Assembly (NCBI GenBank): GCA_947090755.1
Contig: CAMUPF010000006.1
Location: forward strand, 1-64,000
Source: an uncultured Candidatus Melainabacteria bacterium
Lineage (GTDB): Bacteria > Cyanobacteriota > Vampirovibrionia > Gastranaerophilales > Gastranaerophilaceae
Direction: 5' to 3'
DNA: 64,000 bases
A model generated the notes under the pieces. That model saw nothing but the letters and a program-made list of their open reading frames with translations. It had not been told where the DNA came from and did no database searches. The position numbers were made by a program, and so were the translations under genes. Positions 1 to 64,000 of the stretch are shown here, in pieces (positions within the stretch are counted from its first letter, which is position 1; the number at the start of each line of letters is the position of its first letter).

Positions 1-392
1 CGCTTGTACCCGCAGTTGCGTCTGCAAGCTGGTAGGTTCCATAACCACCAAGTGACGGCATTAGTGCCAAACCTTGAGAAAACCGTGCATAAAGTGCTTT
101 TCGCTGTGTGTTCCACGTACGTTCGTTAATGTTGCCCGTCAAACTAGGCAAAGTAATCGCCGCAACTACGCCGATAATCGTTAATGACAGTAAAATCTCT
201 GCCATCGTGAATGCAACGACTGCGCCTCGCGTAAAACGCCGCCGCTCGCGCTTGCGCCGAAAGCGCGGTTTCGCCGTCGCGCGCTCGACTCTCCACTTGC
301 TAAAGCAAGTTACGCGGCTCTGCTCGGCTTGCCCCCCCCCCCCTACTGTTCAGGCCCATATTACAAGGGGTTTCAAGGATTTGTTTTTTCAT
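1..392 (-). CDS. Prepilin-like protein, copy 1 (partial, runs off left edge; G-tract out of frame)
   Basis: Type IV pilin/pseudopilin-like protein; only the 5' part is in the window. The prepilin motif FTMAE (cleavage before F, Glu at +5) and hydrophobic helix are encoded from about 211 downward, followed by the family segment NINERTWNTQRKALYARFSQ. The ATG at 392 is chosen because GGAGG lies six bases upstream. It reads a short polar leader into 12 G (343-332). As assembled this frame stops soon after the tract (TAG); with 11 G it runs open for 62 codons into the Met of FTMAE. The leader holds GC-rich inverted repeats such as ACTTGC-TTTA-GCAAGT. I infer an exported pseudopilin under slippage control; export by a type II or type IV pilus machine is family knowledge, and no machine genes are in the window. 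Confidence 0.75.
332..343 (-). repeat. Homopolymer G12 tract in prepilin leader (copy 1)
   Basis: Twelve C on the plus strand, so twelve G in the mRNA, lie between the SD-backed ATG (392) and the FTMAE motif. The ATG-to-pilin-Met distance is 187 bases, one more than a multiple of three, so loss of one G restores the frame. Confidence 0.9.
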
Positions 393-418
393 TAGTACCT
401 CCAAATTTTTATATTTTT

Positions 419-447
419 ATTTTACACTATGTTTTATCTTGTGTCAA
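419..447 (-). promoter_or_regulatory. Sigma70-type promoter of prepilin copy 1
   Basis: On the minus strand TTGACA (447-442) is followed by a 17-base spacer and TAAAAT (424-419), about 27 bases upstream of the ATG. The same -35 and spacer length recur at all five prepilin genes. Confidence 0.75.
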
Positions 448-451
448 TCTA

Positions 452-483
452 TAAAAAATAAAGCCCGCTCGGTTGTGAGCGGG
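452..483 (-). terminator. Rho-independent terminator, minus strand
   Basis: CCCGCTC and GAGCGGG pair around a six-base loop. On the minus strand the hairpin is followed by CTTTATTTTTTAT. It probably ends the transcript of the small gene at 560-811 before the prepilin promoter. Confidence 0.7.
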
Positions 484-559
484 TGATTATTAGAACTTTC
501 CTTATTTCCTATTTCTCTTTCGATTTTCCTATTGAATTTCCGACGTGGGGGGGGGATTT

Positions 560-811
560 TTATAAAATCGCCATTGAAACAAAGTTTATAACATCTCTGA
601 ATGAATCTTTAACGAATTCTTTTGCCAATGTTTTGATTGGTCTGTTTTCGATACAGTCAAAAACGTAGTAGATGGGGTCTTTAGAGTTATTGAAACGCAT
701 TCTTCTGTCTTTGCGTTCTAAGATATTAGCCATTTCAGCGGCTTTTCTGGAACATTGTTTTCTGTTTTTAGCGGTTAAGGTTCCGAATGTGTTTTCAGTA
801 GCAGTAGCCAT
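560..811 (-). CDS. Small basic hypothetical protein (83 aa)
   Basis: No family recognised. The product is rich in Lys and Arg, with an N-terminal stretch containing NRKQCSRKAAEMANI and a more hydrophobic C-terminus. I chose the ATG at 811 over an upstream in-frame ATG at 928 because it follows a purine-rich AGAGAGAT region and the upstream codons are low complexity. A terminator follows about 75 bases downstream. A run of nine C on this strand starts four bases past the stop codon. No membrane segment or signal peptide is evident. Function unknown. Confidence 0.55.
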   Translation of the reverse strand: MATATENTFGTLTAKNRKQCSRKAAEMANILERKDRRMRFNNSKDPIYYVFDCIENRPIKTLAKEFVKDSFRDVINFVSMAIL

Positions 812-922
812 TTTTGAATCTCTCTCTTTAAATCTCTCTTGTATATATAAAGTATATAATGGTTGAAAAATTGCCTTTTTGGTTTTGTGATTGTGAAGAA
901 ATGTTAAATTAGAAAAAAGGTA

Positions 923-951
923 TTGCAAAAAAAAATTCAGCGTTTTATAAT
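923..951 (+). promoter_or_regulatory. Promoter for the tRNA-Asp transcript
   Basis: TTGCAA (923-928), a 17-base spacer and TATAAT (946-951) place the start near 958. That is 14 bases before the truncated tRNA copy and over 110 bases before the intact tRNA. Confidence 0.6.
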
Positions 952-971
952 AAATTCTGTCGAAACCGTGT

Positions 972-1041
972 GGGAGCGTAGCTCAGTTTGGCCCCAGTGA
1001 GGCAGAGCCGAACGGTCAATAATTGGCTCTAACCAACTGAG
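972..1041 (+). pseudogene. Truncated tRNA-Asp 5' copy with inverted D-arm (fold-back)
   Basis: Bases 972-991 repeat the first 20 bases of the intact tRNA-Asp (1073-1092) exactly. The tRNA similarity then stops. GGCTCTAACCAACTGAG at 1025-1041 is the reverse complement of a tRNA D-arm (CTCAGTTGGTTAGAGCC), so the piece can fold as CTCAGTT-GG against CCAACTGAG, with an inner AGAGCC/GGCTCT stem. It sits between the promoter and the real tRNA. No anticodon or T arm is present, so it is not a working tRNA. It may be a scar of recombination or of an inserted element. Confidence 0.65.
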
Positions 1042-1072
1042 ATTCATAACCCGCTGACAATTGAATAAATTT

Positions 1073-1150
1073 GGGAGCGTAGCTCAGTTTGGTTAGAGCG
1101 CATGCCTGTCACGCATGAGGTCGCGAGTTCGAGCCTCGTCGTTCCCGCCA
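1073..1150 (+). tRNA. tRNA-Asp (GTC)
   Basis: Full cloverleaf. The acceptor GGGAGCG pairs with CGTTCCC (one G-T pair), the D-arm is CTCAGTTTGGTTAGAGC, and the anticodon stem is CATGC/GCATG with loop CTGTCAC, giving anticodon GTC. The T loop has GTTCGAG. CCA is encoded at 1148-1150. A terminator follows 12 bases later. Confidence 0.95.
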
Positions 1151-1161
1151 TTTAAAAAATA

Positions 1162-1188
1162 AAGTCCGCTTGTCGGACTTATTTTTTT
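1162..1188 (+). terminator. Terminator after tRNA-Asp
   Basis: AAGTCCG and CGGACTT pair around a five-base loop, followed by ATTTTTTT. Confidence 0.85.
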
Positions 1189-1225
1189 GCCAAAGTTGTG
1201 GAGTAAAGAGGCGAGAACTCGCCTA

Positions 1226-2029
1226 TTAGCAATAGTTAGGTGTAACGCTCCAGTTTAGCTTCGTCTGCAAAATAGTGTAAAATTCACTATCATCTAGAAT
1301 TAAAAGTTTTGCTCGCTGTGTAGATTTTTTAATTTTAATTTCGTCTTTAATAATATAATTCCCCTGTCCGTCAACGGATAGAATAAATTCTTTGTTTTCG
1401 CAGGCGGCAGAGATTGAGATTTCTTCAGTTGCAGGAACCACAAGCGGTCTTGCGTTCAACGTATGCGGACAAATCGGAACGATGACAAAGGCTTCGATTT
1501 CCGGTGACAACACAGGCCCGCCGGCTGAAAGTCCGTATGCCGTCGAACCCGTAGGAGTAGAAATTATAATCCCATCTGCAAGATAGTTGCAGACTTCTTT
1601 GTTGTTGATTTTTAGTTGAAAGCGGGCGGTGCGTCCTTGTTCATTGGTTTTTATTACAAAATCGTTTAGGGCTATTCGGTTTTCGGTTTGGAGCATTAAT
1701 CGATTTTCAATGCGATATTCACCGTTGAGAATTTTTTCAAGCGCAAGGGCGAAGTTTTCTTTTGAAGATTGTGATAAAAATCCAAGCCGTCCAAGGTTTA
1801 TGCCAAAAATCGCGGTGTCTGTGTCTGCAAAAAATCGTGCGGTTTTAAGGATTGTTCCGTCGCCGCCTATGACAAAGGCGATATCAAACCCTTTTTTCAT
1901 CCTGTTAATGTCAAGAATTTCGCATTCTATTCCATGTGTTAGAAGGATTTTTCGCAACTCATCTTTTACCGCAGGCGAGGCGGGAATTTCGGGATTATAG
2001 ACTACAGCGCAGGTTTCAAGTTTTATCAT
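1226..2029 (-). CDS. nadK: NAD kinase
   Basis: Phosphorylates NAD to NADP in the cytosol using ATP or polyphosphate. The 267 aa length is normal for the family. Visible motifs are GGDGT (residues 55-59, nucleotide binding), the GINLGRLGFL segment near 76, and TPTGSTAYGLSAGGP near 157 (NAD site), followed by PHTLNARPLVVP. The ATG at 2029 opens the protein directly before the Rossmann-like start. A hairpin terminator separates it from the transcript of the radical SAM gene upstream on the same strand, so it is probably transcribed alone. Confidence 0.93.
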   Translation of the reverse strand: MIKLETCAVVYNPEIPASPAVKDELRKILLTHGIECEILDINRMKKGFDIAFVIGGDGTILKTARFFADTDTAIFGINLGRLGFLSQSSKENFALALEKILNGEYRIENRLMLQTENRIALNDFVIKTNEQGRTARFQLKINNKEVCNYLADGIIISTPTGSTAYGLSAGGPVLSPEIEAFVIVPICPHTLNARPLVVPATEEISISAACENKEFILSVDGQGNYIIKDEIKIKKSTQRAKLLILDDSEFYTILQTKLNWSVTPNYC

Positions 2030-2077
2030 TCCATTAATTTAGCATGTTTTATGGGTTTTATCAAGTAGTAAGAAGAG

Positions 2078-2103
2078 AAGGCGGAGCCGAACGGCTCCGC
2101 CTT
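2078..2103 (-). terminator. Hairpin terminator between the prepilin remnant and nadK
   Basis: AAGGCGGAGCC and GGCTCCGCCTT form an 11-base-pair stem with a GAAC-type loop. On the minus strand it is followed by CTCTTCTTACT, a weak pyrimidine tail. It probably ends the 3679-2267 transcript. Confidence 0.6.
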
Positions 2104-2116
2104 GTGGTATTATTTA

Positions 2117-2258
2117 TTATCGTTTTATATAACGGGCACTGAGTGCCATCCATAATTGAATCGTGGTGGTAGTTGTTTAATCCTGATTACCTTGCTCAAA
2201 CCTTCTGTAACAAAGGTCTCGGCGGCGGTATCAATAGCATTTGTTCCTACTATGTTTC
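2117..2258 (-). pseudogene. Prepilin gene remnant
   Basis: On the minus strand the segment encodes AIDTAAETFVTEGLSKVIRI, which matches the block SAVDTAAETFVTEGLSKVLKI in the intact prepilins. After a frame change it ends in RYIKR and stop, resembling the family C-terminus (V)RCVKR. The N-terminal helix, the cysteine-rich middle and the promoter are missing. It is a sixth, decayed member of the family, with most of its interior deleted. It overlaps no functional reading frame except a few bases near the end of the radical SAM gene. Confidence 0.75.
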
Positions 2259-2266
2259 TCGGGTTG

Positions 2267-2842
2267 TCAATGTTTGGTTGGCATTTCAAGCTTGGCGGCC
2301 AATTTTTCAAAATCTCCCATCCCGTTTATAAAAATCACGCCGTTTTTCTGAATGTTTACTTCGACTTTGTTTTTGTATTTTGTAAAAATCGTTTCATCGT
2401 AACGGTCTGTCAGGAAATGATACCGCTGGTTTTTAGAGCCGACCCATGGCCGTGAAAAATCTTTTTCTTTCTCATTAAATTCCCCGTCGATGAGTAAGTC
2501 GATATGTTGAAGAATTTGCGCCGGAAGTTCTTCACGTTTTCCGCCCGTAAAACACAATACCGAAAGCCCTGCTTTTTTTACCCCTGCGGCGAGAAATTCA
2601 AGTGCCTGAGGTTGTTCAAAGGGTTCGCCGCCAAGGAATGTCACGCCTTCGATGTCCGGCGTTGATAGGATATCATTAAGAATACTCTCTGCTTCCAATT
2701 CCTCACCGCTGTCGTGCGGCCACGTCGCTTTTGCCCAGCACCCCTCGCAGTGTCGGGAACAACCCTGAAACCAGATACAATAGCGAAGCCCGGGGCCTTC
2801 AACTTTTGTTTTTTTAAGGATTTTATAAACACGGATTTTCAT
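2267..2842 (-). CDS. Radical SAM 4Fe-4S activating-enzyme-like protein (NrdG/PflA family)
   Basis: Small (191 aa) radical SAM protein. Cys28, Cys32 and Cys35 form the CX3CX2C cluster motif in GCSRHCEGC, and GGEPFEQ near residue 71 is the SAM-binding GGE motif. In this family the enzyme generates a glycyl radical on a partner such as anaerobic ribonucleotide reductase. No partner gene is adjacent, so the substrate is unknown. Its ATG directly abuts the stop codon of the upstream HhH-protein gene (TAG then ATG), so the two are co-translated. The 3' end runs to the edge of the prepilin remnant. Confidence 0.85.
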   Translation of the reverse strand: MKIRVYKILKKTKVEGPGLRYCIWFQGCSRHCEGCWAKATWPHDSGEELEAESILNDILSTPDIEGVTFLGGEPFEQPQALEFLAAGVKKAGLSVLCFTGGKREELPAQILQHIDLLIDGEFNEKEKDFSRPWVGSKNQRYHFLTDRYDETIFTKYKNKVEVNIQKNGVIFINGMGDFEKLAAKLEMPTKH

Positions 2843-3679
2843 CTAAAAATCAATAATCCTTTCATCGCGGTTTTTCTTTTGTTTTTTCGGCTGCGGCGTA
2901 ATATTAATCTGTTCTTCAAGTTGTTCTTGAAAATGCTTTTTAATCTTCATTTCACGATAAAATTCTTCTTTTGAAGCGAAACCGCCGTGCAAGTTACGGT
3001 ATTTGATGATTTTTTTCGCGATAATAACGCTTATGCCGGGAAGTTTTGCCAGTTCCGTTTCATCAGCCGAGTTAATGTCAACTTTGACGACTTTGACGGT
3101 CGTAAGTTTGATAGGTTTTTCGGTTTCAAAGGGGATTGGAGATTTCTTCACCGGAACCGGACCGGTTTCGTGAACCTCAAAGTTTTCTTTTAAAATTTGT
3201 ATAATTCCTGCGTAATTTGCGTCTTCTGAAAACGAAAGGCAAATGTTATCAAATGTTTTTTCGAAAAAGTTGTCGTATTTTTCAAGTGCGGATTGGGGGT
3301 GTTCATTCCACAGAACTGTTGCAGCGCGGCCTTTAACTTTGTTGTCCACACAACTGAGGGTTTTATTCTGGGTATCCATTACAAGAATTACGTTAAGGTT
3401 TTTGAGCGTTAAAATATACTTATCTTTAGACAGGAATTTCCGCGCGCGTTTTAATGCTCTTTGACGGCGGATGTTTGCGCGGATTCTATTGCTTAATGTG
3501 TTGTATGAGCCGTATGAACTATATCCGTCCTCAAAATCATCCTCAAAAAATTCATACATACGGTTATAACGCCGCCGGCCAAACATGGACGCGTAACGAT
3601 TGTATCTGCTATCAGGGATAAATATTCCCATTAATAATTGAATTATAAACGCAATGACTATTATAACCAGTCTGAACAT
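2843..3679 (-). CDS. Membrane-anchored helix-hairpin-helix (ComEA-like) protein
   Basis: 278 aa. Residues 1-20 form one hydrophobic segment, followed by a basic, tyrosine- and arginine-rich stretch. The C-terminal part contains a ComEA-type HhH motif, VDINSADETELAKLPGIS followed by AKKIIKYRNLHGGFAS, a DNA-binding fold found in competence and repair proteins. The middle (about 80-180) matches nothing I recognise. The protein probably sits in the inner membrane. Role in DNA uptake is possible but not shown. It is co-transcribed with the radical SAM gene. Confidence 0.7.
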   Translation of the reverse strand: MFRLVIIVIAFIIQLLMGIFIPDSRYNRYASMFGRRRYNRMYEFFEDDFEDGYSSYGSYNTLSNRIRANIRRQRALKRARKFLSKDKYILTLKNLNVILVMDTQNKTLSCVDNKVKGRAATVLWNEHPQSALEKYDNFFEKTFDNICLSFSEDANYAGIIQILKENFEVHETGPVPVKKSPIPFETEKPIKLTTVKVVKVDINSADETELAKLPGISVIIAKKIIKYRNLHGGFASKEEFYREMKIKKHFQEQLEEQINITPQPKKQKKNRDERIIDF

Positions 3680-3743
3680 TCTATAACCGACCTTTTTAAT
3701 TTCTATTATACACCAAAATTTTTGTTTATGGTAGAATAACCTT

Positions 3744-4427
3744 ATGGCAAGTAAGTTTATTAAGAAGAATTTGTGGTTTTTTAAGTTTCTGGCGAAAGCA
3801 TTTATGCAGGTTCAGAAATATTTTACACATATTGTCGAAATAAATAATAAAGAATTAAAACCGTGTATTTATGCGATGTGGCATTCCGACCAGTTTTGCA
3901 TTTACGGGATTGAGGATAAAACTCATCTGAGTATGTTAATCAGTAAATCTTCTGATGGTGAGATTGTATCTTACGCTACAGAATCTCTCGGGTTCAAAAC
4001 CATCCGCGGGTCTTCCAATAAAAAAGGCGCGGTAGAGTCAACAATGCAGATGATTAATACGCTTAAATCCGGTGAATGTGTCGCTATTACGGTTGACGGG
4101 CCGAACGGACCTTTGCATAAGGTTAAAAACGGCGTTATAAAAATTGCTCAAAAGTCCGGTGCACCTATTGTTCCGGTTTGCTGGTATTCCGCTGACCCGA
4201 CATTTATCAAACTCCCGTCATGGGATAAAATGACAACACCTATCGGGGAGTGTAAGCTTTTAAATCTTTACGGTGAACCTATTTATGTTCCTGCCGAACT
4301 TACGACAGAACAGTTTGAAGAAATACGCGAAAAAATCAGGACATCGCTTCTGGATTTGCAGGCACGCATTCCCGAAGAATTTAAAAAAGCCCGAAAAGAA
4401 AAACTCTGGGCAAAAATGAAAAAATAA
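3744..4427 (+). CDS. DUF374 / lysophospholipid acyltransferase-type protein
   Basis: 227 aa, with motifs of the DUF374 acyltransferase group: AMWHSDQF near 44 (the HX4D-like catalytic box is HSDQF), IRGSSNKKGA near 88 and ITVDGPNGPLHKVKNG near 117. Related proteins acylate lipid A precursors or phospholipids at the inner membrane. Which acceptor is used here cannot be told. The ATG has only a weak SD, and a TAGAAT element lies just upstream, so the message may have a very short leader. The dacB-like gene follows 16 bases later and is probably in the same operon. Confidence 0.8.
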   Translation: MASKFIKKNLWFFKFLAKAFMQVQKYFTHIVEINNKELKPCIYAMWHSDQFCIYGIEDKTHLSMLISKSSDGEIVSYATESLGFKTIRGSSNKKGAVESTMQMINTLKSGECVAITVDGPNGPLHKVKNGVIKIAQKSGAPIVPVCWYSADPTFIKLPSWDKMTTPIGECKLLNLYGEPIYVPAELTTEQFEEIREKIRTSLLDLQARIPEEFKKARKEKLWAKMKK

Positions 4428-4443
4428 TAAGGACGAAAGTGAT

Positions 4444-5805
4444 ATGTGTAATAAGTTTGCCTTTGTGCTGTTGAGTTTATTTTTAGCTTGTAACGCGGCG
4501 TTTGCAGGTTTGAACGGTAAAGTCGAGAGGGTTATCGGAGCCTCAGGAATTAATTCTTCTGCGGTTACGGTTTCGGTTAAGAATGTTGAAACCGGCGAAT
4601 CCCTTGTGCAAATTCGTTCTAAGCAGCCGATGATTCCGGCATCTACACAAAAAATGCTCACTTATCCGGTGATGAAAGATGTTCTGGGGGCTGATTATAA
4701 GTTTACAACCGCTCTTTATAAAACCAAAGACGGTGATATTTATTTGAAACTTTCTGCTGATCCGTATTTTACAACTGCAAGCCTTAAAACACTTATTAAA
4801 GGGCTCGGTGAAAAATCGGTTATTACCTGCCGTGAATTCTATATTGACGATACCATAATTGATTCCGAGGAATGGGGCGAAGGCTGGCAATGGGATAATG
4901 ATTTGAATCCTCTTATGCCGCGCTATAGTGTTTATAATATTGACGGGAATCTTCTTACTGTAGTAATCAGGCCGACTATGAAAGGCTCGCAGGCAGAAGT
5001 AAGATTGACCGAATTTTACCCTGTCACGTTTATGAACCTTGTCCAAACCGGAGATTCTGATAACGTAAAAATGTCTAGAAAAAATAATATTTCACCGGAC
5101 ATTCTGACGCTTGAAGGTACTGTTAAAAGGCAGGTGATAAGAAGTTTTCCTGTAAATAATCCTAAGCGTTATTTTATGATGCGGCTTGATGAACAAATTA
5201 AAGACCAAAAATTTGATTATTATGGAACCTTCCCTTCTAAAAAACTTGCGCAAGACGGGCAAAAAACACTTCTGAAAGAGGTTTCGCACTCACTTGAGAG
5301 CGCCGGTGCAGATATCTTGAAAAATAGCAATAATTATGTTGCAGAAACAGTTTATAAAATTGCGGGCGGGAAGTACAAAAATTCAACCGGAACCGTAGAC
5401 GCGGCAAATGAAATGTTTATGGACTATTGCGCACGTAACGGCCTTGATACCTCCGACATTCGTATAGTTGACGGCAGCGGTGTTTCAAAGAATAATATAA
5501 TGACATCTGATTTTGTCACAACCTTCCTGTTGAACGAATCTAAAAAAGATGATTTCCAATCGTATTATGAAACAATGGCGAAACCCGGTGAAGGAACACT
5601 TAGAAACAGAATGCTTTATTTCGCGGACAACCTGAGAGCCAAAACCGGCTCTTTGAGTGATGTGAGTGCCATTGCGGGGTATCTTAAAACGCAGAAAGGC
5701 AATTTGGTTGCGTTCGATATTATGATTAACAACCATAAAATGTCTAACAACAAGAAAAAAATCCTTGAAGAAGAAATTTTAAGAACAATTTACGTGAACT
5801 ATTAA
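4444..5805 (+). CDS. dacB: D-alanyl-D-alanine carboxypeptidase/endopeptidase (PBP4, S13 family)
   Basis: Periplasmic peptidoglycan hydrolase of 453 aa. An N-terminal signal peptide ends near AAFAG (residues 18-22). All three penicillin-binding motifs are visible: Ser67-x-x-Lys70 in PASTQKM, SKN in DGSGVSKNN, and KTG in RAKTGSLSD near the C-terminus. The large insert between motifs 1 and 2 is typical of class C enzymes. AAGGA precedes the ATG. It lies between the acyltransferase and an MFS gene and is probably co-transcribed with both. Confidence 0.92.
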   Translation: MCNKFAFVLLSLFLACNAAFAGLNGKVERVIGASGINSSAVTVSVKNVETGESLVQIRSKQPMIPASTQKMLTYPVMKDVLGADYKFTTALYKTKDGDIYLKLSADPYFTTASLKTLIKGLGEKSVITCREFYIDDTIIDSEEWGEGWQWDNDLNPLMPRYSVYNIDGNLLTVVIRPTMKGSQAEVRLTEFYPVTFMNLVQTGDSDNVKMSRKNNISPDILTLEGTVKRQVIRSFPVNNPKRYFMMRLDEQIKDQKFDYYGTFPSKKLAQDGQKTLLKEVSHSLESAGADILKNSNNYVAETVYKIAGGKYKNSTGTVDAANEMFMDYCARNGLDTSDIRIVDGSGVSKNNIMTSDFVTTFLLNESKKDDFQSYYETMAKPGEGTLRNRMLYFADNLRAKTGSLSDVSAIAGYLKTQKGNLVAFDIMINNHKMSNNKKKILEEEILRTIYVNY

Positions 5806-5806
5806 T

Positions 5807-6970
5807 ATGAAAAACTCAAAATCAGCAGTAATGTGGCTATCGTGCGCACATTTTATAAACGACATTTACACCGGCATGTTGAACCCTCTCATGCCGTTTA
5901 TTGCTGCAAAACTAAGTTTTTCAATGGCGTTTGCAACAATTATTATCAGCATTTCTCACGTTTTTTCGTCAGTGTTGCAGCCGTTAATCGGGTATTTTGC
6001 TGATAATATTCAGCGCCGCGGATTTATTTTCTGGGGATTATTGATGTCTTCGGTTTTTATTTCTTTTGCACCGGGGCTTCCGTGTAAGTGGCTGTTTATT
6101 CTTTTTGTGGTACTGGGAAGTCTAGGTTCAAGCCTTTTTCACCCTCAGGCTCTCGGAGTTGTGTCTAAATTCTTACAAAACAGTAACAAGGATGTGGCAA
6201 AATGGATGGGGATTTTTATCGGCGTCGGCGCGCTCGGGTTTTCGCTTGGACCGTTGGTTTCGTCTTCTGTTGCACAGTTTTTCGGGCTTGAAAAAATCGC
6301 ATGGGTTTGTATTATTGGAGTTGTATGGGCGCTTTTGATGTTTAAATTTGTGCCCAAAATTTCAATGATAGATGAACCAGCTCAGAAATTCGGCTTTAAA
6401 AAAGCTTTTTGTGATATTTTAACTAATAAGGATTTGAATATTTTGTTTTTTATCGCGATGGTTAAAACGCTAATTACGACATCGTGTTCGATTTTTCTTC
6501 CTTTCTTATGGAAGGATATGGGTTATAGTAAATTTTATATTGGCTGCGCGTTGTTTGCGTTTACGTTTGTGGGCGGAATCGCGGCGACTTTGAGCCCTGT
6601 TGCAGAGAAAAAGTTTGGCACACGGACAATTCTGTATTTTTCAATGATTTCAACGTGTCCGCTTTTGATAGGGTTTGTGCTGACGTATAAAACTTTCCCG
6701 TTGTTTGCGGTTTTGATGTTTATTTTGACGGGTGCGATTACAATGATGGCGTCGCCTGTCATAATGGTTCTCGCTCAAAACCTTGCGCCGCAGTATAAAA
6801 GCATAATTTCAGGCTTTGTAAATGGATTTGCATGGGGTGTGATTGCAGTGCTGATGTCAGGACTGGGCTTTATTGCACAAAATCTTGGTATTACAAACCT
6901 GCTTTTCTGGATTTCGATTATTCCTGTTTTTGCGTCATTATCAATTAAATATATAAAGCTTGAGAATTAA
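5807..6970 (+). CDS. MFS transporter, fosmidomycin-resistance (Fsr) type
   Basis: 387 aa with about 12 hydrophobic segments. The N-terminal ALSCAHFINDIYTG-like block (here SCAHFINDIYTGMLNPLMPF), the GYFADNIQRR loop and LGSLGSSLFHPQALG near 105 are typical of the Fsr subgroup of the major facilitator superfamily, proton-driven exporters. The substrate is not predictable. The ATG begins one base after the dacB stop with no SD of its own, which suggests translational coupling. Confidence 0.85.
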   Translation: MKNSKSAVMWLSCAHFINDIYTGMLNPLMPFIAAKLSFSMAFATIIISISHVFSSVLQPLIGYFADNIQRRGFIFWGLLMSSVFISFAPGLPCKWLFILFVVLGSLGSSLFHPQALGVVSKFLQNSNKDVAKWMGIFIGVGALGFSLGPLVSSSVAQFFGLEKIAWVCIIGVVWALLMFKFVPKISMIDEPAQKFGFKKAFCDILTNKDLNILFFIAMVKTLITTSCSIFLPFLWKDMGYSKFYIGCALFAFTFVGGIAATLSPVAEKKFGTRTILYFSMISTCPLLIGFVLTYKTFPLFAVLMFILTGAITMMASPVIMVLAQNLAPQYKSIISGFVNGFAWGVIAVLMSGLGFIAQNLGITNLLFWISIIPVFASLSIKYIKLEN

Positions 6971-6971
6971 A

Positions 6972-7139
6972 TTAAGCGAGAATTGATAAATTTTGATTAT
7001 TTTTAGGTTTAGGGCAGCAATGTTTAGCGGATTTTTGCGCTTGCGGCTGGTTTTGGACAGGCTGAGATTGCGAATTTTGCGATGTCTGAGCGCCGTTCGG
7101 ACGGCCGAAACTGAAACCTACTATTGATGATACTAACAT
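6972..7139 (-). CDS. Small Gln-rich hypothetical protein (55 aa)
   Basis: Convergent with the MFS gene, two bases from its stop. The ATG at 7139 is preceded by AAGGGG at a good distance. The product starts MLVSSIVGFSFGRPN, continues with a Gln/Asn/Ser-rich linker, then a CC pair and a basic tail. It resembles nothing I recognise. The GFSFG stretch recalls the FG-containing N-termini of other unknown proteins in this window. Coding status rests on the SD, an open frame and the amphipathic composition. Confidence 0.45.
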   Translation of the reverse strand: MLVSSIVGFSFGRPNGAQTSQNSQSQPVQNQPQAQKSAKHCCPKPKNNQNLSILA

Positions 7140-7267
7140 GTATGACCCCTTTTCATTTATATTATATAGTGTTGAAATTTTAAATGCAAGTATTTAAATA
7201 CATCTTTTAAATGACTTGAAATTAGGAGATTAGGATTATAATAATTTATATTGGAGAATAGTAACTT

Positions 7268-8155
7268 ATGATTTGGAAAATATTATTTGTAATATACGCG
7301 CTTGTTATGACAGGACTGGGTTTTTTAGGGCTTGGAACTGATTCGGAACAGCATGTCGGATTTGGCGAGGCAGCTATAAATACGAGCATTGAAGTAATGC
7401 TTGTGCTTGCGCTTGTATATACATTCGCTCTGGGGTGGAAAAAACGTTTGATTTCGGAGCGCGTAAACAAATGGTTTTTATATTTTTCGTATGCGGCGTT
7501 TTTGCTGGTCGGGATATTCTTATATAAAAATACTTACGGTCCAATGTATTCTGATATGCTGCTTTCTGCAATGCATAACGGGATGGTGCCAAGACACTGG
7601 GATTTTCAAATGCTTTTAACAATGACAAGGGTTGAAGTTCTGGTTTTTGTCTTAATTGTATTATTTATAATTTTCGTTCCTTTTTATCTTGGGTACTATC
7701 ATTATTCAAAAAATATGACCCGACTTGGAGTTGCAGCGCATTCCGGTAGAAAATGTTTTTCAGTATACGTAATTTTTTCGTATATGTTTGTTTTTCTGTC
7801 AATATTTTTCGGGGTGTCAGGTGACATCGTGAATTTTAATATTTTTGACAGTCTGTCAACATTATCAAGTATTTATATCACACTGGGCGTGTACGGTTAC
7901 GCATTTGGCAAAGAAATTTTGAACCGGAATTTCTGGCGGATATCTTTGCCTGTATGCGTCGTAATAGAACTTTTGCCTGCATCTTTGTTAAGCACTGATT
8001 TTAAAAATGCTATCGGCTGGACAGCGACGCAGTCATCACCGCTATACCTGCTGGCATCTTATGTAATGACAGCCGTTGCGATATTTATGATTTATCGTTA
8101 TGCGTGCACGGATGTGGTTTTCAAGTCTGAAGCGCCTGCAAACAACGAAGATTGA
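7268..8155 (+). CDS. Hypothetical polytopic membrane protein
   Basis: 295 aa with about eight hydrophobic segments and little soluble sequence, except a basic loop (GWKKRLISERVNK) and a short acidic C-terminal tail (KSEAPANNED). Pairs of His and Tyr residues (FYLGYYHYS) and acidic residues sit in or near membrane segments. I recognise no family. GGAG lies nine bases before the ATG. It stands alone between convergent and divergent neighbours, so no context helps. Confidence 0.7.
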   Translation: MIWKILFVIYALVMTGLGFLGLGTDSEQHVGFGEAAINTSIEVMLVLALVYTFALGWKKRLISERVNKWFLYFSYAAFLLVGIFLYKNTYGPMYSDMLLSAMHNGMVPRHWDFQMLLTMTRVEVLVFVLIVLFIIFVPFYLGYYHYSKNMTRLGVAAHSGRKCFSVYVIFSYMFVFLSIFFGVSGDIVNFNIFDSLSTLSSIYITLGVYGYAFGKEILNRNFWRISLPVCVVIELLPASLLSTDFKNAIGWTATQSSPLYLLASYVMTAVAIFMIYRYACTDVVFKSEAPANNED

Positions 8156-8160
8156 TGTTT

Positions 8161-8631
8161 TTATTTTATTTCTTTTGCGATTAAGTTAGTGATATCTTCG
8201 CCGCCGAAAAGTACCATATTTTTAGGCAGAACGACTGTGTAATTAAGTTCTTTTGCTTTTTGTGCAACCTGCGCTTTAATATTTTTGTCGATTTCCATAA
8301 GTTTGTCGTTGTAATTTTTGTCCATCTGGAATTTTTTATCGCTTACATCTTTTCTGTATTTTTCTTCCAGTTTGGCGATTTTGTCAGGGTTAGTTTCATT
8401 AGAAATTTCAACACGTGCCTGTTCGAGGGTTTTTTCGATGTCGGAAAGTTGTCTTTCGTGAGTGCTTTTGAGCGCTTTAACTGACGCTGAGTTTGTTATT
8501 AACTGACTCAAATCAACTGTTGCGACTTTCATATCGCCTGCGTTGGAACTTGAAAGAGCTTTGTTATTGATTGATACCCCTAGAATTACAACAGCCAGCA
8601 AACCGGTCACAGCTAAAATTTTTGTTTTCAT
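8161..8631 (-). CDS. OmpH/Skp-family periplasmic chaperone
   Basis: 156 aa. The ATG at 8631 is preferred to one nine codons upstream because GGAG lies seven bases before it and the protein then begins with a proper signal anchor, MKTKILAVTGLLAVVILG. The mature part begins KVATVDLSQLI, the Skp start motif, followed by a long charged coiled coil and a C-terminal VVLPKNMVLFGGEDITN, as in OmpH proteins. It binds unfolded outer-membrane proteins in the periplasm (family knowledge). It is monocistronic here. Confidence 0.85.
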   Translation of the reverse strand: MKTKILAVTGLLAVVILGVSINNKALSSSNAGDMKVATVDLSQLITNSASVKALKSTHERQLSDIEKTLEQARVEISNETNPDKIAKLEEKYRKDVSDKKFQMDKNYNDKLMEIDKNIKAQVAQKAKELNYTVVLPKNMVLFGGEDITNLIAKEIK

Positions 8632-8710
8632 ATTTCTTACTCCTTTTATTATATGCATAGAGTAAAAAAGAAGTCTGCTGTTTATAATTAGGCGGTCGGG
8701 CTAAATTATA

Positions 8711-9988
8711 TTATACAGGAAGCTTAATACAGAATTCTGTTCTGACGTTTTCGACGCTTGACACATTAATTTCTCCTTTGTGGGAGTTGATAATTTCCTG
8801 TGAAAGGTAGAGGCCGAGTCCGGTGCCGATTTTGCGGAATTTTCTGGTTGAGGAGTAGTATTTGTTGAAGATTAAAGGAATTTCTTCTTTTGAGATTCCC
8901 TGTCCGTAGTCGATAACTGAAATTGTCACAAATCCCGGAATTTCGCCTGTTTGCAGGTCGATAGTTTCACTTGATGTGCTGTGGATGATTGCGTTTGAAA
9001 TCAGATTTTTCACAACACGGCTAAGTTGAAGCCGGTCTGCGTAAATTTTTATATTTTGATTTGGCGTTAAGTTTATTTTAATTCCGGATTCTGCGGCAAT
9101 TGGCTGCATTTCGGTGATTATGTCGGTTAAAAATTCGTTCAACATTATGTTTTCTTTGTATAATTTAATCCCTGTTTCTTTGAGTTTGTAGGTATCTAAT
9201 ATGATTTGTACAAGGTCGACGAGTTCGCGGTTGGATTTTTTCATTCCCTGCAGTGCAAATTTTTGCTTATCGTTGATTGCTCCGAATTTTTCTTCTAAGA
9301 AAAAGTTAAGCATATTGCTTTCAGCAACGATTGGAACTTTTAAATCGTGCGTAAGAGTAGCGATGAAATCTTCTTTAAGGTTTTCTAATTGTTTTTCGTT
9401 CGTGATATCTGTAATAAGAAGAACGTAGCGTTTTTTCTCATCGACGGATAATTGGATTGAACTTAACCTGAAGTTTTTATTAGGGTTGTGTTTTATAAAA
9501 ACATTTATTTTTTCGGCGTTGTGCAGAGTTACGCCTTCTTCGGTTTCAATAAAATCGAAGACGCTTTTGCCCACAAGGTCGTGGTGTTTTTGGCCGAACC
9601 AGTTGTCAATTTTGGGGGTTGTTTTGAGAATAGAATTTTTTTCGTTAATAATTAAAATCCCATCGGAAAGAGAATTGATTACAGTTTCCAGAAGGGTATT
9701 TTGGCGCATTAATTCTGTCTGGTACTCAACAATCATTTTTTCGCGGTCGTTAAGGGTTTCGACCATCCGGTTGATACTTTCGGTTACAGTTTGATAACTC
9801 GGGTTGTTGGAGTGTTTCAGCGGTTCGATTTTAGTTGTAAGGTTCCCGTAACGTACAGAATCAATCGTATTGGTTACTATTCCCAGGTAATCGTTGATTT
9901 TAGCCCAGCGTGTGTTTGTTTTTCGTGTCAGGTAAAAACAGATTAAAAGAATTATGACGATACTAAGGTTTATGTAAAATAGAAACAT
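8711..9988 (-). CDS. PAS-containing sensor histidine kinase (orphan)
   Basis: 425 aa: one membrane segment (3-20), a linker that may be HAMP-like, a PAS-like domain (about 95-200), HisKA with His214 in LTHDLKVP, and HATPase_c with N box NLISNAIIHS, G1 DYGQGIS and G2 GTGLGLYLSQEII. It should autophosphorylate on His214 and pass the phosphate to a response regulator; none is adjacent. It is transcribed divergently from the kdsC-like gene, whose start lies under 60 bases away, so the promoters are close together. Confidence 0.9.
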   Translation of the reverse strand: MFLFYINLSIVIILLICFYLTRKTNTRWAKINDYLGIVTNTIDSVRYGNLTTKIEPLKHSNNPSYQTVTESINRMVETLNDREKMIVEYQTELMRQNTLLETVINSLSDGILIINEKNSILKTTPKIDNWFGQKHHDLVGKSVFDFIETEEGVTLHNAEKINVFIKHNPNKNFRLSSIQLSVDEKKRYVLLITDITNEKQLENLKEDFIATLTHDLKVPIVAESNMLNFFLEEKFGAINDKQKFALQGMKKSNRELVDLVQIILDTYKLKETGIKLYKENIMLNEFLTDIITEMQPIAAESGIKINLTPNQNIKIYADRLQLSRVVKNLISNAIIHSTSSETIDLQTGEIPGFVTISVIDYGQGISKEEIPLIFNKYYSSTRKFRKIGTGLGLYLSQEIINSHKGEINVSSVENVRTEFCIKLPV

Positions 9989-10045
9989 TTTTTACAACTC
10001 CCAAAATTTGTGTTATCATACATAGCATATAAGGAATTTGGAATT

Positions 10046-10528
10046 ATGTCAAAACTTTATCTTCCCAAAACTATAAAGATGGTAATCACTGATTTTGACG
10101 GGGTTATGACGGACGGGTGTGTTTACATTTCCGATAGCGGAGCGTTTACAAGAAAACTGAATTTTCAAGACGTTATGGGGATGTCGATTCTTAAAAAGGC
10201 CGGTTTTAAACTCGGAATAATTTCCGGTGAAGGCAATGAAGCTATCGAAATGCTTGCAAAAAAGTTTCAGATTGAAGAAGTGCACCAGTCAATCAGAGTG
10301 AAGATAGATGTTTTGAAAAGTATTATTGAACGCCATAATTTAACGCAGGAGGAATACGTTTATATCGGGGATGATGTAAATGATTTGGGCTGCCTTGAAT
10401 ATGCAAAATATAAGGTTACTTTGCCGCACGCGCCTATGAGAGTAAAAGCGGTAGAAGGGATTCAGATAACAGAAAAAACCTGCGGAAACGGGGCGTTTAG
10501 AGAGGTCGCAGATTGTTTGACTACTTAA
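10046..10528 (+). CDS. kdsC: HAD phosphatase, KDO-8-phosphate phosphatase type
   Basis: 160 aa, the length of KdsC (no cap domain). HAD motif I is DFDGVMTDG (nucleophile Asp16, Asp18), motif II lies in GIISGEG, and motif IV is YIGDDVNDL, followed by APMRVKAVEG and KTCGNGAFREV, typical of KdsC. The reaction would be dephosphorylation of 3-deoxy-manno-octulosonate 8-phosphate for lipopolysaccharide, or of a related sialic-type sugar acid. The ATG at 10046 is chosen over one 12 codons upstream because AAGGAA precedes it. The next gene overlaps its last 16 bases. Confidence 0.85.
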   Translation: MSKLYLPKTIKMVITDFDGVMTDGCVYISDSGAFTRKLNFQDVMGMSILKKAGFKLGIISGEGNEAIEMLAKKFQIEEVHQSIRVKIDVLKSIIERHNLTQEEYVYIGDDVNDLGCLEYAKYKVTLPHAPMRVKAVEGIQITEKTCGNGAFREVADCLTT

Positions 10529-12018
10529 AAAAGGTTATAGAACAGATTCGGCAGATTAGCGCAAGTGTTGATGATTATAAAAAATTATCGCCGTCGGGTG
10601 CTATGCCTGTGGTGGCAAAGGTTAACGCTGCGTTGAAACTTATAAATGCCAAGAATTTTGATGAGGCTGAAGAGCTGCTTCTTGAAACCGACGAACTTTA
10701 CCCCGAAAATGAAGTGGTTTTGCAGTCACTGGGAAATTTGTACGAGATTCGCAAGGATTTTGAAAAAGCCGCAAAATATTTTCAAAAAGCGCTTAACCAT
10801 AACCCTATAAAAAGAGAATTGTTTTTGCGGCTCGGTTATGCACAGCTTTCGGCCAAACAGAACGAAGCAGCGTGTAAGACTTTTGAAAAGGCGAAGAATG
10901 TTTTTAAATTGGATTCTGATGTTATAACCGGCTACGGAATGGCTCTATACAGGCTTAAAAAGTATGATGAGGCACGCTCGGAATTTGTTAAGGCCTTTTC
11001 ACTTGATGCAAGAAATCTCAACGCACTTTTCTTGAGCTCTACGGTTGATGTGATGTTCGGCGATTATGAACGGGCTGAAACGAGGTTGTCGCTTCTTGTT
11101 AAACTTGCTCCGAATACGGCGCATTTGTATGAATATGCAAAACTGAAAAAGTTGAAGGGGGATTTTGACCTTGCACTTGCACTTGCTGCGCGTTCATTCG
11201 AGTCAAACAAGAACTTTTTACCTGCTTATATTTTGCTTGCAGAAATTTATCACAGCCGATTTGAGCCCGATAAAGCGCTTGAATGGCTTCAAAAGGCTGA
11301 GGACGCTGAACTTTTTGATGTGTCTTTGTACATGGCGCGCGCGAATATTTGCATGTTTACTGAGGATTTTGCAACAGCACTTACATCGTATAGAAAAGTG
11401 CTGGAATTTGAACAGGATAAAAGCACTGATATGAAGATTCTTGTCTGCGAGATTATGCTCGGCAGGCTTGAAGGTAAGGAAGAGGCTGTCAGCGCAATGC
11501 TTGAGGGCGTTGAAGAAGACGAATGCGAAGAGCGTAAATCAATTGCCTATATGCTTAAGGGCGTGTGGGAATATAAAACTGATAATTTTACCGCGGCGGA
11601 AGAAAGCTTTAGAAAAGCGCTCCAAATTACGCTTAAGCTTCCTGTTGTGTACTACTTTCTGGCCAAAATTTATCAGGCGCAGGGCGAAGGTTATAAGGCC
11701 GAAAAATATTTTAATCTTGATATAGAAAAGTACCCTTATCATTATTCCAGCCACAAAGATTACATAGAATATTTGATTAATGCAGGAAATTTTGAAGAAG
11801 CACGCTTTAAAATTAAAAAAGCGCTCAAACTTTTCCCTGATAATACAGAACTTGAAAACCTCTTATTTTATACGGGTTTCCGGCTTGTTGAGGCTGCAAC
11901 GCCTGAGTATAATGTTAAGGAACTTTTAAAATTGGCTGAAAAACTTGAAGAAAACGCAACTTTTTTGTATGCTGATGAGAAGAACATTCTTTTAGAGAAG
12001 ATAAGAGGATTAGAATAA
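10513..12018 (+). CDS. Tetratricopeptide-repeat protein (501 aa)
   Basis: Repeated TPR units from about residue 35 to 480, for example EVVLQSLGNLYEIRKDFEKA and VITGYGMALYRLKKYDEA. There is no signal peptide or membrane segment, so it is probably a cytoplasmic scaffold. The start is a TTG inside the end of kdsC with AGAGG eight bases ahead. A later start is possible, but the overlap suggests coupling to kdsC. The aspartokinase gene follows after one base, so kdsC, this gene and lysC form an operon. Partner proteins unknown. Confidence 0.8.
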   Translation: MFDYLKKVIEQIRQISASVDDYKKLSPSGAMPVVAKVNAALKLINAKNFDEAEELLLETDELYPENEVVLQSLGNLYEIRKDFEKAAKYFQKALNHNPIKRELFLRLGYAQLSAKQNEAACKTFEKAKNVFKLDSDVITGYGMALYRLKKYDEARSEFVKAFSLDARNLNALFLSSTVDVMFGDYERAETRLSLLVKLAPNTAHLYEYAKLKKLKGDFDLALALAARSFESNKNFLPAYILLAEIYHSRFEPDKALEWLQKAEDAELFDVSLYMARANICMFTEDFATALTSYRKVLEFEQDKSTDMKILVCEIMLGRLEGKEEAVSAMLEGVEEDECEERKSIAYMLKGVWEYKTDNFTAAEESFRKALQITLKLPVVYYFLAKIYQAQGEGYKAEKYFNLDIEKYPYHYSSHKDYIEYLINAGNFEEARFKIKKALKLFPDNTELENLLFYTGFRLVEAATPEYNVKELLKLAEKLEENATFLYADEKNILLEKIRGLE

Positions 12019-12019
12019 G

Positions 12020-13288
12020 TTGAGAAAAGATATAATAGTCCAAAAGTTTGGCGGAACCTCGGTTGCCGATGTTGAAAAGATTAAAAATGTTGCCCGTGCT
12101 GTTATCCGTGAGAAAGAAAACGGGAACGATGTTGTAGTTGTTGTTTCTGCAATGGGACATACGACGGATTATCTTGTTAAGATGGCGCATGATTTGAATA
12201 AACATCCGTCCGGGCGCGAAATGGATATGCTTTTGTCGACAGGTGAAGGCGTTTCTATTGCACTTCTTGCAATGGCTATTCAGGCGCAGGGGTATGAAGC
12301 TGAAAGTCTGAACGCTATGCAAATTGGCATTCATACAGAAAATATTCATATGAAAGCAAGGATTACCGATATTGATACTACGCGTCTTGAAAAAGGTCTT
12401 GCAGAGGGTAAAATTCTGGTTGTTGCGGGATTTCAAGGCATAACGGATGGCAACGAAATTACGACCCTTGGCCGCGGCGGCTCGGATATTTCGGCCGTGG
12501 CACTTGCGGCAGCATTGAAAGCTAAGCGCTGTGATATTTATACGGATGTTGAAGGCGTTTATACAACTGACCCGAGAATCGTTCCGACAGCTTCAAGATT
12601 GGATGTGGTTTCTTATGAAGAAATGCTTGAACTTGCTCAGGCCGGTGCAAATGTTCTTCACCCGAGAAGTGTTGAGGCCGCGAAGGTTCATAATGTTCCT
12701 CTGCGTGTCAGAAGCAGTTTTAAACTGGATAATTTAGGTACTTTAATTTTAGGAGTGGATAAAATGGAAATAAACAGAGCGGTTACAGGTATTGCGGCAG
12801 ATTTGTCACAGGCAAGAATTGTCGTTTGTGATGTTCCTGATAAACCGGGTGCGGCAGCCGCTGTTTTTACGGCGCTTGCTGATAACAAGATTTCCGTTGA
12901 TATGATTATCCAATCATACGCGGATAAAGTTGCAAACACTAACGATATTGCTTTCACCATTAGCGCGGATGATACGGATAAAGCGCTTGAAGTTCTCAAC
13001 GCTTTGAAATCAGAATGGAACATTTCAAAAGTTGAAGCAAATACAGATATCGCAAAGGTTTCAGCAGTAGGCGCCGGCATGATTGGCAGACCCGGAATCG
13101 CTTCAAAAATGTTTCAGGCATTGGCTGACGCAAACATAAATATCAGAATGATTGCAACAAGCGAAATCAAAATCAGTTGTTTAGTAAACAAAGAAGATAC
13201 AAAAAAAGCAATAAAAGTTTTGCACGATGTGTTTGAACTAAATTGCGACGAAATCGCAGAAGTTAAGGGCGATTTACCGAATTTTTAA
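12020..13288 (+). CDS. lysC: Aspartate kinase
   Basis: First step of the Lys/Thr/Met branch: ATP-dependent phosphorylation of aspartate in the cytosol. 422 aa. KFGGTSVAD (9-17) is the kinase signature. GRGGSDISAVALAAAL and CDIYTDVEGVYTTDPR follow, and two ACT domains fill the C-terminus (from about 265), where Lys or Thr feedback would act. The start is TTG, one base after the TPR stop. The monofunctional form lacks a homoserine dehydrogenase domain. Confidence 0.95.
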   Translation: MRKDIIVQKFGGTSVADVEKIKNVARAVIREKENGNDVVVVVSAMGHTTDYLVKMAHDLNKHPSGREMDMLLSTGEGVSIALLAMAIQAQGYEAESLNAMQIGIHTENIHMKARITDIDTTRLEKGLAEGKILVVAGFQGITDGNEITTLGRGGSDISAVALAAALKAKRCDIYTDVEGVYTTDPRIVPTASRLDVVSYEEMLELAQAGANVLHPRSVEAAKVHNVPLRVRSSFKLDNLGTLILGVDKMEINRAVTGIAADLSQARIVVCDVPDKPGAAAAVFTALADNKISVDMIIQSYADKVANTNDIAFTISADDTDKALEVLNALKSEWNISKVEANTDIAKVSAVGAGMIGRPGIASKMFQALADANINIRMIATSEIKISCLVNKEDTKKAIKVLHDVFELNCDEIAEVKGDLPNF

Positions 13289-13304
13289 AGAAAAGGACAA
13301 ATCA

Positions 13305-14309
13305 ATGAGTTTAACAGTATATTTAGGGATTGACGTTGGTTCTGTAACAACAAAACTGGCGCTGGTCGACGAAAATGGCAAATATGTAGACAGTGTAATG
13401 CTTAAAACCGCAGGCAAGCCTGTTATGGCTGTGCAAAACGGCTTGAAACAGCTTTACGAAAAGAAACTTACCGAATATGATGTAAAAGGCGTAGGAACAA
13501 CGGGTTCCGGCCGTAACCTTGCCGGTGCGTTAGTCGGGGCTGATGTTATTAAAAACGAAATTACCGCACACGCGGTTGCCGCAAGTATTAATGTTCCGGG
13601 GGTTCAGACCATTCTTGAAATCGGCGGACAGGATAGTAAAATTATTATTCTTCGCGACGGTATCGTAACCGATTTTGCTATGAACACAGTCTGTGCCGCA
13701 GGTACAGGAAGCTTTTTAGACCATCAGGCTCAAAGATTAAATGTTCCAATCGAAAAATTTGGCGAAACAGCATTGAAATCGACAAATCCTGCGCGTATTG
13801 CCGGACGCTGCGGCGTTTTTGCGGAAAGTGATTTGATTCACAAACAACAACTTGGCTATCCTGTAGAAGATTTGTTATACGGACTTTGTCAGGCGCTTGT
13901 TAGAAACTATTTAAGCAACCTTGCGCTTGGTAAAGAACTTCTTCCGACAATCACGTTTCAGGGCGGTGTCGCTACTAACACCGGCATGGTGAAAGCGTTT
14001 GAAGAAGCTTTAGGCACAAAAGTAGTTGTTCCTAACCATCACCAGACAATGGGTGCAATTGGTGCGGCACTTCTTGCTATGGAAAACCATCAATATACCG
14101 AAGCGGCAACGAAATTCAAAGGCTGGGCGGTCGGTGATATGCACTTTACATCTATCACCTGTGAATGCAACGGCTGTTCAAACAACTGTGAAGTTATCAC
14201 AATTGTTGAGGGTACGGATGAATTGCAACGCGTTGAAAACATCAAAGATATTAAAGGAAATATTATAGCGCGCTGGGGTGGAACCTGTGGGCGCTGGGAA
14301 ATAGCATAA
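13305..14309 (+). CDS. 2-hydroxyacyl-CoA dehydratase activase-like ATPase (BadF/BcrA family)
   Basis: 334 aa. ASKHA-fold ATPase: GIDVGSVTTK (8-17) is the phosphate-1 motif, GIGGQDSKII-type (EIGGQDSKI) follows, and CAAGTGSFLD and GRCGVFAESD carry the two cysteines that bind a bridging 4Fe-4S cluster in the dimer. The C-terminal CECNGCSNNCEV adds four more cysteines, seen in a subset of these proteins. Such activases inject electrons into 2-hydroxyacyl-CoA dehydratases or related double-cubane proteins under anaerobic conditions. No dehydratase gene is adjacent. Confidence 0.88.
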   Translation: MSLTVYLGIDVGSVTTKLALVDENGKYVDSVMLKTAGKPVMAVQNGLKQLYEKKLTEYDVKGVGTTGSGRNLAGALVGADVIKNEITAHAVAASINVPGVQTILEIGGQDSKIIILRDGIVTDFAMNTVCAAGTGSFLDHQAQRLNVPIEKFGETALKSTNPARIAGRCGVFAESDLIHKQQLGYPVEDLLYGLCQALVRNYLSNLALGKELLPTITFQGGVATNTGMVKAFEEALGTKVVVPNHHQTMGAIGAALLAMENHQYTEAATKFKGWAVGDMHFTSITCECNGCSNNCEVITIVEGTDELQRVENIKDIKGNIIARWGGTCGRWEIA

Positions 14310-14314
14310 GTATT

Positions 14315-14339
14315 GAGGGACGCTCAAAGAGCGTCCCTC
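14315..14339 (+). terminator. Hairpin after the activase gene
   Basis: GAGGGACGCTC and GAGCGTCCCTC pair perfectly around AAA. The T-run after it is poor because the -35 box of the next promoter follows at once. Confidence 0.65.
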
Positions 14340-14368
14340 TTGACTAAGTATCGAAAATAATTTAAACT
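14340..14368 (+). promoter_or_regulatory. Promoter of prepilin copy 2
   Basis: TTGACT (14340-14345), a 17-base spacer and TAAACT (14363-14368). AGAAAGGA follows as ribosome-binding site before the ATG at 14391. Confidence 0.65.
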
Positions 14369-14390
14369 ATATTTAGAAAGGATGGAACTT

Positions 14391-15642
14391 ATGAACAAAA
14401 GAGATGTATTAACTTATGCAGGGGGGGGGGGGGAGCCGGCTGAGCCGGACCTCTAGCATAGACCCGTGCGTGCGGACGAAGAAACCGGCGAAGCGTGTTA
14501 GCGGATGTGAAGTGCCGGTGCGGCCTCACGCGAGTGAGGACGGCAGGGCACGAAACTGGACGATGCCGCCGTTGCGACCAGAGCGTGAGCGTCGGGAGCG
14601 GACAAATCGCGCAAGTGTTGATAACACTTGCAAGGGATTTGACAGGCGGGAGAACCAACGTTGCGCATTCACAATGGCAGAAATCCTTCTATCCCTAACA
14701 ATAATCGGCGTAGTGGCTGCGATAACGCTTCCGTCACTGACCGGAAACATTAACGAACGCACATGGAACACACAAAGAAAAGCGCTTTATGCCCGTATGA
14801 GTCAGGCAATCGCGTTAATGCCGTCACTAAACGGTTATGGAACTTTAACCGAGGGTAATGATTCAACATCTGCCGTGGATACGGCCGCCGAAACTTTCGT
14901 CACAGAAGGACTTTCCAAAGTTCTTAAGATTAACAACATCTGCGACTATAAGCATTTGGAAGACTGTGGTATTCCATCCAATATAACTCCGTATTCAGGT
15001 AGTATTATTGCTAAATTTCCGGAAACATTAAAGGATTATAATAACAGTCTGGTTTCTGTTTCTTTTATTGACGCTGCCGGCGGAACTTGTTCATACTCTC
15101 AAACCAATACTAAAGTCGCAGCGTTTGAAACACAAAACGGTGAGAGTATAGCCGTTTATTATAATCCGAATTGTTTGTCAGATTTAAAATCCGGTGATGC
15201 TTGGGATCCGGTACAGGCACGTCTGTGTGCTAATTTCGTCTATGATTTAAATGGTACTAAGGGGCCTAACAGTTACGGAAAAGATATAGGGTTTATTTCA
15301 GTATTTTATCCGACGGATAGTGATGTTGTTGCTCCGTATGTATATATGCATGATTCCGGCTCTGCACCTCAAGTATCTTCTGGGAATGAACAAAGTGCTT
15401 CCGAGCTTTGTACAGCTACTCTTGGCGGAGAGTATAGGGTTCCAAATAAAAATGAAGCGGCCGCTATGTTTGTTAACAGAGTGCTGATTGGCGGAAGTTT
15501 TATTGGCGAACACTACTGGACTTCCGGCATAGGTATATATAACGGTACAACCAGAGGCTCGGCGCAATCAATGTATTCAGGCGCCGAATTGTTAAAATTA
15601 CGCTCGGAATCTGTAAGGGTTCGTTGCGTAAAACGTAATTAA
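14391..15642 (+). CDS. Prepilin-like protein, copy 2, with long repeat-bearing leader (out of frame at G13)
   Basis: The mature part starts at the FTMAE motif (ATG of MAE at 14674): cleavage before Phe, Glu+5, then a hydrophobic helix and NINERTWNTQRKALYARMSQ. The C-terminal domain has NICDYKHLEDCGI, a CANFVYDLNGTKGPN-like block, RVPNKNEA, YWTSG and RVRCVKR, recalling the Lcl/FISUMP lectin-like end. The start at 14391 is chosen for AGAAAGGA and the promoter. In this assembly it enters 13 G and stops at TAG; with 12 G the frame is open to 15642. An ATG at 14416 is in frame now but lacks an SD. The leader would be about 92 residues, mostly encoded by a structured repeat. Probable exported pseudopilin; function unknown. 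Confidence 0.75.
14421..14433 (+). repeat. Homopolymer G13 tract in prepilin leader (copy 2)
   Basis: Thirteen G ten codons after the SD-backed ATG. Twelve would put ATG 14391 and the FTMAE motif in one frame. The hairpin CCGGCTGAGCCGG begins three bases downstream. Confidence 0.92.
14437..14655 (+). repeat. Structured GC-rich repeat inside the prepilin leader (repeat copy D)
   Basis: The hairpin CCGGCTGAGCCGG and a GC-rich arm are followed by the repeat core at 14509-14559: AAG-TGCC pairs with GGCA-(CGAAA)-CT, enclosing the hairpin CTCAC-GCGA-GTGAG and the conserved GGCAG. Downstream come a second stem region, the palindrome AAGTGTTGATAACACTT and the end TTTGACAGGCGGG, both shared with the copy between rplW and rplB. 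The whole repeat has no stop in the pilin frame, so it is translated when the leader is on. Confidence 0.7.
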
Positions 15643-15645
15643 AAT

Positions 15646-15668
15646 CGGGGGCGCTTGCCCCCGTTTTG
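15646..15668 (+). terminator. Terminator after prepilin copy 2
   Basis: CGGGGGC and GCCCCCG pair around a short loop, followed by TTTTGTATT. Confidence 0.85.
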
Positions 15669-15715
15669 TATTCATGGTAAAATGTTTCCATCATAATTCA
15701 GTAAAGGAGAAAAAG

Positions 15716-16519
15716 ATGGAAAATAAAGAAATTGCAACTATTGGTGTATTCGGCGGTTCAGGTTTTTATAAGTTCCTCGACGACGTTGAAGAAATCAGAA
15801 TTGAAACCCCGTACGGAATGCCTAGCGACAGCGCTTTTGTCGGCAAAATCGGCCCGCATAAAGTTGCATTTATTCCACGCCACGGCAGAAACCATACAAT
15901 TTTGCCGCACCTTATCAACTACCGCGCAAATGTTTGGGCGATGAAGTCTTTAGGTGTTAAACGTGTTATTTCTCCTTGTGCGGCCGGAAGTTTACAAAAA
16001 CACGTTGAACCGGGGCATTTCGTAATCTGTGACCAGTTTGTTGACTGGACTGACGGCAGAAAATCAACTTTCTTTGAAGGCCCTATCGTTACTCACCCGT
16101 CTGCGGCTGAAACTTACTGCCCTGAGCTTAGAAAACTTGCTATTGAAACCGCTAAGGATTTAGGGATTACCGTTCACGAAACCGGTACGGTTGTTGTTAT
16201 CAACGGCCCTCGTTTCTCTACTAAATCAGAATCTAAATTCTTCACGGGACAAGGCTGGGAAGTTATAAATATGACAGCGTTTCCGGAAGCATACCTTGTT
16301 AAGGAAATGGATATGTGTCCGTTGAATATTTCTTTGATTACCGATTACGACGCAGGTTTGGTAGGCGATGTTCCGCCGGTTTCACACCACGCGGTTATTG
16401 AAGTGTTTAATAACAATGTTGCTAATTTAAAATCTCTGTTATTCAGTATGATAGAGAAAATACCTGTTGAACAAAATAATTGTGAATGCGCATTCACTAA
16501 AAAAAATTCGCAATTATAG
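15716..16519 (+). CDS. mtnP: S-methyl-5'-thioadenosine phosphorylase (PNP/MTAP family)
   Basis: 267 aa. Cleaves methylthioadenosine with phosphate to adenine and methylthioribose-1-phosphate (methionine salvage). GGSGFY (13-18) is the phosphate-binding start, PRHGRNHTILPH and NYRANVWAMKSLGV are MTAP signatures, and INMTAFPEA is the substrate-binding segment. Purine nucleoside or MTI phosphorylase activity is the main alternative. The ATG at 15716 has AAAGGAG upstream; an in-frame ATG 14 codons earlier lacks one. YggT follows 12 bases later. Confidence 0.92.
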   Translation: MENKEIATIGVFGGSGFYKFLDDVEEIRIETPYGMPSDSAFVGKIGPHKVAFIPRHGRNHTILPHLINYRANVWAMKSLGVKRVISPCAAGSLQKHVEPGHFVICDQFVDWTDGRKSTFFEGPIVTHPSAAETYCPELRKLAIETAKDLGITVHETGTVVVINGPRFSTKSESKFFTGQGWEVINMTAFPEAYLVKEMDMCPLNISLITDYDAGLVGDVPPVSHHAVIEVFNNNVANLKSLLFSMIEKIPVEQNNCECAFTKKNSQL

Positions 16520-16531
16520 AAAGGAAAACTT

Positions 16532-16789
16532 ATGGTTAGCGCAGTTGCAAAACTTTTTGAACTTTATTTTCTTTTGATAATCGTCAGATGTTTTCTGTCA
16601 TTCTTCCCGAGAGTTGACATTTACAAACAGCCGGTGAAATTTATCAGAGAAATAACAGATCCATATTTGGATATATTTAGAAGATTTATTCCGCCTGTAA
16701 ACGGACTTGATTTTTCACCAATTGTCGCGGTGATTGCGTTGCAAATTATTCAGGTGCTTGTTTGCTCCGCGCTGGACATAGTTTTCTAG
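16532..16789 (+). CDS. YggT family membrane protein
   Basis: 85 aa with two hydrophobic segments, near 5-25 and 62-82, and the YggT signature between them: VRCFLSFFPRV, then FIREITDPYLDIFRRFIPP. Family members sit in the inner membrane and are linked to osmotic or K+ uptake, cell division or photosystem assembly in different bacteria. Its place just upstream of trkA-trkH fits the potassium link. AGAAAGGA precedes the ATG. Confidence 0.88.
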   Translation: MVSAVAKLFELYFLLIIVRCFLSFFPRVDIYKQPVKFIREITDPYLDIFRRFIPPVNGLDFSPIVAVIALQIIQVLVCSALDIVF

Positions 16790-16832
16790 GTGCCTGAGGC
16801 ACATCCACATTTGGTCGGATGTCACCTGTGAC
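16790..16832 (+). repeat. Three small hairpins in tandem between yggT and trkA
   Basis: GTGCC-TGA-GGCAC, ACATCC...GGATGT and GTCAC-CT-GTGAC follow one another, partly overlapping. There is no T-run, so this is not an ordinary terminator. They resemble the short palindromes seen in the prepilin leaders and may be an RNA-stability or attenuation element ahead of trkA. Confidence 0.45.
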
Positions 16833-16860
16833 GTTTGGCTTATTATAAGTTGAGGTTTTT

Positions 16861-18207
16861 ATGAAAATTTTAATCTATGGTGCTACTGAAATCGGCTGTC
16901 TGCTTGCGACAGAATTTTTTGAAGACCATGATATAACTGTTATTGATAAAGAAGAAAATAAAACCGAAGAATTTAAAAAGTTGGATATTGGTTTTGTTCA
17001 GGGAAACGCGTCTGACGTTGAGGTTTTGAAAAAAGCTGATATCAGAAACGCTGATGTTTTTATCGCGTGTACTCCGGTTGACGAGGCGAATATTGTTGCA
17101 TGTTTGACCGCGAAAAAAATGAGCGGTGTGAGAACTGTTTCGTTTGTTTCTAAGGAAGAATACAGAAATGTTTTGAATGTCGACCGTTCAGATATGTGCC
17201 TATGTGAGTTCTTTATTGATGAAATCGTTTGGCCGGAAGAACTTTTGACACAGGAAATTTTCAGAATTGTGACTGTTGCGCAGGCGCTTGACGTGGAATT
17301 CTTCGCAAACGGCCGTGCAAGACTTTTGGAATACAAGCTTAAAGAAGGTATGCCGCTTGTAAACAAGAAGGTTAAAGAGTGTAATTTTACGAAAAACACG
17401 CTGATTGTAGGGATTACGCGCAACGGTGAACTTTCTATCCCGAACGGTGACACAACGCTTCTGGCTGACGACAAACTTATTTTTATGGGAACTTCGCATT
17501 CGCTTGATATTCTTGCCGGAACATTTTTCCATGACAAAGAAAGCGTTAAGTCCGTAACGATTATCGGCGGCGGGAACGTCGGAATGATGTTGGCGCAAAG
17601 TCTTGAAGCCGTTAAGATTAAGACAAAAATTATCGAAAAGAATTATGAACGCTGTGATTATTTGTCGCAGACACTGAAAAATACACTTGTAATCAATGGC
17701 GACGGCACGGATTTGAAACTTCTTGATGAAGAGGAAATCGGTGCAAGTGACGTTACAATCAGCGTTACGAATAATGATGAAAGAAATCTTCTGACCACGC
17801 TTCTTGCAAAACAACTGGGTACTAAGCGTACAATTACACGCGTTTCAAAGGTTTTGAATATTCCGCTGTTTGAAAAAGTCGGGGTTGATATCGCGATTTC
17901 CGCGAAAAATTCTGCGCTTAATGAAGTTAAAAACGCGGTTGAGGAGTCTGATATAGGTATACTTGCAACTGTTGAACAAGGACAGGGTGAGGTTCTGGAA
18001 ATCGATTTGAGTATTGAGTTTAATAATATGAAAATTATGGAAATGCGTTTCCCTAAACCTGCAATTGTCGGCGTTGTTCAGCGCGGCAACGGGGTTTTGA
18101 TTCCTAAAGGCGACACGGAACTTCATACCGGCGATACTTTGATAATTTTTACCAAAGCCGAGGACGCTGATATTATCAAAGAATATTTCCATAGGGCGGA
18201 CAGATAG
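16861..18207 (+). CDS. trkA: Trk potassium uptake regulator TrkA
   Basis: 448 aa cytosolic gating subunit of the Trk K+ channel complex. It has two tandem RCK_N-RCK_C units: ILIYGATEIGCLLATEF at the start and VTIIGGGNVGMMLAQSL near 230 are the two nucleotide-binding glycine-rich loops (the first is slightly degenerate, GATEIG), and each is followed by a TrkA-C domain. Bound NAD(H) or ATP/ADP controls channel opening (family knowledge). GAGG precedes the ATG, and trkH begins one base after its stop. Confidence 0.95.
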   Translation: MKILIYGATEIGCLLATEFFEDHDITVIDKEENKTEEFKKLDIGFVQGNASDVEVLKKADIRNADVFIACTPVDEANIVACLTAKKMSGVRTVSFVSKEEYRNVLNVDRSDMCLCEFFIDEIVWPEELLTQEIFRIVTVAQALDVEFFANGRARLLEYKLKEGMPLVNKKVKECNFTKNTLIVGITRNGELSIPNGDTTLLADDKLIFMGTSHSLDILAGTFFHDKESVKSVTIIGGGNVGMMLAQSLEAVKIKTKIIEKNYERCDYLSQTLKNTLVINGDGTDLKLLDEEEIGASDVTISVTNNDERNLLTTLLAKQLGTKRTITRVSKVLNIPLFEKVGVDIAISAKNSALNEVKNAVEESDIGILATVEQGQGEVLEIDLSIEFNNMKIMEMRFPKPAIVGVVQRGNGVLIPKGDTELHTGDTLIIFTKAEDADIIKEYFHRADR

Positions 18208-19680
18208 ATGAGATTTAATTATTTACTGGGTGCAATAGGGTTAGTTATAATTTACATCGGTTTTGTAATGCTTGTACCGATTGCCGTTGCTTTAATATAT
18301 GGTGAACTTTCATCAATCAGTGCATTTTTAATCCCTGCGGTTTCTTGTATGCTTGTAGGTGTAATTCTAAAAACTATTGCCGGCAGAATCTCAGATTCCG
18401 GAAATTTTAACGATATTAAAAAATCCGAAGGGCTTTTTATTGTAGTTTTAACGTGGCTTTTGACAGGCGGAATCGCTGCGGTTCCGTTTATATTAATGGG
18501 TTTAAGCCCGTTGAACGCATTTTTTGAAGCGGCGTCGGGGATTACGACTACAGGCGGTACAATCCTTACAAGTTATGATTATCCGCACGCATTTTTCTTC
18601 TGGCGTTCGTTTATCCAATGGCTTGGCGGTATGGGAATTATAGTCCTGTTTATTGCCATATTGCCGCAGTTTGCAGTCGCCGGCCGTCAGATGTTTTTTG
18701 CAGAGGCTCCGGGGCCTACCGAGGACAAGTTTACACCGAGAATCCGTAACACAGCGTCTGCGTTGTGGAAAATTTATGTGGCGTTTACGCTTTTTGAAAC
18801 GGCGCTTTTAATCTGGGCCGGAATGCACCCGTTTGACGCTATGTGTAATTCTTTGTCTACCCTTTCAGCAGGCGGTTTTTCGCCTAATCCTGAAAGTACA
18901 ATGGGGTATAGTTCAAACATAATTACGCTGATTATAATGGCTTTTATTTTTATTTCCGGTGTAAGTTTTAACGTTCAATATATGGCGCTTTCAAAACTTA
19001 AACCGTGGAATATATTTAAAAGTGAAGAAGTCAGGGTATATACGGGCGTATTTCTTGCATTAGGCGGGCTTGTTGCCGCGTCTTTGTATTTTACAAGCGG
19101 GTTTAGCGACATAAAAGAGGCGCTTTTGCACGGTTATTATCAGGTTATTTCTGTGATGACTTCAACCGGAAGTTCAAGTTCTGATTATACAAGCTGGAGT
19201 TTTACGTCACAATTGCTTCTGGGATTGGCGTTTTTTGTCGGCGGCTGCGCAAGTTCTGCCAGCGGCGGAATAAAGATTACCAGATGGTGCCTTGTGTTCA
19301 AGGTTATGAAGGCTGAATTGCAAAAGATTCTTCACCCCAACGCTGTTATAAATATTAAAATGGATAATAATATTGTTCCCAAAGACGTTATAACGCAAAT
19401 TATTGTATTTGTAATGTTTTATTTCCTGATAATCCTTGTATCAGCGATTGTGTTGTCCATTTTGGAACAGGATTTGTTATTAGGCTTTGCCTCAGCGGTT
19501 TCATCCATCGGAAACGTCGGCCCTGCTTATCCCGAATTAATCGGACCGCTTGGAAGTTTTGACGCAATGCATCCTGTGTCAAAAGTCATATTGATTTTCA
19601 ATATGTACATAGGCCGTCTGGAATTAATTCCGTTCCTTGTTATGTTCCAACGTGATTTCTGGAGCTTTAAGAAAGCTTAG
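18208..19680 (+). CDS. trkH: Trk potassium uptake channel TrkH
   Basis: 490 aa inner-membrane K+ channel/transporter. About ten membrane segments form four M-P-M repeats; pore-loop segments are visible at ASGITTTGGTIL, LSTLSAGGFSPN, MTSTGSSSSDY and VSSIGNVGPAYPE, each with the selectivity-filter glycine. It adjoins trkA, so channel and gate are co-expressed. It is convergent with the ABC permease gene, the stops touching. Confidence 0.95.
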   Translation: MRFNYLLGAIGLVIIYIGFVMLVPIAVALIYGELSSISAFLIPAVSCMLVGVILKTIAGRISDSGNFNDIKKSEGLFIVVLTWLLTGGIAAVPFILMGLSPLNAFFEAASGITTTGGTILTSYDYPHAFFFWRSFIQWLGGMGIIVLFIAILPQFAVAGRQMFFAEAPGPTEDKFTPRIRNTASALWKIYVAFTLFETALLIWAGMHPFDAMCNSLSTLSAGGFSPNPESTMGYSSNIITLIIMAFIFISGVSFNVQYMALSKLKPWNIFKSEEVRVYTGVFLALGGLVAASLYFTSGFSDIKEALLHGYYQVISVMTSTGSSSSDYTSWSFTSQLLLGLAFFVGGCASSASGGIKITRWCLVFKVMKAELQKILHPNAVINIKMDNNIVPKDVITQIIVFVMFYFLIILVSAIVLSILEQDLLLGFASAVSSIGNVGPAYPELIGPLGSFDAMHPVSKVILIFNMYIGRLELIPFLVMFQRDFWSFKKA

Positions 19681-20910
19681 TTATTCATACCTCAGGGCGT
19701 CGATTGGTTTTAAGAGTGACGCTTTGTGTGCAGGGTAGTAGCCGAAAGCCATTCCGACAAGTCCTGAAAAGCCCAGTGACAGTATTATTGAAAATAACGA
19801 AATTGAAATTGTTAAGCCATTTGAAAATATTTGAATAGCTTTTGCGCCTACAACACCCACGATAACGCCAATAAGCCCGCCAATTATGGAAAGCAAAAGC
19901 GATTCTATCAAAAATTGCCAGCGGATATCAGATGCGCGTGCACCGATTGCCATGCGAATCCCGATTTCTTTTGTGCGTTCTGTAACGGATACAAGCATTA
20001 TGTTCATAATGCCGATTCCACCGACAAGAAGCGACACAGAGGCAATCGAAAACAAAAGAATAGAAAATGTCGCGGTTGTAGCTTTGATTTTTTCCTGAAA
20101 CTCTGCGGAATTTCGGATTTCAAAATCTTTTTCCTGATTTTTGCCTATTCTGTGACGGAGGACAAGAAGTTCTGTAATATCCTTTTCCGCTGTTGAAACC
20201 ACATCAGGATCCTGACATTTCACGACAATCATTTTGACGGTTCCGGGGAAATCTGTACCGAAAACTTTCTTTTGCGCGGTCAAAATCGGGATAAAGATTA
20301 AATCGTCCTGATCCATCGGGCCCATTGAGCCTTTTTCTTTCAAAACGCCTATGATTTTGAACGGGGTGCCGCCAACGCGGATGGTTTTGTCAATCGGGTT
20401 GACGTCGCCGAAAAGTTCTGTTACGACGGTGCTTCCAAGCAGCGCAACTTTTGAACCGTTTTTAACTTCTTCACGATTGAATCGGCGGCCGAGTTCTATT
20501 TCGTAATTTTTCACGTACAAATATTCAGGTTCAACGCCGTAGACGGTTGTGGACCAGTTCTGGTTGCCGTAGGTTAATTGTTTGGATTCAGTGCTGGCGG
20601 CGGCGACGGCTTCGACACCGCGCGCGTTTTTCTTGATTGCGTCGGCGTCTTTGAGGGTTAGGGTTGGTTTGGAACCCATGCCCATGTGAACCCCGCCGGA
20701 TTTCGCAGAGGCTGAGCGCACGGTTAGAAGATTACTGCCCATTGATTCAATGTTATTTTGAACATTTTTTTGTGCGCCGTTTCCGACCGCAAGCATTATA
20801 ATTACGGCGCTTACACCTATAATGATGCCAAGGCTTGTCAGCGCAGAGCGCATTTTGTTCACTTTTAGCGAATTTATCGAAATTTTTAGAGTTGATTTGA
20901 AATCTATCAT
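19681..20910 (-). CDS. MacB-type ABC transporter permease
   Basis: 409 aa. An N-terminal membrane segment (about 20-45) precedes a large periplasmic MacB_PCD domain, then three membrane segments with the FtsX-like signature (GGIGIMNIMLVSVTERTKEIGIR is split around 295-318). It belongs to the macrolide/lipoprotein exporter class that works as a mechanotransmission pump with a periplasmic adaptor and TolC. Unlike E. coli MacB the ATPase is a separate gene, overlapping by four bases. It is the last gene of the tolC-macA-ATPase-permease operon. Confidence 0.92.
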   Translation of the reverse strand: MIDFKSTLKISINSLKVNKMRSALTSLGIIIGVSAVIIMLAVGNGAQKNVQNNIESMGSNLLTVRSASAKSGGVHMGMGSKPTLTLKDADAIKKNARGVEAVAAASTESKQLTYGNQNWSTTVYGVEPEYLYVKNYEIELGRRFNREEVKNGSKVALLGSTVVTELFGDVNPIDKTIRVGGTPFKIIGVLKEKGSMGPMDQDDLIFIPILTAQKKVFGTDFPGTVKMIVVKCQDPDVVSTAEKDITELLVLRHRIGKNQEKDFEIRNSAEFQEKIKATTATFSILLFSIASVSLLVGGIGIMNIMLVSVTERTKEIGIRMAIGARASDIRWQFLIESLLLSIIGGLIGVIVGVVGAKAIQIFSNGLTISISLFSIILSLGFSGLVGMAFGYYPAHKASLLKPIDALRYE

Positions 20911-21602
20911 ACGCGCTGTCCTTTTAGGTTGTCTGAAACGATTTTTCCGTCTTTGAAGCGTACGACGCGTTTGCAGTATTCTGCGATATCGGGTTCGTGC
21001 GTGACAAGGATAATCGTTTTTTTATAAACTTCGTTAAGTTCGACAAAAAAGTTCATCACGTCGATACTTGTTTTGGTGTCTAAGTTTCCTGTCGGTTCAT
21101 CGGCGAGGATAAGCGGTGCGTCGTTAACGATTGCGCGCGCGATTGCAACGCGTTGCTGCTGACCGCCGGACATCTGGTTTGGCATGTGACTTTCGCGTTT
21201 TTCAAGCCCGACGATTTTTAGCGCATGGCGGGCACGTTCTACCCGTTCTTCTTCGGGAATCCCTTTGTAAATCATCGGCAGTTGAACGTTATCGAGCGCG
21301 GAGGTTCGCGAAATCAGGTTAAACCCCTGAAAAACAAAGCCGAGTTTGATGTTACGGATTTCGGATAACTCGTCTGAGGAAAGTGAAAATACATCAATCC
21401 CGTCAAGGTAATATGTACCGGAATTCGGCCGGTCAAGGGTTCCGAGCATATTCATCATTGTGGATTTACCCGAACCCGATGCGCCCATAATCGCAACGAA
21501 TTCACCCTTTTCAACACTCAGTGAAACATCATCAAGCGCGTTAAAATATTCGTCGCCTGTCTGGTAAGTTTTTATTAGATTTTTGACTTCGATTAGGCTC
21601 AT
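20907..21602 (-). CDS. MacB/LolD-type ABC transporter ATP-binding protein
   Basis: 231 aa. Walker A GASGSGKST (40-48), signature MSGGQQQRVAIARA, Walker B LILADEPTGNLD and the switch His in LVTHEPD are all intact. It powers the permease encoded next to it. Four-base overlaps (ATGA) with both neighbours show tight translational coupling. Confidence 0.95.
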   Translation of the reverse strand: MSLIEVKNLIKTYQTGDEYFNALDDVSLSVEKGEFVAIMGASGSGKSTMMNMLGTLDRPNSGTYYLDGIDVFSLSSDELSEIRNIKLGFVFQGFNLISRTSALDNVQLPMIYKGIPEEERVERARHALKIVGLEKRESHMPNQMSGGQQQRVAIARAIVNDAPLILADEPTGNLDTKTSIDVMNFFVELNEVYKKTIILVTHEPDIAEYCKRVVRFKDGKIVSDNLKGQRV

Positions 21603-22765
21603 AGCGGCGGTCTCATCCTATTTTGTTTCTTCTGTTTGCCTTTGGTGGAGCCTACGGCAACCTGTGTTCCCTCGGTGATTTCGTCCGAAATTATTTGTGT
21701 GTAGTTGTCGTCGCTTGCGCCGGTTTTGATGTTTACGCGGTGGAGTTTGCCGCGATCACTTACCCAAAGCCCCTGTTGTTCATAACGCTGCTGGTTGTTT
21801 TCAGGGGTGAATTTCAGCGCACGATTTGAAACGCAAAGCGCGTCTTTTTCTTCTGATGTGATGATAGAAACATTTGCGGTCATACCGGGTTTAAGTTTCA
21901 AGTCTTCGTTGCCGACTTTGACGATTACGGAATATGTTACGACATTGGAAACGGTAGTCGGCGAGATTCTAACCTGTGTGACTTTGCCTTCAAACTCGCT
22001 GTTGGGGTAGCCGTCAAGTGTATAGATTACTTCTTGGCCTTCTTTAACTTCCCCGATATCGGCTTCGGATACATTAACTTCAATTTGCATTTCTTCTAAG
22101 TCCTGCGCGATTGTGAAAAGTTGCGGAGCCTGTAAGGTTGCGGCGACCGGCTGGCCAAGGTCGATTTCGCGCGAGATAATCATCCCGTCAACCGGCGCGA
22201 TAATCTTTGTGTAATTAAGGTTTACTAATGATTGCTCATACTGTGCTTTCGTTTGTTTTATTTTGAACCTTGCTGCGTTAACCTGTGCCACTCCGGCTTT
22301 GTAGTCGCTTTCGGCCTGATCAAGTTCACAGCGCGGAATAAAATTTCGGCCGTAAAGATTTTTGTAACGGTTGTAAGTTTTTGTACTCATCGCTAGTTTT
22401 GCCTGTGCTTCTGCAAGTGTTGCTTCTGCACTGTTCATAGCCGCTAAATTCTGATCGACTGTTGCCTGAAAGGTTCTGGGATCGATTTCGGCGAGTAACT
22501 CACCTTTTTTAACGACGGAGTTGAAATCCACGTAAATCGCGCTGATAAGCCCTGAAACCGTAGAACCTACACTGACGGTGTTTACAGGGTTTATGGTGCC
22601 TGAAGCCTCGACGATTTGAGTAATCGTGCGGCGGGTAACGGGTTCTGTGATATATTTCGGCGCGGATTTGGCTTTGACCATTACTCCGCTTGCGGCTACA
22701 ATCGCAAGGATTACACCGATAAGCGCCAGTTGTTTATTCGAAATTTCAAAGTTTTTGATTTTCAT
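21599..22765 (-). CDS. MacA-like periplasmic adaptor (HlyD/RND membrane-fusion protein)
   Basis: 388 aa. An N-terminal membrane anchor (about 12-30), a lipoyl half-motif near GTINPVNTVSVGSTVSG, a coiled-coil hairpin (about 105-190) and the returning lipoyl half and beta-barrel (INLGQPVAATLQAPQLF is split around 205-222). It bridges the inner-membrane ABC pump to TolC. AGGAGG precedes the ATG. It overlaps the ATPase gene by four bases and lies nine bases from the tolC gene. Confidence 0.93.
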   Translation of the reverse strand: MKIKNFEISNKQLALIGVILAIVAASGVMVKAKSAPKYITEPVTRRTITQIVEASGTINPVNTVSVGSTVSGLISAIYVDFNSVVKKGELLAEIDPRTFQATVDQNLAAMNSAEATLAEAQAKLAMSTKTYNRYKNLYGRNFIPRCELDQAESDYKAGVAQVNAARFKIKQTKAQYEQSLVNLNYTKIIAPVDGMIISREIDLGQPVAATLQAPQLFTIAQDLEEMQIEVNVSEADIGEVKEGQEVIYTLDGYPNSEFEGKVTQVRISPTTVSNVVTYSVIVKVGNEDLKLKPGMTANVSIITSEEKDALCVSNRALKFTPENNQQRYEQQGLWVSDRGKLHRVNIKTGASDDNYTQIISDEITEGTQVAVGSTKGKQKKQNRMRPPL

Positions 22766-22773
22766 TTTTCCTC

Positions 22774-24252
22774 CTATAATTTGAGGTCTTTTACAGTCAA
22801 TTTTACATCTTCATTGAGCGCGATTGCCTGTTCAAGGGTTGCTCGCGCAACATTGTATTTATAAATCGTTTGAACATAAGTATTCTGTGCGTTGTTGTAG
22901 TTTACGCGGGCGTCCTGAAGCTGGATATAATCGCCTAAGCCAACTTCGTATCTTCCGTCTGCAAGTTCAAGGTTTTCTAAAGTTTGGCGGACTTTCGTCT
23001 CAAGAAGCGGAATTTGTTTTTCAAGTTGAATCATATCAATATAGGCGCCCTGAACATCAAAATAAAGGTTTTCGCTCAGGAGTTTAACCTCATTTTTAGC
23101 GTATTCGACCTGAATCTTGGCGTTGTCGATTTCTTTTTGAAGCTGGAATATATTGAATGAAGTACTCAGGTTTACAGAAATACTCATACTGTTGTTAGTA
23201 TAGCGCCGGGTGTTTGCAAGCCCGTAACCTACGTTTGCGGAAAGCGTCGGGAAATACTGGCGTCTAACGAATAAAAGTGATTGCTCCATTGCTTTGACTG
23301 TGGAGTTCAAAGCCTTCAAGTCAGGACGGTTTTTCATCGCTAAATCAACGGATTCTTCGAACGTAAACGGATATTTTTGGAATTTGTAATCTTCAAGCAC
23401 TCTGCTTTTTTCAACGCTTGAGGTCAAAACCGCGTCTTGAACAGCGGCAGGAACTTCGCTTAAATCTCCTTCGTTCGCAATTTTTGTCAGGCTTACAGGT
23501 ACATAAGGGTCAGGCAGGTTGAAGGTTTCTGTGTTTGTGATTTCGTATTCCGGCGCGTAAGCCACGAACATTGAATTGTTCAGGGCAACAAGGGCGTTTT
23601 TATAGTTGTTTTCAGCCTGAACAAGTGCAACTTTTGCGTCGCTAAGGTTAACTTCAGCGTTTACAAGGTCTATGCGTGAGCGGATTCCCTCGTCAAAATA
23701 AGCCTGCGTTCTAATGTAGTTGCGTTCCGTAATCTGTACGTTGGAACGCTCTATATCCATAACGGATTTTGCCGCAAGCACAGCGTAATATTTAAGTTTT
23801 ACGTCAAAAGTTGTGGTGAGAACCGAGTAATCAAATTCGTATTCAGCGGCAATTCTGTTGTATTTTTGCATTTTAACAGACGCCAGAGTTTTGCCGAAAT
23901 TGAAAAGCATTTGATTGATTGACGCGCTAACGCTCGGGAATGTGCGATTGCTGGTGTTATTTTGCATTACGTACCCGCCGCCGCTCATAGAGTTGAACGT
24001 CTGGTTATACCCGACTCCTGCGCTTACTGTCGGAGTATACGCGGATTTGGCAATAGAAATATTGTTCTTCGCCGTTCGTAAATTATAAATAGTTCTTTTT
24101 ACCAGCGGGCTGTTATTCAGCGAAATGTTTATACAGTCATTCAGGTTCAGCATTGAGCCCGCCTTAATCTTAACCTCCTCCAGCGCAAGCGCGGACGGGC
24201 TTAAAAGACTTATTATCATTATAAAACTTATAAACTTCTTCGCTTTATTCAT
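22774..24252 (-). CDS. tolC: TolC family outer-membrane efflux protein
   Basis: 492 aa from the ATG at 24252, chosen over one 16 codons upstream because AAGG precedes it and the protein then starts with a clean signal peptide ending SALA. Two OEP repeats are visible: LNDCINISLNNSPLVKRTIYNL near 50 and FEESVDLAMKNRPDLKALNS near 300, each followed by long helices. It forms the trimeric outer-membrane exit duct for the MacAB-like pump encoded downstream. Confidence 0.92.
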   Translation of the reverse strand: MNKAKKFISFIMIISLLSPSALALEEVKIKAGSMLNLNDCINISLNNSPLVKRTIYNLRTAKNNISIAKSAYTPTVSAGVGYNQTFNSMSGGGYVMQNNTSNRTFPSVSASINQMLFNFGKTLASVKMQKYNRIAAEYEFDYSVLTTTFDVKLKYYAVLAAKSVMDIERSNVQITERNYIRTQAYFDEGIRSRIDLVNAEVNLSDAKVALVQAENNYKNALVALNNSMFVAYAPEYEITNTETFNLPDPYVPVSLTKIANEGDLSEVPAAVQDAVLTSSVEKSRVLEDYKFQKYPFTFEESVDLAMKNRPDLKALNSTVKAMEQSLLFVRRQYFPTLSANVGYGLANTRRYTNNSMSISVNLSTSFNIFQLQKEIDNAKIQVEYAKNEVKLLSENLYFDVQGAYIDMIQLEKQIPLLETKVRQTLENLELADGRYEVGLGDYIQLQDARVNYNNAQNTYVQTIYKYNVARATLEQAIALNEDVKLTVKDLKL

Positions 24253-24433
24253 TATAGCCTTAATAATACTATTTTTCAGGCGAAATTTAATCATTTGCAT
24301 ACTATATTTATAACGATTGAAAAATAAAAAGGTTCATTTTTATCCAATGCTATTGCGCAACTGTGAAAAGTATGCTATAATCGGGCTGGAATAAGGAAAA
24401 TTCCACTTACAATTTTTAATCAGGAGAAAAACA

Positions 24434-24712
24434 ATGTACCAAGATGAAAAACTTATCTGCGAAGATTGCGGCAGCGAATTTATTTTTACAGCAGGCGAAC
24501 AAGAGTTCTACGCTGAAAAAGGGTTGGTAAACAAACCAAAAAGATGTCCGGAATGCAGAAAACAAAGACGCCAGAACAATCGCGGCAAAAGAAGAAAAAT
24601 GTATGACGCGGTTTGTACTAAATGCGGCGCTCAAACTCAAGTTCCGTTTAAACCTACTCCGGGTAAAGAAGTTTATTGTAAAGATTGTTTTTCTCAAGTT
24701 ACTCCTCAGTAA
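24434..24712 (+). CDS. Double zinc-ribbon protein (CxxC...CxxC twice)
   Basis: 92 aa. ICEDCGSEF with KRCPECRKQRR forms one treble-clef-like ribbon, as in the probable zinc-ribbon (zf-trcl) family, and VCTKCGAQT with VYCKDCFSQ forms a second. A very basic linker (RQRRQNNRGKRRK region) lies between them. Homologues accompany RNA- or DNA-binding roles but have no fixed function. CAGGAG precedes the ATG. It is monocistronic with its own terminator. Confidence 0.85.
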   Translation: MYQDEKLICEDCGSEFIFTAGEQEFYAEKGLVNKPKRCPECRKQRRQNNRGKRRKMYDAVCTKCGAQTQVPFKPTPGKEVYCKDCFSQVTPQ

Positions 24713-24740
24713 TTATGGTAAATACGCTTTAAATTAAACA

Positions 24741-24777
24741 AAAAAGGTAATATGCTTTTTAGTGTATTACCTTTTTC
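24741..24777 (+). terminator. Terminator after the zinc-ribbon gene
   Basis: AAAAAGGTAATA and TATTACCTTTTT pair around a 12-base loop and end in a T-run. Confidence 0.8.
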
Positions 24778-24781
24778 AAAA

Positions 24782-24898
24782 GTCCGAAGGATTTTCGCGA
24801 TACGGAACGTGAATGAAAATCCTGTGTGGCGTATTAGACAGCGCAGCCGCAGTGCGACACTGCGTGAGCGGTGGCGGCAGGCGGCGGAGAACTGCTTT
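24782..24898 (+). ncRNA. Candidate structured RNA repeat, copy A (5' leader of the next gene)
   Basis: The first stem is GGATTTTC...GAAAATCC with loop sequence GCGATACGGAACGTGAA. The core (24843-24895) is GCAG-CCGC pairing with GCGG-(CGGAGAA)-CTGC, enclosing CACTGC-GTGA-GCGGTG and the conserved GGCAG. Copy E at 63635 has the same architecture with compensating changes in both core stems. AAGGATTTT occurs at 24787 and again at 24901, possibly a target duplication. No promoter is evident between the preceding terminator and the element. Confidence 0.7.
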
Positions 24899-24911
24899 TA
24901 AAGGATTTTAG

Positions 24912-25733
24912 ATGTTTGGAAAAAAACAACCGGAGCCGGAATGGCGGGATTTTAGAGAGAAAACTTATGATGAATTAGAACGTGAAGTTGACGCGGCTTA
25001 CGGCGAAGAAGTTCGTAAACGCAATATTACTATTGCGATAGTTGCGGCTGTTTTGCTTTTCTTTTTCCATGATGTTGCAGGTTTCTGGCTTCGTTTCGGG
25101 CTTCCGCGAATCCCTAAGAAAACAGAACAAATTATTAATGTCGTTGAAAATCCTTTTGAAAACGAACTTCCGGAGGAGGAGAGTTCTTTATTAAATTACA
25201 CAACACTTGAGGATAAGGATAGCGTTGAATTAGTAAAACAGGCGTCATATTCTATTTCCGGCCGTGTTGTGGCGAAAAACTTTCTTTTCTGGGGAAATTA
25301 CCTGCCGGGCGGCAAAAGAACGTTCCAATCGACAGCGCTTTTTGATTTAGGGCTGGTCTGGGGTGATTTGTCCGATAAAAAGATATTGAAAAATTACGCG
25401 TTTTATAGCGCTAAAGATACGCAGGCCAGAAGTCTGTACCCGACGTTAAAACTGGGTGTAAAACATCCGCCGTTACCGTGGCCGTATGTTCGAAACCACA
25501 TGTTACATTTGAATATTGTGCCTGCGAATGCCCGTGTTATGTCGGCGTTAGTATATTTGTTTAAATATCAGCCGGTAAAATTGGACGGCTATCTTGTTGA
25601 TGTGAAGCTGGATGATGGTCGCTGGAAACGCAGCGGCATGTCAAAATTCAGTGCCAATCCGAATTCCCGTACCGGAGCGTCAGAAATCATGTACGTGACA
25701 CGCGTACAAGTCGGCAAAAGAGTCTACGAATAG
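24912..25733 (+). CDS. Hypothetical single-pass membrane protein (273 aa)
   Basis: No family recognised. The N-terminal ~40 residues are charged and cytoplasmic-like, one membrane segment lies at about 38-55 (ITIAIVAAVLLFFFH), and the rest has an acidic linker, then a globular region rich in aromatic residues with paired Trp-Gly (FWGNYLPGG and VWGDLSDKK). The ATG follows the structured repeat by 13 bases, with AAAGGA as SD. The prepilin promoter begins at its stop codon. Confidence 0.7.
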   Translation: MFGKKQPEPEWRDFREKTYDELEREVDAAYGEEVRKRNITIAIVAAVLLFFFHDVAGFWLRFGLPRIPKKTEQIINVVENPFENELPEEESSLLNYTTLEDKDSVELVKQASYSISGRVVAKNFLFWGNYLPGGKRTFQSTALFDLGLVWGDLSDKKILKNYAFYSAKDTQARSLYPTLKLGVKHPPLPWPYVRNHMLHLNIVPANARVMSALVYLFKYQPVKLDGYLVDVKLDDGRWKRSGMSKFSANPNSRTGASEIMYVTRVQVGKRVYE

Positions 25734-25762
25734 TTGACAAGTGATAAAACATGCTGCATAAT
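25734..25762 (+). promoter_or_regulatory. Promoter of prepilin copy 3
   Basis: TTGACA (25734-25739), 17-base spacer, CATAAT (25757-25762). Copy 4 has the same -10 CATAAT and spacing. Confidence 0.8.
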
Positions 25763-25770
25763 AATTGTAT

Positions 25771-25829
25771 AGAAAGGAGTGGCTGAGCCACCTCTATAAT
25801 TGGACCCGAGTGAAACTTGGGAGAAAGGA
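25771..25829 (+). repeat. 43-base hairpin element flanked by AGAAAGGA direct repeats
   Basis: AGAAAGGA at 25771-25778 and 25822-25829 flank a 43-base piece holding GTGGC-TGA-GCCAC and CCCGAG...CTTGGG. The other prepilin genes have AGAAAGG only once, directly before the start, so this looks like an insertion into the ribosome-binding site with an 8-base duplication that kept a working SD. Confidence 0.6.
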
Positions 25830-25833
25830 AATT

Positions 25834-26842
25834 ATGAAAAACAATATTGTAGACATTTCGACAGGGGGGGGGGGGGAGTGCCTTAACAGGCACATCTAAA
25901 CGCTTAGCGTTTACCATGGCTGAAATTCTTCTATCCCTAACAATCATCGGTGTGGTCGCTGCGATAACGCTTCCGTCTTTGACCGGTAATATTAACGAGC
26001 GCACATGGAACACACAACGCAAAGCGCTTTATGCCCGTTTCTCTCAGGCAATTGCCCTTATGCCGGACGTGAACGGGTACGGTACGTTGACAGAGGGCAC
26101 GGATTCAAGCGGCTCAAAAGTCGTTACCGAAGACACAGTTGCCGAAACTTTCGTTACGGAAGGCTTGTCTAAAGTTCTTAAAATAAACAATATCTGCGAC
26201 GCTGCTCACCTTGCTGACTGCGGAATTGTTAGTACTATTAATACCCAAACTTCTGCTGTTTCTACACCGGTTGATTGGTCGGGCTTGAATTCGCAGATGG
26301 TTAGTACTCAATACGGCGGTTGGACATCTTACTCGATGATTAATTCAAAGGCGGCGGCATTTGAAACACAAAATGGCGAAAGCATTGCGGTTTATTATAA
26401 TCCTGCCTGTCGAACATCTGCGGATTTGGTTACGGGATATCTGGTGGCGCCATTTGTTTGTGCCAATTTTCTGTATGACTTAAACGGAAATAAAGGCCCT
26501 AATACTGTCGGCAAAGATATTGGTTTTATAACGGTGCTTTATTCCGCGGATTCCAATGTTGTTGCGCCGGTGCCTTTAATTCAAACTAAGGCCGGTTACT
26601 ATGAAGACGCCATAAAATTTTGCCGTAGTCAGGATGATGCGCGGCTCCCGAATAAAGAAGAAGCTATTTCATTGTGGCTAAACAGGAAATTTTATGGGGG
26701 TATAAATTATATATTTTATACAAGTTCTTCACCCGGTGCCGCAAATAGAATCATAATTATTGACGCACCAAATGGTGGTATGATGGGTTCTTGCAATAAA
26801 ACAGAATCCAATGGTGTTGTTGCAAAATGTGTTAAACGATAA
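25834..26842 (+). CDS. Prepilin-like protein, copy 3 (out of frame at G13)
   Basis: Start at 25834 chosen for the promoter, AGAAAGGA and a leader like those of the other copies. Reading through 13 G it stops at TAA (25897); with 12 G the frame runs MKNNIVDIST-GGGG, a short basic piece and LA|FTMAE, giving a 25-residue leader, the most conventional of the set. The pilin part from ATG 25916 has the usual helix, NINERTWNTQRKALYARFSQ, NICDAAHLADCGI, CANFLYDLNGNKGPN and RLPNKEEA, ending AKCVKR. Two palindromes (GTGCCTTAACAGGCAC, AAACGCTTAGCGTTT) lie in the translated leader. An exported pseudopilin is inferred. Confidence 0.78.
25864..25876 (+). repeat. Homopolymer G13 tract in prepilin leader (copy 3)
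   Basis: Thirteen G directly after codon 10. The distance from the ATG to the FTMAE Met is 82 bases, one over a multiple of three. Confidence 0.92.
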
Positions 26843-26843
26843 A

Positions 26844-26868
26844 AAAAGAGGGGCATGCCCCTCTTTTT
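26844..26868 (+). terminator. Bidirectional terminator between prepilin copy 3 and argS
   Basis: AAAAAGAGGGGC and GCCCCTCTTTTT form a near-perfect stem with runs of A and T on both sides, serving both convergent genes. Confidence 0.85.
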
Positions 26869-26869
26869 A

Positions 26870-28582
26870 TCACATTTTTTCCGGTGCACTAACGCCAAGG
26901 ATGTCTTCCATCGCGTTTCTGAGAACCGTTTTTACAGCCCAGACGAGCGCAATTCTTGATTTCATTAACGCTTTATCGTCGCAGATTACGCGGTTTGCGT
27001 TGTAGAATGAGTGGAATTCTGATGCAAGTTCCTGAACGTAACGGCAGATCGTGTAAACCTGACGGGTTTCTGCTGAGGTTTTGATAACGTTTTTGTATTC
27101 TTCAAGTTTTAATAACAACGCTTTCGCTGTGTCGATTGCCGGCTCAACGATTTCCGGCGTGAAGTTTGCGATAAGGTCGTCTAACTCTGCCTGTGTTAAA
27201 GGTGCCGGTGTTTTTTCACCGGTTTCGGTGTTGAGTTTTTCTGTAACAAGGTTTCTCATAATAGAGCAAGCGCGTGCGTGGGCGTATTGAACATAGAACA
27301 CAGGGTTTTCGTCGGATTTTGTTTTTGCAAGTTCGATGTCAAAATCCAAAGTGGTGTCGATGTTTCTCATTGCCATCCAGAAACGTGTTGCGTCAACGCC
27401 GACTTCTTCGATTAGGTCTTCAAGAGTTACCATGTTTTTGCGTTTGCCCATACGAACTTCGTTGCCGTTGATAACGAGGTTTACGAGTTGGCCCAGAAGG
27501 ATTTCGAGTTTGTTAGGGTCATAGCCGAGCGCCTCGATTGACGCTTTAACGCGGGCAACATAGCCGTGGTGGTCTGCGCCCCAAATGTTAATCATTCTGT
27601 CAAACCCACGGTTAAGCTTGTCGATGTGGTACGCGATGTCGGCGGTCAGGTAAGTGTTTGAGCCGTCGGCTTTTTTGATTACGCGGTCTTGATCGTCGCC
27701 GAAGTCTGATGATTTGAACCAGTCTGCGCCGTCTTTTTGATAGATTTTGCCGCTGGCTTTAAGTTTGTTGACGCATTCGTCAACTTTTCCTGATTTGTGC
27801 AGGTCGAGTTCTGAATAGAATTTGTCAAAGTGTACGCGGAAGTTTTCAAGTAATTCTTTTTGCAGAGCTTCCATTTCTTTTTTTGCGTAATCTGAAAGAA
27901 CTTTCACATCGTCAGTTGGGGCGTGTTCTTTGAGGAATTTTTTAGCCACCGGAATCAAGTAATCTCCAGGGTAGAAATTTTTTCTTTCTATTTCGTCGGT
28001 TGGGAAGTCTACGTTTTCGCCAAGTTCTTGTTTGATTCTGATTGCAAGCGAGTTGCCGAGTTTTTGGATTTGAGAACCTGCGTCGTTGATGTAGAATTCC
28101 TGATAAACTTCGTGGCCGTAGAATTTCAGAAGGTTAGCCAGAACGCTTCCCATCGCAGCCCAGCGGCCGTGGCCAATGTGGAACGGGCCGGTCGGGTTCG
28201 CAGAAACGTATTCAAGAATAATTTTCTCTGTTTCTACGTTTTCAGGCTTACCGAAAGTTTCTTTTTTCGCAAAGATTTCGGCAACGAGATTTTTTAATAA
28301 ATTTTTGCCGGTTTTGAAGTTAATGAAGCCGCCGATGACAGAATATTCATTTTCTGTGTCGTTTAGTTGTCCGACGATTGCCTGAGCAATTTGCGGCGGT
28401 GCAATTCTTGCAGAACGTGCTAAAGACGAAATATTAACCGCATAGTCGCCAAATTCAGGGTTTTTCGGGCGTTCAATGACCAGCGTTCCGCGGGTGTAAT
28501 CTTCCATTGCGCCGAGTTTGCCGGCTTTTATTGCCGCCAAAATCGCATCTTCTATTCTATTTAAAAAATAATCTTTTATCAT
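26870..28582 (-). CDS. argS: Arginyl-tRNA synthetase
   Basis: 570 aa class I aminoacyl-tRNA synthetase. An N-terminal tRNA D-loop-binding domain contains NPEFGDYAVN, HIGH is at 135-138 (GPFHIGHGRWAAMG), the KMSKS equivalent is MGKRKN in EVRMGKRKNMVTLEDL, and the C-terminal DALR anticodon domain follows. The ATG at 28582 follows GGAGAAG; an earlier in-frame start lacks an SD and is not conserved in kind. Confidence 0.95.
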   Translation of the reverse strand: MIKDYFLNRIEDAILAAIKAGKLGAMEDYTRGTLVIERPKNPEFGDYAVNISSLARSARIAPPQIAQAIVGQLNDTENEYSVIGGFINFKTGKNLLKNLVAEIFAKKETFGKPENVETEKIILEYVSANPTGPFHIGHGRWAAMGSVLANLLKFYGHEVYQEFYINDAGSQIQKLGNSLAIRIKQELGENVDFPTDEIERKNFYPGDYLIPVAKKFLKEHAPTDDVKVLSDYAKKEMEALQKELLENFRVHFDKFYSELDLHKSGKVDECVNKLKASGKIYQKDGADWFKSSDFGDDQDRVIKKADGSNTYLTADIAYHIDKLNRGFDRMINIWGADHHGYVARVKASIEALGYDPNKLEILLGQLVNLVINGNEVRMGKRKNMVTLEDLIEEVGVDATRFWMAMRNIDTTLDFDIELAKTKSDENPVFYVQYAHARACSIMRNLVTEKLNTETGEKTPAPLTQAELDDLIANFTPEIVEPAIDTAKALLLKLEEYKNVIKTSAETRQVYTICRYVQELASEFHSFYNANRVICDDKALMKSRIALVWAVKTVLRNAMEDILGVSAPEKM

Positions 28583-28640
28583 AAAACTTCTCCATAATGT
28601 ATTTATGGAAAAATTATACAATAAACATGACGATTTGTGA

Positions 28641-29798
28641 TTAATTATTAAATACTTCTGCGTATTTCGGGTTGACTGCGAGCCATTTGAAGTTCTGGGT
28701 TTCGGTTTCCGGAATATCCAGAACGTAAGTTCCGCCGTAACGTCCGCGGGAGGATGTCAAATAACCTTCCTGTGCAAGATTTGTAAACGCCTTACGAATT
28801 GTGTTAGGACTTAAATTTAATTGGCGCGCAAATTCTGAAATCGGCGGAAGCTTGTCGCCTACGGAATAATCCTGCGCGATAATTTTTTTAATATGGCTTA
28901 TAGTTTTTTCGTAATAATATACAGCCGCGTCCGCCGCAGGTGCAAAAATTGATGTTTCTTTCGGCATATTTAAAGTCGTTTTTTCGTCTGGCATTTTCAT
29001 AATAACTGTACCGTATTGACCCCTTCTTGTCATTAAAATTCCTTCATCTGTGAGGATTTTGAAGGCTGTGTGAATTGTACTCATGCTGGCTTGAAGAATC
29101 TGTGAAAATTCTGCGTGTGAATTTATTCTGTCGCCTGTTTTGTAGTTTTCATTAATGTATTGTTTCAAATCTTTAACTACTTTTTCAACGAGCGTTTCGC
29201 GGTTTGGCGCAGAATCCTCAATTTCAAAATCTGTCTTTGCCAGAAACCAGCCCGTTTGTTCTGCGGAATTTTTAAAATTATGCTTTAAAATTCCCTGCGT
29301 GCAAAGGTTTTCCAGTGCAAGCCGGACTGTATTTACAGGATGGTTAAGCGTTTGGGCGATATGTTTTGATGAAGAAATACTTTCACCCTCTTTAAACCCT
29401 TTTTCTTTAATATATTGTTTAATCTGAGAAATTATAATATCGCGTTTTGAGGTAGATTTTTTGCTGAATAGCGCAGGCTGGTTTTTGTCGCGCAGAATTG
29501 TGCCGATGCAGGGTTTGGCCTCGATGTGGCCGTTGTCTTCAACAAATTTTAGCGCATTTTGAACCGTTCCGATACTAACGCCCAGACGGTAAGCAAATTC
29601 AGCCTTTGAAGGTAACAGTTGTCCGGTTTGCATATTGCCGTCGCTCAAGCCTGATTCAATTTTACCGATAAGCCATTTGCCAATCGCTGAAGCTTTTGAC
29701 TCCGTAATGTTTTTCAATTCCGGAAGTTCTGACATAAACTCATTAATAGAAATTTGCGTCAGACTATTTTTTAGCGTGAAATTTTTCCCGTTTTCCAT
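28641..29798 (-). CDS. Transcription regulator with four tandem GntR-type winged helices
   Basis: 385 aa. Four similar segments occur at about 36-102, 118-188, 202-267 and 294-361. Each shows the GntR winged-helix pattern: a first helix with YI or WLI, G(D/E)xLPS- or GDRINS-like turns, a recognition helix with STV(R/Q)xAL or TIRKAF, then LxxxGYL and a Gly-rich wing (GRYGGTYV, GQYGT). Ordinary GntR regulators carry one such domain plus an effector domain; here no effector domain is visible. Domain 2 is most diverged. The ATG at 29798 has GAGG twelve bases upstream. It may bind several half-sites at once. Targets unknown; no obvious operon partner. Confidence 0.8.
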   Translation of the reverse strand: MENGKNFTLKNSLTQISINEFMSELPELKNITESKASAIGKWLIGKIESGLSDGNMQTGQLLPSKAEFAYRLGVSIGTVQNALKFVEDNGHIEAKPCIGTILRDKNQPALFSKKSTSKRDIIISQIKQYIKEKGFKEGESISSSKHIAQTLNHPVNTVRLALENLCTQGILKHNFKNSAEQTGWFLAKTDFEIEDSAPNRETLVEKVVKDLKQYINENYKTGDRINSHAEFSQILQASMSTIHTAFKILTDEGILMTRRGQYGTVIMKMPDEKTTLNMPKETSIFAPAADAAVYYYEKTISHIKKIIAQDYSVGDKLPPISEFARQLNLSPNTIRKAFTNLAQEGYLTSSRGRYGGTYVLDIPETETQNFKWLAVNPKYAEVFNN

Positions 29799-29874
29799 TC
29801 TGCAATCTAACCTCAATTTTAATAATACATAATTTTAAAAAAATAGCAAGGACTTTTTTGCTATTATGTGAAGA

Positions 29875-30672
29875 TTAATTAAGGACTTTTTCTCTTAATT
29901 TTTTCATCCCTGCGCCGTAGAAGTACTTTAATTGTTCGGGAAATTTTTCTTCTATGTCTGTGAGGTACATACTGTGCGTAATATATGATTTGATTAAATA
30001 AACAACGTCGGGGTTTTGCGTCCAGATTAGTTCTATGTCGCCGGAATTCGGGTTGGGTTTGAGCGCGCCATATAGCCCTTCGGTGTTGTCGATTACAAGT
30101 AAAATCGTTTTTAAATTGTTTTTGTTATCGAGAACTGACATCGCAGATTGTATAAATACCTGTCCAAATGTCGCGCCAAAGTTGTCGTATCCGGAGATTT
30201 TGATTTCCACGCCGCGATTATAAGCGTCCATAAGCGCGCCTTCGAAATACTTATGGTCGCTGGAACTTATCAATAGAAAGATTTCCTTTTTGGCGGATTG
30301 GATAAGTTCAATGATTTTTTCGTGCGCGTTGGAATTTCCCGAAACAGGCACAATTGGTTCAATAGAACTTTCTTTAATTGTCGGAAGTTTTTTTTCTAAA
30401 AAGTCGATAGTAGAATTAATTTTGCGTTTGTAGCGTTTTGTGAGTTCTTTAGGGCGAATTGGCGTGTAAGAAACGGGTTTTGTGTTTGAGGGAAGCACGA
30501 TTTGTTTGGCTTCAAGTGATTTTAAGGCGTCATAAGCGCGCGCTTGCTGAATGTTTGCCATCTTGCTGATTTCGTAGCCGGTGAGCGGAAATTTTTTGAC
30601 CAGCGCGATATAAACTTTTGCCTCGTTGCCGCTTAACCCTAAATCTTTTAACTTTTCTATCAAATCTTCCAT
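29875..30672 (-). CDS. TrmB-family transcriptional regulator
   Basis: 265 aa. The N-terminal winged helix (about 5-75: LGLSGNEAKVYIALVKK, then YEISKMANIQQARAYDALKSLE) is the TrmB HTH, followed by a short coiled coil and a PLD-like regulatory domain (about 110-250; IELIQSAKKEIFLLISSSD). TrmB proteins, first known from Archaea, sense sugars. It is divergent from rmlA, so control of nucleotide-sugar synthesis is a fair guess. No clear SD precedes the ATG, so the message may be leaderless or the true start may differ slightly. Confidence 0.82.
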   Translation of the reverse strand: MEDLIEKLKDLGLSGNEAKVYIALVKKFPLTGYEISKMANIQQARAYDALKSLEAKQIVLPSNTKPVSYTPIRPKELTKRYKRKINSTIDFLEKKLPTIKESSIEPIVPVSGNSNAHEKIIELIQSAKKEIFLLISSSDHKYFEGALMDAYNRGVEIKISGYDNFGATFGQVFIQSAMSVLDNKNNLKTILLVIDNTEGLYGALKPNPNSGDIELIWTQNPDVVYLIKSYITHSMYLTDIEEKFPEQLKYFYGAGMKKLREKVLN

Positions 30673-30696
30673 TTTATAATAATAGCACTTTTTTAC

Positions 30697-30706
30697 CGGC
30701 CGGTCA
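30697..30706. promoter_or_regulatory. Palindrome ACCGGCCGGT between the trmB-like gene and rmlA
   Basis: A perfect 10-base palindrome sits in an AT-rich divergent intergenic region, 25 bases from the regulator start. It could be an operator for the TrmB-like protein. Only position and symmetry support this. Confidence 0.35.
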
Positions 30707-30774
30707 TTTTCTTTACAAAAAACATGCTCCGTGTTAAACTAATTGATGTTGAAAGATTTTAGGAGAGTTTTGTT

Positions 30775-31644
30775 ATGAAAGGCATTGTCTTAGCCGGCGG
30801 AGCGGGAACGCGTTTATATCCTGCGTCACTTCCGATTTCAAAAATTTTATTGCCAATTTTTGATAAACCTATGATTTACTATCCGCTTTCAACGCTAATG
30901 CTTGCCGGAATTCGCGAAATTATGATTATTACTAATGAAGCGGATTATGATAATTTTAAAAAAGTTCTCGGTGACGGGTCGCAGTTCGGGTTGAAATTTG
31001 AATACAGAATTCAGTATGTTCAGCGTGGAATCGCTGATGCGTTTATTATCGCGGAAGATTTTATCGGCAATGATGATGTTGCACTAATTTTAGGCGATAA
31101 CATTTTCCACGGACACGGGTTCTCTACTATTATGGAAAATGCCATTAAAAATAAACGCGGCGCGACTGTTTTCGGATACACCGTTAAAGACCCTGAGCGT
31201 TTTGGCGTTGTTGAGTTTGATGCAAATAAAAAAGTTTTGTCACTGGAAGAAAAACCACAGCATCCGAAATCAAATTATGCGGTAACAGGGTTGTATTTCT
31301 ATGACAATAAGGTATGCGAATATGCCAAAAATCTCAAGCCATCCGCGAGGGGTGAACTTGAGATTACTGATTTGAATAAAATTTATTTGGAAAAAGGACT
31401 TCTTGACGTGGAAATTCTCGGCCGCGGGTTTGCGTGGCTGGACACAGGAACTCATGAATCTATGTTGCAAGCCGGTAATTTCGTTCAGTCCATGGAATTG
31501 AATAAGGGCGTTAAAATTGCTTGTCTGGAAGAAATCGCTTATTTAAAAGGTTTTATTTCCGCAGACGACTTACTCGCAAAGATTGAAAAATATAAGAATA
31601 ATGAATATTATAATTATATTCGCAATGTGGTCGCGCAGAATTAA
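30775..31644 (+). CDS. rmlA: Glucose-1-phosphate thymidylyltransferase
   Basis: 289 aa cytosolic enzyme making dTDP-glucose from dTTP and glucose-1-phosphate, the first step to dTDP-rhamnose and other surface sugars. LAGGAGTRLYPASLPISK is the nucleotide-binding signature, followed by LLPIFDKPMIYYPLSTLMLAG, GDNIFHGHG and EEKPQHPKSNYAVTGLYFYD. Length is standard. No rmlB/C/D neighbours are present. AGGAG precedes the ATG. Confidence 0.95.
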   Translation: MKGIVLAGGAGTRLYPASLPISKILLPIFDKPMIYYPLSTLMLAGIREIMIITNEADYDNFKKVLGDGSQFGLKFEYRIQYVQRGIADAFIIAEDFIGNDDVALILGDNIFHGHGFSTIMENAIKNKRGATVFGYTVKDPERFGVVEFDANKKVLSLEEKPQHPKSNYAVTGLYFYDNKVCEYAKNLKPSARGELEITDLNKIYLEKGLLDVEILGRGFAWLDTGTHESMLQAGNFVQSMELNKGVKIACLEEIAYLKGFISADDLLAKIEKYKNNEYYNYIRNVVAQN

Positions 31645-32066
31645 CCAAGGAGGTTAATATCTTTTAGCTGATGTGCAAATTCTTCGCCGACCTGTTCTTC
31701 CATTCCGCTTCTGATTTTGGTGTAAACAGGAATGCCTTCGTTTTGAACTATATTCCCTGTTTTATCTTTTAAAAATGCTGTCATTTTTGTGCTGTGCGGA
31801 AATTCCGGAATAAAGTCTAAGACATATCCGTCTCTTTCAAGCTTTTCACTTTTTAAACCTAACTTTTCAACCGTTTTTTCAAAATGGTATGAAAATATAT
31901 CAAGAACAATATCGCGTTTTCTTGTAGGTATTATAAGGCTGCCGGCTTCTTCTTTAAGCTGTGAAAGTTTTACTTGTAAAGCTCCAAAATTTTGTTGTGA
32001 ATTGTTTTTGCAATTTTGGGTAGCTGAATAATTGTTGAATTTTACTGGGGTAACTGCTAGATTCAT
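31641..32066 (-). CDS. Hypothetical protein with N-terminal QQNFGA motif
   Basis: 141 aa, no recognised domain. The first 30 residues are polar and low complexity (Asn/Gln/Ser) and end in NSQQNFGAL. The rest is a compact mixed-charge domain (LIIPTRKRDIVLDIFSYHFEK and later HSTKMTAFLKDKTGNIV). The FG motif near the N-terminus recurs in other unknown proteins of this window. AGGAG precedes the ATG. Its stop overlaps that of rmlA by three bases. Confidence 0.7.
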   Translation of the reverse strand: MNLAVTPVKFNNYSATQNCKNNSQQNFGALQVKLSQLKEEAGSLIIPTRKRDIVLDIFSYHFEKTVEKLGLKSEKLERDGYVLDFIPEFPHSTKMTAFLKDKTGNIVQNEGIPVYTKIRSGMEEQVGEEFAHQLKDINLLG

Positions 32067-32259
32067 GATTGTCTCCTATTTGTATTGAATACTTTTAAAA
32101 ATTTTTCGAGTTAATAATAAAATAATTTTGACTATTTTATTGAAAATCTAAAAGTATGTCAAGCATTAATTTTGCTACATGTTTTTAACATGTTTACAAA
32201 ATTTAACAAATAGTCCCTGCGGGCAATTGGCCATGTGGCCAATATGCTTATGGTGAGGG

Positions 32260-34020
32260 TTAAGAGATACGGCGTATCATTTCTTGCGCTGATTCACAAT
32301 CAGGGAATAAATCTGTAATTATGTAAAGTTTGTTTAAGGCGTCATCAATTCTGCCCAGTTTTTCATAACATTGTGCCAGATATAGCAAAAGGTTTAAATT
32401 GTCGCCGTTTTCATTAATAATCTTGTTGAAAAGGTTCGCCGCAACTTCCCATTTGCCAAGTTCAAAATACGTGAGCGCAAGAAGATTTTCAACTTCAAGG
32501 GTTGGATTTTTTTCGTAGGCACTGACAAGATATCTTTTTGCCTCTTCATAATCTTTGGCGTTGTATTTGATTTTTGCCGCTATGTATAGATAGAAGGATG
32601 CGTTTGGCTGCTTTTCTATTGCCTTTGTAATACGTTCAGAAGCGGTGTTAAAATCTTTTAATAAAATTTTGTTCAGTGCTGAAAATGCCAGCGCCTGATG
32701 GTTTTCCGGCTCAATTGAAAGCGCTTTTTCATAGATTTCGTCTGCTTTTTCAAAGTTTGTTGTTGCGTGGAGGAAGTTTGCGTACTCAAAAAGGATTGAA
32801 AAATCATCAGGGGCGATTTTAAGTGCGTTTGTAAATTCGATTTCCGCATAGTCAAACTGCTTGCGCGACATATAAATTATACCTAAGTCCTTGTAAGCCA
32901 TGGCGTAATTTTCGTCAATAGTGATAACTTTGCGCAAATATTTTTCCGCGTTGTCAAGGTCGTTCACGTTTGCACAGACCTGCGCGTATTCAAAATAAAT
33001 GTCTGCCGAAATGTTTCCTTGCAGAATAAGTTTTTCATAAACCATTTTTGCGTTGCCGAATTGCGCAACATTCACATACATTTGTGCAAGTTTGTGCATA
33101 ATGTTTACGGATTTAGGGTTCAAGACCGCTAGGTGCGCCAGAATTGAAATCGCATGTTCATACATCCGCAATTTCTCAAAACAGCAGGCTATATTAAACT
33201 GGTATGTGGTTACGCCGGGGTTATGAGAAATCAGAATCTTGTAATATTTTATTGCTTTTTCGTATTCTTCAAGTTTTACCATTGAAAGCGCTAACGCTAC
33301 CAGATAGTTGTCTTTCGGTTCTAACGTGTAAGCTTTTTCCAAAAATTGTGCAGCCTCTTGATGGCGGCCTTCACCTTGAAGCATTGACGCAAGGTTGAAG
33401 TATGAAATCGATTCGTTAGGATTGATTGAAACGGCCTGTTCAAAATAATCAAGAGCGTTTTCAGAATCGTTCAGTGCTACATAACACGTTCCGATATTGT
33501 TGTAAAGCTGTGAGTGTTCAGGATTGAGTTCAATCGCTTTTTTGAAGTATTCTATACTTTCTTCGTAACGTTTGAGTGACATACAAGAAGTTCCGAGAAT
33601 ATAATAAATTGAATAGTCAACATCCTCAAAGTCTAAAGTTTTTTTGATTAATTCAACGGCCTCTTCTTCTTTTTTATTTTTAATATAAAGAACCGCAAGG
33701 TTTTTGTACGCGTCAAGGTATGTTTCACGAAGCTTGATTACCTCAAGGTAAGCGTTTTTGGCGCTGATAAAATCGTTTAAGTTATCATAACAGTTGGCAA
33801 GATAAAACCAGCTGGTTGCGTCATCCTGCTTGTATTTGATAACAGTTTCGAACGCTTTGCGGCCTTCGTCATATTCACCGAGGTTCACGTGGCAAAGCCC
33901 GAGTAGTTTAAGGTTTTCGTAATCCTTTTCGTCGTTTTTGATTATTTCCTGAAGTTCGGCTTTTGCCGCTTCAAAATCTTCGTTTGCGATTAATTCGTTA
34001 ATTTTCTCAATCTTCTTCAT
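32260..34020 (-). CDS. Tetratricopeptide-repeat protein (586 aa)
   Basis: Almost entirely TPR repeats (about 15 units), for example EDFEAAKAELQEI, SIYYILGTSCMSLKRYEESI and SQLYNNIGTCYVALNDSENAL. There is no signal peptide or catalytic domain, so it is a cytoplasmic protein-interaction scaffold. It may share a transcript with the MFS gene, which lies 20 bases upstream on the same strand. The partner is unknown. ATTGGCCATGTGGCCAAT at 32225-32242 is a palindrome just past its 3' end. Confidence 0.85.
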   Translation of the reverse strand: MKKIEKINELIANEDFEAAKAELQEIIKNDEKDYENLKLLGLCHVNLGEYDEGRKAFETVIKYKQDDATSWFYLANCYDNLNDFISAKNAYLEVIKLRETYLDAYKNLAVLYIKNKKEEEAVELIKKTLDFEDVDYSIYYILGTSCMSLKRYEESIEYFKKAIELNPEHSQLYNNIGTCYVALNDSENALDYFEQAVSINPNESISYFNLASMLQGEGRHQEAAQFLEKAYTLEPKDNYLVALALSMVKLEEYEKAIKYYKILISHNPGVTTYQFNIACCFEKLRMYEHAISILAHLAVLNPKSVNIMHKLAQMYVNVAQFGNAKMVYEKLILQGNISADIYFEYAQVCANVNDLDNAEKYLRKVITIDENYAMAYKDLGIIYMSRKQFDYAEIEFTNALKIAPDDFSILFEYANFLHATTNFEKADEIYEKALSIEPENHQALAFSALNKILLKDFNTASERITKAIEKQPNASFYLYIAAKIKYNAKDYEEAKRYLVSAYEKNPTLEVENLLALTYFELGKWEVAANLFNKIINENGDNLNLLLYLAQCYEKLGRIDDALNKLYIITDLFPDCESAQEMIRRIS

Positions 34021-34040
34021 GTCTAAATTATATCCTATAA

Positions 34041-35441
34041 TTAACGTCTGTCCAGTTTTTCATTTTTATAAGCCAGAAATGCCATCGTGAAGCAGACTAT
34101 TGCAAAAAATACTCCTACGCTCATTGTGTAATGGAAAGATTTTAAAAACGCCTCGTTATACAACAGGTTCTGGTGGAGGAATAGTGATTTGAAACTTGCA
34201 AACAGGGTTATTGTAATCGCCACTCCTAAAATGTTTCCTACGTTTCTTGCAAGTGCCAGAATCCCGCTTGCGATACCGAGTTCGGGCTTTGGAACATTTG
34301 ATAAAATAGCGTTGTTAGACGGCGATTGAAACAGGCCGTTACCGATTCCCATAAATCCTGAAACAAATATGATTAAAAGCGTTGAAGTAGATTCATTAAA
34401 TGTTATAAACATCAAAAGTGATAAAATATAAATTCCCGCACCGCAAAGTGTAATGTATTTGCTTCCGTGTTTTCCCGCGTAACGGCCTGCAAACGGCGCG
34501 GTTATTGACAGAACAACGGCATAAGAAAGAACCACAAGTCCGGTTTTCATCGGGCTGTAAAGCAATATTTCCTGCAAATAGAAAGGTAAAAGCACGCTGT
34601 TTGTAAACATAGCCATATATGACGTCATAATCGCGAGATTTCCGAATGTAAATTCGCGTATTTCAAAGAGTTTGAAGTTTATCATCGGATATTCAATATT
34701 ATGGTCACGCAGGTAGAAAAGCGTTCCGAAAACAAGGGTTATAAACCCGAGAAAAATTATTTTTAATGATGTCCAGCCCCAAACATGGCCTTCTGAAATC
34801 GCGAGCAGCAGCGCCAGAATTCCGACAGAAAAATAGGCAAATCCCAGATAGTCAAATTTGAAACTTCCTTTATGCAGAACGTGTGACGGCAGTAGTTTAT
34901 ACGCGAAATACGCGCCTGCCAGCGCAATCGGAATACTCGGTAAGAATATTGAGTGCCAGCCGAAAAAGTTTATTAAAATTCCGCTCAACGCAGGCCCGCT
35001 CAAGCCGCCGATTGCAACAACGCAGCCGTTAAGTCCTAAAGCTTTGCCGCGTTTTTCACTTTTGAAAATAGACGCGATGATTGCAGGCGCGTTCGAAATC
35101 ATAATCGACGCTCCGACGGCCTCGATACATCTATATAATACTAATAAATAAAAATTATTAGCCGTAAAGTTTAAAAATGAACCCAGCGCAAAAAGTAAAA
35201 ATCCTGTTGCATAAAGTTTATTTTTCGGCAAAATGTCGCCAAGTTTGCCAAAAAACGGTAATAACACAGTCAAAATCAGCATATAAGCGATTACGACCCA
35301 CTGGATTTGTTCAAGCGAAACTCCCAAATCCGTGGACATTGCGTATAAAGCAAGGTTAACCGTTGTGGAGTCGAACATTCCGAGGAAGTTCCCGACAACA
35401 GTAATAACAAAAATTGTCCATTTTAAACTTTTAGTACTCAT
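34041..35441 (-). CDS. MFS drug transporter, DHA2 (EmrB/QacA) type, 14 TM
   Basis: 466 aa with about 14 hydrophobic segments. The start WTIFVITVVGNFLGMFDSTTVNLAL, with Asp in segment 1, is the DHA2 motif D1 (family LDxTVVNVALP). The RCIEAVGASIMISNAPAI and GLSGPALSGILINFFGWHSIF segments correspond to motifs B and C of proton-driven exporters. Substrate unknown. No EmrA-like adaptor is next to it. Confidence 0.88.
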   Translation of the reverse strand: MSTKSLKWTIFVITVVGNFLGMFDSTTVNLALYAMSTDLGVSLEQIQWVVIAYMLILTVLLPFFGKLGDILPKNKLYATGFLLFALGSFLNFTANNFYLLVLYRCIEAVGASIMISNAPAIIASIFKSEKRGKALGLNGCVVAIGGLSGPALSGILINFFGWHSIFLPSIPIALAGAYFAYKLLPSHVLHKGSFKFDYLGFAYFSVGILALLLAISEGHVWGWTSLKIIFLGFITLVFGTLFYLRDHNIEYPMINFKLFEIREFTFGNLAIMTSYMAMFTNSVLLPFYLQEILLYSPMKTGLVVLSYAVVLSITAPFAGRYAGKHGSKYITLCGAGIYILSLLMFITFNESTSTLLIIFVSGFMGIGNGLFQSPSNNAILSNVPKPELGIASGILALARNVGNILGVAITITLFASFKSLFLHQNLLYNEAFLKSFHYTMSVGVFFAIVCFTMAFLAYKNEKLDRR

Positions 35442-35472
35442 ACGAAATTAATTTTATCACAAAGAAAAAGGA

Positions 35473-35501
35473 TTGACTAAAGTGAAAAAATAATACATAA
35501 T
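35473..35501 (+). promoter_or_regulatory. Promoter of prepilin copy 4
   Basis: TTGACT (35473-35478), 17-base spacer, CATAAT (35496-35501). AGAAAGG follows at 35510, seven to ten bases before the ATG. Confidence 0.8.
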
Positions 35502-35526
35502 AACATTATAGAAAGGTAGGTTAAAA

Positions 35527-36607
35527 ATGAAAAACAAACTTGTAAGTATTTTGTCAGGGGGGGGGGGGGCCGGCTGAGCCGGTTCTATATACGGGTTCCG
35601 AGCTTGCGGACGACGTGAAATTTAGCGCGAAGGGCGGAGAGCCGGCAAAAGCCGCCTTTACTATGGCCGAAATCCTCTTATCATTAACAATCATTGGCGT
35701 GGTTGCTGCGATAACTTTGCCGTCGCTAACGGGCAACATTAACGAACGCACATGGAATACACAACGCAAAGCGCTTTATGCCCGAATGAGTCAGGCAGTA
35801 GCGCTAATGCCGGCGTTAAATGGCTATGGCACTTTAACCGAAGGTAACGAATCCGCATCTGCCGTGGACACCGCGGCTGAAACCTTTGTCACAGAAGGAT
35901 TATCAAAAGTTCTTAAGATAAACAATATCTGTGATGCTGACCATATCCATGATTGTGGTATAGCTTCAATTGTCACTACTATGACCGGTGTAACTACTGC
36001 GGTGCCGAAAAAATTAAGTGAATTAAATCCTTCACTTACGTCCGTATCTTTCTATGATTCAGCTACCATAGGACAGGGAAATTACAGCGCAATAGATTCT
36101 AAAGCTGCAGCATTTGAAACACAGAATGGTGAAAGTATTTTGGTGTTCTATAATCCAACCTGCTCAACGATGGATGTGGATGTAAACAGAAAGTTCGTTC
36201 AGCCTAAAATTTGCGCTAATCTGGTGTATGATTTGAACGGTAACAAAGGCCCTAATACAGTCGGTAAAGACATCGGTTTTATGACGTTCATATCTTCGGT
36301 TGACTCTGTTGTGGCTGCGCCTGTGCCGTACGTGAGAAGGTTTGACGGTATAAAAGTCGAATACGCTTCTTCTACCTGTACAAATAGTGCGGGTGGAGAA
36401 TACAGGATCCCAACTATGGAAGAAGCTGCAGCTTTGTTTGTAAATAAAAATCTTATTCGTGAAGATTGGCCAAACGGGCACCTCTGGACATCAACCAAAG
36501 TGACCAAATCCGGTTACCTGACAAATTATGTAATGGTGATGGGGCATGGTGAGTATAGAATTCCCGTTCCTAACGCGGGGTGGAGTTTATTATGCGTTAA
36601 ACGCTAA
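35527..36607 (+). CDS. Prepilin-like protein, copy 4 (out of frame at G13)
   Basis: The ATG at 35527 follows the promoter and AGAAAGGT. As assembled it meets TGA right after the 13 G; with 12 G the frame is open: MKNKLVSILS-GGGG, then about 29 residues encoded by GC-rich palindromic sequence, then KAA|FTMAE, a 43-residue leader. The pilin from ATG 35663 has the helix, NINERTWNTQRKALYARMSQ, NICDADHIHDCGI, ANLVYDLNGNKGPN, RIPTMEEA, LWTSTKV and LLCVKR. An in-frame ATG at 35615 gives an open frame now, but has no SD. Probable exported pseudopilin. Confidence 0.77.
35557..35569 (+). repeat. Homopolymer G13 tract in prepilin leader (copy 4)
   Basis: Thirteen G after codon 10, followed at once by CCGGCTGAGCCGG, a hairpin. 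Twelve would open the frame. Confidence 0.92.
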
Positions 36608-36613
36608 AACCTT

Positions 36614-36640
36614 TAGGGCCGCAACCTTTTGCGGCCTTTT
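36614..36640 (+). terminator. Terminator after prepilin copy 4
   Basis: GGCCGCAA and TTGCGGCC pair around a short loop, followed by TTTTA. Confidence 0.8.
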
Positions 36641-36650
36641 AAAATTCCTT

Positions 36651-36691
36651 ATTGCAAATAATTTTTCACGATATAGAATATTTTCGTGAAA
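36651..36691 (+). promoter_or_regulatory. focA promoter with inverted repeat around the -10
   Basis: TTGCAA (36651-36656), 17 bases, TAGAAT (36674-36679). TTTCACGA (36664-36671) and TCGTGAAA (36684-36691) flank the -10 symmetrically, as an operator for a dimeric repressor would. Confidence 0.5.
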
Positions 36692-36706
36692 GGAGATTTA
36701 CATAAA

Positions 36707-37591
36707 ATGAGTGAAGTAAGAAAAGAATACACAGCAAGTGACTGTGTCACCCCTTCAAGTGTAGCCGAAAATATTTGTAATAACATTATGCCCGCAAAAG
36801 CAAGCTATGGTAAAATTAAAACTCTTGTTTTAAGTATAGCAGCCGGTGCATTTATCGCATTCGGTGCACAGGTATCACTAACTGTTACGACAGGTTCAGC
36901 CGATGTTTTAGGTTTTGGTTTGACAAAACTTCTCGGAGGACTTGTTTTCGCAGCAGGTTTGATTATGGTTGTTCTGTCAGGTGCAGAACTTTTTACAGGT
37001 AACGTTATGATGGCGTTCTCTGTTATAGAAAAGAAAATCAGCGCGTGGAAATTACTCAGAAACTGGGGAATTGTTTACGCAGGAAACCTTTTAGGTTCAT
37101 TGCTTGTTGCAGGTTTGATTTATGCAACAGGGCTTTGTCACAATTCTCACGAAGAATTGGGTGCGCTGGCTATTAATACAGCATATATGAAGTGTAACCT
37201 TACATTTGTTGAAGCTTTTGTAAGAGGTATTCTTTGTAACTGGTTAGTATGTATGGCTATCTGGATGGCATTTTCAGCGAAAACCGTTATCGGTAAGATT
37301 TTTGCAATTGTGTTCCCTATCACAACATTCTGTGCATCAGGTTATGAACACAGTATCGCGAATATGTTCTTTATCACAAACGGTCTGGTTGAAAAATCCT
37401 CAGAAACAATTGCTGCAGCATCAATGCTTTCAGCAGACCAGCTTGCAACATTGAATTTGAAGTCATTCTTACTTGGCAACCTTGTTCCTGTAACACTGGG
37501 TAACGTTGTCGGTGCGATAGTCTTTATAGTATTGCTGTTCTGGACTGCATACTTAAGACCTGATTCACATTGCACAAAAGAAAATAATTAG
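36707..37591 (+). CDS. focA: Formate/nitrite transporter (FNT family)
   Basis: 294 aa inner-membrane pentameric channel. Six hydrophobic segments, with GAFIAFGAQVSLTVTTGSAD near 45 (first FNT signature region), GAELFTGNVMM near 97 (second) and GILCNWLVCMAIWMA near 163. Moves formate or a related small anion, fitting fermentative life. The ATG at 36707 follows AAAGGAG; an in-frame ATG seven codons earlier overlaps the SD and is rejected. No pflB is adjacent. Confidence 0.92.
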   Translation: MSEVRKEYTASDCVTPSSVAENICNNIMPAKASYGKIKTLVLSIAAGAFIAFGAQVSLTVTTGSADVLGFGLTKLLGGLVFAAGLIMVVLSGAELFTGNVMMAFSVIEKKISAWKLLRNWGIVYAGNLLGSLLVAGLIYATGLCHNSHEELGALAINTAYMKCNLTFVEAFVRGILCNWLVCMAIWMAFSAKTVIGKIFAIVFPITTFCASGYEHSIANMFFITNGLVEKSSETIAAASMLSADQLATLNLKSFLLGNLVPVTLGNVVGAIVFIVLLFWTAYLRPDSHCTKENN

Positions 37592-37616
37592 TTTAATGTG
37601 ATTGAAACTTTTGTCG

Positions 37617-37643
37617 GGCGGGGCTTTTAAGCCCCGCCTTTTT
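37617..37643 (+). terminator. Terminator after focA
   Basis: GGCGGGGCTT and AAGCCCCGCC form a strong stem followed by TTTTTT. Confidence 0.88.
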
Positions 37644-37713
37644 TGACTATTGTATTTCCTGCGTGTTCTTGCTACAATTTTTCCATTGTGAAATTGTTAT
37701 AAGAGGATTTTAT

Positions 37714-39243
37714 ATGACACAAAGAGTTTTATTATGTATTATGGACGGATGGGGAATTTCTACAGGAAGCAAAAAGTATGATGCTACCTTGCTTTCAAAC
37801 CCTGTTAACGTTGAAAGATTAGAGAAAGAAAACAAATTTATTAAAATATACGCGGACGGCGAAAACGTAGGTCTGCCAAAAGGTCAGATGGGTAACAGCG
37901 AAGTCGGACACTTGAATTTAGGTGCCGGCAGAATTGTTTATCAGGATTTGTCTAGAATCAACAACGCGATTAAAGACGGTTCTTTCTATTCTAACGAAAG
38001 ACTTTTGGACGCTATCAACCACGCGAAGAAAAATAATTCAGCGCTTCATATTTACGGGCTTGTTTCAACAGGCGGCGTTCACTCTTCACTGGAACATGTT
38101 CTTGCGTTGATTAAATTGGCCGCTGATAACGGTTTGACAAAAGTTTATGTACACGCGTTCCTTGACGGTCGTGACACTCCGCCGCAAAGCGCTTGCACGT
38201 TCCTTGAAACAGTTGAAAACGAGTTGAAAAAATACAATCTTCCGCCTGTTGCAACAGTAATCGGAAGGTACTGGATTATGGATCGTGACAACCGTTGGGA
38301 ACGTGTTGAAAAAGGTTACAACGCATTGCTTTTAGGCGAGGGCGAACACGCAGCAACTGCAATCGAAGGTGTTAAGGCTTCTTACGAACGCGGTGACAAC
38401 GATGAATTTGTCCTTCCGACAGTAATTGGCGGCGAAGAATCAAGAATCCACGACAATGACGCTATTATTTTCTTCAACTATCGTCCTGACCGTGCAAGAG
38501 AAATTTCTAAGGCTATGATGTTTGAAAACTTTGACGGTTTCAACAGAAAAGCGGTTCGTAAAAATCTTCATTATACAACAATGACGCCTTATGATGAAAC
38601 TTTTACATTCCCTGTTGCGTACCCTAAAGAAAGACTTGTAAATATTCTTGGTGATGTTTTAGAAGCAAACGGTGTTAAACAATTCAGAACCGCAGAAACT
38701 GAAAAATACGCTCACGTAACGTTCTTCTTTAACGGCGGCGTTGAAGAACCTCAAGCGCACGAAACACGTGTTCTTGTTCCGTCACCGAAAGTTGCGACTT
38801 ACGATATGCAGCCGGAAATGAGCGCGCCGGAAGTTTGTGAAAAAGTTTTGGGCGCAATAGAAAATCCGGAATACGGATTTATTCTCGTAAACTTTGCAAA
38901 CCCTGATATGGTAGGCCACACAGGCGTTCTTGAAGCCGCAGTAAAAGCTTGCCACGTAGTTGATGAATGTGTCGGAAAAATTGCCGATGCCTGCAAAAAG
39001 AATGGTATTGTAATGCTTTTAACCGCAGACCACGGAAACTCAGAGGTTATGGTTAACGAAACAACAGGCAAGCCGCAGACAGCACACACAACAAACGAAG
39101 TTCCGTTTGTTTTAATCAATGCGCCAAAAGACGTTGAATTAAAAGAAACAGGTGCTTTATGCAACATCGCGCCGACTGTTTTAGATATTATGGGTATCGA
39201 AAAACCGGCTGAAATGACTTGTGATTCATTGATTAAAAAGTAG
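37714..39243 (+). CDS. gpmI: 2,3-bisphosphoglycerate-independent phosphoglycerate mutase
   Basis: 509 aa glycolytic enzyme interconverting 3- and 2-phosphoglycerate with two Mn ions. Ser62 in GQMGNSEVGHLN is the phosphorylated nucleophile, and DGWG (11-14), HAFLDGRDTPP, IGRYWIMDRDNRWERV, NYRPDRARE and TADHGNSEVM carry metal and substrate ligands. The ATG at 37714 has AGAGGA upstream. The SNF2 gene begins six bases after its stop, so they are probably one operon. Confidence 0.96.
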   Translation: MTQRVLLCIMDGWGISTGSKKYDATLLSNPVNVERLEKENKFIKIYADGENVGLPKGQMGNSEVGHLNLGAGRIVYQDLSRINNAIKDGSFYSNERLLDAINHAKKNNSALHIYGLVSTGGVHSSLEHVLALIKLAADNGLTKVYVHAFLDGRDTPPQSACTFLETVENELKKYNLPPVATVIGRYWIMDRDNRWERVEKGYNALLLGEGEHAATAIEGVKASYERGDNDEFVLPTVIGGEESRIHDNDAIIFFNYRPDRAREISKAMMFENFDGFNRKAVRKNLHYTTMTPYDETFTFPVAYPKERLVNILGDVLEANGVKQFRTAETEKYAHVTFFFNGGVEEPQAHETRVLVPSPKVATYDMQPEMSAPEVCEKVLGAIENPEYGFILVNFANPDMVGHTGVLEAAVKACHVVDECVGKIADACKKNGIVMLLTADHGNSEVMVNETTGKPQTAHTTNEVPFVLINAPKDVELKETGALCNIAPTVLDIMGIEKPAEMTCDSLIKK

Positions 39244-39248
39244 GAAGT

Positions 39249-42212
39249 ATGACAGACAAATTTGATATAGATTTTTCATTTAAAAAGAACGACGTTGATG
39301 AACTTTTCTTCAACCTTAGTGAAAACCCGAACGGTTTTAAAAATAAAGATTTTCGCTACACGTTGAGTTTGGTTTATCAGATTATAGAAGAGGAATTTGA
39401 GGGGGTATTCTTGAGCCCAAACCCTCCTGCACGTAATACGGATTTCTTTTTGGTGAATAATGCGGGCAAATTGTCTTTCTTTGTAACTCCTACAAATAAT
39501 TTTGATTATTACTTAAAGTCAAAAGGTTCTCTGTTCCGTCTGCGCTCATCAGTTATGGGCAATAAAGTCGGATATGCGATGGACTTTGATATGGTAATGG
39601 ATTATTTCGGCGGGTTCGGAAACATCGTCGGAATGGAGGCAATGAGCGAAACCTTCACCTATATCAACAAGTTAACCTACTTTGTTCTTAAACTTGTGGA
39701 AAAATTGTACTTTATTCCGACTGTTAAAACCCGTGCTAATATGTTCAGAATCGTTTATGAACCGATTATTACTAATCAGACTTTAGCGCGTATAATCAAC
39801 CAGTTTGAAGAAAATTTGCCGGATAATCTCTTTATTTCCGGCGAAAAACCTGAAAACTTTGTTCGCGACTTTATTTATAACTATTTGAATTACGTTATTT
39901 ATAAGTTTTTAGGCATTAAAGCGTATAAGTTTAAGGACATTAAGTCCGGAACTTATATGATAAAAGACCTTGAACAGCGTACAATGATGAGAAGCCATGA
40001 TTTGGCCGAAAGCTTCAACCAGTGGTTTGATGAACTTTATCTGGGCAAATACGATATTATTCCATTCTTTAAGGTTACGAAGATTGAGGATGAATTATTC
40101 CGGTTGAAAGTTCATATCAAAGACCGCAAAACTGGCGAAACGGTTCTTATTGACAAGCTTTACACAGATGATGAAGTCTTTGGCGCCGCGTCCTCCGATA
40201 TCGCTAAAATCGTTGAAAAACAGTTAAATTACGCGATTCGTTATATGCCGGAACTTGAAGACTTATTCGAGGATGAAGAAAAACTTGCGCTTGATTTGAA
40301 CCTGACAGAGGTTTACAAAATCATTACGCAAACAGCATATTACTTACAAAAAGCACAAATTGAGGTTGTTCTGCCGGACGAACTCGTTAACGTTGTTATT
40401 CCGCGTGCGTCTATCAATGCAAAAGTTAAGGCTAAGCGCTCCCAAGACCTTGCGGATATCTTTAATACTCCGTCTTCATCAAAGATTTCGCTTGATGATA
40501 TTCTGGATTTCTCATACGAAATCGCACTCGGCAACGAAAAAATTTCGCTTGAAGAATTTGCAGAACTTACTAAAAATTCTAACGGCTTAGTTAAGTATAA
40601 GAATAAATATATATTAATAGATAAAGATGAAACCTCTAAAATCTTTGAACAGGTTGCAAAATCTGATATCAAAACAATGTCCAGAATGGAACTTATTCAC
40701 GCTTCCGTTTCAGGTCAGTTGAAACAGTACGATTTTGATTATGATGAAGCGTTTGCAAACGTAATCAAAGACTTCAACAAGCCTGTGGAAGTTACGCCGC
40801 CGGCCGCGCTTCAAGGTACATTGCGCCCTTATCAGGAAACCGGTTTGAAATGGCTTTGGACGAATATTTCTAAAGGTTTCGGCGTCTGTATGGCCGACGA
40901 TATGGGGCTTGGTAAAACTATTCAAATTATCAGTTTAATCCTCAAAATGAAAGAAGAGAAAAAGCTCGATAAACCTGTTCTGGTTATCTGTCCGACAACC
41001 CTGATTGGTAATTGGATGAAAGAAATTAAAATGTTTGCGCCGAGCTTGGACGCCGTTGTATACCACGGCGCCGAAAGACAGCTTGACGTTAAGCACGATA
41101 TCATTTTGACGACTTACGCGATTATGAGAATAGATGTCGAAGAGTTTAAGAAAAATCAGTGGGGCATGATTATTGTCGATGAAGCACAAAATATTAAAAA
41201 CCCTGATACTGCGCAAACTATTGCTATTAAACTCTTGAAGTCAGATATTAAAGTTGCAATGACCGGTACTCCGGTTGAAAACCGTTTGATTGAATTGTGG
41301 AGTATTTTTGACTTCATTAACCCCGGATACCTCGGAACCCTGCGCGAGTTTCAGAAAAGCTATGCAATTCCTATTGAACGCTTTAAGGAAACAGCCCGCG
41401 CAACGAAATTGAAACTTTCTGTTTCTCCGTTTGTCCTAAGACGTCTGAAAACCGATAAGAAAGTAATTTCCGATTTGCCGGATAAGATTGTCTTGAATGA
41501 TTACTGTTATCTGAACAAATCTCAAGCCGTCTTGTATGAAAAAACTCTTGAAGAAATGATGGCAAAAATCAGTGAGTTCTCCGGAATTAACCGTCGCGGT
41601 AATATTTTCAAACTTATTACAGCGCTCAAACAAATTTGTAACCACCCTTACCAATTCTTGAAGAGTGGTGAAATGAGCCGTGAAATGTCCGGTAAACTGG
41701 ATAAATGTTTATCGCTTGTTGAAACTATTTTAGAACGCGGTGAAAAGACACTTATTTTCACGCAATACCGGGAAATGGGTGATATTCTATATAAAGTTAT
41801 TGAACACGAGTTTAATATGACGCCGTTATTTTTCCACGGATCATTGACCGTGGGACAGCGTGAAGAGGTTATCAAACGCTTCCAAGAAAACGATGATGAT
41901 AAGATTATGATTTTGTCATTGAAAGCCGGCGGAACAGGTTTGAACCTGACGAGTGCGACGAACGTAATCCACTACGATTTATGGTGGAACCCTGCGGTTG
42001 AAGATCAGGCGACTGACCGTACTTACCGTATCGGACAGGACAAAAACGTAATGGTTCACCGCTTGATTACACTCGGAACTTTTGAAGAAAAAATTGACGA
42101 GATGTTGAAATCCAAAAAAGAACTTGCGGATTTGGCAGTATTCGAGGGCGAGAAGATTATTACCGAGCTAACGGATGCAGAAATCTACGAGATATTCTCA
42201 CTTACAGTATAA
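39249..42212 (+). CDS. SNF2-family DNA-dependent ATPase with long N-terminal extension
   Basis: 987 aa. The C-terminal half (from about 525) is a Swi2/Snf2 motor: ADDMGLGKTIQI (Walker A near 548-560), IIVDEAQNIKN (motif II), MTGTPVENRL (III), TLIFTQYREMGDIL (IV), GGTGLNLTSATNVIHYDLWWNP (V, split around 897-918) and QATDRTYRIGQ (VI). The first 500 residues are not recognised beyond a helicase-associated look. Related bacterial proteins act in transcription recycling or defence; no defence genes are adjacent, and pairing with gpmI suggests housekeeping. Confidence 0.88.
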   Translation: MTDKFDIDFSFKKNDVDELFFNLSENPNGFKNKDFRYTLSLVYQIIEEEFEGVFLSPNPPARNTDFFLVNNAGKLSFFVTPTNNFDYYLKSKGSLFRLRSSVMGNKVGYAMDFDMVMDYFGGFGNIVGMEAMSETFTYINKLTYFVLKLVEKLYFIPTVKTRANMFRIVYEPIITNQTLARIINQFEENLPDNLFISGEKPENFVRDFIYNYLNYVIYKFLGIKAYKFKDIKSGTYMIKDLEQRTMMRSHDLAESFNQWFDELYLGKYDIIPFFKVTKIEDELFRLKVHIKDRKTGETVLIDKLYTDDEVFGAASSDIAKIVEKQLNYAIRYMPELEDLFEDEEKLALDLNLTEVYKIITQTAYYLQKAQIEVVLPDELVNVVIPRASINAKVKAKRSQDLADIFNTPSSSKISLDDILDFSYEIALGNEKISLEEFAELTKNSNGLVKYKNKYILIDKDETSKIFEQVAKSDIKTMSRMELIHASVSGQLKQYDFDYDEAFANVIKDFNKPVEVTPPAALQGTLRPYQETGLKWLWTNISKGFGVCMADDMGLGKTIQIISLILKMKEEKKLDKPVLVICPTTLIGNWMKEIKMFAPSLDAVVYHGAERQLDVKHDIILTTYAIMRIDVEEFKKNQWGMIIVDEAQNIKNPDTAQTIAIKLLKSDIKVAMTGTPVENRLIELWSIFDFINPGYLGTLREFQKSYAIPIERFKETARATKLKLSVSPFVLRRLKTDKKVISDLPDKIVLNDYCYLNKSQAVLYEKTLEEMMAKISEFSGINRRGNIFKLITALKQICNHPYQFLKSGEMSREMSGKLDKCLSLVETILERGEKTLIFTQYREMGDILYKVIEHEFNMTPLFFHGSLTVGQREEVIKRFQENDDDKIMILSLKAGGTGLNLTSATNVIHYDLWWNPAVEDQATDRTYRIGQDKNVMVHRLITLGTFEEKIDEMLKSKKELADLAVFEGEKIITELTDAEIYEIFSLTV

Positions 42213-42238
42213 AAAAAGCTCCCCTTTGGGAGCTTTTT
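42213..42238 (+). terminator. Bidirectional terminator between the SNF2 gene and prepilin copy 5
   Basis: AAAAAGCTCCC and GGGAGCTTTTT form a stem with A- and T-runs, serving both converging genes. Confidence 0.85.
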
Positions 42239-42239
42239 G

Positions 42240-43184
42240 TTATCTTTTAATGCACCATATTCTAAATCTATTTTCAATACCTAATGTATTTCGTCTATAA
42301 TTATAATTCCCCAAGTACCAGGCTTTATCAGCAGACACTTTTGTACTTGTCCAATAATGGCTGTTCCCTTGTGAAAAATCAATTCCTATAAACTCTTTGT
42401 TATAATACAAAGCTGTCATTTCATCTCTGCTTGGCAGTCGGCTTTCAGCATCCTGTAGTTTACACTGTCTTATTGCTTCGTTGTATGTATAGGTGTTTCC
42501 GTCTTGTTTCATTAAAGGCACGGGCGCAACCAAATTTGTATCTGACGGGTACATCGCGGTCATAAAACCCATGTCTTTACCGATTGTATTAGGACCTTTG
42601 TTTCCATTCAAGTCATAGATAAAGTTTGCGCACATATAAGGGTGTATGTAATCACTTGAAGTTTTGTCAATATCTGAAATACAGCTTGGGTTGTAAAAAA
42701 CCACAATACTTTCACCATTATTTGTTTCAAACGCGGCAGCATTAGTGTTTATGTGCGCTTGGGGGTTGATGAATGTATGTGAGGTTCCATCAGTTCCGCT
42801 ATAAGCAAATTCATTGGTAAAAGTGCTGTTCATTTCTTCTAAGGTTTTTGGAAAGCTATGTTTACTTCCGCTAAGGTTAGTGAATGACGATGCGATACCA
42901 CAATCAGGCAAATGTTCATTGTCGCAAATATTATTAATTTTTAGCACTTTAGAAAGCCCATTTGTTACAAAAACTTCTCCGGCATTTGAGTTAGTTTCTT
43001 CTTGAGTTACACCAATCCCGTAACTATTCAATGCCGGCATGAGTGAGATTGCTTGACTCATTCTGGAGTATAGAGCTTTACGTTGAGTATTCCAGGTTCT
43101 TTCATTAATGTTGCCAGTTAAACTGGGTAAGGTAATTGCAGCAACTACACCAATAATTGTTAGAGAGAGTAAAATCTCTGCCAT
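42240..43184 (-). CDS. Prepilin-like protein, copy 5 (start region broken or locked off)
   Basis: The pilin frame runs from the ATG in GFT-MAE to RIWCIKR, with NINERTWNTQRKALYSRMSQ, NICDNEHLPDCGI, CANFIYDLNGNKGPN, RLPSRDEM and YWTSTKV, so the domain is intact. The upstream start (ATG 43252, after AAAGGA and a good promoter) reaches TGA at codon 10, before the 11-G tract. In the pilin frame itself TGA directly precedes the tract. No tract length can therefore join ATG 43252 to the pilin, unlike the other copies. Translation from 43184 would lack the basic prepilin leader. Restart, readthrough or a decayed leader are the options. Confidence 0.7.
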   Translation of the reverse strand: MAEILLSLTIIGVVAAITLPSLTGNINERTWNTQRKALYSRMSQAISLMPALNSYGIGVTQEETNSNAGEVFVTNGLSKVLKINNICDNEHLPDCGIASSFTNLSGSKHSFPKTLEEMNSTFTNEFAYSGTDGTSHTFINPQAHINTNAAAFETNNGESIVVFYNPSCISDIDKTSSDYIHPYMCANFIYDLNGNKGPNTIGKDMGFMTAMYPSDTNLVAPVPLMKQDGNTYTYNEAIRQCKLQDAESRLPSRDEMTALYYNKEFIGIDFSQGNSHYWTSTKVSADKAWYLGNYNYRRNTLGIENRFRIWCIKR

Positions 43185-43191
43185 TGTAAAG

Positions 43192-43202
43192 CCCCCCCCC
43201 CC
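43192..43202 (-). repeat. Homopolymer G11 tract upstream of prepilin copy 5
   Basis: Eleven C on the plus strand directly before the codons for GFTMAE on the minus strand. Confidence 0.9.
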
Positions 43203-43276
43203 TCACCGGGAAGCCACAAAAATCAGGGGTTTTCAGACTTTTGGTTTTTCATAGTTTAATCCTTTCTTTTTTAATT

Positions 43277-43305
43277 ATTTTAAATTATTTTTTATATAGT
43301 GTCAA
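43277..43305 (-). promoter_or_regulatory. Promoter of prepilin copy 5
   Basis: On the minus strand TTGACA (43305-43300), a 17-base spacer and TAAAAT (43282-43277), then AAAGGA and ATG 43252. Confidence 0.75.
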
Positions 43306-43361
43306 CTATTCAAACATGTTACAAAATGTTTATAATTCTTTAAACTAATTTAAACTAAGAG

Positions 43362-43399
43362 TTGACACGGTTTTTTGTTTATCTTACCATTGTTATACT
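43362..43399 (+). promoter_or_regulatory. Promoter of the S10 ribosomal operon
   Basis: TTGACA (43362-43367), 17 bases, TACCAT (43385-43390); a better -10, TGTTATACT, follows at 43391. It faces away from the prepilin promoter 57 bases to the left. Confidence 0.6.
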
Positions 43400-43511
43400 A
43401 GCGTAGACTATCCGGAATATGTTTAATATTTGAATAGCATACGTCGGGCATAAAATCGCTGATAGCAATGATTTTATGGTAGTGATAGCAAATAGAAAAA
43501 AGGAATGTCAA

Positions 43512-43832
43512 ATGGCAACAAGTACAAAAAAACAACGCATTAGAGTTTGTTTAAAAGCATACGATCACAAATTGATTGACGTATCATCAGAAAAAATCGT
43601 AGAAACAGCAAAAAGAACAGACGCTAAAGTTCTTGGTCCTATTCCTTTACCTACAAAAAGACGTGTATATTGCGTATTGCGCTCACCTCACGTAGATAAA
43701 AAATCTCGTGAACACTTCGAAATGAGAACACACAAACGCATTATCGATATATACGAACCAACTCAACAGACAACTGAAGAGTTAAGCAGATTAGATTTAC
43801 CTGCTGGCGTTGATATTGAAGTAAAACTTTAA
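43512..43832 (+). CDS. rpsJ: Ribosomal protein S10
   Basis: 106 aa. [50 protein letters not shown] (split around 40-76) and [12 protein letters not shown] are standard S10 blocks. Part of the 30S head; also NusE in antitermination. The ATG at 43512 has AAAGGA upstream. First gene of the ribosomal cluster. Confidence 0.97.
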
Positions 43833-44042
43833 TTCACGGCCGAAATTGAAAATTTAATAAGCATTATGCATATAATGTGAACTGCGACCGGTCGGGGCGA
43901 AAGCTTAAAAATCCGAACGGAGAGGTGAAAGCCCTCAATAGGTAAAGTACGTAGCGCTCGCAAGAGAAAAATGCAATCCGTCACGGGATGGGAAAACCTT
44001 ACGGTTTTAACGGGGTGGCGCGTTTGCAAGAAAGGTAAAATT
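43833..44042 (+). other. Long structured spacer between rpsJ and rplC
   Basis: 210 bases with no gene. It holds a possible internal promoter (TTGAAA at 43846, TATAAT at 43871, spacer 19) and GC-rich inverted pieces such as ACCGGTCGGGGCGAAAGC and AAACCTTACGGTTTT. The position invites a regulatory role (S10 operons are often controlled by L4), but I see no match to a known leader. Confidence 0.4.
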
Positions 44043-44681
44043 ATGACACTAGGTGTAATAGGTAAAAAATTAGGAATGACTCAAATCTTTGATGAACAAG
44101 GTTTGGCAATCCCTGTAACCGTTATTAAAGTTGACGAAACAGTTGTAACTCAAGTTAAAACTGTTGAAACTGACGGATACAACGCAATTCAAGTAGGTAC
44201 AGTTCCTGCTAAAGAAAAACACTTGACTAAAGCTCAATTAGGCCACTTCAAGAAAAATAACTTGAGCAACTACAGACACTTACAAGAGTTCCGTGTTGAA
44301 AACCCTCAAGATTACAAAGTTGGCGACAAAATTGAATTGTCAGTTTTAGAAAACGTTGAAAAAGTTGACGTTACAGGAAAATCAATCGGTAAAGGTTTTC
44401 AAGGTACCGTAAAAAGATGGAACTTCGGCCGCGGCCCAATGGCTCACGGTTCTAAAAACCACAGAGAACCGGGTTCAATCGGTGCAGGTACAACTCCTAG
44501 CCGCGTTATCAAAGGTAAAAGAATGGCTGGCAACATGGGTAACGAAAGAGTTACTATTACTAAATTGAAAGTTGTTAAAGTTGATTCAGCTAACAACCTC
44601 GTATTAGTAAAAGGCTCAGTACCTGGCTGCGAAGGCAGATTGGTAACATTGGTTCCTACAAGAACAAAGTGGAATGGCTAA
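44043..44681 (+). CDS. rplC: Ribosomal protein L3
   Basis: 212 aa. GVIGKKLGMTQIFDEQG at the start and GRGPMAHGSKNHREPGSIGAGTTPSRVIKGKRMAGNMG (residues about 125-163) are the L3 signatures. 50S assembly initiator. The ATG at 44043 has AGAAAGG upstream; an open extension of 24 codons upstream is not L3-like. Confidence 0.97.
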   Translation: MTLGVIGKKLGMTQIFDEQGLAIPVTVIKVDETVVTQVKTVETDGYNAIQVGTVPAKEKHLTKAQLGHFKKNNLSNYRHLQEFRVENPQDYKVGDKIELSVLENVEKVDVTGKSIGKGFQGTVKRWNFGRGPMAHGSKNHREPGSIGAGTTPSRVIKGKRMAGNMGNERVTITKLKVVKVDSANNLVLVKGSVPGCEGRLVTLVPTRTKWNG

Positions 44682-44786
44682 GATTTAATTAGCGAAAACA
44701 GATAAGTTTTAAAAATCTCCAGTTGCCATATAAAACGGTTTTGACCGAAAGGGGTAACGGATAGTATAAGATAAAGGAAAATTAAA

Positions 44787-45413
44787 ATGTCAAAAGAAAT
44801 TTTAAGCATAAATGGAGAAAAATTAGGCGAAATCTCTTTAGCTAAAGAAGTATTCGCTGTTGAGCCAAACTTGCACGTAATGCACTTGGCTTTAAGAAGA
44901 CAATTAAACAACGGTCGTCAAGGTTCTGCTTGCGCTAAAACAAGAGCAGAAGTAGCAGGCGGCGGAAGAAAACCTTGGAAACAAAAAGGTACAGGCCGTG
45001 CTCGTGCTGGTTCTTTAAGATCACCTCTGTTCGCTGGTGGTGGTGTTGTATTCGGACCAAAACCAAGAAGCTACGAAATTTCTATGCCGCAAAAAGCTAG
45101 AAAATTGGCTCTTAAATCTGCACTCTCTGCAAGACAAGAACAATTGGTTGTAGTAAAAGACTTCTCACAAATTGCTCAACCTAAAACTAAATTAATGGTT
45201 AGCGCATTAAAAGCGTTAAACGTTTCAGGAAAGGTTTTAATCATCGCTGATACTAAAGCTGCTGAAAACGCAAACTTAGAATTGGCCGCTAGAAATATCC
45301 CTAGCGTAAAAATGATTTTACCGTCAAACTTGAATGTGAAAGATTTGTTGGAAGCTGATTCAGTTGTAATGACAGAATCTGCAGTCAACGTAATTACTGA
45401 AAGGTTGCAATAA
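44787..45413 (+). CDS. rplD: Ribosomal protein L4
   Basis: 208 aa. The exit-tunnel loop GSACAKTRAEVAGGGRKPWKQKGTGRARAGSLRSPLFAGGG (about 49-89) is diagnostic. L4 also represses S10 operons in some bacteria. It is separated from rplC by a 105-base spacer and overlaps rplW by one base. Confidence 0.97.
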   Translation: MSKEILSINGEKLGEISLAKEVFAVEPNLHVMHLALRRQLNNGRQGSACAKTRAEVAGGGRKPWKQKGTGRARAGSLRSPLFAGGGVVFGPKPRSYEISMPQKARKLALKSALSARQEQLVVVKDFSQIAQPKTKLMVSALKALNVSGKVLIIADTKAAENANLELAARNIPSVKMILPSNLNVKDLLEADSVVMTESAVNVITERLQ

Positions 45414-45718
45414 TGAGTAAGAATACAAACATTGAAAAATTATACGGAATTATCAAAAAACCGTTAATCACTGAAAAATCTATGATGGCAACATCATTAG
45501 GACAATATACATTCGAAGTGCAAAAAGATGCAACTAAAATCGAAATTGCACAAGCAGTAGAATTAGCTTTTCCTGGAAGAAAAGTTAAAAAAGTAAGAAC
45601 AGTTTACATGCCATCTCACGCAAAAAGAATGGGCTTGAAACAAGGCAGAACTGATTCAAGCAAAAAAGCAATCGTAACCATCGAAGGTGATCCGATTGAA
45701 GAGATTGTGGGTGTTTAG
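45413..45718 (+). CDS. rplW: Ribosomal protein L23
   Basis: 101 aa. IIKKPLITEKSM, YTFEVQKDATKIEIAQAVELAF and VRTVYMPSHAKRMG are L23 blocks; it lies at the tunnel exit and docks SRP and trigger factor. Its ATG overlaps the rplD stop (TAATG). Confidence 0.96.
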   Translation: MSKNTNIEKLYGIIKKPLITEKSMMATSLGQYTFEVQKDATKIEIAQAVELAFPGRKVKKVRTVYMPSHAKRMGLKQGRTDSSKKAIVTIEGDPIEEIVGV

Positions 45719-45873
45719 CCTGCGTCAGCCGGTGTAGCGCCGGTGTCGACACGCGTGAGCGTGGCGAGCAGGGCGCGGAACACTACGTCACCGCCGTTGT
45801 GAGCGAGAACGAAAGTGAAGCGAACGAACAAATTTTACAAAAGCAAAGTTTTTAGGAAAATTTGACAGGCGGG
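45719..45873 (+). ncRNA. Candidate structured RNA repeat, copy B, between rplW and rplB
   Basis: Core 45734-45786: GTAG-CGCC pairs with GGCG-(CGGAACA)-CTAC, enclosing CACGC-GTGA-GCGTG and GCGAGCAG. A second half follows: CCGCC (about 45791) can pair with GGCGG near the end TTTGACAGGCGGG, enclosing variable stems. Shares both halves with the copy in the prepilin leader at 14437 and the first half with copy C after rplR. It adds over 150 bases to a spacer inside a ribosomal operon. Confidence 0.7.
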
Positions 45874-45950
45874 AAAAGTTAATACATTATGGGCGCAGCC
45901 GATAAATGCGCAGAAGGTAAAAAGAAAGCCAAAACAAAGGAGAAAACAAA

Positions 45951-46778
45951 ATGGCAATTCGTGTAATAAATCCAACTTCACCGGGTCAAAGAGGTATGAC
46001 TAAAAGTGATTTTGCAGAAGTTACAACTTCAACTCCTGAAAAATCATTATTGTCTAAATTGAAAAAGACTTCAGGTAGAAATAATACAGGTAGAATTACT
46101 TGCCGTCATAAAGGTGGCGGAGTTAAAAAAGCATACCGTATCATCGATTTCAAACGTGATAAGTTTGGCGTACCGGGAACAGTTAAAACTGTTGAATACG
46201 ATCCAAACAGAAACGTAAGAATTTCATTGGTATTCTATGCAGATGGTGAAAAAAGATATATCTTAACACCGGAAGGTTTAAACGTTGGCGATGTAATCGT
46301 TAGCGGTCCGGAAGCACCTGTTCAAACAGGTAACGCATTACCGCTTGAATTGATTCCGTTAGGTTCTGTTGTTCACAACATTGAACTTAAAGCAGGCCGC
46401 GGCGGTATTCTGGTAAGAGCTGCAGGTAACTCAGCACAAGTTATGGCTAAAGAAGGCGATTACGTAACAGTAAAATTACCTTCAGGCGAAATGAGAATGG
46501 TAAGAAAAGAATGCATGGCAACTATCGGTGTGTTAGGCAACCACGAATTCAAAAACTTATCATTAGGTAAGGCCGGCAGAAAACGCTACATGGGCATCCG
46601 TCCAACAGTACGTGGTGTTACAATGAACCCTTGCGATCACCCTCACGGTGGTGGTGAAGGTAAAACCGGTCCTGGCGGACACCCTAAAACACCTTGGGGT
46701 AAACCTGCTCTTGGTTACAAAACACGTAAAAAAGGTAAAGCTTCTGATAAGTTAATCGTTAGAAGAAGAAAAAAATAG
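45951..46778 (+). CDS. rplB: Ribosomal protein L2
   Basis: 275 aa. [22 protein letters not shown], the central SH3/OB barrels and the C-terminal [22 protein letters not shown] with the peptidyl-transferase His are intact. CAAAGGAG precedes the ATG. Confidence 0.98.
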
Positions 46779-46791
46779 TTAATAATTAATC

Positions 46792-46823
46792 GGGCTTTAA
46801 TGCTCAAGTGTTAAAGCCCCTTT
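46792..46823 (+). terminator. Attenuator-like hairpin between rplB and rpsS
   Basis: GGGCTTTAA and TTAAAGCCC form a nine-base-pair stem followed by CTTTAAAAAA. The weak T-run and position inside the operon suggest partial termination or mRNA processing. Confidence 0.5.
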
Positions 46824-46860
46824 AAAAAATCTAATTAATCAAATTATAAAGGAGAAATTA

Positions 46861-47139
46861 ATGGCACGTTCATTAAAAAAAGGTCCATACGTAGAAGAAG
46901 CTCTACAAAAAAGAATCGAAAAAATGAATGCAAATTCAGAACATAAAGTGATTAAAACATGGTCAAGAGCATCAATGATTATTCCTGATATGTTAGGTCA
47001 CACAATCGCTGTACACAACGGTAAAACTCACGTTCCGGTTTATGTAACAGAGCAAATGATTGGACACAAATTAGGTGAATTTGCACCTACTAGATTGTAC
47101 AAAGGTCACGCAGGCGCAGACAAGGCAAAACGTAAGTAG
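46861..47139 (+). CDS. rpsS: Ribosomal protein S19
   Basis: 92 aa. [39 protein letters not shown] and [11 protein letters not shown] are standard S19 sequences. AAAGGAG precedes the ATG. Confidence 0.98.
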
Positions 47140-47216
47140 CCGGCTGAGTCGGTTTCGTATTTGAGTGCTCGGTAAAATTTAACGATAATTCAAATATGAA
47201 AGGCGGTTGACCCCGC
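47140..47216 (+). repeat. Hairpins in the rpsS-rplV spacer
   Basis: CCGGCTGAGTCGG resembles CCGGCTGAGCCGG found after two prepilin G-tracts and GTGGCTGAGCCAC before copy 3. GGCGG-TTGACC-CCGCC lies farther on. The 117-base spacer is otherwise AT-rich with no gene. I read it as a short relative of the dispersed palindromes. Confidence 0.4.
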
Positions 47217-47256
47217 CTAAACGAATTACAGTAGTGAAAACTAAAAGGAAAGAAAA

Positions 47257-47595
47257 ATGGAAGCTAAAGCAAGACAAACAGATATAAAAATGACAGCAAG
47301 AAAACTTCGTCGCGTAATCAACGAAGTTAGAGGAAAAGCTGTTAAAGAAGCTCAAGATATGTTACGTTTTATGCCTTACTTTGCAGCAAGAGTGGTAGAA
47401 AAGAATTTGAAAGCCGCTATTGCAAATGCTAGAGAAAAATACGGTGTAACACCTGAAACATTAAGAATTTCAGAAATTTTCGCAGACGAAAGCGTTACAT
47501 ATAAAAGAGCAAGAACAAGAGCGCAAGGTCGTATGTATTCAAGACTAAAACGCACTTCTCATTTAACATTAGTAGTAAGTGATCAAAAAAAGTAA
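47257..47595 (+). CDS. rplV: Ribosomal protein L22
   Basis: 112 aa. ARKLRRVINEVRGKAVKEAQDML, AIANAREKYG and RARTRAQGRMYSRLKRTSHLTLVV (split) are L22 blocks lining the exit tunnel. AAGGAAAG precedes the ATG. Confidence 0.97.
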   Translation: MEAKARQTDIKMTARKLRRVINEVRGKAVKEAQDMLRFMPYFAARVVEKNLKAAIANAREKYGVTPETLRISEIFADESVTYKRARTRAQGRMYSRLKRTSHLTLVVSDQKK

Positions 47596-47607
47596 AGGTA
47601 AATTGAT

Positions 47608-48348
47608 ATGGGACAAAAAACACATCCAACCGGATTTAGAGTAGGAATAATTCAACCTTGGGCTAGCACCTGGTTTGCAAAAATCAGAGATTACGGTGCA
47701 TTTGTTGCAGAAGATGCGAAAATTAGAAAATTCGTTAAGAAAAAACTTTATGCAGCAGGCGTATCAAAAATCTTAATCGCAAGAAAAGCTCAAAATATCA
47801 CGGTAACTGTTGTAACAGCAAAACCTGGTATTGTTGTAGGCCGCGGCGGACAAGGTATTGAAGAATTGAAACAAGCTGTTTCAAAATATATCGGAAAATC
47901 AGTTGTAATCAATGTTGTTGAAGTTGCAAGAATCGACGCAGACGCTCAATTGGTAGCAGAAGCAATTGCTCAACAATTAGAAAAACGTGTAGCGTTTAGA
48001 AGAGCAATGAAACAAGCAATGCAAAGAACAATGAGATCAGGCGTTCAAGGTATCAAAGTTATGGTATCAGGACGTTTGGGCGGCGCAGAAATCGCTCGTT
48101 CAGAATGGGCTAAAGAAGGAAGAATCCCTCTTCAAACTCTTAGAGCAGATGTAGATTACGGTTTCACCGAAGCAGACACCATCATGGGTAAAATCGGTGT
48201 TAAAGTTTGGATTTTCAAAGGCAACTTAATGCCTGGTGAAAAAGCTGATATGAACATCAAAGCTAAAACCGGAAAAGAAAATAATAATTCCGAAAGAGGC
48301 CAAAGACGCCCTAGAAGAAACAACAAAGCAGTAGAATCTGCTGAGTAG
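47608..48348 (+). CDS. rpsC: Ribosomal protein S3
   Basis: 246 aa. [14 protein letters not shown] start, KH domain ([20 protein letters not shown]) and the C-terminal S3 domain ([34 protein letters not shown]). The last ~30 residues are a low-complexity basic tail rich in Asn and Arg. It starts 12 bases after rplV. Confidence 0.97.
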
Positions 48349-48396
48349 CAAAAATTAAAATTTACAGGTATTAAAATTAATAACAGGAGCAAATAA

Positions 48397-48810
48397 ATGT
48401 TACAGCCTAAAAAAACAAAATACCGCAAAATGATGAAAGGCAGAATGAAAGGTACTGAAACAAGAGGTACTCAATTCGAATTTGGTAAATATGCGCTAAA
48501 AGCATTGGAACCAGGTTGGATTACAAGCCGTCAAATCGAGGCAGCACGTCGTGCAATGACTCGTGAAATCAAACGTGGTGGTAATGTATGGATTAAAATA
48601 TTCCCTGATAAACCAATTACAGCGAAACCTGCTGAAACCCGTATGGGCTCAGGTAAAGGTAACTTGGAATACTGGGTAGCAGTAGTAAAACCAAACAGAT
48701 TACTTTTTGAACTAGATTATTTTGATAGAAATGTTGCTGTTCACGCGTTAGAATTAGCAGCACAAAAGTTGCCTATTAAAGTAAAAGTTGTTGAAAAAGA
48801 ACAAGTATAA
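48397..48810 (+). CDS. rplP: Ribosomal protein L16
   Basis: 137 aa. [60 protein letters not shown] (split) and [14 protein letters not shown] are L16 signatures near the A site. Confidence 0.98.
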
Positions 48811-48824
48811 GGAAACAATAGATT

Positions 48825-49037
48825 ATGAAATTAAACGAAATGAGAGAAAAATCAGTTGAAGAATTGCAAAATGCTATTGTTGATTGGAAAAAAGATTTGT
48901 TCAACTACAAACTTCAATTAGCAACTCATAAACTTGAAAACACAGCATTAATTGCAAAAACAAAAAAACTAATTGCGCAAGCAAAAACAGTTATTAACGA
49001 AAAAGCTTCAAAAGAAGCGGAGGTAACAAATGCCTAA
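48825..49037 (+). CDS. rpmC: Ribosomal protein L29
   Basis: 70 aa, two helices: [20 protein letters not shown] and [19 protein letters not shown], as in L29 at the exit tunnel. It overlaps rpsQ by eight bases. Confidence 0.94.
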
Positions 49038-49275
49038 AAAAGAAAGACAAGGTATCGTAATCAGTAATAAAATGGATAAGACCGTAGTTGTAAAAGTCGC
49101 AAGCTATGATCCGCATCCGAAATACAAAAAGATTATCGAATCAAATAAAAACTACAAAGCACACGACGAAAATAACGTTTGTAACGAAGGCGATATCGTA
49201 AGAATCGTTGAAACAAGACCAATTTCAAGCGGTAAATGCTGGACAGTAGCAGAAGTAGTTGAACAAGCTAAGTAA
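49030..49275 (+). CDS. rpsQ: Ribosomal protein S17
   Basis: 81 aa. [18 protein letters not shown] and [27 protein letters not shown] are OB-fold S17 sequences. Starts inside the end of rpmC with GGAGG upstream. Confidence 0.97.
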
Positions 49276-49356
49276 TTAGTTTGTTTAAATGGCAACATTA
49301 TTCCTATAATGCGATGCCAAAAGAGTAAAAATTCTTTAAAATAAAGGAAAATTAAA

Positions 49357-49725
49357 ATGATACAACAAGAAACAAGACTAGAAGTAGCAGATAACACAGG
49401 TGCAAAAGAACTCCTTTGTATTCGCGTACTTGGCAGTTCAAATAAAAAGTTCGGATACGTAGGCGACCAAATCGTTGCTACCGTAAAAGACGCAACACCT
49501 AATCAGGCTGTTAAAAAAGGTGAAGTTGTAAAAGCAGTTATCGTAAGAACAAAACACGATATCAAACGTAACGACGGATCAGTAATCAGATTTGATGAAA
49601 ACGCAGCCGTAATCATTAACAAAGATGGTAACCCACGCGGAACCCGTGTTTTCGGACCGGTAGCACGTGAACTCAGAGACAAGGGCTATATGAAGATAGT
49701 TTCTCTTGCACCTGAGGTTATATAA
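49357..49725 (+). CDS. rplN: Ribosomal protein L14
   Basis: 122 aa. [26 protein letters not shown] start, [24 protein letters not shown] and [23 protein letters not shown] end (split) are diagnostic. An 81-base AT-rich spacer precedes it. Confidence 0.98.
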
Positions 49726-49741
49726 TTAGGAGATTCTAACA

Positions 49742-50080
49742 ATGACAGATAAAACTAAAAAAAGCGTGCATGTAAAAAGCGGTGACAGAGTTATCGTTAC
49801 AGCAGGCAAAGATAAAGGAAAAATCGGTAACGTAAAAAAAGTTGATCCTTCAAAAGGTAAAGTAATCGTTGAAGGCGCTAACATGGTTACCAAAGCTCAA
49901 AAGCCGCAGCCAATGGCTGGTATTCAAGGCGGATTAATCAAAATGGAAGCTCCGCTTGAATCATCTAACGTTATGGTTGTATGTCCGGCTTGCGAAAAAC
50001 CGACAAGGATCAAACACGACGTCGTTGACGGAAAAAAAGTTCGTGTTTGTAAAAAATGTGGTGAACAGTTAGATGCTTAA
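49742..50080 (+). CDS. rplX: Ribosomal protein L24 with C-terminal zinc ribbon
   Basis: 112 aa. KOW motif: KSGDRVIVTAGKDKGKIGNV, then VEGANMVTKAQKP. The C-terminus has VCPACEKPTRI and RVCKKCGEQL, two CxxC pairs that would bind zinc, a C+ variant found in several phyla. Confidence 0.96.
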   Translation: MTDKTKKSVHVKSGDRVIVTAGKDKGKIGNVKKVDPSKGKVIVEGANMVTKAQKPQPMAGIQGGLIKMEAPLESSNVMVVCPACEKPTRIKHDVVDGKKVRVCKKCGEQLDA

Positions 50081-50169
50081 TATTACAAACAATTTCTTTA
50101 CTTTTTTAAATTAAGGTATAGAATGTTGTATGTAGATATGAAACATCTGCAATTAAAAGGAAAACAAAA

Positions 50170-50724
50170 ATGACAGTAACTAAAAGTTTAAAAACAAAAT
50201 ATCAAGAAGAAGTAAAAAAAGCGTTGATGGAAAAGTTTGGTTACACAAACGAACACCAAGTTCCTGCTCTTCACAAAATCGTGTTGAACATGGGTGTTGG
50301 TGAAGCTTCTCACAACTCTAAAATTGCTGAAGCAATCGAAGCTCAATTGACAAAGATTGCCGGCCAAAAAGCAGTTGTTACAAAAGCTAAAAAATCAATC
50401 GCTTCTTATAAATTAAGAGAAGGAATGCCTGTTGGGGCAATGGTTACATTACGCGGCGAAAGAATGTATGATTTCTTGCAAAAATTAATCAGCGTTGTTC
50501 TTCCTCGTATTCGTGACTTCCGTGGTATCAGCGCTAAAAGTTTCGATGGTCGTGGAAACTATACTTTAGGCCTTAAAGAGCAAGCTCTTTTCCCTGAAAT
50601 CACTTATGAAGAAGTTGATTTGGTAAAAGGTATGAACGTATCAATTATCACAACTGCAAATACAGATGATGAAGCCAGAGAATTGCTAAGACTCTTAGGA
50701 ATGCCATTCAAAGGCCTTAAGTAA
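50170..50724 (+). CDS. rplE: Ribosomal protein L5
   Basis: 184 aa. [62 protein letters not shown] (split) and [18 protein letters not shown] are L5 blocks; binds 5S rRNA. A possible promoter (TTTACT, 16 bases, TAGAAT) lies in the preceding 89-base spacer. Confidence 0.98.
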
Positions 50725-50783
50725 GCGGGGTGCCTCTTTAAAGGGGCAGGTGCTGATGTATAAAATTAAAAAAGGAGAAATTC

Positions 50784-50990
50784 ATGGCTAAAAAAGCGAT
50801 GATGATAAAAGAAGAAAAACGTGAAAGCCTTGCAGCTCAAGGCAAATATCCGAAAGTAAGACTTCATAACAGATGTTCTATCTGTGGCCGTCCACACGGA
50901 TTCCACAGAGATTTCGGTCTTTGCAGAATTTGCTTGAGAAAAATGGCTCACCAAGGCTTGCTTCCTGGCGTTACAAAAGCAAGCTGGTAA
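50784..50990 (+). CDS. rpsN: Ribosomal protein S14, zinc-binding type
   Basis: 68 aa. The zinc form: [20 protein letters not shown] supplies the four cysteines, and [18 protein letters not shown] is the usual end. AAAGGAG precedes the ATG. A terminator follows, which is unusual because rpsH is normally next. Confidence 0.97.
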
Positions 50991-51012
50991 GTTTTTAAGC
51001 TATTATATTTTA

Positions 51013-51040
51013 AAAGGCTGGCATTTGGCCAGCCTTTATT
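51013..51040 (+). terminator. Terminator after rpsN, ending the first ribosomal block
   Basis: AAGGCTGGC and GCCAGCCTT pair around a short loop, followed by TTATT. It closes the S10/spc transcript before the inserted genes. Confidence 0.75.
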
Positions 51041-51069
51041 AGATTTATTAGTGTTAGGGGATTAAGAAA

Positions 51070-51675
51070 ATGATTTCTGCAAAAGGGGTATCAACCGTTG
51101 ATGGTTTGATTAATTCGGGATATAGGGCGCTAAGAGGCGTTACTAAAAAAGGTGAAAAGGTTTATAGACGTGTTGTGGAATCGCCTTCTAAATTTGGCGA
51201 TGATACTGCTGTTAAGTCAGATTATGTTGTAATGCGCGGTAAAAAAGTGGTTAAAAAATATTCCAGACATGCGACCGGTCGTGATGATAACGGAACGACT
51301 TTTGAGGCGCTTGATTTAACCACGGGAAATCAGCGCGGGTTGTTCTTTTTTCACCATACTGACGGTCGTTTTCGTGTTTCTGTTGATGAATATACCGGAG
51401 CGTTGGATTATGTAGATGAAAAATTAGTAAGGGTGCCACAAACTCATCAACTGGTTAGTAAAAATATTATTGTCGGGCCGGATCGTAAAGTAAAATTTGC
51501 ACATTCTTATATAGAACGCGGCAAGGGCGGTGATACTGTTTATGATTTAGACTTTTTGTATCCTGCGTATAAAAGGTTAAAAGAGCGCTTTGTTGGTAAA
51601 CACTACGAAGAAGTCGAAATGCCGCAGTTTACTTCCATAAAAGAAACCTTAACTGATAAAAATATTTTTGTCTAA
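51070..51675 (+). CDS. Hypothetical protein (201 aa) in the spc interruption
   Basis: No family recognised. Basic at the N-terminus (RALRGVTKKGEKVYRRVVESPSK), then a beta-rich region (LFFFHHTDGRFRVSVDEYTG) and a C-terminal helix-like end. There is no signal peptide or membrane segment. GGGG/GGGATTAAG lies before the ATG as a loose SD. It sits between rpsN and the metal regulator, on the same strand. Confidence 0.65.
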   Translation: MISAKGVSTVDGLINSGYRALRGVTKKGEKVYRRVVESPSKFGDDTAVKSDYVVMRGKKVVKKYSRHATGRDDNGTTFEALDLTTGNQRGLFFFHHTDGRFRVSVDEYTGALDYVDEKLVRVPQTHQLVSKNIIVGPDRKVKFAHSYIERGKGGDTVYDLDFLYPAYKRLKERFVGKHYEEVEMPQFTSIKETLTDKNIFV

Positions 51676-51682
51676 AAAATAC

Positions 51683-51731
51683 TTGCATTTTTGTTAGGTT
51701 TGCCTTACAATAAATGTTAGGTCCGCCTGAC
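51683..51731 (+). promoter_or_regulatory. Promoter with two DtxR/IdeR-type operator boxes
   Basis: TTGCAT (51683-51688), 17 bases, TACAAT (51706-51711). TTAGGTTTGCCTTAC (51694-51708) and TTAGGTCCGCCTGAC (51717-51731) both resemble the DtxR/IdeR box TTAGGTTAGCCTAA. The first covers the spacer and -10, the second the start site. They are 23 bases apart, about two helical turns. This predicts metal-dependent autoregulation. Confidence 0.7.
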
Positions 51732-51746
51732 ATTTTGGAGAAAAGC

Positions 51747-52178
51747 ATGGAAAAATTAAGTGCAAGTTTAGAGGATTACTTAGAAGTTATTTATAATTCA
51801 ATAAAATATAACGAAGCCGTTAAGGCCGTTGACATCGCAAGGGAGTTAAATGTCAGCAGGGCGTCAGTCACAGAGGCGTTGAATAAGCTGGCAGATAAGG
51901 GGTTAATCAATTACGGACGTTACCAGACTATAACTATTACTGACATGGGGATGAAAATAGCGGAGGATGTGGTTAATCGTCACTCTTCGCTATCCTCTTT
52001 TTTTGAGAATGTATTGGGGGCGAGCCCCAAGGAGGCGGAGGAGAATGCGTGTCGGATTGAGCACATTATTTCGGCAGAGCTTTTGGATAGAATTGAGGTT
52101 TATGCAAAGTTTGCAGACTCACAACCAGATATTGTTAACGGGTTTAAAGAGTTTTATTTGGAGAATATTAATAAATGA
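51747..52178 (+). CDS. DtxR/MntR-family metal-dependent transcriptional regulator
   Basis: 143 aa. The N-terminal winged helix (LSASLEDYLEVIYNSI, then AVDIARELNVSRASVTEALNKLADKGLI) is followed by the dimerisation and metal-binding domain (TDMGMKIAEDVVNRHSSLSSFF, ENACRIEHIISAELLDRI; His, Glu and Cys ligands typical of this family). The protein lacks an SH3 domain, like MntR. Fe or Mn sensing cannot be decided. The ATG at 51747 follows GGAG. Two operator-like boxes precede it, and the next gene overlaps by four bases. Confidence 0.9.
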   Translation: MEKLSASLEDYLEVIYNSIKYNEAVKAVDIARELNVSRASVTEALNKLADKGLINYGRYQTITITDMGMKIAEDVVNRHSSLSSFFENVLGASPKEAEENACRIEHIISAELLDRIEVYAKFADSQPDIVNGFKEFYLENINK

Positions 52179-53152
52179 AATTTGCCCTGAGGGTTGCAGG
52201 TAAGTATCTGGACCAGCCGAAATTAGTTGAAAAATTAGGGAAAGTGGTGCCATTAGGTTTAGGAGCTTGCGCGGCAGGATATGCGTTTTATGATTCATCA
52301 AGGCAGAAAACCGATGCGCAGAAGCGCAGAACTTTTGTGCGTGACGGGCTTGTTCTCGGTGCGACTGTAACATCTGCGCTTGCGGCGCCGAAGATTGCGT
52401 CAGCTATAACGGGTAAGAAATTGCTTGAAGTTTTTGATAACAAGCTGTTGGTGGATTCTTTTATTAGGAACAAGGCGCCTGAGGCGAAAATTGAAAAGAT
52501 TTTGAAGAGGGCTAAGACAAAAGTTTTAAGTCTGCCGGAGGTCGCGGAACTGATGAAAACTTTGAAAAGTGCTGATGAATGTAATTTTTTGAACAAATTA
52601 ATTCCGCCGCCTGAGAATGTGAGTTCAAAGGATATTTTTTCAGAGATTGGCTGGCTGTCTATTGTAGGCGCCGTTCCTGTCGTTGGCGGTGTTGCGGGTG
52701 GGCTACTTGCGGATAAGGCAACCGGTGGAAACTGGCGGAAACGCTTGCCGGATAAAATCAAAGAGGGTTCATATCAATATTTGGCGAATATTTTCTTGTG
52801 TAATGTCGGTGCCGGTGCGGCGCTTGCAATTTTGGAGAAAAAGAATATCAAATCACGAATGGCGCGTGGGCTTGGTATGGTTGGCGGTATAATTTTGACC
52901 GGCGTTATTGGCGGCAGTAAAATTGCGAATTTCATCGGTGATAAGGTTATAAATCCGCTTTTTGGTTATAAGCATACGAAAAAAGATGAGCGTACGCCAG
53001 AACTTATCGATATCGGACTTCATACGGATGATATTGCGACGGTTTCTCTGTTGTCGGGATTGAAGTGGATTGAGCCGATGCTGCCGATATTGTACACGGT
53101 TTCAGGCTACCGTGCCGGAATAGGCTACAGGAACCACAAAGAAAAGATTTAA
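52175..53152 (+). CDS. Hypothetical membrane-associated protein co-transcribed with the metal regulator
   Basis: 325 aa. Several Gly/Ala-rich hydrophobic stretches (VVPLGLGACAAGYAF, LVLGATVTSALAAP, IVGAVPVVGGVAGGLLADKA, MVGGIILTGVIGG) separated by charged helices. No transporter family recognised. The four-base overlap (ATGA) with the regulator gene makes co-translation near certain, so a link to Fe/Mn handling is inferred from context only. It shares its general look with the unknown proteins at 58257 and 58990. Confidence 0.7.
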   Translation: MKFALRVAGKYLDQPKLVEKLGKVVPLGLGACAAGYAFYDSSRQKTDAQKRRTFVRDGLVLGATVTSALAAPKIASAITGKKLLEVFDNKLLVDSFIRNKAPEAKIEKILKRAKTKVLSLPEVAELMKTLKSADECNFLNKLIPPPENVSSKDIFSEIGWLSIVGAVPVVGGVAGGLLADKATGGNWRKRLPDKIKEGSYQYLANIFLCNVGAGAALAILEKKNIKSRMARGLGMVGGIILTGVIGGSKIANFIGDKVINPLFGYKHTKKDERTPELIDIGLHTDDIATVSLLSGLKWIEPMLPILYTVSGYRAGIGYRNHKEKI

Positions 53153-53479
53153 TTATTCTTTTAACAGACTTTTAGTTATTTGATACACCAGTTCCAGTTT
53201 TTGTGGGTTTTGTGATAATTTTGATAGATTATTGTTTATTTCTGCAAGAAGTTCTTCTGGTTCTTTTAGATGATTAAGAGCAAAGAGTTCTTCGCTGGTA
53301 GTGTTGAGTGTTTTTAATAATTTGTCAATTGTTTCGGACGTGACAAAGTTTTCTCCGCGTTCAATTGCGCTGAGTGCGCGCTGAGAGATGTCAACGGCTT
53401 CTGCAAGTTGTTCTTGTGTTAGTCCGCGATTTTGCCGCATACGTTTGATTTTTTCGCCGAATTCTTCTTTTATACCCAC
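53153..53479 (-). CDS. XRE-family HTH regulator
   Basis: 108 aa. A Cro/C1-type HTH at about 8-64 (IKRMRQNRGLTQEQLAEAVDIS, then LSAIERGENFVTSETIDKLLKTL; split) and a short helical tail. It faces the 52175 gene convergently. Its start region (53480-53664) is AT-rich with no clear operator. Target unknown. Confidence 0.85.
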   Translation of the reverse strand: MGIKEEFGEKIKRMRQNRGLTQEQLAEAVDISQRALSAIERGENFVTSETIDKLLKTLNTTSEELFALNHLKEPEELLAEINNNLSKLSQNPQKLELVYQITKSLLKE

Positions 53480-53664
53480 TTTTTATACCTTTTGCTTCGT
53501 AAATTACCTATGATATGTATCTAAAAGTATTTTATATGAAGTTTTATGAAGCCGGAATGTAGCATTAATACTATTTGTACAAATTAAACAATTTAAAATT
53601 GTATGATTGGCGCAATTCGGAGGTGTAAATTTCGTTTATATTGGTAAGAGAGGAGCAGGATTTT

Positions 53665-54093
53665 ATGAGTATGAATTTTGGATTGAATCTTTTTGGCCAG
53701 ACGCCTTATACCTCAAATGTTACGGCGGGGAATAATGCTGCTTTGTCGTCTACTGATGCGGATTTGAAAGAATATAAGTCATTATTGGATAAGAAGTCTA
53801 AAGGTATGCTTACGTCGCGTGATCAAAGTAGATTGCGGGAACTTCAGAGCAGTTTGTCAAAGGCGGGTAAGTTAAATAACGACGGTTCTATAAAGACCCG
53901 CCTGAATAGTGATAAGCTTAAAGCAAATGCCAGAAGAATGTCCTGGGAGGAGGTTGCCGGTAACTGCAATTCGGGGGTGACTGGCCGCGCGGCGAGTATT
54001 CTGCAAAAGACAGCGGCACGGGCTCTGGCTCAACAAAATAGAGTGTCCGGCGGAATGATGAGTAAAAATGGTTCGATATTCGGACGAAGATAG
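53665..54093 (+). CDS. Hypothetical protein with N-terminal NFG/LFG motif
   Basis: 142 aa. The start MSMNFGLNLFGQTPYTSN is followed by a polar helical region (LKEYKSLLDKKSKGMLTSRDQSRLRELQSSLSKAG, residues about 33-67) and a Gly/Ala/Arg-rich tail. No family recognised. AGAGGAG lies before the ATG at 53665, chosen over an upstream start without an SD. Located just before rpsH, which has its own promoter. Confidence 0.65.
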   Translation: MSMNFGLNLFGQTPYTSNVTAGNNAALSSTDADLKEYKSLLDKKSKGMLTSRDQSRLRELQSSLSKAGKLNNDGSIKTRLNSDKLKANARRMSWEEVAGNCNSGVTGRAASILQKTAARALAQQNRVSGGMMSKNGSIFGRR

Positions 54094-54127
54094 ACTTCGC
54101 TGCCCTTTATATTTTGTTACGAAGTGC

Positions 54128-54156
54128 TTGATTTTATAATATTTCCATGGTATTTT
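54128..54156 (+). promoter_or_regulatory. Promoter for rpsH-rplF-rplR
   Basis: TTGATT (54128-54133), 17 bases, TATTTT (54151-54156). It would give the detached second ribosomal block its own transcription, with a leader of about 110 bases. Confidence 0.5.
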
Positions 54157-54271
54157 AAATCTGTCAGACTACCGAAAGACGCTTTTTAATAAGCAAAAAT
54201 TAGTTCGGAAAGTGACGGTACTAATAGATACTGCGCAGGTTTGCTGCGTAAGTCCAAATAGGAGAAAACAA

Positions 54272-54667
54272 ATGAATACAGATCCAATAGCAGATATGCT
54301 AACAAGAATCAGAAACGCTAGTATGGTTTCTTTGACAGAAGTTAAAATGCCATCTTCTAAATTGAAAGTTGAATTGGCAAAATTGCTTAAATCAGAAGGT
54401 TTCATCACTGATTACGCAGTTTCTGAAGAAGGTAAATTCAAAGTATTATCAATCACTTTGAAATACGATTCTAAAAACAAACCTGTTATCTCTAAATTGC
54501 AAAGAGTTTCAAAACCAGGTTTGAGAAGCTACTGCAAGGCTCAAAACCTTCCTCAAGTATTAGGCGGTTTAGGCGTTGCAATCGTTTCAACAAGCAAAGG
54601 CTTGATGACAGACAGAAAAGCCCGTAAAGAAAACATCGGCGGCGAAGTTTTATGTTACGTTTACTAA
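54272..54667 (+). CDS. rpsH: Ribosomal protein S8
   Basis: 131 aa. [72 protein letters not shown] (split around 88-125) are S8 blocks. The ATG at 54272 follows AGGAG. It opens the second ribosomal block after the interruption. Confidence 0.97.
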
Positions 54668-54760
54668 TTTGTAAACCTAACCAACGTTGTAAAAAATATA
54701 GGCTAAATTGGTAGAAACACCTATATTGATTAAAGTTATACCAAAAGGAGAAAATTAATT

Positions 54761-55300
54761 ATGTCACGTATTGGTAAATTACCTATAGCAATTCCTTCAG
54801 GAGTTGAAGTTAAAATCGAAGGTCAAATAGTTACCGTTAAAGGTTCTAAAGGTACTGAATCAGTAACCGTTCGTCCTGAAATTTCTGTAAAAGTTGAAGA
54901 CAATCACATCGTTGTTGAAAGAGTTGATGAATCACGTCAAGCACGTTCATTACACGGATTGTCAAGAACTTTAATCGCAAATGCAGTTAAAGGCGTAAGC
55001 GAAGGTTTCGAAAAGAAATTAGAAATCGTCGGTGTTGGTTACCGTGCTAACATGGAAGGTTCAAACCTTAACATGGCACTTGGTTACTCTCACCCTGTAG
55101 TAATCGTTCCGCCGGCAGGAATTACTCTTTCTGTTGAGGCTAACACAAAAGTTTCTGTAAAAGGAACAAATAAACAGTTGGTTGGCGATGTAGCAGCTGA
55201 AATTCGCGGAAAACGTCCACCTGAAGTTTACAAAGGAAAAGGTGTTAAATACGAAGGCGAATACATCAGACGTAAAGCCGGTAAAGCTGGTAAGAAATAG
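54761..55300 (+). CDS. rplF: Ribosomal protein L6
   Basis: 179 aa. [19 protein letters not shown] start, the central [28 protein letters not shown] (split) and [10 protein letters not shown] end are L6. AAAGGAG precedes the ATG. Confidence 0.98.
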
Positions 55301-55414
55301 ACCTGCGGTCTATCTGCTGCGCTTAAGATACTGGCGTATTTCCACTCTAATTTTGTTAGAAGCCCGTGTGAACCCTCTTGGTGGAGAGCAGGTTTGGGCA
55401 GAAAGAAGGAAAAA

Positions 55415-55783
55415 ATGATTAAACAAGAAAACAGAAAAGCAAAAGTTCAAAAAAGACACAGATCAATCAGAAACAAAATCTCAGGAACCGCTGAGTTCCC
55501 TAGATTGGCTGTATATAGAAGTACAAAACACATTTACGCTCAATTGATTGATGATGTTAATCATGTAACATTGGCATCAGCTTCTTCAAATGATAAAGAT
55601 TTGAAAGAAAAATTGGCAAACGGCGGTAACATCGAAGCTGCTAAAGTTGTTGGTGAAACAATCGCTCAAAAAGCTAAAAAAGCAGGCGTTGAATGCGTAG
55701 TATTCGATAGAGGCGGATTCTTGTATCACGGTCGTGTAGCAGCTTTGGCTGATGCGGCTAGAGAAGCTGGCTTGATGTTCTAA
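55415..55783 (+). CDS. rplR: Ribosomal protein L18
   Basis: 122 aa. [13 protein letters not shown]-type start ([21 protein letters not shown]), [15 protein letters not shown] and [23 protein letters not shown] are L18, a 5S rRNA binder. The ATG at 55415 has GAAGGA upstream. rpsE, rpmD, rplO and secY, which normally follow, are absent; a structured repeat and a terminator come instead. Confidence 0.97.
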
Positions 55784-55922
55784 TTGCGTAAGCCGGTGTA
55801 GCCACAGCGCAGGCTTGCGTTGAGCAAGACTGGCAGGTGGCGAAACACTATGTCAGCGACGTTTCAATTTCTGCAATTGTTGATAACAATTGCTTAGAAA
55901 TTGTCAGGAGCTTTTGACGAAA
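55784..55922 (+). ncRNA. Candidate structured RNA repeat, copy C, after rplR
   Basis: Core 55798-55851: GTAG-CCAC pairs with GTGG-(CGAAACA)-CTAT, enclosing CTTGC-GTTGA-GCAAG and ACTGGCAG. Downstream, AATTTCT...AGAAATT encloses the palindrome CAATTGTTGATAACAATTG. It begins GCGTAAGCCGGTGTAGCC, close to GCGTCAGCCGGTGTAGCG of copy B. It sits where the normal operon order breaks. Confidence 0.68.
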
Positions 55923-55923
55923 T

Positions 55924-55958
55924 AAAAAGGGCGGACTTTGAAAAAGTCCGCCCTTTTG
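55924..55958 (+). terminator. Bidirectional terminator after the rplR block
   Basis: AAAAGGGCGGACTTT and AAAGTCCGCCCTTTT form a 15-base-pair stem with A/T flanks, between convergent genes. Confidence 0.9.
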
Positions 55959-56813
55959 TTAGTTATAAATGTATAAGTCCTGAGTGAGTTTAATTTCGTA
56001 AAGGGTTTCAGGCGGGAGTGAGATTCGGTTTCCTTTTGCCTTAAGTGCTGCAACCGGTGAAAGGATTACGCCGCCGATGTAGCCCACCGTTCCGCCAAGA
56101 AAGGTGAATGGTGAAAGGATTACAGTCGCACCATCGTTGGCAAATGCGGCAGTCTTTTTCATTGATGTGCGGAAGAATCTATGACTTTTTTTGATGTATT
56201 TACCGGTGCTTGCAAGGTAGGTACGTTTACCTTTAATGTTGTTTAAAAAGATTTTTTTGCCGTTGGCTTTTGTGATTTTGCCATCAGTGTAATGCGTTGC
56301 GCCGTCAAGGGTAATACTTTCAATTTCAAGTTTTACCAGACCGCCGTTACCTGTGTATTGCGGAAGATGGGCGTCGACTATCCGGCCGCGGAGTGTTGAA
56401 CCTGCCGGGATCGTTATGTAGCGTTTCGTTACGGGTTTTGTGGTCGTGAAGCTTACACGGTTGCCGATTTTAGCGCTGTCGGAAGCCCAGTTCTTTGAAG
56501 TCGCACGGAATTTTGTGCCGCGTCCGATTTTGGTTGCTGTTGAACGGTCAGCCGGTTTAATTGCAATAGGTTTACGCGCTTCTGGTGGTTTAATTTTTTG
56601 TGTGGAAATATTATTTCCTGTCTGTACCTGTTCATTAGGTTCTAAGCCCTCCGGAAGTTTTGGCAGAGTTTCTTCGAGGCTTCCGGCGTTGTATTTTTTG
56701 TTTATTTCGGCGTCGATTGAATTATCTAATTCAATACAAAAACCTTGGGACTGAAATAAACACAGCCCCAAGATGATTTGAAAAAAATATTGTATGAATT
56801 TTTTGGTTCTCAT
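55959..56813 (-). CDS. Secreted hypothetical protein (284 aa)
   Basis: A signal peptide is clear: MRTKK, then a hydrophobic stretch ending SQGFCIELD (about 25-30). A proline-rich linker (about 60-95) leads to a beta-rich domain, with IPAGSTLRGRIVDA near 138 recalling the TrbI/VirB10-like or DotG-like turn where Gly-Leu-Arg-Gly occurs. I do not assign it. The C-terminal ILSPFTFLGGTVGYIGGVILSPVAALKAKG is hydrophobic and may associate with membrane (split around 230-259). Its ATG shares one base with the stop of the GltD-like gene. Confidence 0.7.
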   Translation of the reverse strand: MRTKKFIQYFFQIILGLCLFQSQGFCIELDNSIDAEINKKYNAGSLEETLPKLPEGLEPNEQVQTGNNISTQKIKPPEARKPIAIKPADRSTATKIGRGTKFRATSKNWASDSAKIGNRVSFTTTKPVTKRYITIPAGSTLRGRIVDAHLPQYTGNGGLVKLEIESITLDGATHYTDGKITKANGKKIFLNNIKGKRTYLASTGKYIKKSHRFFRTSMKKTAAFANDGATVILSPFTFLGGTVGYIGGVILSPVAALKAKGNRISLPPETLYEIKLTQDLYIYN

Positions 56814-58186
56814 TATTTTTTTAATGCTTCGTTGATGGCTTTTGCCGCTTTTTTGCCGGCACCCATCGCGTTAATTGCGTTTGATGCTCCGACCGGTGCA
56901 ACGTCGCCGCCTGCGTAAACATTTTCTAATGAAGTTGCGCGGGTTTCTGCGTCTACCGTAATGTAGCCGCGTCTGTCCGTGATGATTTCCAAGCCTTCAG
57001 CCTGTGCTGATTTTTGGATAATCGGGTTAGGGCCTGTACCGAGCGCTACGATTACTGTGTCAAGTTCGATTGTTTCAACTTCGCCGGTTGCAACAGGTGA
57101 ACGTCTTCCGCTTTCGTCAGGTTCGCCAAGTTCCATAACTTCAAGTTCTACTGATTTAACGTAACCGTCTTCGCCGTGGATTTCTTTCGGTGCAAGTAAG
57201 AATTTAAATACAACGCCTTCTTCTTTAGCGTGGCGGATTTCTTCTAAACGTGCCGGAAGTTCTTTTTCTGTACGTCTGTAAATGATATAAACTTCTTCAA
57301 AACCAACGCGAACGGCAGTTCTTGCCGCGTCCATTGCGACGTTTCCGCCGCCGAAGATTGCGGCTTTTTTACCCACGCGAAGTGGAGTTGTGCTGTCTTT
57401 TTCCCACGCGCCCATGAGGTTTACGCGGGTTAAGAATTCATTTGCTGAATATACGCCGTTTAGGTTTTCACCCGGAACGCCCATCATTTTCGGCAAGCCT
57501 GCTCCTGAACAGATAAATACAGCATCAAAGCCGTCTTCTTTCAATTGTTGAAGGGTTATTGATTTACCAACAACAACGTTAGTGTGGAATTCAACGCCCA
57601 TAGCTTTAAGGTTTTCGATTTCTCTGTCCAGAACTACGCGTGGAAGTCTGAATGGAGGAATTCCGTATCTCAAAACGCCGCCGAGTTTGTGAAGCGCTTC
57701 AAAAACAACAACTTCGTGGCCGGCTTTTCTGAGGTCAGCTGCTGCTGTGATACCTGCGCAGCCTGAACCAACGACCGCAACTTTTTTACCGCTCGGTTTG
57801 ATTTCAGGCATTGCGGCTTTTGTGTTGTCGCCAACATATCTTTCCAATGCCCCTATTGAAACCGGTTGGCCTTTAATGCCAAGAACGCAGTTGCCTTCGC
57901 ATTGTCTTTCCTGAGGGCAAACACGGCCGCAAACTGATGGTAACATACTGGTTTCACGGATAATTTCACCCGCTTTTTCTAAATTATCTTCTTTGATAGC
58001 TTTGATAAAGTCAGGAATTTTAATATTAACCGGACATCCTTGAACGCAGCGTGGATTTTTGCAGTTCAAACATCTTGAAGCTTCAAGTTTAACCTGTTCC
58101 GGTGTTAAATTACTTTCGACAGGATTAAAATTAGAACGTCTTTCGATTTTGTCCTGTTCCTGAACTCTTTGTCTTTCTATTGCCAT
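56813..58186 (-). CDS. gltA: Glutamate synthase small-subunit-type NADPH oxidoreductase
   Basis: 457 aa. An N-terminal Fer4_20 domain with CLNCKNPRCVQGCP and CGRVCPQERQCEGNCV carries eight cysteines for two 4Fe-4S clusters. The FAD site is VAVVGSGCAGITAAADLRKAG and the NADPH site AAIFGGGNVAMDAARTA. This is the GltA-type NADPH-dependent glutamate synthase/NfnB-like family; without a large GltB subunit beside it the exact partner is open. The ATG at 58186 (GGGAG seven bases upstream) is preferred to one two codons earlier that overlaps the SD. Confidence 0.93.
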   Translation of the reverse strand: MAIERQRVQEQDKIERRSNFNPVESNLTPEQVKLEASRCLNCKNPRCVQGCPVNIKIPDFIKAIKEDNLEKAGEIIRETSMLPSVCGRVCPQERQCEGNCVLGIKGQPVSIGALERYVGDNTKAAMPEIKPSGKKVAVVGSGCAGITAAADLRKAGHEVVVFEALHKLGGVLRYGIPPFRLPRVVLDREIENLKAMGVEFHTNVVVGKSITLQQLKEDGFDAVFICSGAGLPKMMGVPGENLNGVYSANEFLTRVNLMGAWEKDSTTPLRVGKKAAIFGGGNVAMDAARTAVRVGFEEVYIIYRRTEKELPARLEEIRHAKEEGVVFKFLLAPKEIHGEDGYVKSVELEVMELGEPDESGRRSPVATGEVETIELDTVIVALGTGPNPIIQKSAQAEGLEIITDRRGYITVDAETRATSLENVYAGGDVAPVGASNAINAMGAGKKAAKAINEALKK

Positions 58187-58256
58187 ACACATCTCCCTTA
58201 TTATTCATAATTCAATAATAAAATTTTACATCAAACACGGGATATGTGCAAGGAAA

Positions 58257-58997
58257 TTATTTGTGGCTTTTAATGTATGAATCAACAAGTCTGCTATCAT
58301 TTGACAGAGCCGCCGGTTTTACATCCGCTGTTGAAACATCAAGTTTTTTTTCGGTGTCAAAACTGTTTTTTGTTTCAGGATTAACTTCCGGTTTTTTATT
58401 TTCGGAGTCTTTCATCATCCATTTTTTAGCAGTGTCAGCGAGCGGGGTTGACAGGAACGGTACAATCATACGTTTGGCAACGATTGTTGATAATGCAAGA
58501 CCTGTGATTTGAGTGAAGGCGCTGACGATTGAACCTTTGTATTTATCAAATGCAGGGTGGAATTCGTCGCCGCCGATTCCTTTAAAGTCTTTTGTTTTAT
58601 TGAGGACTGCCTGATAACCTTTTGCGGCACTTCTGTTGAAGAATTTGCCCATTGTTTTTGCAAATAATTTGTTTTGGAATTTAGTGAATCCGATAGTCAT
58701 TGCGATTTGTGTTGAAATCATCAAAATACCGTTTGTAAGGTCCAATGCCGCAACGAACGGACGTTTATCTTCCGGTATATTTTTGTTGTTTAAACTTTGA
58801 TAAGTATAAAGAGCGCATCCAATACCGTCTTTAGCAACAACAGAACCTACGCCTACTGCGGTGATAAGATTGTTGTCGTTTATTTGGTATTTTCTGCCCA
58901 GTGTTTTTTTAACGAAGTTGGTTTCACCGAGCCAGTTTGCAGGTTTGTAAATAAGGTTTTCTTTTAATGAGGATCCGATTCTACTAATATTAGCCAT
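58257..58997 (-). CDS. Hypothetical membrane protein (246 aa), pair member 1
   Basis: No family recognised. Weakly hydrophobic helices (LITAVGVGSVVAKDGIGCALY, LDLTNGILMISTQIAMTIGF, IVSAFTQITGLALSTIVAKRMIVPFLSTPLADTAKKWM; each split or approximate) and a charged C-terminal tail. Likely inner-membrane. Its start overlaps the end of the 58990 gene by eight bases, so both are translated together. Confidence 0.7.
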   Translation of the reverse strand: MANISRIGSSLKENLIYKPANWLGETNFVKKTLGRKYQINDNNLITAVGVGSVVAKDGIGCALYTYQSLNNKNIPEDKRPFVAALDLTNGILMISTQIAMTIGFTKFQNKLFAKTMGKFFNRSAAKGYQAVLNKTKDFKGIGGDEFHPAFDKYKGSIVSAFTQITGLALSTIVAKRMIVPFLSTPLADTAKKWMMKDSENKKPEVNPETKNSFDTEKKLDVSTADVKPAALSNDSRLVDSYIKSHK

Positions 58998-60432
58998 TAT
59001 TTACCTCCTTTCCTTTCGCCGGTGCCTGTTCTACAAGTTTGTTATTGGCTTTTGCTTTTTTGTTAGAAAGGTTAGGGAAGAATTTATCCATAAATATCGG
59101 ATACGCAATGTTAAGTAATTCGCAGGAGAACGGAGCAGCGATTAAGCCTAAGATGACGCCGCCGATTTGTTTGTGGCATTTCATGCTGCCTTTGATTTGT
59201 TGTTTGAACATATCGGCAACTCTTTGTGCGAAGATGATTCCTTTTTTAGCAAGACGTTTATTATTTTTAACTTCTGTGCTAAACATTGCTTCAATTTCTT
59301 TTACGGTTTTGCCGTTTTTGATTTCTGTTTGGATTTTTTCGTAGAATGCAAGGTTTTTATCAATAGCGGCAATTCTATCAGCTAATTCTTGTTTAACGGC
59401 TGTTTCAACTGCTGTTTTGTCTGCCATTTTATCAGGGCCGTATTTGATTGCGGTTGCCTTAACCTTTTGTATTTTGTCTTTCATTACTTCAATGAAGTCT
59501 CCTTGATCGGATGTAGGGATGTTACCTCTTGCGATATCAAGTACTTCTTCTGTAATTAATTTTAATTCGGCCAAATCTTTGCCTTTTAAGCCTTTAATCT
59601 TATCTTTAAGCGCGGATTTTACTTTTTTCAAATCATTTTCGCCTAAGATGTTTTCCATTTCGGATACATATTCAAGTGTTTTCTGGTTATTGGTTCTGTA
59701 AAATTCTCTACGTCTTACTCTGTAAACATTTTTTTCATCCGTCAGACGTTTTCTTTCTGTTTTTTCGCCGTCAATCAGGTTTTCAATCGCGCCGTTTACT
59801 GCGTTTTTGAAGATTTCCTTATCGATTTTGAATAATCCTGATTTATTAGCTTTGGAAATTTCAATTGTTTCGTTGTTTCTAATATCGTTGAGAAGTTTTT
59901 CTTTTTGTTGTTTAACCTTTGCTTTTACGGCGTTGTCAATTTGGGCTTCGCTGTAATCAGGGTGTTGTTTTTTGATTTCTCTTGCGAGGAATTTTTCATC
60001 CTGAAAAGCGGTTCTATTATAGTTATCGCCAAATCTTCCTTTATTGTAAGCGTTTTCCATCACTTTATCAAACGGCTTAACGGTCAAATAGACGTTGGTT
60101 AATACGGTTAACACTGCTGAAATCGGTTGACGCCATGCTGCATAAGTTCTTGTATCTTCGTCGGATTTTGATAGCGGGTTAAATTTGATAAAAATCGGTG
60201 CGATTAAACCGGTACCGATTGCGTTAATCATGGTGTTTTGAACTTCACCCAATCCGCTGGAAAGTTTTTTTGCCATTTTTACACTGTATGGCATAAAACT
60301 GTCGATTTTTTTACCTATGTCCGCAGAAGCATATTTATTACCGAATGCAACCTGACGGTTTTCTTGAGTAATCGGCTGGTTGTACTTCTGTGGATTTCCC
60401 GTATTTGCTACTTTTCCAAATTCTACTTTCAT
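58990..60432 (-). CDS. Hypothetical protein (480 aa), pair member 2, QVAFGN motif
   Basis: Begins MKVEFGKVANTGNPQKYN and has RQVAFGNKYAS near residue 30. Hydrophobic segments lie near 70-85 (INAIGTGLIAPIFIKF), 100-115 and 425-445. A long charged coiled-coil-like middle (about 130-400) is rich in Lys and Glu. No recognised family. ATG 60432 with GGGAAG upstream; an adjacent TTG is also possible. The membrane ends with a long helical domain suggest an envelope scaffold, but this is only inference. Confidence 0.7.
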   Translation of the reverse strand: MKVEFGKVANTGNPQKYNQPITQENRQVAFGNKYASADIGKKIDSFMPYSVKMAKKLSSGLGEVQNTMINAIGTGLIAPIFIKFNPLSKSDEDTRTYAAWRQPISAVLTVLTNVYLTVKPFDKVMENAYNKGRFGDNYNRTAFQDEKFLAREIKKQHPDYSEAQIDNAVKAKVKQQKEKLLNDIRNNETIEISKANKSGLFKIDKEIFKNAVNGAIENLIDGEKTERKRLTDEKNVYRVRRREFYRTNNQKTLEYVSEMENILGENDLKKVKSALKDKIKGLKGKDLAELKLITEEVLDIARGNIPTSDQGDFIEVMKDKIQKVKATAIKYGPDKMADKTAVETAVKQELADRIAAIDKNLAFYEKIQTEIKNGKTVKEIEAMFSTEVKNNKRLAKKGIIFAQRVADMFKQQIKGSMKCHKQIGGVILGLIAAPFSCELLNIAYPIFMDKFFPNLSNKKAKANNKLVEQAPAKGKEVNNG

Positions 60433-60612
60433 CAATACACACTTCCCGAAGAATTCTGTTTCCTATATATATAGACGTTCTAACATGGGAAAAATTGCCC
60501 CTTAATCGTTAAATGTTAACAATTGTAACGAACTCTACATGCAGAAAATAGGGTGAGAACTCCTACAACTCTTACTATACCACCAACAAAATATTTTGCA
60601 AGCAAAACATAT

Positions 60613-61356
60613 CTAATTTATATTATATAGGATTATGCCGCAGGATATACTTAGATTTAGTGACTCTACGGCAGGGTTCATCTCGATTTTTACAGAGGTT
60701 GTTGAGTAATCTATTAATTCCTGAGAAAGGCCGTCTGCCTCGGAACCAAACATAATTAGCGCAGGTTTGCGGGCATGGAATGTTTTTAACAGATTTGTTG
60801 CACGCGGCAGGGTCGCTATTCGTTCGAAATTATCAAAATATTTTTTTAGTTCATTGAGCGTTTCTATATGGAAAACAGGTGTCTTACAGAGGTTTCCCAC
60901 TGAAGCGCGTACGCATTTCGGGTTGTAAATATCGGTGCAATTCCCGTAAAGAATTACGGCATCAACGTCAAATGCTGCGGCACTTCTAAGAATCGTTCCA
61001 AGGTTGCCGACATCTTTAATTCCCTCTAAAAGCAAAACCTTTTGGGCGCTTTTGAGTATTTGCGTATCAAAATGTTTCCGGCATGCCACCGCAACGGCTT
61101 CCGGTGCACTCTCTGTCGTTGAAATTTTCTTCAGCACAGCGTCTGTTGTTTCGATTATTTTATCCTGCGCAAAAGCATAACGTGCGGCTTTTGCTTTTAA
61201 TACAAAAATTCGTTCCAGTGTCAGGCCGATAGAATATGCTTCCTCTATTGCTTTGAAGCCCTCGAGTAGAAATTTACCCTCAAGGTCGCGAAATTTCTTT
61301 TGTTGAAGCTTTGCGGTTTCTTTGACCAGTTCGTTGTTAACGCTTGTTATTTCCAT
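60613..61356 (-). CDS. TrmH/SpoU-type RNA 2'-O-methyltransferase
   Basis: 247 aa. An N-terminal substrate-binding domain (LVKETAKLQQKKFRDLEGKFLLEG) is followed by the SPOUT knot: LLLEGIKDVGNLGTILRSAAAF (motif 1), IMFGSEADGLSQEL (motif 2) and MNPAVESLNLSISCGIILY (motif 3). It methylates rRNA or tRNA ribose using SAM; target not predictable (RlmB or TsnR-like). Its ATG overlaps the stop of the peptidase gene by one base. Confidence 0.9.
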   Translation of the reverse strand: MEITSVNNELVKETAKLQQKKFRDLEGKFLLEGFKAIEEAYSIGLTLERIFVLKAKAARYAFAQDKIIETTDAVLKKISTTESAPEAVAVACRKHFDTQILKSAQKVLLLEGIKDVGNLGTILRSAAAFDVDAVILYGNCTDIYNPKCVRASVGNLCKTPVFHIETLNELKKYFDNFERIATLPRATNLLKTFHARKPALIMFGSEADGLSQELIDYSTTSVKIEMNPAVESLNLSISCGIILYNIN

Positions 61357-62897
61357 CAGATAACCTCAAATTCTTCCAGCCATAATTTTTCCTGTTCGCT
61401 CATTATTTCGTAATTTATAAGTTTCTTTTCAAACGGCATGTTTGAAAAACTGATAATTACTCCATCATCAAGGTAGCAGGAATTTTCAAGCCTTATTCCG
61501 AAATTGTTTTCGCAGTAAAGCCCCGGTTCGATAGTGAAGCACATATTGTTTCGTAATTTTGCTTTGCCTAATTCTGACGGGCTTAAGGATGGAGGGTTTT
61601 CATGTACGCTGACACCTATCCCGTGGCCTAATCCGTGATTAAATACAAAACCGTCCACCATATTTTTCTGGATGAAAAATCTTGCCATTGCGTCGATATC
61701 ATATCCTGTTTCAAAGTCGCGGCAGTTATAGCAGGTCAAAAACGTTCTTAAAACAGTTGTGTATACATGGCGTTGTAGTTCGGTCGGTGTGCCTTTCACA
61801 AAAACGCGTGTAATGTCTGTTGCAAGCCCCTCTTCAAAATAAGCACCGCAATCAACAAGGATAAGGCTTCCATCCTGAATAATTTCGTGTTTAGAAGATT
61901 TTGAATAATGTGCCAGCGCCGAGTTTTTGTCTTTTGCTACAATTGATTTGAAGCTTAAGCCTTTTGCACCTGCTTTATAAAATTCTTCTTCGAGCCTTTG
62001 AACTATATCAAATTCGCTCAGGTTATCATTTTCTTCAATGTAATTTCTCAATGCCAGAAGCGCATTGTCGGTACGTTCAAAAGCGCATGTCAAATGGTCG
62101 ATTTCAGCCTCTGATTTTACTGATTTCATAAGCCTTATAGGATTTTCTTTCATTTCTGTGGCTTTGTCTTTTATCAGATTATAATCAAAGGCATTTAGTG
62201 ATTTTTTATCTACAAAAATTTTACCGTCGAAGTTTTGTATTTCGTCATAAAAATCCTCAAAAGCATCTGTGGTAAATAATTTAACGTCGTTTTTATAAAT
62301 AAGCACTTTGCCATAAATCTTTGAGGAATACGGGATTGAATAACTCCTTTTATTGAAAAGGTAAGAAACTTCTTCAGCATTAGTTATTAAAATTGCCTCG
62401 TTTTCGCTCATAAATTCCTGAATACCTTCAACCTTTTCTTCCGGTGCGAGTCCGGGAACGGTTTCAATTTCAAGGTATTTTACAAAATGATCCGGCGTGA
62501 AAATGTCTTCATCCAGAAGTTTCACCGGAAAATATTTTGCGAAAAGTTCAACCTGCGCCTCAGAATTCTTCTTGGAAAAAATTCCGACAGTCTTATCTTG
62601 GCCTACTATGGCGGCAAGTTCGTCAATAAATTTCTGACCTTGTTGAAGCTTAACGACTTTTATGCATTCGTGGTTTACTTCTAAATCAGCCTGAATATGA
62701 TAACGTCCATCTACGAACAGGTAAATCGTTTCCGGCGTCATTAATGCATCGCCGGTTGAACCCGTAAAACCTGTAACTTGCAGGCGTGAATTTTCTTCCG
62801 GCAAAGTGTATTCTGCCAGAAATTCGTTAGTGGAATTTATCAAAAGGCAGTCAACGCCGTAATTATCAAGAATCTTTTTATTATTAAATTCGTTCAT
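61356..62897 (-). CDS. Xaa-Pro aminopeptidase (M24B family)
   Basis: 513 aa with two creatinase-like N domains and a C-terminal pita-bread metallopeptidase. Metal ligands are visible: Asp in VDCGAYFEEGLATDITR (two Asp), His in NHGLGHGIGVSVHENPPS, Glu in FTIEPGLYC and Glu in IRLENSCYL. It removes N-terminal residues before proline in the cytosol. The long form with a duplicated N domain matches eukaryote-like PepP2. The start ATG 62897 overlaps the stop of the parvulin gene (TAATG); an open extension 11 codons upstream is not needed. Confidence 0.92.
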   Translation of the reverse strand: MNEFNNKKILDNYGVDCLLINSTNEFLAEYTLPEENSRLQVTGFTGSTGDALMTPETIYLFVDGRYHIQADLEVNHECIKVVKLQQGQKFIDELAAIVGQDKTVGIFSKKNSEAQVELFAKYFPVKLLDEDIFTPDHFVKYLEIETVPGLAPEEKVEGIQEFMSENEAILITNAEEVSYLFNKRSYSIPYSSKIYGKVLIYKNDVKLFTTDAFEDFYDEIQNFDGKIFVDKKSLNAFDYNLIKDKATEMKENPIRLMKSVKSEAEIDHLTCAFERTDNALLALRNYIEENDNLSEFDIVQRLEEEFYKAGAKGLSFKSIVAKDKNSALAHYSKSSKHEIIQDGSLILVDCGAYFEEGLATDITRVFVKGTPTELQRHVYTTVLRTFLTCYNCRDFETGYDIDAMARFFIQKNMVDGFVFNHGLGHGIGVSVHENPPSLSPSELGKAKLRNNMCFTIEPGLYCENNFGIRLENSCYLDDGVIISFSNMPFEKKLINYEIMSEQEKLWLEEFEVI

Positions 62898-63178
62898 TAT
62901 GCTTTTTCTGTTACGAGAATCAAATGCCAACCGAATTGAGTTTGGACTGGTTCGGAAACTTTTCCTATTTCAAGCGCGAAAGCAGCGTCTTCAAAAGGTT
63001 TAACCATCATTCCGCGTCCGAAGAATCCTAAATCACCGCCGTTGGCGCCTGAAGGACAGAGTGAATGTTGTGCTACCGCATTTGCAAAATCTTCCGGTGT
63101 TTTGATTTGTGCGGCTAAATCTTTTGCTTCCTGTTCTGTTTTGACAAGAATATGGCTTGCTCTAACTTTATTTGACAT
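62897..63178 (-). CDS. Parvulin-type peptidyl-prolyl isomerase
   Basis: 93 aa, a single PpiC/rotamase domain: RASHILVKTEQEAKDLAAQI, then GANGGDLGFFGRGMMVKPFEDAAF (split) and VSEPVQTQFGWHLILV. The conserved His, Met/Phe pocket and final His are present. No signal peptide, so cytoplasmic like Par10. ATG 63178 follows AGGAG; an upstream in-frame start lacks an SD. It leads the parvulin-peptidase-methyltransferase operon. Confidence 0.93.
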   Translation of the reverse strand: MSNKVRASHILVKTEQEAKDLAAQIKTPEDFANAVAQHSLCPSGANGGDLGFFGRGMMVKPFEDAAFALEIGKVSEPVQTQFGWHLILVTEKA

Positions 63179-63291
63179 AAAAATTCTCCTATCTGTTCCT
63201 CTGGATTTTACCATGAAAAGATAAGAAAGGCAATGGAGCCGAAAAAGAAACCTGAACAAAAGTTAAAACATCTTCTCTCGAAATCCGATAT

Positions 63292-63371
63292 AATCACTCA
63301 GGTGTTTCCGACTCCATGTATAGTTATGATAACGTTATTTTGGGGGGCTTTCATCCGTCGCGGGAGTGATT
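63292..63371 (+). other. Inverted repeat in the 290-base gap before tRNA-Gly
   Basis: AATCACTC (63292-63299) and GAGTGATT (63364-63371) enclose 64 bases with GGGGGG and ATAACGTTAT, followed by TTTTT. A TATAAT box overlaps the left arm, which argues against a simple small-RNA gene. I see nothing else in the gap 63179-63418. Confidence 0.25.
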
Positions 63372-63418
63372 TTTGGTAAGGTTAGAGTAGTGAGTAAAAA
63401 TTAATCCGTAAGAATTAG

Positions 63419-63446
63419 TTGAAATTTATTTTTTTTGTTGTAATAT
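63419..63446 (+). promoter_or_regulatory. Promoter of tRNA-Gly
   Basis: TTGAAA (63419-63424), 16 bases, TAATAT (63441-63446), about 24 bases upstream of the tRNA. Confidence 0.55.
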
Positions 63447-63469
63447 AAGAATGAAAGTTACATAGAGTT

Positions 63470-63542
63470 GCGGAAGTAGCTCAGTTGGTAGAGTATCTGC
63501 CTTCCAAGCAGACTGTCGCGAGTTCGAGTCTCGTCTTCCGCT
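63470..63542 (+). tRNA. tRNA-Gly (TCC)
   Basis: GCGGAAG pairs with CTTCCGC, the D-arm is GCTCAGTTGGTAGAGT, the anticodon stem is TCTGC/GCAGA with loop CTTCCAA, giving TCC. The T loop has GTTCGAG. CCA is not encoded, unlike tRNA-Asp in this window. Confidence 0.95.
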
Positions 63543-63579
63543 AATAGAACAGACCCGTCATTGATGGGTCTGTTCTATT
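63543..63579 (+). terminator. Long hairpin after tRNA-Gly
   Basis: AATAGAACAGACCC and GGGTCTGTTCTATT form a 14-base-pair stem directly after the tRNA. There is no T-run, so it may be a processing or 3'-protection hairpin rather than a classic terminator. Confidence 0.6.
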
Positions 63580-63634
63580 AGTAAGAGATACAAATCGATA
63601 AAACAAATCTTTGATTTTATGTTATAATTATACT

Positions 63635-63750
63635 GTCCGAGCAAATCTCGCGATAAGGAACGTGAACGAGATTTGGGAGTGGCATATGAGACAGCGCAGT
63701 CGCGGGTTGACTCGCGTGAGCGAGGCAAGCAGGCGACGGAGAACTGCTTT
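63635..63750 (+). ncRNA. Candidate structured RNA repeat, copy E, leader of the Fic gene
   Basis: First stem AAATCTCG...CGAGATTT with loop containing ATAAGGAACGTGAA. Core 63696-63747: GCAG-TCGC pairs with GCGA-(CGGAGAA)-CTGC, enclosing CTCGC-GTGA-GCGAG and CAAGCAG. Against copy A the stems differ by compensating changes. TTATAATTATACT lies just upstream, so the element would begin close to the transcription start and fill the 5' leader of the fic message. Confidence 0.72.
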
Positions 63751-63766
63751 ATTAGAAGAGGTTTAT

Positions 63767-64000
63767 ATGGTTTTAGAAAACAAGCTTGGCATAACTGAAT
63801 CTGCAGAACTTGCAAGACAAGAAGAAAGAATAAGTAAGAAAAAAGCTTTAGAGCTTTTTGAAAATGAAATATTGAATTCCTTAGATGCCGGAAAGTTTGA
63901 TTCTTTGGCAAAAATCCACAAATACCTCTTTGAAGATATCTATACTTTTGCGGGGGAAATTAGAACTGTAAATATTGCTAAGGGTAACTTTCGGTTTGCT
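63767..64000 (+). CDS. Fic-family protein (partial, runs off right edge)
   Basis: The first 78 residues are present. IHKYLFEDIYTFAGEIRTVNIAKGNFRFA is the N-terminal lobe typical of Fic/Fido proteins (cell-filamentation type, split here at about 50-78). These transfer AMP to a target and often act as toxins with a short antitoxin. The catalytic HPFxxGNGR motif would lie beyond the edge. AGAGG precedes the ATG at 63767. No antitoxin gene fits between tRNA-Gly and the start; only the structured repeat lies there. Confidence 0.82.
   Translation, partial: MVLENKLGITESAELARQEERISKKKALELFENEILNSLDAGKFDSLAKIHKYLFEDIYTFAGEIRTVNIAKGNFRFA

Follow-up and report, generated by a model that had tools for sequence, protein, structure and literature searches.

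A large dispersed family of type IV pilin-like genes with G tracts in the leader, probably switched by slippage, in a Candidatus Gastranaerophilus species

In the genome of an uncultured Candidatus Melainabacteria bacterium (GenBank assembly GCA_947090755.1), type IV pilin-like genes form a family that is very large and dispersed, and most members have a long G tract between the start codon and the FTMAE cleavage motif of the encoded prepilin. These tracts are probably slippage switches, by which a whole family of putative adhesins would undergo translational phase variation. This reading is founded on a leader that is gated by the tract, on differences in state between species, and on purifying selection acting on out-of-frame copies; tract-bearing non-pilin genes of the same genome fit it as well. 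The window, i.e., the whole stretch of 64,000 nt that was analysed (contig CAMUPF010000006.1, positions 1 to 64,000), belongs to contig 6 of a nearly complete genome of 1.78 Mb. The host is a Candidatus Gastranaerophilus species, from a genus that includes Ca. G. phascolarctosicola Zag_221 from koala.

The window contains five prepilin genes with tracts of G13, G13, G13, G11 and G12 between ATG and FTMAE. They had been described in a sequence-only reading, whose coordinates could be verified, as could the AAAGGA/GGAGG-type ribosome-binding site at the ATG of all five copies and the distance from ATG to tract, which is 30 nt in the copies at 14391, 25834 and 35527 and longer (49–50 nt) in those at the left edge and at 43252. 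The variable leader preceding FTMAE was likewise found as described, with a tract-to-motif distance of 1 to 234 nt in the window copies. On the basis of the segment before the tract, two classes are distinguished: (i) class A, with ten codons (n = 30 nt), and (ii) class B, with 49 or 50 nt in the window. A G9 run is absent from all 100 dinucleotide shuffles of the window.

Copy 2, a class A gene on the forward strand, consists of the start with ten codons (MNKRDVLTYA; 14391..14420), a G13 tract (14421..14433), a GC-rich leader of 234 nt (14434..14667) with no stop codon in the FTMAE frame versus 8 and 2 in the other frames, and the mature pilin (14668..15642), composed of the FTMAE helix and a variable C-terminal lectin-like domain; its promoter is just a looser TTGACT box near 14340. 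Two further forward-strand genes have the same ten-codon architecture. Copy 3 comprises a promoter (TTGACA-17-CATAAT; 25734..25762), the start with ten codons (MKNNIVDIST; 25834..25863), a G13 tract (25864..25876), a leader of 33 nt with two small palindromes (25877..25909) and the mature pilin (25910..26842), and copy 4 a promoter (TTGACT-17-CATAAT; 35473..35501), the start with ten codons (MKNKLVSILS; 35527..35556), a G13 tract (35557..35569), a leader of 87 nt (35570..35656) and the mature pilin (35657..36607). Both class B copies are encoded on the reverse strand. Copy 1 has 49 nt from the start to the tract (MKKQILETPCNMGLNS; 344..392), a G12 tract (332..343), a GC-rich leader of 120 nt (212..331) and a mature pilin that is cut by the window edge (1..211). 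As assembled, copies 1 to 4 are in the +1 frame and become fully open with one G fewer, i.e., at G12 in copies 2 to 4 and at G11 in copy 1. Copy 5, with 50 nt from the start to the tract (43203..43252), a G11 tract (43192..43202) and the mature pilin at 42240..43190, is frame-shifted by +2 and additionally carries an in-frame TGA at codon 10, about ten codons past the ATG, at a position occupied by a Cys codon in sister leaders.

An alternative start codon, an ATG 5 nt upstream of the tract that shares the reading frame in some +1 genes (e.g., at 14416, where the YA codons read TATGCA), was considered and ruled out, given that it is without a ribosome-binding site of its own and is missing from most copies. 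An Rfam scan of the window, intended to reveal any known RNA or intron within the leaders, returned two tRNAs and nothing else. Among other features of the window, a lone G9 run (547–555) is situated just past the 3′ end of a minus-strand ORF (560–928) and belongs to no prepilin; a partial 5′ tRNA copy stands directly before an intact tRNA (1073–1147), the whole spanning 973–1147, with GC-rich sequence between them; and GC-rich repeats (GCGTGAGCG...GGCGGAGAACTGCTTT) occur outside the prepilin genes at 24840–24900, 45753–45789 and 63714–63750 in a genome that is otherwise AT-rich.

The same arrangement recurs genome-wide, which confirms the observation made in the window and exceeds its earlier description. 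There are 115 G runs of at least nine residues and 123 matches to PF07963 in the genome, 68 of the latter above the cut-off. With 118 stretches around G tracts and PF07963 matches as the sample behind the gene counts, at least 113 genes were found to be family members with the FTMAEILLSLTIIGVVAAITLPSL start; their listed ORFs sum to 105 kb, corresponding to ~6% of the genome DNA. Contigs of this genome frequently end at or near tracts, as is expected for near-identical repeats with homopolymers. Tracts of G11–G15 are also present in non-pilin genes (L034:1502, L035:1593(-), L065:1502, L066:1502, L066:2613, L096:1593(-) and L115:1593(-)). From their translations, one of these genes (G14, open) was named as acyltransferase-like and one (G13, out of frame) as acetyltransferase-like; a large ORF carries G15, also out of frame, and there are several ORFs of no assigned function besides.

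The leader between tract and motif behaves as coding sequence. In 80 genes of this genome (6406 nt of leader), the FTMAE frame contains 4 stop codons, confined to two genes, versus 133 and 111 in the other frames; in leaders of related genomes, the counts are 0 versus 32 and 46. Since the leader is stop-free solely in the FTMAE frame, the tract lies inside translated sequence and its length gates the prepilin, which supports the interpretation given in the sequence-only reading both here and in the relatives. As in contingency loci, a repeat tract within an ORF thus fixes the reading frame. In out-of-frame copies, the FTMAE frame is usually closed within a few codons upstream of the tract, so that the ATG before the tract is the start that is protected by selection. 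Family members devoid of a tract begin like ordinary prepilins (MKKHSAFTMAE, MKKAFTMAE, MKRAFTMAE); tract and leader, therefore, resemble a segment added within a normal prepilin leader.

The leaders themselves vary widely. From tract to FTMAE they measure 1 to 246 nt in the genome, and they are often GC-rich and palindromic; in tract-bearing members, the leader comprises up to about 100 residues. For the 234-nt leader of the copy at 14391, 20 matches including itself were found in the genome, several of them located in the leaders of other pilins and some elsewhere than in pilin genes. In two related species (G001 and G003), leaders read ...AFTMAARLSRSTES...LAFTMAE, with lengths that stay in frame with FTMAE, and in L242, L236, L253 and L257 of these species an extra AFTMA is present upstream of the insert and again downstream of it. 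Judged by their sequence, the G001 and G003 leaders resemble the outcome of an element entering at the codons of the cleavage site and duplicating its target.

The encoded proteins carry the N-terminal FTxxE motif and hydrophobic helix of type IV prepilins (PF07963), although the window copies scanned alone gave a weak match. Across 12 compared members, F1, T2 and E5 are invariant, and most of the helix is invariant or nearly so. In the mature part, Pfam returned, besides PF07963, weak or sub-threshold matches alone, including one to Lcl_C in the copy at 43252 (E 2e-4, below the family cut-off). An AlphaFold model (pLDDT 76) predicts a long pilin helix (residues 3–50), a middle domain and a C-terminal domain. 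For the last of these, the best Foldseek match is the C-terminal domain of Legionella Lcl (8q4e; E 8.7e-4), and C-type lectins come next with weaker matches, which is consistent with an Lcl-type or C-type-lectin-like fold. Variability within the pilin is greatest in its last 100 residues. From the modelled fold, the pilins may be expected to serve as adhesins. For processing and assembly, the genome offers one copy of a prepilin peptidase (PF01478) and four matches to PilC-type proteins (PF00482).

Expression signals are conserved throughout the family. Of the class A genes, 101/133 have a TTGAC-N15-19-nAnAAT promoter no more than 110 nt ahead of the start, as do 34/45 of class B (shuffles predict 0.6 and 0.4, respectively); a strong Shine-Dalgarno sequence precedes the start in 120/133 and 43/45. 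With sigma-70-like promoters and Shine-Dalgarno sequences conserved, the genes are likely transcribed singly and gated at translation. The proposed mechanism is as follows. Each gene, having its own promoter and ribosome-binding site, would presumably always be transcribed, and translation from the ATG through the G tract and the GC-rich leader would reach the cleavage motif; arrival in frame would need a tract of one length class modulo 3 (G12 in the common architecture). By adding or removing G residues, replication slippage would switch every gene ON or OFF separately from the others within individual cells. The long leader would subsequently be removed by prepilin peptidase, so that inserts in the leader would leave the mature pilin unchanged, and the mature pilins would display a C-terminal lectin-like domain that differs in every copy. 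In this scheme, we infer the rate of slippage, the expression of ON and silence of OFF genes, the assembly into pili and the binding of ligands.

Comparison with related genomes is in line with switching. The class A start followed by a tract, a short leader and FTMAE occurs in six of seven genomes of the genus (29, 3, 45, 3, 52, 0 and 14 places), with a single further occurrence in another genus; G001 and G003 score low on account of very long leaders, not of missing tracts. Runs of G11 or longer number 108 here, and the other species have 84, 96, 93, 72, 0 and 117. Within the family, such runs are also common in several further genera, and the order's remaining families have almost none. Tract, long leader and prepilin motif occur together in other genera too, with different 5′ ends. 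Orthologous pairs differ in their tracts, i.e., L246 (G13) and L279 (G12) at 85% identity, L161 (G12) and L189 (G11) at 82%, and L228 (G13) and L229 (G17) at 94%. As is typical of contingency loci, orthologous tract length in class A, hence, differs among relatives; class B keeps one phase. The expectation of the sequence-only reading that relatives would carry tracts at orthologous genes was borne out for slots that are shared, with other lengths and phases, but it failed for some orthologues, which are tractless, and for one species (G005), which has no tract at all. In the assembly of G004 (MOYE01), many tracts coincide with scaffold joins that place NN within the G run, which makes tract lengths unusable at those loci. 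Another public assembly of the set (G002, JAMPIJ01), a MAG titled Fusobacterium sp. NALB_7963_5, has the family and groups within the genus; its title looks wrong.

The phases are distributed unevenly. Among the 80 genes of this genome with a clear start, 17 are ON, 57 are +1 and 6 are +2, assembled homopolymer lengths being liable to err by one. Class A tracts are G11 in 4 genes, G12 in 12 and G13 in 39, plus two others; in G002 they are G10 (1), G11 (6), G12 (13), G13 (7) and G15 (1), with 15/28 genes ON, and in both G002 and G004 ON is commoner in class A than any other single phase. Class B is +1 in 38 of 45 genes from six species (binomial p 2e-12 against 1/3), and it keeps this phase despite varying lengths of the tract (G9 to G12), of the start-to-tract segment (46, 48, 49 or 50 nt) and of the leader; the tract is mostly G12 where n plus leader equals 1 mod 3 and mostly G11 where it equals 2 mod 3 (Fisher p 7e-7), with both p values inflated because the copies are related and share ancestry. 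One class B copy, L106, has an interrupted tract (GGGGGAGGG) and is possibly a locked allele. The strong +1 bias is not explained by simple free slippage alone. Either the ON state is usually counter-selected and slippage with a deletion bias leaves the tracts a single base longer than ON, or programmed slippage allows low-level reading of +1 genes.

The second of these options leads to programmed recoding as a rival explanation for the family, one that we regard as unlikely. It implies that slippage of RNA polymerase on the G run, or a net +1 shift of the ribosome, provides a steady low yield of prepilin, with class B as a constitutive low-level set and class A as a set that could additionally switch by DNA slippage. 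Net +1 shifts at G runs are known from herpesvirus thymidine kinase mutants and were counted in its favour, together with the excess of +1 in class B, the adjustment of tract length to architecture, and the fact that pairs in which both copies are +1 are under purifying selection, strong in L072/L173 (dN 0.09, dS 1.2), with L223/L222 also conserved. However, counter-selection of ON combined with deletion-favouring slippage yields the same bias; the prevalence of ON in class A of G002 and G004 does not suit recoding, the shared ancestry of class B makes the binomial test overstate the independence of the copies, and inspection by eye did not show a conserved stimulatory sequence.

A separate finding concerns the pilin bodies. 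Genes flanking the pilins are often 90–99% identical between species, with a pilin in the same slot (e.g., window 14391 with L196 and L284, and 35527 with L274 and L227). Nevertheless, in 126 slot pairs drawn from relatives that were sampled incompletely and in part picked for having a tract, same-slot pilins are no more alike than random ones, neither over residues 101–230 (53.2% versus 53.2% identity) nor over the last 100 residues (35.9% versus 35.3%). The short-leader class tends to follow the slot (62 A-A, 6 B-B and 6 mixed among the typed pairs). Given a dN/dS near 0.1, exchange of bodies between slots is a better explanation than fast point change. The pair L228/L229, with a dS of 0.11 in the body and of 1.1 in the first 60 codons and with tracts of G13 and G17, is likely a recombinant of a 5′ cassette and a body. 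A gene-conversion archive as in Neisseria was rejected, since shared blocks of at least 100 nt at 96% identity between variable regions were not found within the genome and a promoter and a Shine-Dalgarno sequence accompany most copies whose start is readable. A two-layer reading—class A switched by slippage, class B held by selection at one G over, with low-level product from programmed slippage or frameshifting on the tract, and bodies reassorted among inherited slots, each slot consisting of promoter, start and tract—is likewise improbable as a whole.

Very improbable is the view that most out-of-frame copies are dead pseudogenes or homopolymer miscalls of the assembler. It can point to contig ends within 200 nt upstream in 29/113 copies, to the related assembly scaffolded with NN inside tracts, and to stop codons in the copy at 43252 and in the leaders of L085 and L131. 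However, an ORF of at least 280 aa is intact in every gene with enough DNA, irrespective of phase (ON 50/50, +1 110/110, +2 16/16), the variable part of closely related pairs shows a median dN/dS of 0.11, and the leader is open in exactly one frame. Intact ORFs and a dN/dS of about 0.1 indicate that out-of-frame copies are not dead and are expressed often enough for selection to act; on these grounds, the pseudogene reading was rejected. Miscalling, moreover, would track absolute tract length, whereas the bias tracks phase across G9 to G14. Least credible is a tract serving mainly as a G-quadruplex or transcription signal that drives pilin recombination (cf. gonococcal pilE), with secondary frame effects: bodies and slots do separate, same-slot bodies across species being as unlike as random pilins, but variable regions within the genome lack the long shared blocks of a gene-conversion archive, and the tract always lies inside a coding leader of conserved frame.

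The principle of the preferred reading, slippage switching, is already known from gonococcal opa, pilC and the pili of Bifidobacterium. In Neisseria gonorrhoeae, up to 12 dispersed opa genes contain CTCTT repeats in leader-peptide codons (PMC5354566, PMC3745409). Like the present family, these are dispersed adhesin genes, singly transcribed and switched by repeat number in the leader codons, so that none, one or several are ON per cell. They differ in having pentamer repeats and about 11–12 genes for outer-membrane proteins with ordinary signal peptides, in contrast to the G tracts, the over 100 genes of the prepilin class and the long leaders inserted between tract and cleavage site found here. 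Neisseria pilC is turned on and off by frameshifts in a homo-G tract in the signal-peptide region (PMC5354566); it shares with this family the frameshift switch by a G tract in the signal region of a pilus protein, but it is represented by one or two genes and encodes a pilus assembly and adhesion factor rather than a pilin family. In the gut commensal Bifidobacterium, a G11–G12 tract lies between secretion signal and pilin of sortase pili; its slippage was measured by maximum depth sequencing, and the ON form was enriched in mice (PMC9187656). Those pili, however, are of the sortase (LPXTG) type in a Gram-positive organism, with one or two loci per genome. Poly-G contingency loci also make up the phasomes of Campylobacter and Helicobacter (PMC6321876, PMC2823697). 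There, as here, many homopolymer tracts per genome reside in phase-variable genes, which are of mixed kinds in those organisms. We know of no prepilin family of comparable scale in either of them. Rickettsia palindromic elements are repeats located in frame inside protein genes, whereas the inserts described here are in the leader between tract and cleavage site, and their mobility is putative.

In the papers searched (open-licence literature), no such family has been described for this lineage, in agreement with the sequence-only reading. Pili of Gastranaerophilales figure there only as incomplete gene sets or, for one termite species, as pilA-D and pilT (PMC5877343), and they are not mentioned by Soo et al. 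2014 (PMC4040986). What is new is the lineage, a copy number above 100 per genome, the prepilin class with leaders inserted in frame, the phase-locked class and the decoupling of slots and bodies.

If the slippage reading is true, a gut bacterium with a small genome puts ~6% of its DNA into independently switchable pilus adhesins, and a very large number of surface states would be possible. Contingency-locus biology on a large scale, which among the lineages known to us was previously found outside the Cyanobacteriota, would then extend to this phylum, and to a commensal. The family also constitutes a marker system, since gut metagenomes that already exist allow G counts to be read at more than 100 loci per genome. 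The phase-locked class B and the exchange of bodies between fixed slots, finally, raise questions that are made testable by sequence alone.

Follow-up and report, generated by a model that had tools for sequence, protein, structure and literature searches.

In Campylobacter and Neisseria, poly-G contingency loci are known in which the length of a G tract near the start codon sets the reading frame, and REP and BIME elements are intergenic hairpin repeats located at gene ends. In-frame fusions to genes are described in PMC2229807 for the palindromic elements of Rickettsia (RPE; Ogata et al. 2000, cited there) and for other MITE-like repeats, and the in-frame repeats reviewed in that article are the nearest precedent for translated leader repeats. 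Prepilin leaders, according to a review (PMC10191384), end in Gly or Ala, vary in length, can be very long, are cytoplasmic, and are cut off by prepilin peptidase. A paper on a termite Gastranaerophilus (PMC5877343) lists type IV pilus genes, including pilA, pilB, pilC, pilT, and pilD. Phase variation in Melainabacteria is treated for flagellins in the accessible literature, which yielded no report of a pilin set like the one described below among the matches listed in searches on Gastranaerophilales or Melainabacteria pilins, phase variation, and homopolymers and likewise none of palindromic insertions in prepilin leader peptides.

In this study, we analyzed a window of 64,000 nucleotides (G000:C6:1-64000) from the 1.78-Mb genome of a Candidatus Gastranaerophilus (G000) and closely examined one of its prepilin genes. 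We consider it likely, at a probability of roughly 75%, that hairpin repeats were inserted downstream of a phase-variable G tract into a cytoplasmic leader that is disposable and therefore tolerates them. As with RPE (PMC2229807), short hairpin-forming repeats are found here both between genes and as open frames within protein genes; unlike RPE, they stand in series, in several phases and orientations, at one spot of one gene family, namely, a putatively removed leader preceded by a poly-G tract. Further RPE-like traits are a long stem-loop repeat present in multiple genome copies and an insertion relative to a repeat-free orthologue, found in one syntenic case (sister genome G002). The CHPELVSGS-type cassettes may also resemble Rickettsia RPE in sequence.

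The remaining comparisons likewise hold in part. A homopolymeric G tract near the start codon is shared with the Campylobacter and Neisseria contingency loci, which differ from the present case, where roughly 120 prepilin paralogues share a genome of 1.78 Mb, the tract lies inside the leader, and the +1 phase is in unusual excess. Typical of type IV prepilins with class III signal peptides are the cut after Gly or Ala, the F at position +1, the E at position +5, and the hydrophobic core; untypical are the leaders of up to about 150 residues containing repeats, on which the available text of PMC10191384 is silent. Hairpin copies at gene ends, e.g., at 45717 and 55783, are reminiscent of REP and BIME, but here repeats also occur in coding sequence, and a search for the Y1 transposase (RAYT, Y1_Tnp, PF01797) gave no match in the own genome (0/1; controls positive in 5/14), which speaks against a RAYT-type mobilizer. 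Since no mobilizing enzyme was identified in this search, the mobility of the repeats is something we infer.

Features of the prepilin loci and of intergenic repeat copies in the window
Feature	Position	Strand	Details
Paralogous prepilin, truncated at window edge	1..392	-	12 G; 120-nt leader of a different repeat family
Likely prepilin start	14392..14420	+	ATG with AAAGGATGGAACTT upstream; encodes MNKRDVLTYA; paralogues arranged alike
Poly-G tract, putative phase switch	14421..14433	+	13 G; ATG 14392 in frame with 12 or 15 G
Repeat module M1	14434..14479	+	GCCGGCTGAGCCGG hairpin plus tail; common to other leaders, e.g., 35570-35613
Repeat module M2	14498..14667	+	Two hairpins with compensatory changes; reaches the cleavage site
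Mature pilin (predicted)	14668..15642	+	324 aa plus stop; N-terminal FTMAEILLSLTIIGVVAAITLP; TIGR02532 match
Paralogous prepilin	25834..26842	+	13 G; 33-nt leader SALTGTSKRLA without the window repeat; GCTGAGC hairpin in 5' untranslated region, 25782-25796
Paralogous prepilin	35527..36607	+	13 G; 87-nt leader, an M1-type module in another frame (PAEPVLYTGSELADD...)
Paralogous prepilin	42240..43252	-	11 G; 1-nt leader
Intergenic leader-cassette copy	45717..45872	+	Begins where ORF 45413-45718 ends; matching frame has stops
Intergenic leader-cassette copy	55783..55911	+	Begins where ORF 55394-55783 ends; matching frame has a stop

Pilins in the window begin at 14668, 25910, 35657, 43190 (minus strand), and 211 (minus strand). 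In the first of these, the leader occupies the 234 bases (14434-14667) between the 13-G tract and F at 14668, before which the prepilin is predicted to be cleaved; it consists of at least two repeat modules and is crossed without interruption, over 78 codons, by ORF 14416-15642. The initial annotation had placed the repeat between the G tract and the cleavage site and called it stop-free over more than 200 bases, and both statements were confirmed, with 0 stops over 234 bases in the pilin frame. ATG 14416, the start of the listed ORF, is unlikely to be the true start, as the Shine-Dalgarno-like sequence belongs to ATG 14392. At 13 G, the latter is out of the pilin frame and the gene falls into the +1 class; read as assembled, the prepilin gene is predicted to be OFF, and 12 G would restore its frame. 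The prepilin signature, with a G/A-to-F cut and E5, is present. The NCBIfam prepilin model TIGR02532 scored 17.6 bits against a cut-off of 16.3 (residues 84-105 of the 408-aa reading), and Pfam N_methyl reached 18.3 bits, below its cut-off of 21.2.

When the own genome was searched with the N-terminal 106 aa, 129 matches reached E ≤ 0.001; after subtraction of 7 weak or short ones (identity below 75%, or a fragment of 21 aa), about 120 close paralogues remain. The same family has 102 to 121 members in five of six sister genomes and 18 in the sixth. The own genome also contains 115 poly-G tracts (at least nine G, preceded by non-G); in the first 100 of these, 74 are followed by a pilin at a distance of at most 420 nt, and roughly half of the remaining 26 lie at contig ends. 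The pattern of a tract, 15 to 45 nt, and TTYACNATGGC was found in 6 of 21 genomes, all from this genus. Motif searches found 112 own and 86 relative pilins, of which 83 and 52, respectively, had a tract within 420 nt and were kept; relatives in the leader, phase, and alignment counts are the best 80 of 418 loci. With the relatives limited in this way, 133 of 135 leaders were long enough to encode a residue before the cut, which was A in 88 cases and G in 45, as described for prepilins in PMC10191384. A prepilin peptidase gene (PF01478, over its cut-off) is present at G000:C17:23040-23402. The tract lies between start codon and core and leaves paralogues in different phases, as is characteristic of phase-variable loci. 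These roughly 120 prepilin paralogues, most of them with a poly-G tract, constitute a very large gene set that is potentially phase-variable.

In the pilin gene L053 (G000:C38:2661), the G tract is shrunken and start, leader, and pilin share one frame (MKKLNVLISAGGTALSRSSCA), so that the gene is possibly locked on. At L204 (G000:C32:3407), the tract and an M2-type leader lead directly into the later pilin part with the N terminus missing, likely a recombination product. Tracts of 11 to 15 G lie within or beside other long ORFs at L004, L005, L210, L211, and L215 (G000:C1:83248, C1:102609, C8:16310, C8:22353 and 23464, and C18:2022), possibly marking more phase-variable genes. Contigs of G000 (e.g., C5, C8, C20, C47, C51, and C52) often start or stop within pilin leaders, indicating that the assembly breaks at repeats and that some leaders are incomplete.

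Comparison with orthologues lacking the repeat had been suggested as a check, and such a gene was found in G002. Its syntenic pilin is flanked by what we take to be a BadF-type ATPase and an MTAP-like gene, which both flank the window pilin too. Here, the tract is followed by CCTCTCTTAGGTGCT, a repeat-free leader of 15 nt (PLLGA), giving an in-frame reading of MKKKLVNMLEGGGGPLLGA before the cut and FTMAE after it. The leaders of this one syntenic pair differ by 219 nt, and since the G002 leader is in frame at 15 bases, the additional 219 bases are best interpreted as an insertion. Short leaders like that of G002 recur in the own and sister genomes. Among the six sister genomes, G002 has the repeat-free pilin at this locus, the G006 contig ends in the 5' untranslated region, and four have no pilin within 1.5 kb.

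The repeats are strongly concentrated in leaders. With three joined cassettes as the query, leaders accounted for 33 of 40 distinct places, a contig end for 1, and other sites for 6; with the 234-nt window leader, 20 of 31 places were leaders, 4 were contig ends, and 7 were other sites. The description of the repeat as noncoding elsewhere therefore holds only for a minority of the copies, which are intergenic, since most strong copies lie in pilin leaders. In 13 nonleader copies examined, the matching frame was interrupted by stops in 6 and open in 7; the latter were mostly short or derived from naturally open palindromes, and the longer copies had stops in most cases. The concentration in leaders (33/40) exceeds what passive tolerance alone would give, so that a further factor, either recombination among pilin genes or preferential targeting, has to be invoked.

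This concentration is also what would be expected if leader cassettes spread mainly by duplication or gene conversion of pilin genes and not by insertion of mobile repeats, an explanation that we regard as plausible at less than even odds. Several genes carry identical leaders, and N-terminal identity is slightly higher in leader-sharing pairs than in others (0.903 versus 0.879). On the other hand, the intergenic copies and the varied leader phases and orientations require several separate insertions. C-terminal identities do not support gene duplication as the sole source of shared leaders: they are equal in leader-sharing pairs (0.469, n = 21) and in other pairs (0.466, n = 1,014), which indicates that the movement of leaders is not tied to the variable pilin part. 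Probably, duplication or conversion and repeat insertion both act.

The leaders themselves are mosaics, ranging from 1 to 399 nt (up to 133 codons) in own and relative pilins (relatives, best 80 of 418 loci). M1 is common to many leaders, and M2 is shared with leaders in G000:C45, C1, and C31 and in sister species. In C45 and L065, M2 comes almost directly after the tract, which makes M1 look like an added module. GCTGAGC hairpins related to M1 also occur in the 5' untranslated regions of other pilins. Two GAAAGGA-like copies flank the hairpin at 25782-25796 and that at the G002 syntenic locus L220. Among the recorded leader-leader alignments (relatives again from the best 80 of 418 loci), 239 were in the same phase, 62 in another phase, and 182 on the opposite strand.

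In the M2 hairpins, 9 of 31 pairs were changed on both sides, and the covariation score of 0.200 exceeded the values of at most 0.078 obtained when the pairing was slid, for a set of 7 sequences and mostly through one divergent pair (L065 and L100). The global fold of the window leader was not significantly stable (z = -1.84 with 30 shuffles and -1.45 with 200 shuffles), arguing against a strong global fold, and the mean z score across 69 leaders was -2.48. In Rfam, the best match of the window leader reached 13.6 bits against a gathering threshold of 50, and two tRNAs were the sole matches in the window.

Phase was assigned from the ATG with a Shine-Dalgarno-like sequence, leaving out leaders with at least three stops, with N, or with less than 60 nt upstream; 3 of 121 had no recognizable start. 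The 78 own genes comprised 15 in frame, 57 with one base in excess (+1), and 6 with two (+2), and the 40 relatives (from the best 80 of 418 loci) comprised 11, 22, and 7, respectively. In the own genome, the imbalance between +1 and +2 is pronounced (57/63; p about 1.6e-11), and the +1 excess appears in each of the three classes defined by the tract length required; one relative source, JAMPIJ, shows a different mix, with 1 of 7 in the +1 class. This excess could stem from expression based on slippage, from selection for the OFF state, or from homopolymer errors that bias the assembly.

The initial annotation had also offered the option that the repeat acts in the mRNA, as a frameshift stimulator at the G tract or in translation control, and is translated incidentally. 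The GC-rich hairpin module immediately after the tract in many genes, the compensatory changes in M2, the mean fold across leaders, and the strong +1 bias of the tracts would suit such a regulatory element. A general role of this kind is nevertheless improbable, given that repeat-free leaders of 1 to 33 nt are common, that the syntenic gene of G002 lacks the repeat, and that the elements occupy both orientations and several phases. The modest fold score of the window leader, the absence of an Rfam family, and the intergenic occurrence of the same repeat families argue against it as well.

A function of the leader peptide itself, in targeting, in chaperoning, or as a small released peptide, is very improbable. 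The open frame is indeed kept over up to 133 codons, but unrelated sequences, frames, and strands are interchangeable. Mismatches between same-phase copies fell on codon positions 1, 2, and 3 in 723, 866, and 902 cases (89, 128, and 66 in own-genome pairs alone), with no third-position excess among the copies compared. Leader charge was not raised (0.051 per residue versus a six-frame mean of 0.093), leaving a function through positive charge unsupported. Since different frames and both strands are used without a third-position excess, it is the open frame alone, and not the peptide, that appears to be selected. The mosaic of phases and strands, the even distribution of mismatches over codon positions, and the paired hairpin changes are expected if palindromes persist as DNA or RNA elements and the peptide is free to vary.

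Taken alone, the openness of the window leader is only mildly unusual, since 272 of 5,000 dinucleotide shuffles (about 5%) were open as well. Across the gene family, chance does not account for it: among the 69 unique leaders that are linked to a tract and measure 60 nt or more, 67 were stop-free in the pilin frame, where shuffles predicted 12.4, and two contained stops. This agrees with the original reading of the repeat as a protein-coding prepilin leader. Non-redundant representatives gave the same picture (14 of 14 stop-free versus 1.58 expected). In the other two frames, the window leader has 8 and 2 stops, and 0 and 1 of the 69 family leaders are open. Apart from duplicates and leaders of <60 nt, the set omits L184, L190, L104, and L128, pilins that have their own short MK-type leader and whose frame does not stay open from there back to the distant tract. 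When all unique leaders were counted, the own genome had 7 pilin-frame stops in 1,933 codons, versus 131 and 100 stops in the two remaining frames; relatives (best 80 of 418 loci) had 12 in 2,525 codons, versus 165 and 152. Of these, 16 of the 19 pilin-frame stops fell in four pilins with a distant tract and their own short MK-type leader.

A pattern in which every relative starts translation downstream of the repeat was not seen. Internal in-frame start codons with a Shine-Dalgarno-like sequence occurred in 5 of the 69 long leaders, and such starts would leave the openness back to the tract unexplained. The scarcity of pilin-frame stops and of internal starts indicates that translation runs from the tract through the leader. 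That a GC-rich repeat is open by mere composition, with the true start downstream, finds some backing in the open shuffles and in one reverse frame of the window leader that is likewise open, but is strongly disfavored by the family-wide excess of open leaders and the rarity of internal starts.

The evidence fits the other option of the initial annotation, namely, that the repeat landed in the leader and was kept free of stops. According to this insertion model, hairpin-forming genomic repeats, here at least two modules, would enter just behind the poly-G tract and lengthen the leader. At an in-frame tract length, ribosomes starting at ATG 14392 would read through the G tract, the entire repeat, and the prepilin core, yielding a product that contains the MNKRDVLTYAGGGG-leader stretch. 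The leader of about 90 residues is expected to be cytoplasmic and would then be removed before F at 14668 by prepilin peptidase, and because it would be cut off on the cytoplasmic side, its amino acid sequence would be irrelevant. Selection would purge only stops and uncorrectable frame changes; shifts of one or two bases could be absorbed by the G tract, making the frame restorable after an insertion of any length. Against this model weigh the lack of an identified mobilizer, the strong concentration in leaders, the OFF state of the window gene, the 2 of 69 leaders with stops, the fold score of -1.45, a covariation signal from 7 sequences, and the reliance on a single syntenic gene.

More speculatively, the disposable leader may be a safe harbor for selfish repeats, with cleavage hiding the peptide and the slippery G tract mending the frame; the +1 excess would in that case reflect weak expression of most of these genes through tract slippage and not a plain off state. 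This combination is unlikely. Elements could then enter in nearly any phase or orientation, and slippage, whether by loss of one G from the transcript or by a +1 shift of the ribosome, would keep stops out even of nominally OFF genes.

For this uncultured gut lineage, the analysis points to about 120 possibly phase-variable pilins in a genome of 1.78 Mb. Their leaders represent a natural test of freely variable protein sequence, in which frames, strands, and unrelated repeats can be swapped if no stop arises. This suggests that cleaved cytoplasmic leader peptides may serve as landing sites for selfish DNA.

What the first reader, a model, noticed from the sequence alone, without database searches (positions are those of the whole stretch)
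35557..35662. Palindromic inserts lengthen the prepilin leader without stops in the ON frame
Leaders before the cleavage site would be about 25, 43, 60 and 92 residues in the ON frame. The added lengths come from GC-rich hairpins directly after the G tract (CCGGCTGAGCCGG in two copies, GTGCCTTAACAGGCAC in a third). All read through in the pilin frame. This resembles in-frame palindromic elements such as Rickettsia RPEs, here aimed at a part of the protein that is cut off.
Basis: partly seen in the sequence, partly recalled or inferred. Interest (0 to 1): 0.75.

Follow-up and report, generated by a model that had tools for sequence, protein, structure and literature searches.

The report
In-frame palindromic repeats in pilin leaders
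A gut bacterium carries about a hundred switchable pilus genes, and pieces of its repetitive, palindromic DNA have lodged in the throw-away front end of many of these proteins without breaking the reading frame, which gives an unusual natural test of where selfish DNA can hide inside genes.

Summary
The genome (Candidatus Gastranaerophilus; nearest named relative Ca. G. phascolarctosicola) has 114 FTMAEILL-type prepilin starts, and 85 of 116 pilin loci examined show a poly-G tract upstream. Between tract and cleavage site lie 1 to 246 nt here, and up to 603 nt in congeners. Of 70 distinct leaders of at least 57 nt, 68 are open in the pilin frame; the other frames are open in 3 and 0. Residue -1 is always Ala or Gly. 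At 20 syntenic loci where leader length differs between two species, 17 differences are multiples of 3. The long leaders are built from dispersed palindromic repeat families that also lie between genes. Identical leaders sit on unrelated pilin bodies, so they behave as cassettes.

CCGGCTGAGCCGG heads an 87-nt module (or a joint between modules); GTGCCTTAACAGGCAC is mostly the basal 15-nt cap.

Best reading: RPE-like passenger repeats tolerated in a peptide that is cut off. Translation, cleavage and the route of movement are inferred. A regulatory RNA role is not excluded, and assembly chimerism needs long reads. New variant of a known kind.

The parts
35527..35556 (+). Start codon and 10-codon 5' part of the prepilin leader, with agaaagg Shine-Dalgarno upstream
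35557..35569 (+). G13 tract; ON needs G12 (mod 3), so OFF as assembled
35570..35656 (+). 87-nt leader module (E4 type) starting with CCGGCTGAGCCGG; one of 10 leaders of this family in the genome; ON peptide PAEPVLYTGSELADDVKFSAKGGEPAKAA
35657..36607 (+). Pilin body FTMAEILLSL..., C-terminal C-type-lectin-like domain
14421..14667 (+). G13 tract plus 234-nt leader: CCGGCTGAGCCGG head plus E3-like element; open in the pilin frame
25864..25909 (+). G13 tract plus 33-nt leader containing GTGCCTTAACAGGCAC
212..343 (-). G12 tract plus 120-nt leader holding an E1 element (type B 5' end); body cut by the window start
43191..43202 (-). G11 tract plus 1-nt leader: bare site without an element (type B)
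45717..45890 (+). Intergenic E3 element between two ribosomal protein genes (start approximate); absent at the orthologous place in L100
55783..55915 (+). Second intergenic E3 element, just after a ribosomal protein stop codon

Best explanation
Each of these prepilin genes has three blocks: a short start, a slippery G tract that sets the frame, and a leader that ends at the prepilin peptidase site. The stretch between tract and site is a tolerant pocket. It is read only in the ON frame and is then cut off (inferred). Dispersed palindromic repeats of at least three families (E1, E2, E3 here) have lodged there, alone or joined, and whole leaders have been exchanged between paralogues as cassettes bounded by the tract and the FTMAE codons. 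What is retained must keep the frame (length a multiple of 3 in type A genes; in type B genes the tract length shifts to compensate), hold no stop in that frame, and end in Ala or Gly. The leader peptide itself is otherwise unconstrained: the same module is read in different frames and on both strands. So this works like Rickettsia palindromic elements, but concentrated in the disposable part of one phase-variable gene family. Shown by sequence: the blocks, the open frame, the -1 residue, the presence or absence between species, the dispersed copies, the mosaic. Inferred: slippage in cells, translation, cleavage, neutrality, how the repeats move.
For: 68 of 70 distinct leaders of at least 57 nt open in the pilin frame, off frames 3 and 0 of 70; both exceptions carry their own Shine-Dalgarno and ATG. 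39 of 41 in this genome against 8.8 expected. Type A: 54 of 57 leader lengths are multiples of 3, in 16 distinct lengths. Residue -1 A/G in 112 of 112 (G000) and 87 of 87 (G004); off-frame control 17 of 156. Syntenic pairs with G004: 20 of 21 differ in length, 17 of 20 by a multiple of 3; examples 87 vs 15, 141 vs 15, 27 vs 399 nt. Leaders at least 97% identical sit on bodies 48-60% identical, the level of random pairs, and flank identity downstream is at the random level from the first 15 nt. Places in this genome: E1 23 leaders, 1 intergenic, 1 contig end; E2 8 leaders, 5 intergenic; E3 4 leaders, 9 intergenic, 1 not examined. Intergenic copies carry a stop in the projected frame in 11 of 16. 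No amino-acid conservation: single-base codon changes are mostly non-synonymous, e.g. 81 to 7 in the 87-nt family. One prepilin peptidase gene, PF01478. G005 has 1 pilin and no E1 or E3.
Against: E1 is nearly confined to leaders here, more than a passenger landing at random would give, so descent by cassette copying or a role in leaders must be assumed. Hairpins of E1 and E3 show compensatory changes, which suggests that structure is kept. 9 of 41 leader-to-leader projections also show a stop because modules are read in different frames, so the contrast with intergenic copies is weaker than 11 of 16 alone suggests. Paralogous leaders are not independent: the 70 fall into 19 families by shared 12-mers, 17 with an open founder. 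Short-read assembly breaks at these leaders, so some leader-body pairings could be chimeric. Window loci 14421, 25864 and 35557 are OFF as assembled. No expression or protein data.
Confidence: 0.6

Rival explanations
1. The palindromes are kept because they act as RNA or DNA structures, for example hairpins just downstream of the slippery tract that tune translation, mRNA decay or tract slippage.
For: E1: 95.2% of cells paired, 8 of 19 pairs changed on both sides, 0 of 500 shuffles as high in covariation score. E3: 7 of 19 predicted pairs with both-side changes. Some leaders fold far below shuffles, z -3.5 to -5.9.
Against: 34 of 73 tract-bearing G004 leaders are a bare 15-nt cap. Unrelated modules occupy the same place. 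Folding of the window family is ordinary, z -2.0 to +1.0. E3 covariation includes intergenic copies, so it belongs to the element and not to the leader role. Arm correction between palindrome arms could give covariation without selection. No Rfam match.
Confidence: 0.25
2. The leader modules are recombination anchors that shuffle pilin genes for surface variation.
For: Identical leaders on unrelated bodies; whole pilin genes gained or lost between species at a conserved locus.
Against: Identity stops at the leader edge: downstream identity of same-leader pairs equals random pairs from the first 15 nt, so the body does not travel with the leader.
Confidence: 0.1
3. Ordinary divergence or chance palindromes in a GC-rich leader, or an assembly artefact.
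For: Leaders are GC-rich, and many contigs end inside pilin leaders.
Against: Open frame against shuffles and off frames, invariant -1 residue, length steps of 3 at syntenic loci in two independent assemblies.
Confidence: 0.05

Closest known systems
Rickettsia palindromic elements (RPE), as described in a review of prokaryotic MITEs (PMC10969869, passages read)
   Same: Repeats of about 150 bp, several families, found between genes and as in-frame inserts in ORFs
   Different: Here the coding copies found are in one gene family, in the leader expected to be cleaved, beside a poly-G tract; modules are read in several frames and on both strands, with no conserved peptide
Phase variation by homopolymeric G tracts (for example in Neisseria; recalled, and titles seen in search listings)
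   Same: Long G tract inside the ORF 5' end, length varying between paralogues
   Different: Here about 70-100 prepilin genes in one genome, with variable inserts just after the tract
[quoted passage not shown]
   Same: Palindromic DNA that codes in frame and spreads among surface proteins
   Different: PARCELs are tandem 25-residue domains kept as protein; here the peptide is not conserved and is expected to be removed
Type IV prepilins (PF07963)
   Same: F-T-x-x-E start, A/G at -1, prepilin peptidase gene in the genome
   Different: Leaders of up to about 215 residues (603 nt after the tract) instead of the usual short ones (usual length recalled)

Membership tests
Rickettsia palindromic elements | Dispersed palindromic repeat families, intergenic and intragenic | tested here: met
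Rickettsia palindromic elements | Insertion in ORFs without frame break or stop | tested here: met
Rickettsia palindromic elements | Insertion into many unrelated genes | tested here: not met
   E1-E3 places in G000 were in pilin leaders or between genes; 2 of 52 undetermined; no recognisable other gene
Rickettsia palindromic elements | Element encodes a conserved peptide | tested here: not met
   E1 read in different frames and on both strands; changes mostly non-synonymous
Rickettsia palindromic elements | Sequence kinship with RPE families | not tested
   no RPE sequence was fetched
MITE / REP elements | Terminal inverted repeats, target-site duplication, a transposase acting in trans | not tested
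   only presence versus absence of E3 at one orthologous gap was seen
Type IV prepilin | PF07963 N-terminal motif | tested here: met
   21.2 bits = cut-off in the six-frame search; 17.5 bits, below the cut-off, when the ON ORF was scanned whole
Type IV prepilin | Gly or Ala at -1 and Glu at +5 | tested here: met
   112 of 112 at -1; E5 invariant in 41 aligned bodies
Type IV prepilin | Leader cleaved by a prepilin peptidase | not testable with these tools
   only the PF01478 gene was found
Phase-variable gene (slipped-strand) | Tract length varies within a population and switches the frame | tested here: inconclusive
   n varies between paralogues (13, 12, 11, 14, 9); no population reads

The most novel reading that the evidence does not exclude
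The leader of this pilin family is a dedicated landing and exchange site: a slippery G tract on one side and the peptidase site on the other let mobile palindromic repeats enter, join and move as in-frame cassettes between about a hundred lectin-tipped pilins, so that the genome keeps a pool of selfish DNA inside translated but discarded protein.
Probability: 0.25. Interest if true: 0.85.

Novelty: new variant of a known kind. Interest (0 to 1): 0.72.

Why it matters
It gives a replicated natural experiment on how repeats invade coding sequence: some 70-100 parallel sites per genome, several species, with and without inserts at the same locus. It separates the cost of breaking a frame from the cost of altering a protein, because the peptide is expected to be discarded. 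It also shows prepilin leaders several times longer than usual, tied to poly-G switching, in an uncultured gut order. My full-text searches brought up no description of it.

Tried and rejected
Small palindromes as the inserts: rejected, because the same position in bare 15-nt leaders of the relative carries the same kind of cap. Stop-in-the-loop cap as a general OFF terminator: looked at by eye on the leaders; many caps lack the stop, so dropped. Internal translation start in the leaders: in-frame start with an SD-like motif in only 2 of 85, exactly the two with stops. Known RNA family: no Rfam match at gathering cut-offs for 6 loci or at E up to 5 for the E3 place. Literature by repeat sequence: no relevant hit in the 15 papers listed of 119. 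Structure: Foldseek gave no match at E below 0.001; the VIA-align second look gave the Legionella Lcl C-terminal domain at Z 11.0, rmsd 1.8, 92 residues.

Rows dropped or not seen: G000 leaders longer than 450 nt could not be detected. 31 of 116 rows showed no tract, 23 of them by my reading because the contig ends there. G004: 87 of its 102 pilin starts were read, and leaders with N were left out of the clean counts. One search used N-free distinct leaders from all loci held, a sample enriched for E1 carriers in the relatives.

Full report
What is there. The window comes from a 1.78-Mb genome in 53 contigs. A pattern for FTMAEI(LL) codons occurs 114 times in the genome, and 90, 106, 96, 102, 1 and 91 times in G001 to G006. 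Of 116 pilin loci found in the stretches fetched, 85 have a tract of 7 or more G within 450 nt upstream. Of the other 31, eight are not at a contig end: three lack a tract and have a short ordinary leader, one has G6, one has an interrupted tract, three belong to another pilin class.

Anatomy. Two 5' types occur. In type A (57 with a Shine-Dalgarno and ATG) the tract mostly starts 27, 30 or 33 nt after the ATG, and ON needs n of 12 (mod 3). In type B (21) it mostly starts 46 or 49 nt after the ATG. Window loci 14421, 25864 and 35557 are type A with G13, so OFF as assembled; 343 and 43202 on the minus strand are type B. In type A, 54 of 57 leader lengths are multiples of 3, in 16 distinct lengths from 15 to 246 nt. 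The exceptions are a G9 locus, a different pilin class and a locus with its own start. In type B the leader length is 0 or 1 mod 3, and the tract shifts with it: n is 12 in 8 of 10 of the first class and 11 in 8 of 11 of the second.

In-frame test. Of 41 distinct leaders of at least 57 nt in this genome, 39 are open in the pilin frame (8.8 expected from dinucleotide shuffles) and 1 and 0 in the other two. With the relatives: 68 of 70, against 3 and 0, and 16 of 16 at 200 nt or more; the longest is 603 nt. That longest one, L183, is in the ON state as assembled. The two exceptions, L085 and L093, are the only 2 of 85 with an internal Shine-Dalgarno and in-frame start. The residue before F is Ala or Gly in 112 of 112 here and 87 of 87 in G004, against 17 of 156 in off frames. 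These features are expected if the leader is translated in the ON frame and cleaved.

Discrete insertion. Matching upstream flanks gave 26 syntenic pilin pairs with G004, 21 with both tracts and no N. One has equal length. Of the 20 others 17 differ by a multiple of 3; by my arithmetic the binomial chance of that is about 3 in a million if lengths were free. Examples: 87 versus 15 nt, 141 versus 15, 27 versus 399. In G004, 34 of 73 tract-bearing leaders are a bare 15-nt cap such as cgcctcttaaccgca. So the small palindromes of the finding belong to the cap or head, and what comes and goes is the rest. Leaders of other lengths may differ by replacement rather than insertion, since cap and 5' part also differ between species.

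What the modules are. E1 (about 135 nt, two hairpins) has 25 places in the genome: 23 in leaders in either orientation, 1 at a contig end, 1 intergenic. E2 (tgtcatcccgaacttgtttcggga...) has 13: 8 leaders, 5 intergenic. E3 has 14: 4 leaders, 9 intergenic, including two in the ribosomal gene cluster of the window, and 1 not examined. In the relatives, of the 30 E1 loci fetched, 20 had a pilin F within 330 nt, 2 more had very long leaders, 7 lay elsewhere and 1 was at a contig end. G005, with one pilin, has neither E1 nor E3. E3 between rplW and rplB (names from my reading of the ORFs) is missing in L100, where the gap is 34 instead of about 169 nt. Intergenic copies hold a stop in the projected leader frame in 11 of 16; 9 of 41 leader-to-leader projections do so too, because modules are read in different frames at different loci.

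Cassettes. Among 77 pilins, leader family does not predict body identity (0.544 same family, 0.542 different, z 0.63, on the 43 pilins in families of three or more). Leaders identical over 87-153 nt sit on bodies 50-60% identical. Identity of such pairs is at the random level from the first 15 nt after F, and falls off within about 30 nt upstream of the tract in most pairs. Leader family does go with the 30 nt before the tract (0.585 against 0.462, z 6.96), partly because types A and B differ there. Short-read misjoining could add to this pattern. Contigs break at leaders, which shows both that the repeats are hard to assemble and that the assembler often stopped rather than guessed.

Selection. 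Peptide sequence is not kept: in the 87-nt family single-base codon differences are 81 non-synonymous to 7 synonymous, counted over pairs. Palindromy is kept: in 11 E1 copies 95.2% of cells pair and 8 of 19 pairs changed on both sides, more than any of 500 shuffles in covariation score; E3 shows 7 of 19 such pairs. RNA folding is strongly below shuffles for several E2- and E3-containing leaders and ordinary for the window's 87-nt family. I therefore rank passengers first and an RNA role second.

Context. AlphaFold (mean pLDDT 85) and VIA-align place residues 202-316 of the pilin on the Legionella Lcl C-terminal domain (Z 11.0, rmsd 1.8, 92 residues), a C-type-lectin-like fold. One prepilin peptidase gene is present. 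G tracts within 30 nt of FTLAEV prepilin codons occur in 46 of 288 genomes of the family, in 11 of 41 genera as the tool tallies them. In 78 loci of other genera, 9 of 25 prepilin-like starts have a G tract upstream, with one open leader of 282 nt.

Literature. Seen: passages of PMC5877343 (pili genes in a related genome, nothing on tracts), passages of PMC10969869 (RPEs), abstract and outline of PMC2996958 (PARCELs), a word search of PMC4040986 (no 'pili'). The searches listed no report of poly-G prepilins or repeat-built leaders in this group; subscription papers are mostly not held.

Noticed in passing
whole genome G000; G001-G006: About 90-114 FTMAEI pilin genes in each of six congeneric genomes (this one included) but a single one in G005; a very large pilin family in genomes of 1.6-1.9 Mb.
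   Followed up: partly
window 35657-36607: The pilin body ends in a C-type-lectin-like domain resembling the Legionella Lcl C-terminal domain; bodies are about 54% identical to each other.
   Followed up: partly
window 35423-36641 versus L100 5778-5814: The whole pilin gene is absent between the MFS and FNT genes in L100, which instead has a pilin between FNT and gpmI: gain or loss of whole pilin genes.
   Followed up: partly
window 45717-45890, 55783-55915; L211: E3, an unnamed structured repeat with compensatory changes, sits between ribosomal protein genes; no Rfam match.
   Followed up: partly
57 type A and 21 type B loci of G000: Assembled tracts are strongly biased to ON+1 (41 of 57 and 17 of 21) rather than ON or ON-1; unexplained.
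   Followed up: no
L088:2660 (G6), L066 (interrupted tract): Two tracts look frozen: the G6 gene is in the ON frame; the interrupted one is not ON from its main start.
   Followed up: no
window 43202-43252, minus strand: The ATG frame of this type B pilin meets a TGA before the tract, unlike its paralogues.
   Followed up: no
L123 around 3444-3736: In another genus a 282-nt open prepilin leader behind a G tract is made of tandem hairpin repeats of a different sequence.
   Followed up: no
L183, L197: Leaders of 603 and 582 nt also contain a further inverted-repeat element (type cattgcgaggagcg...cgctcgcaatgac), open in frame.
   Followed up: no
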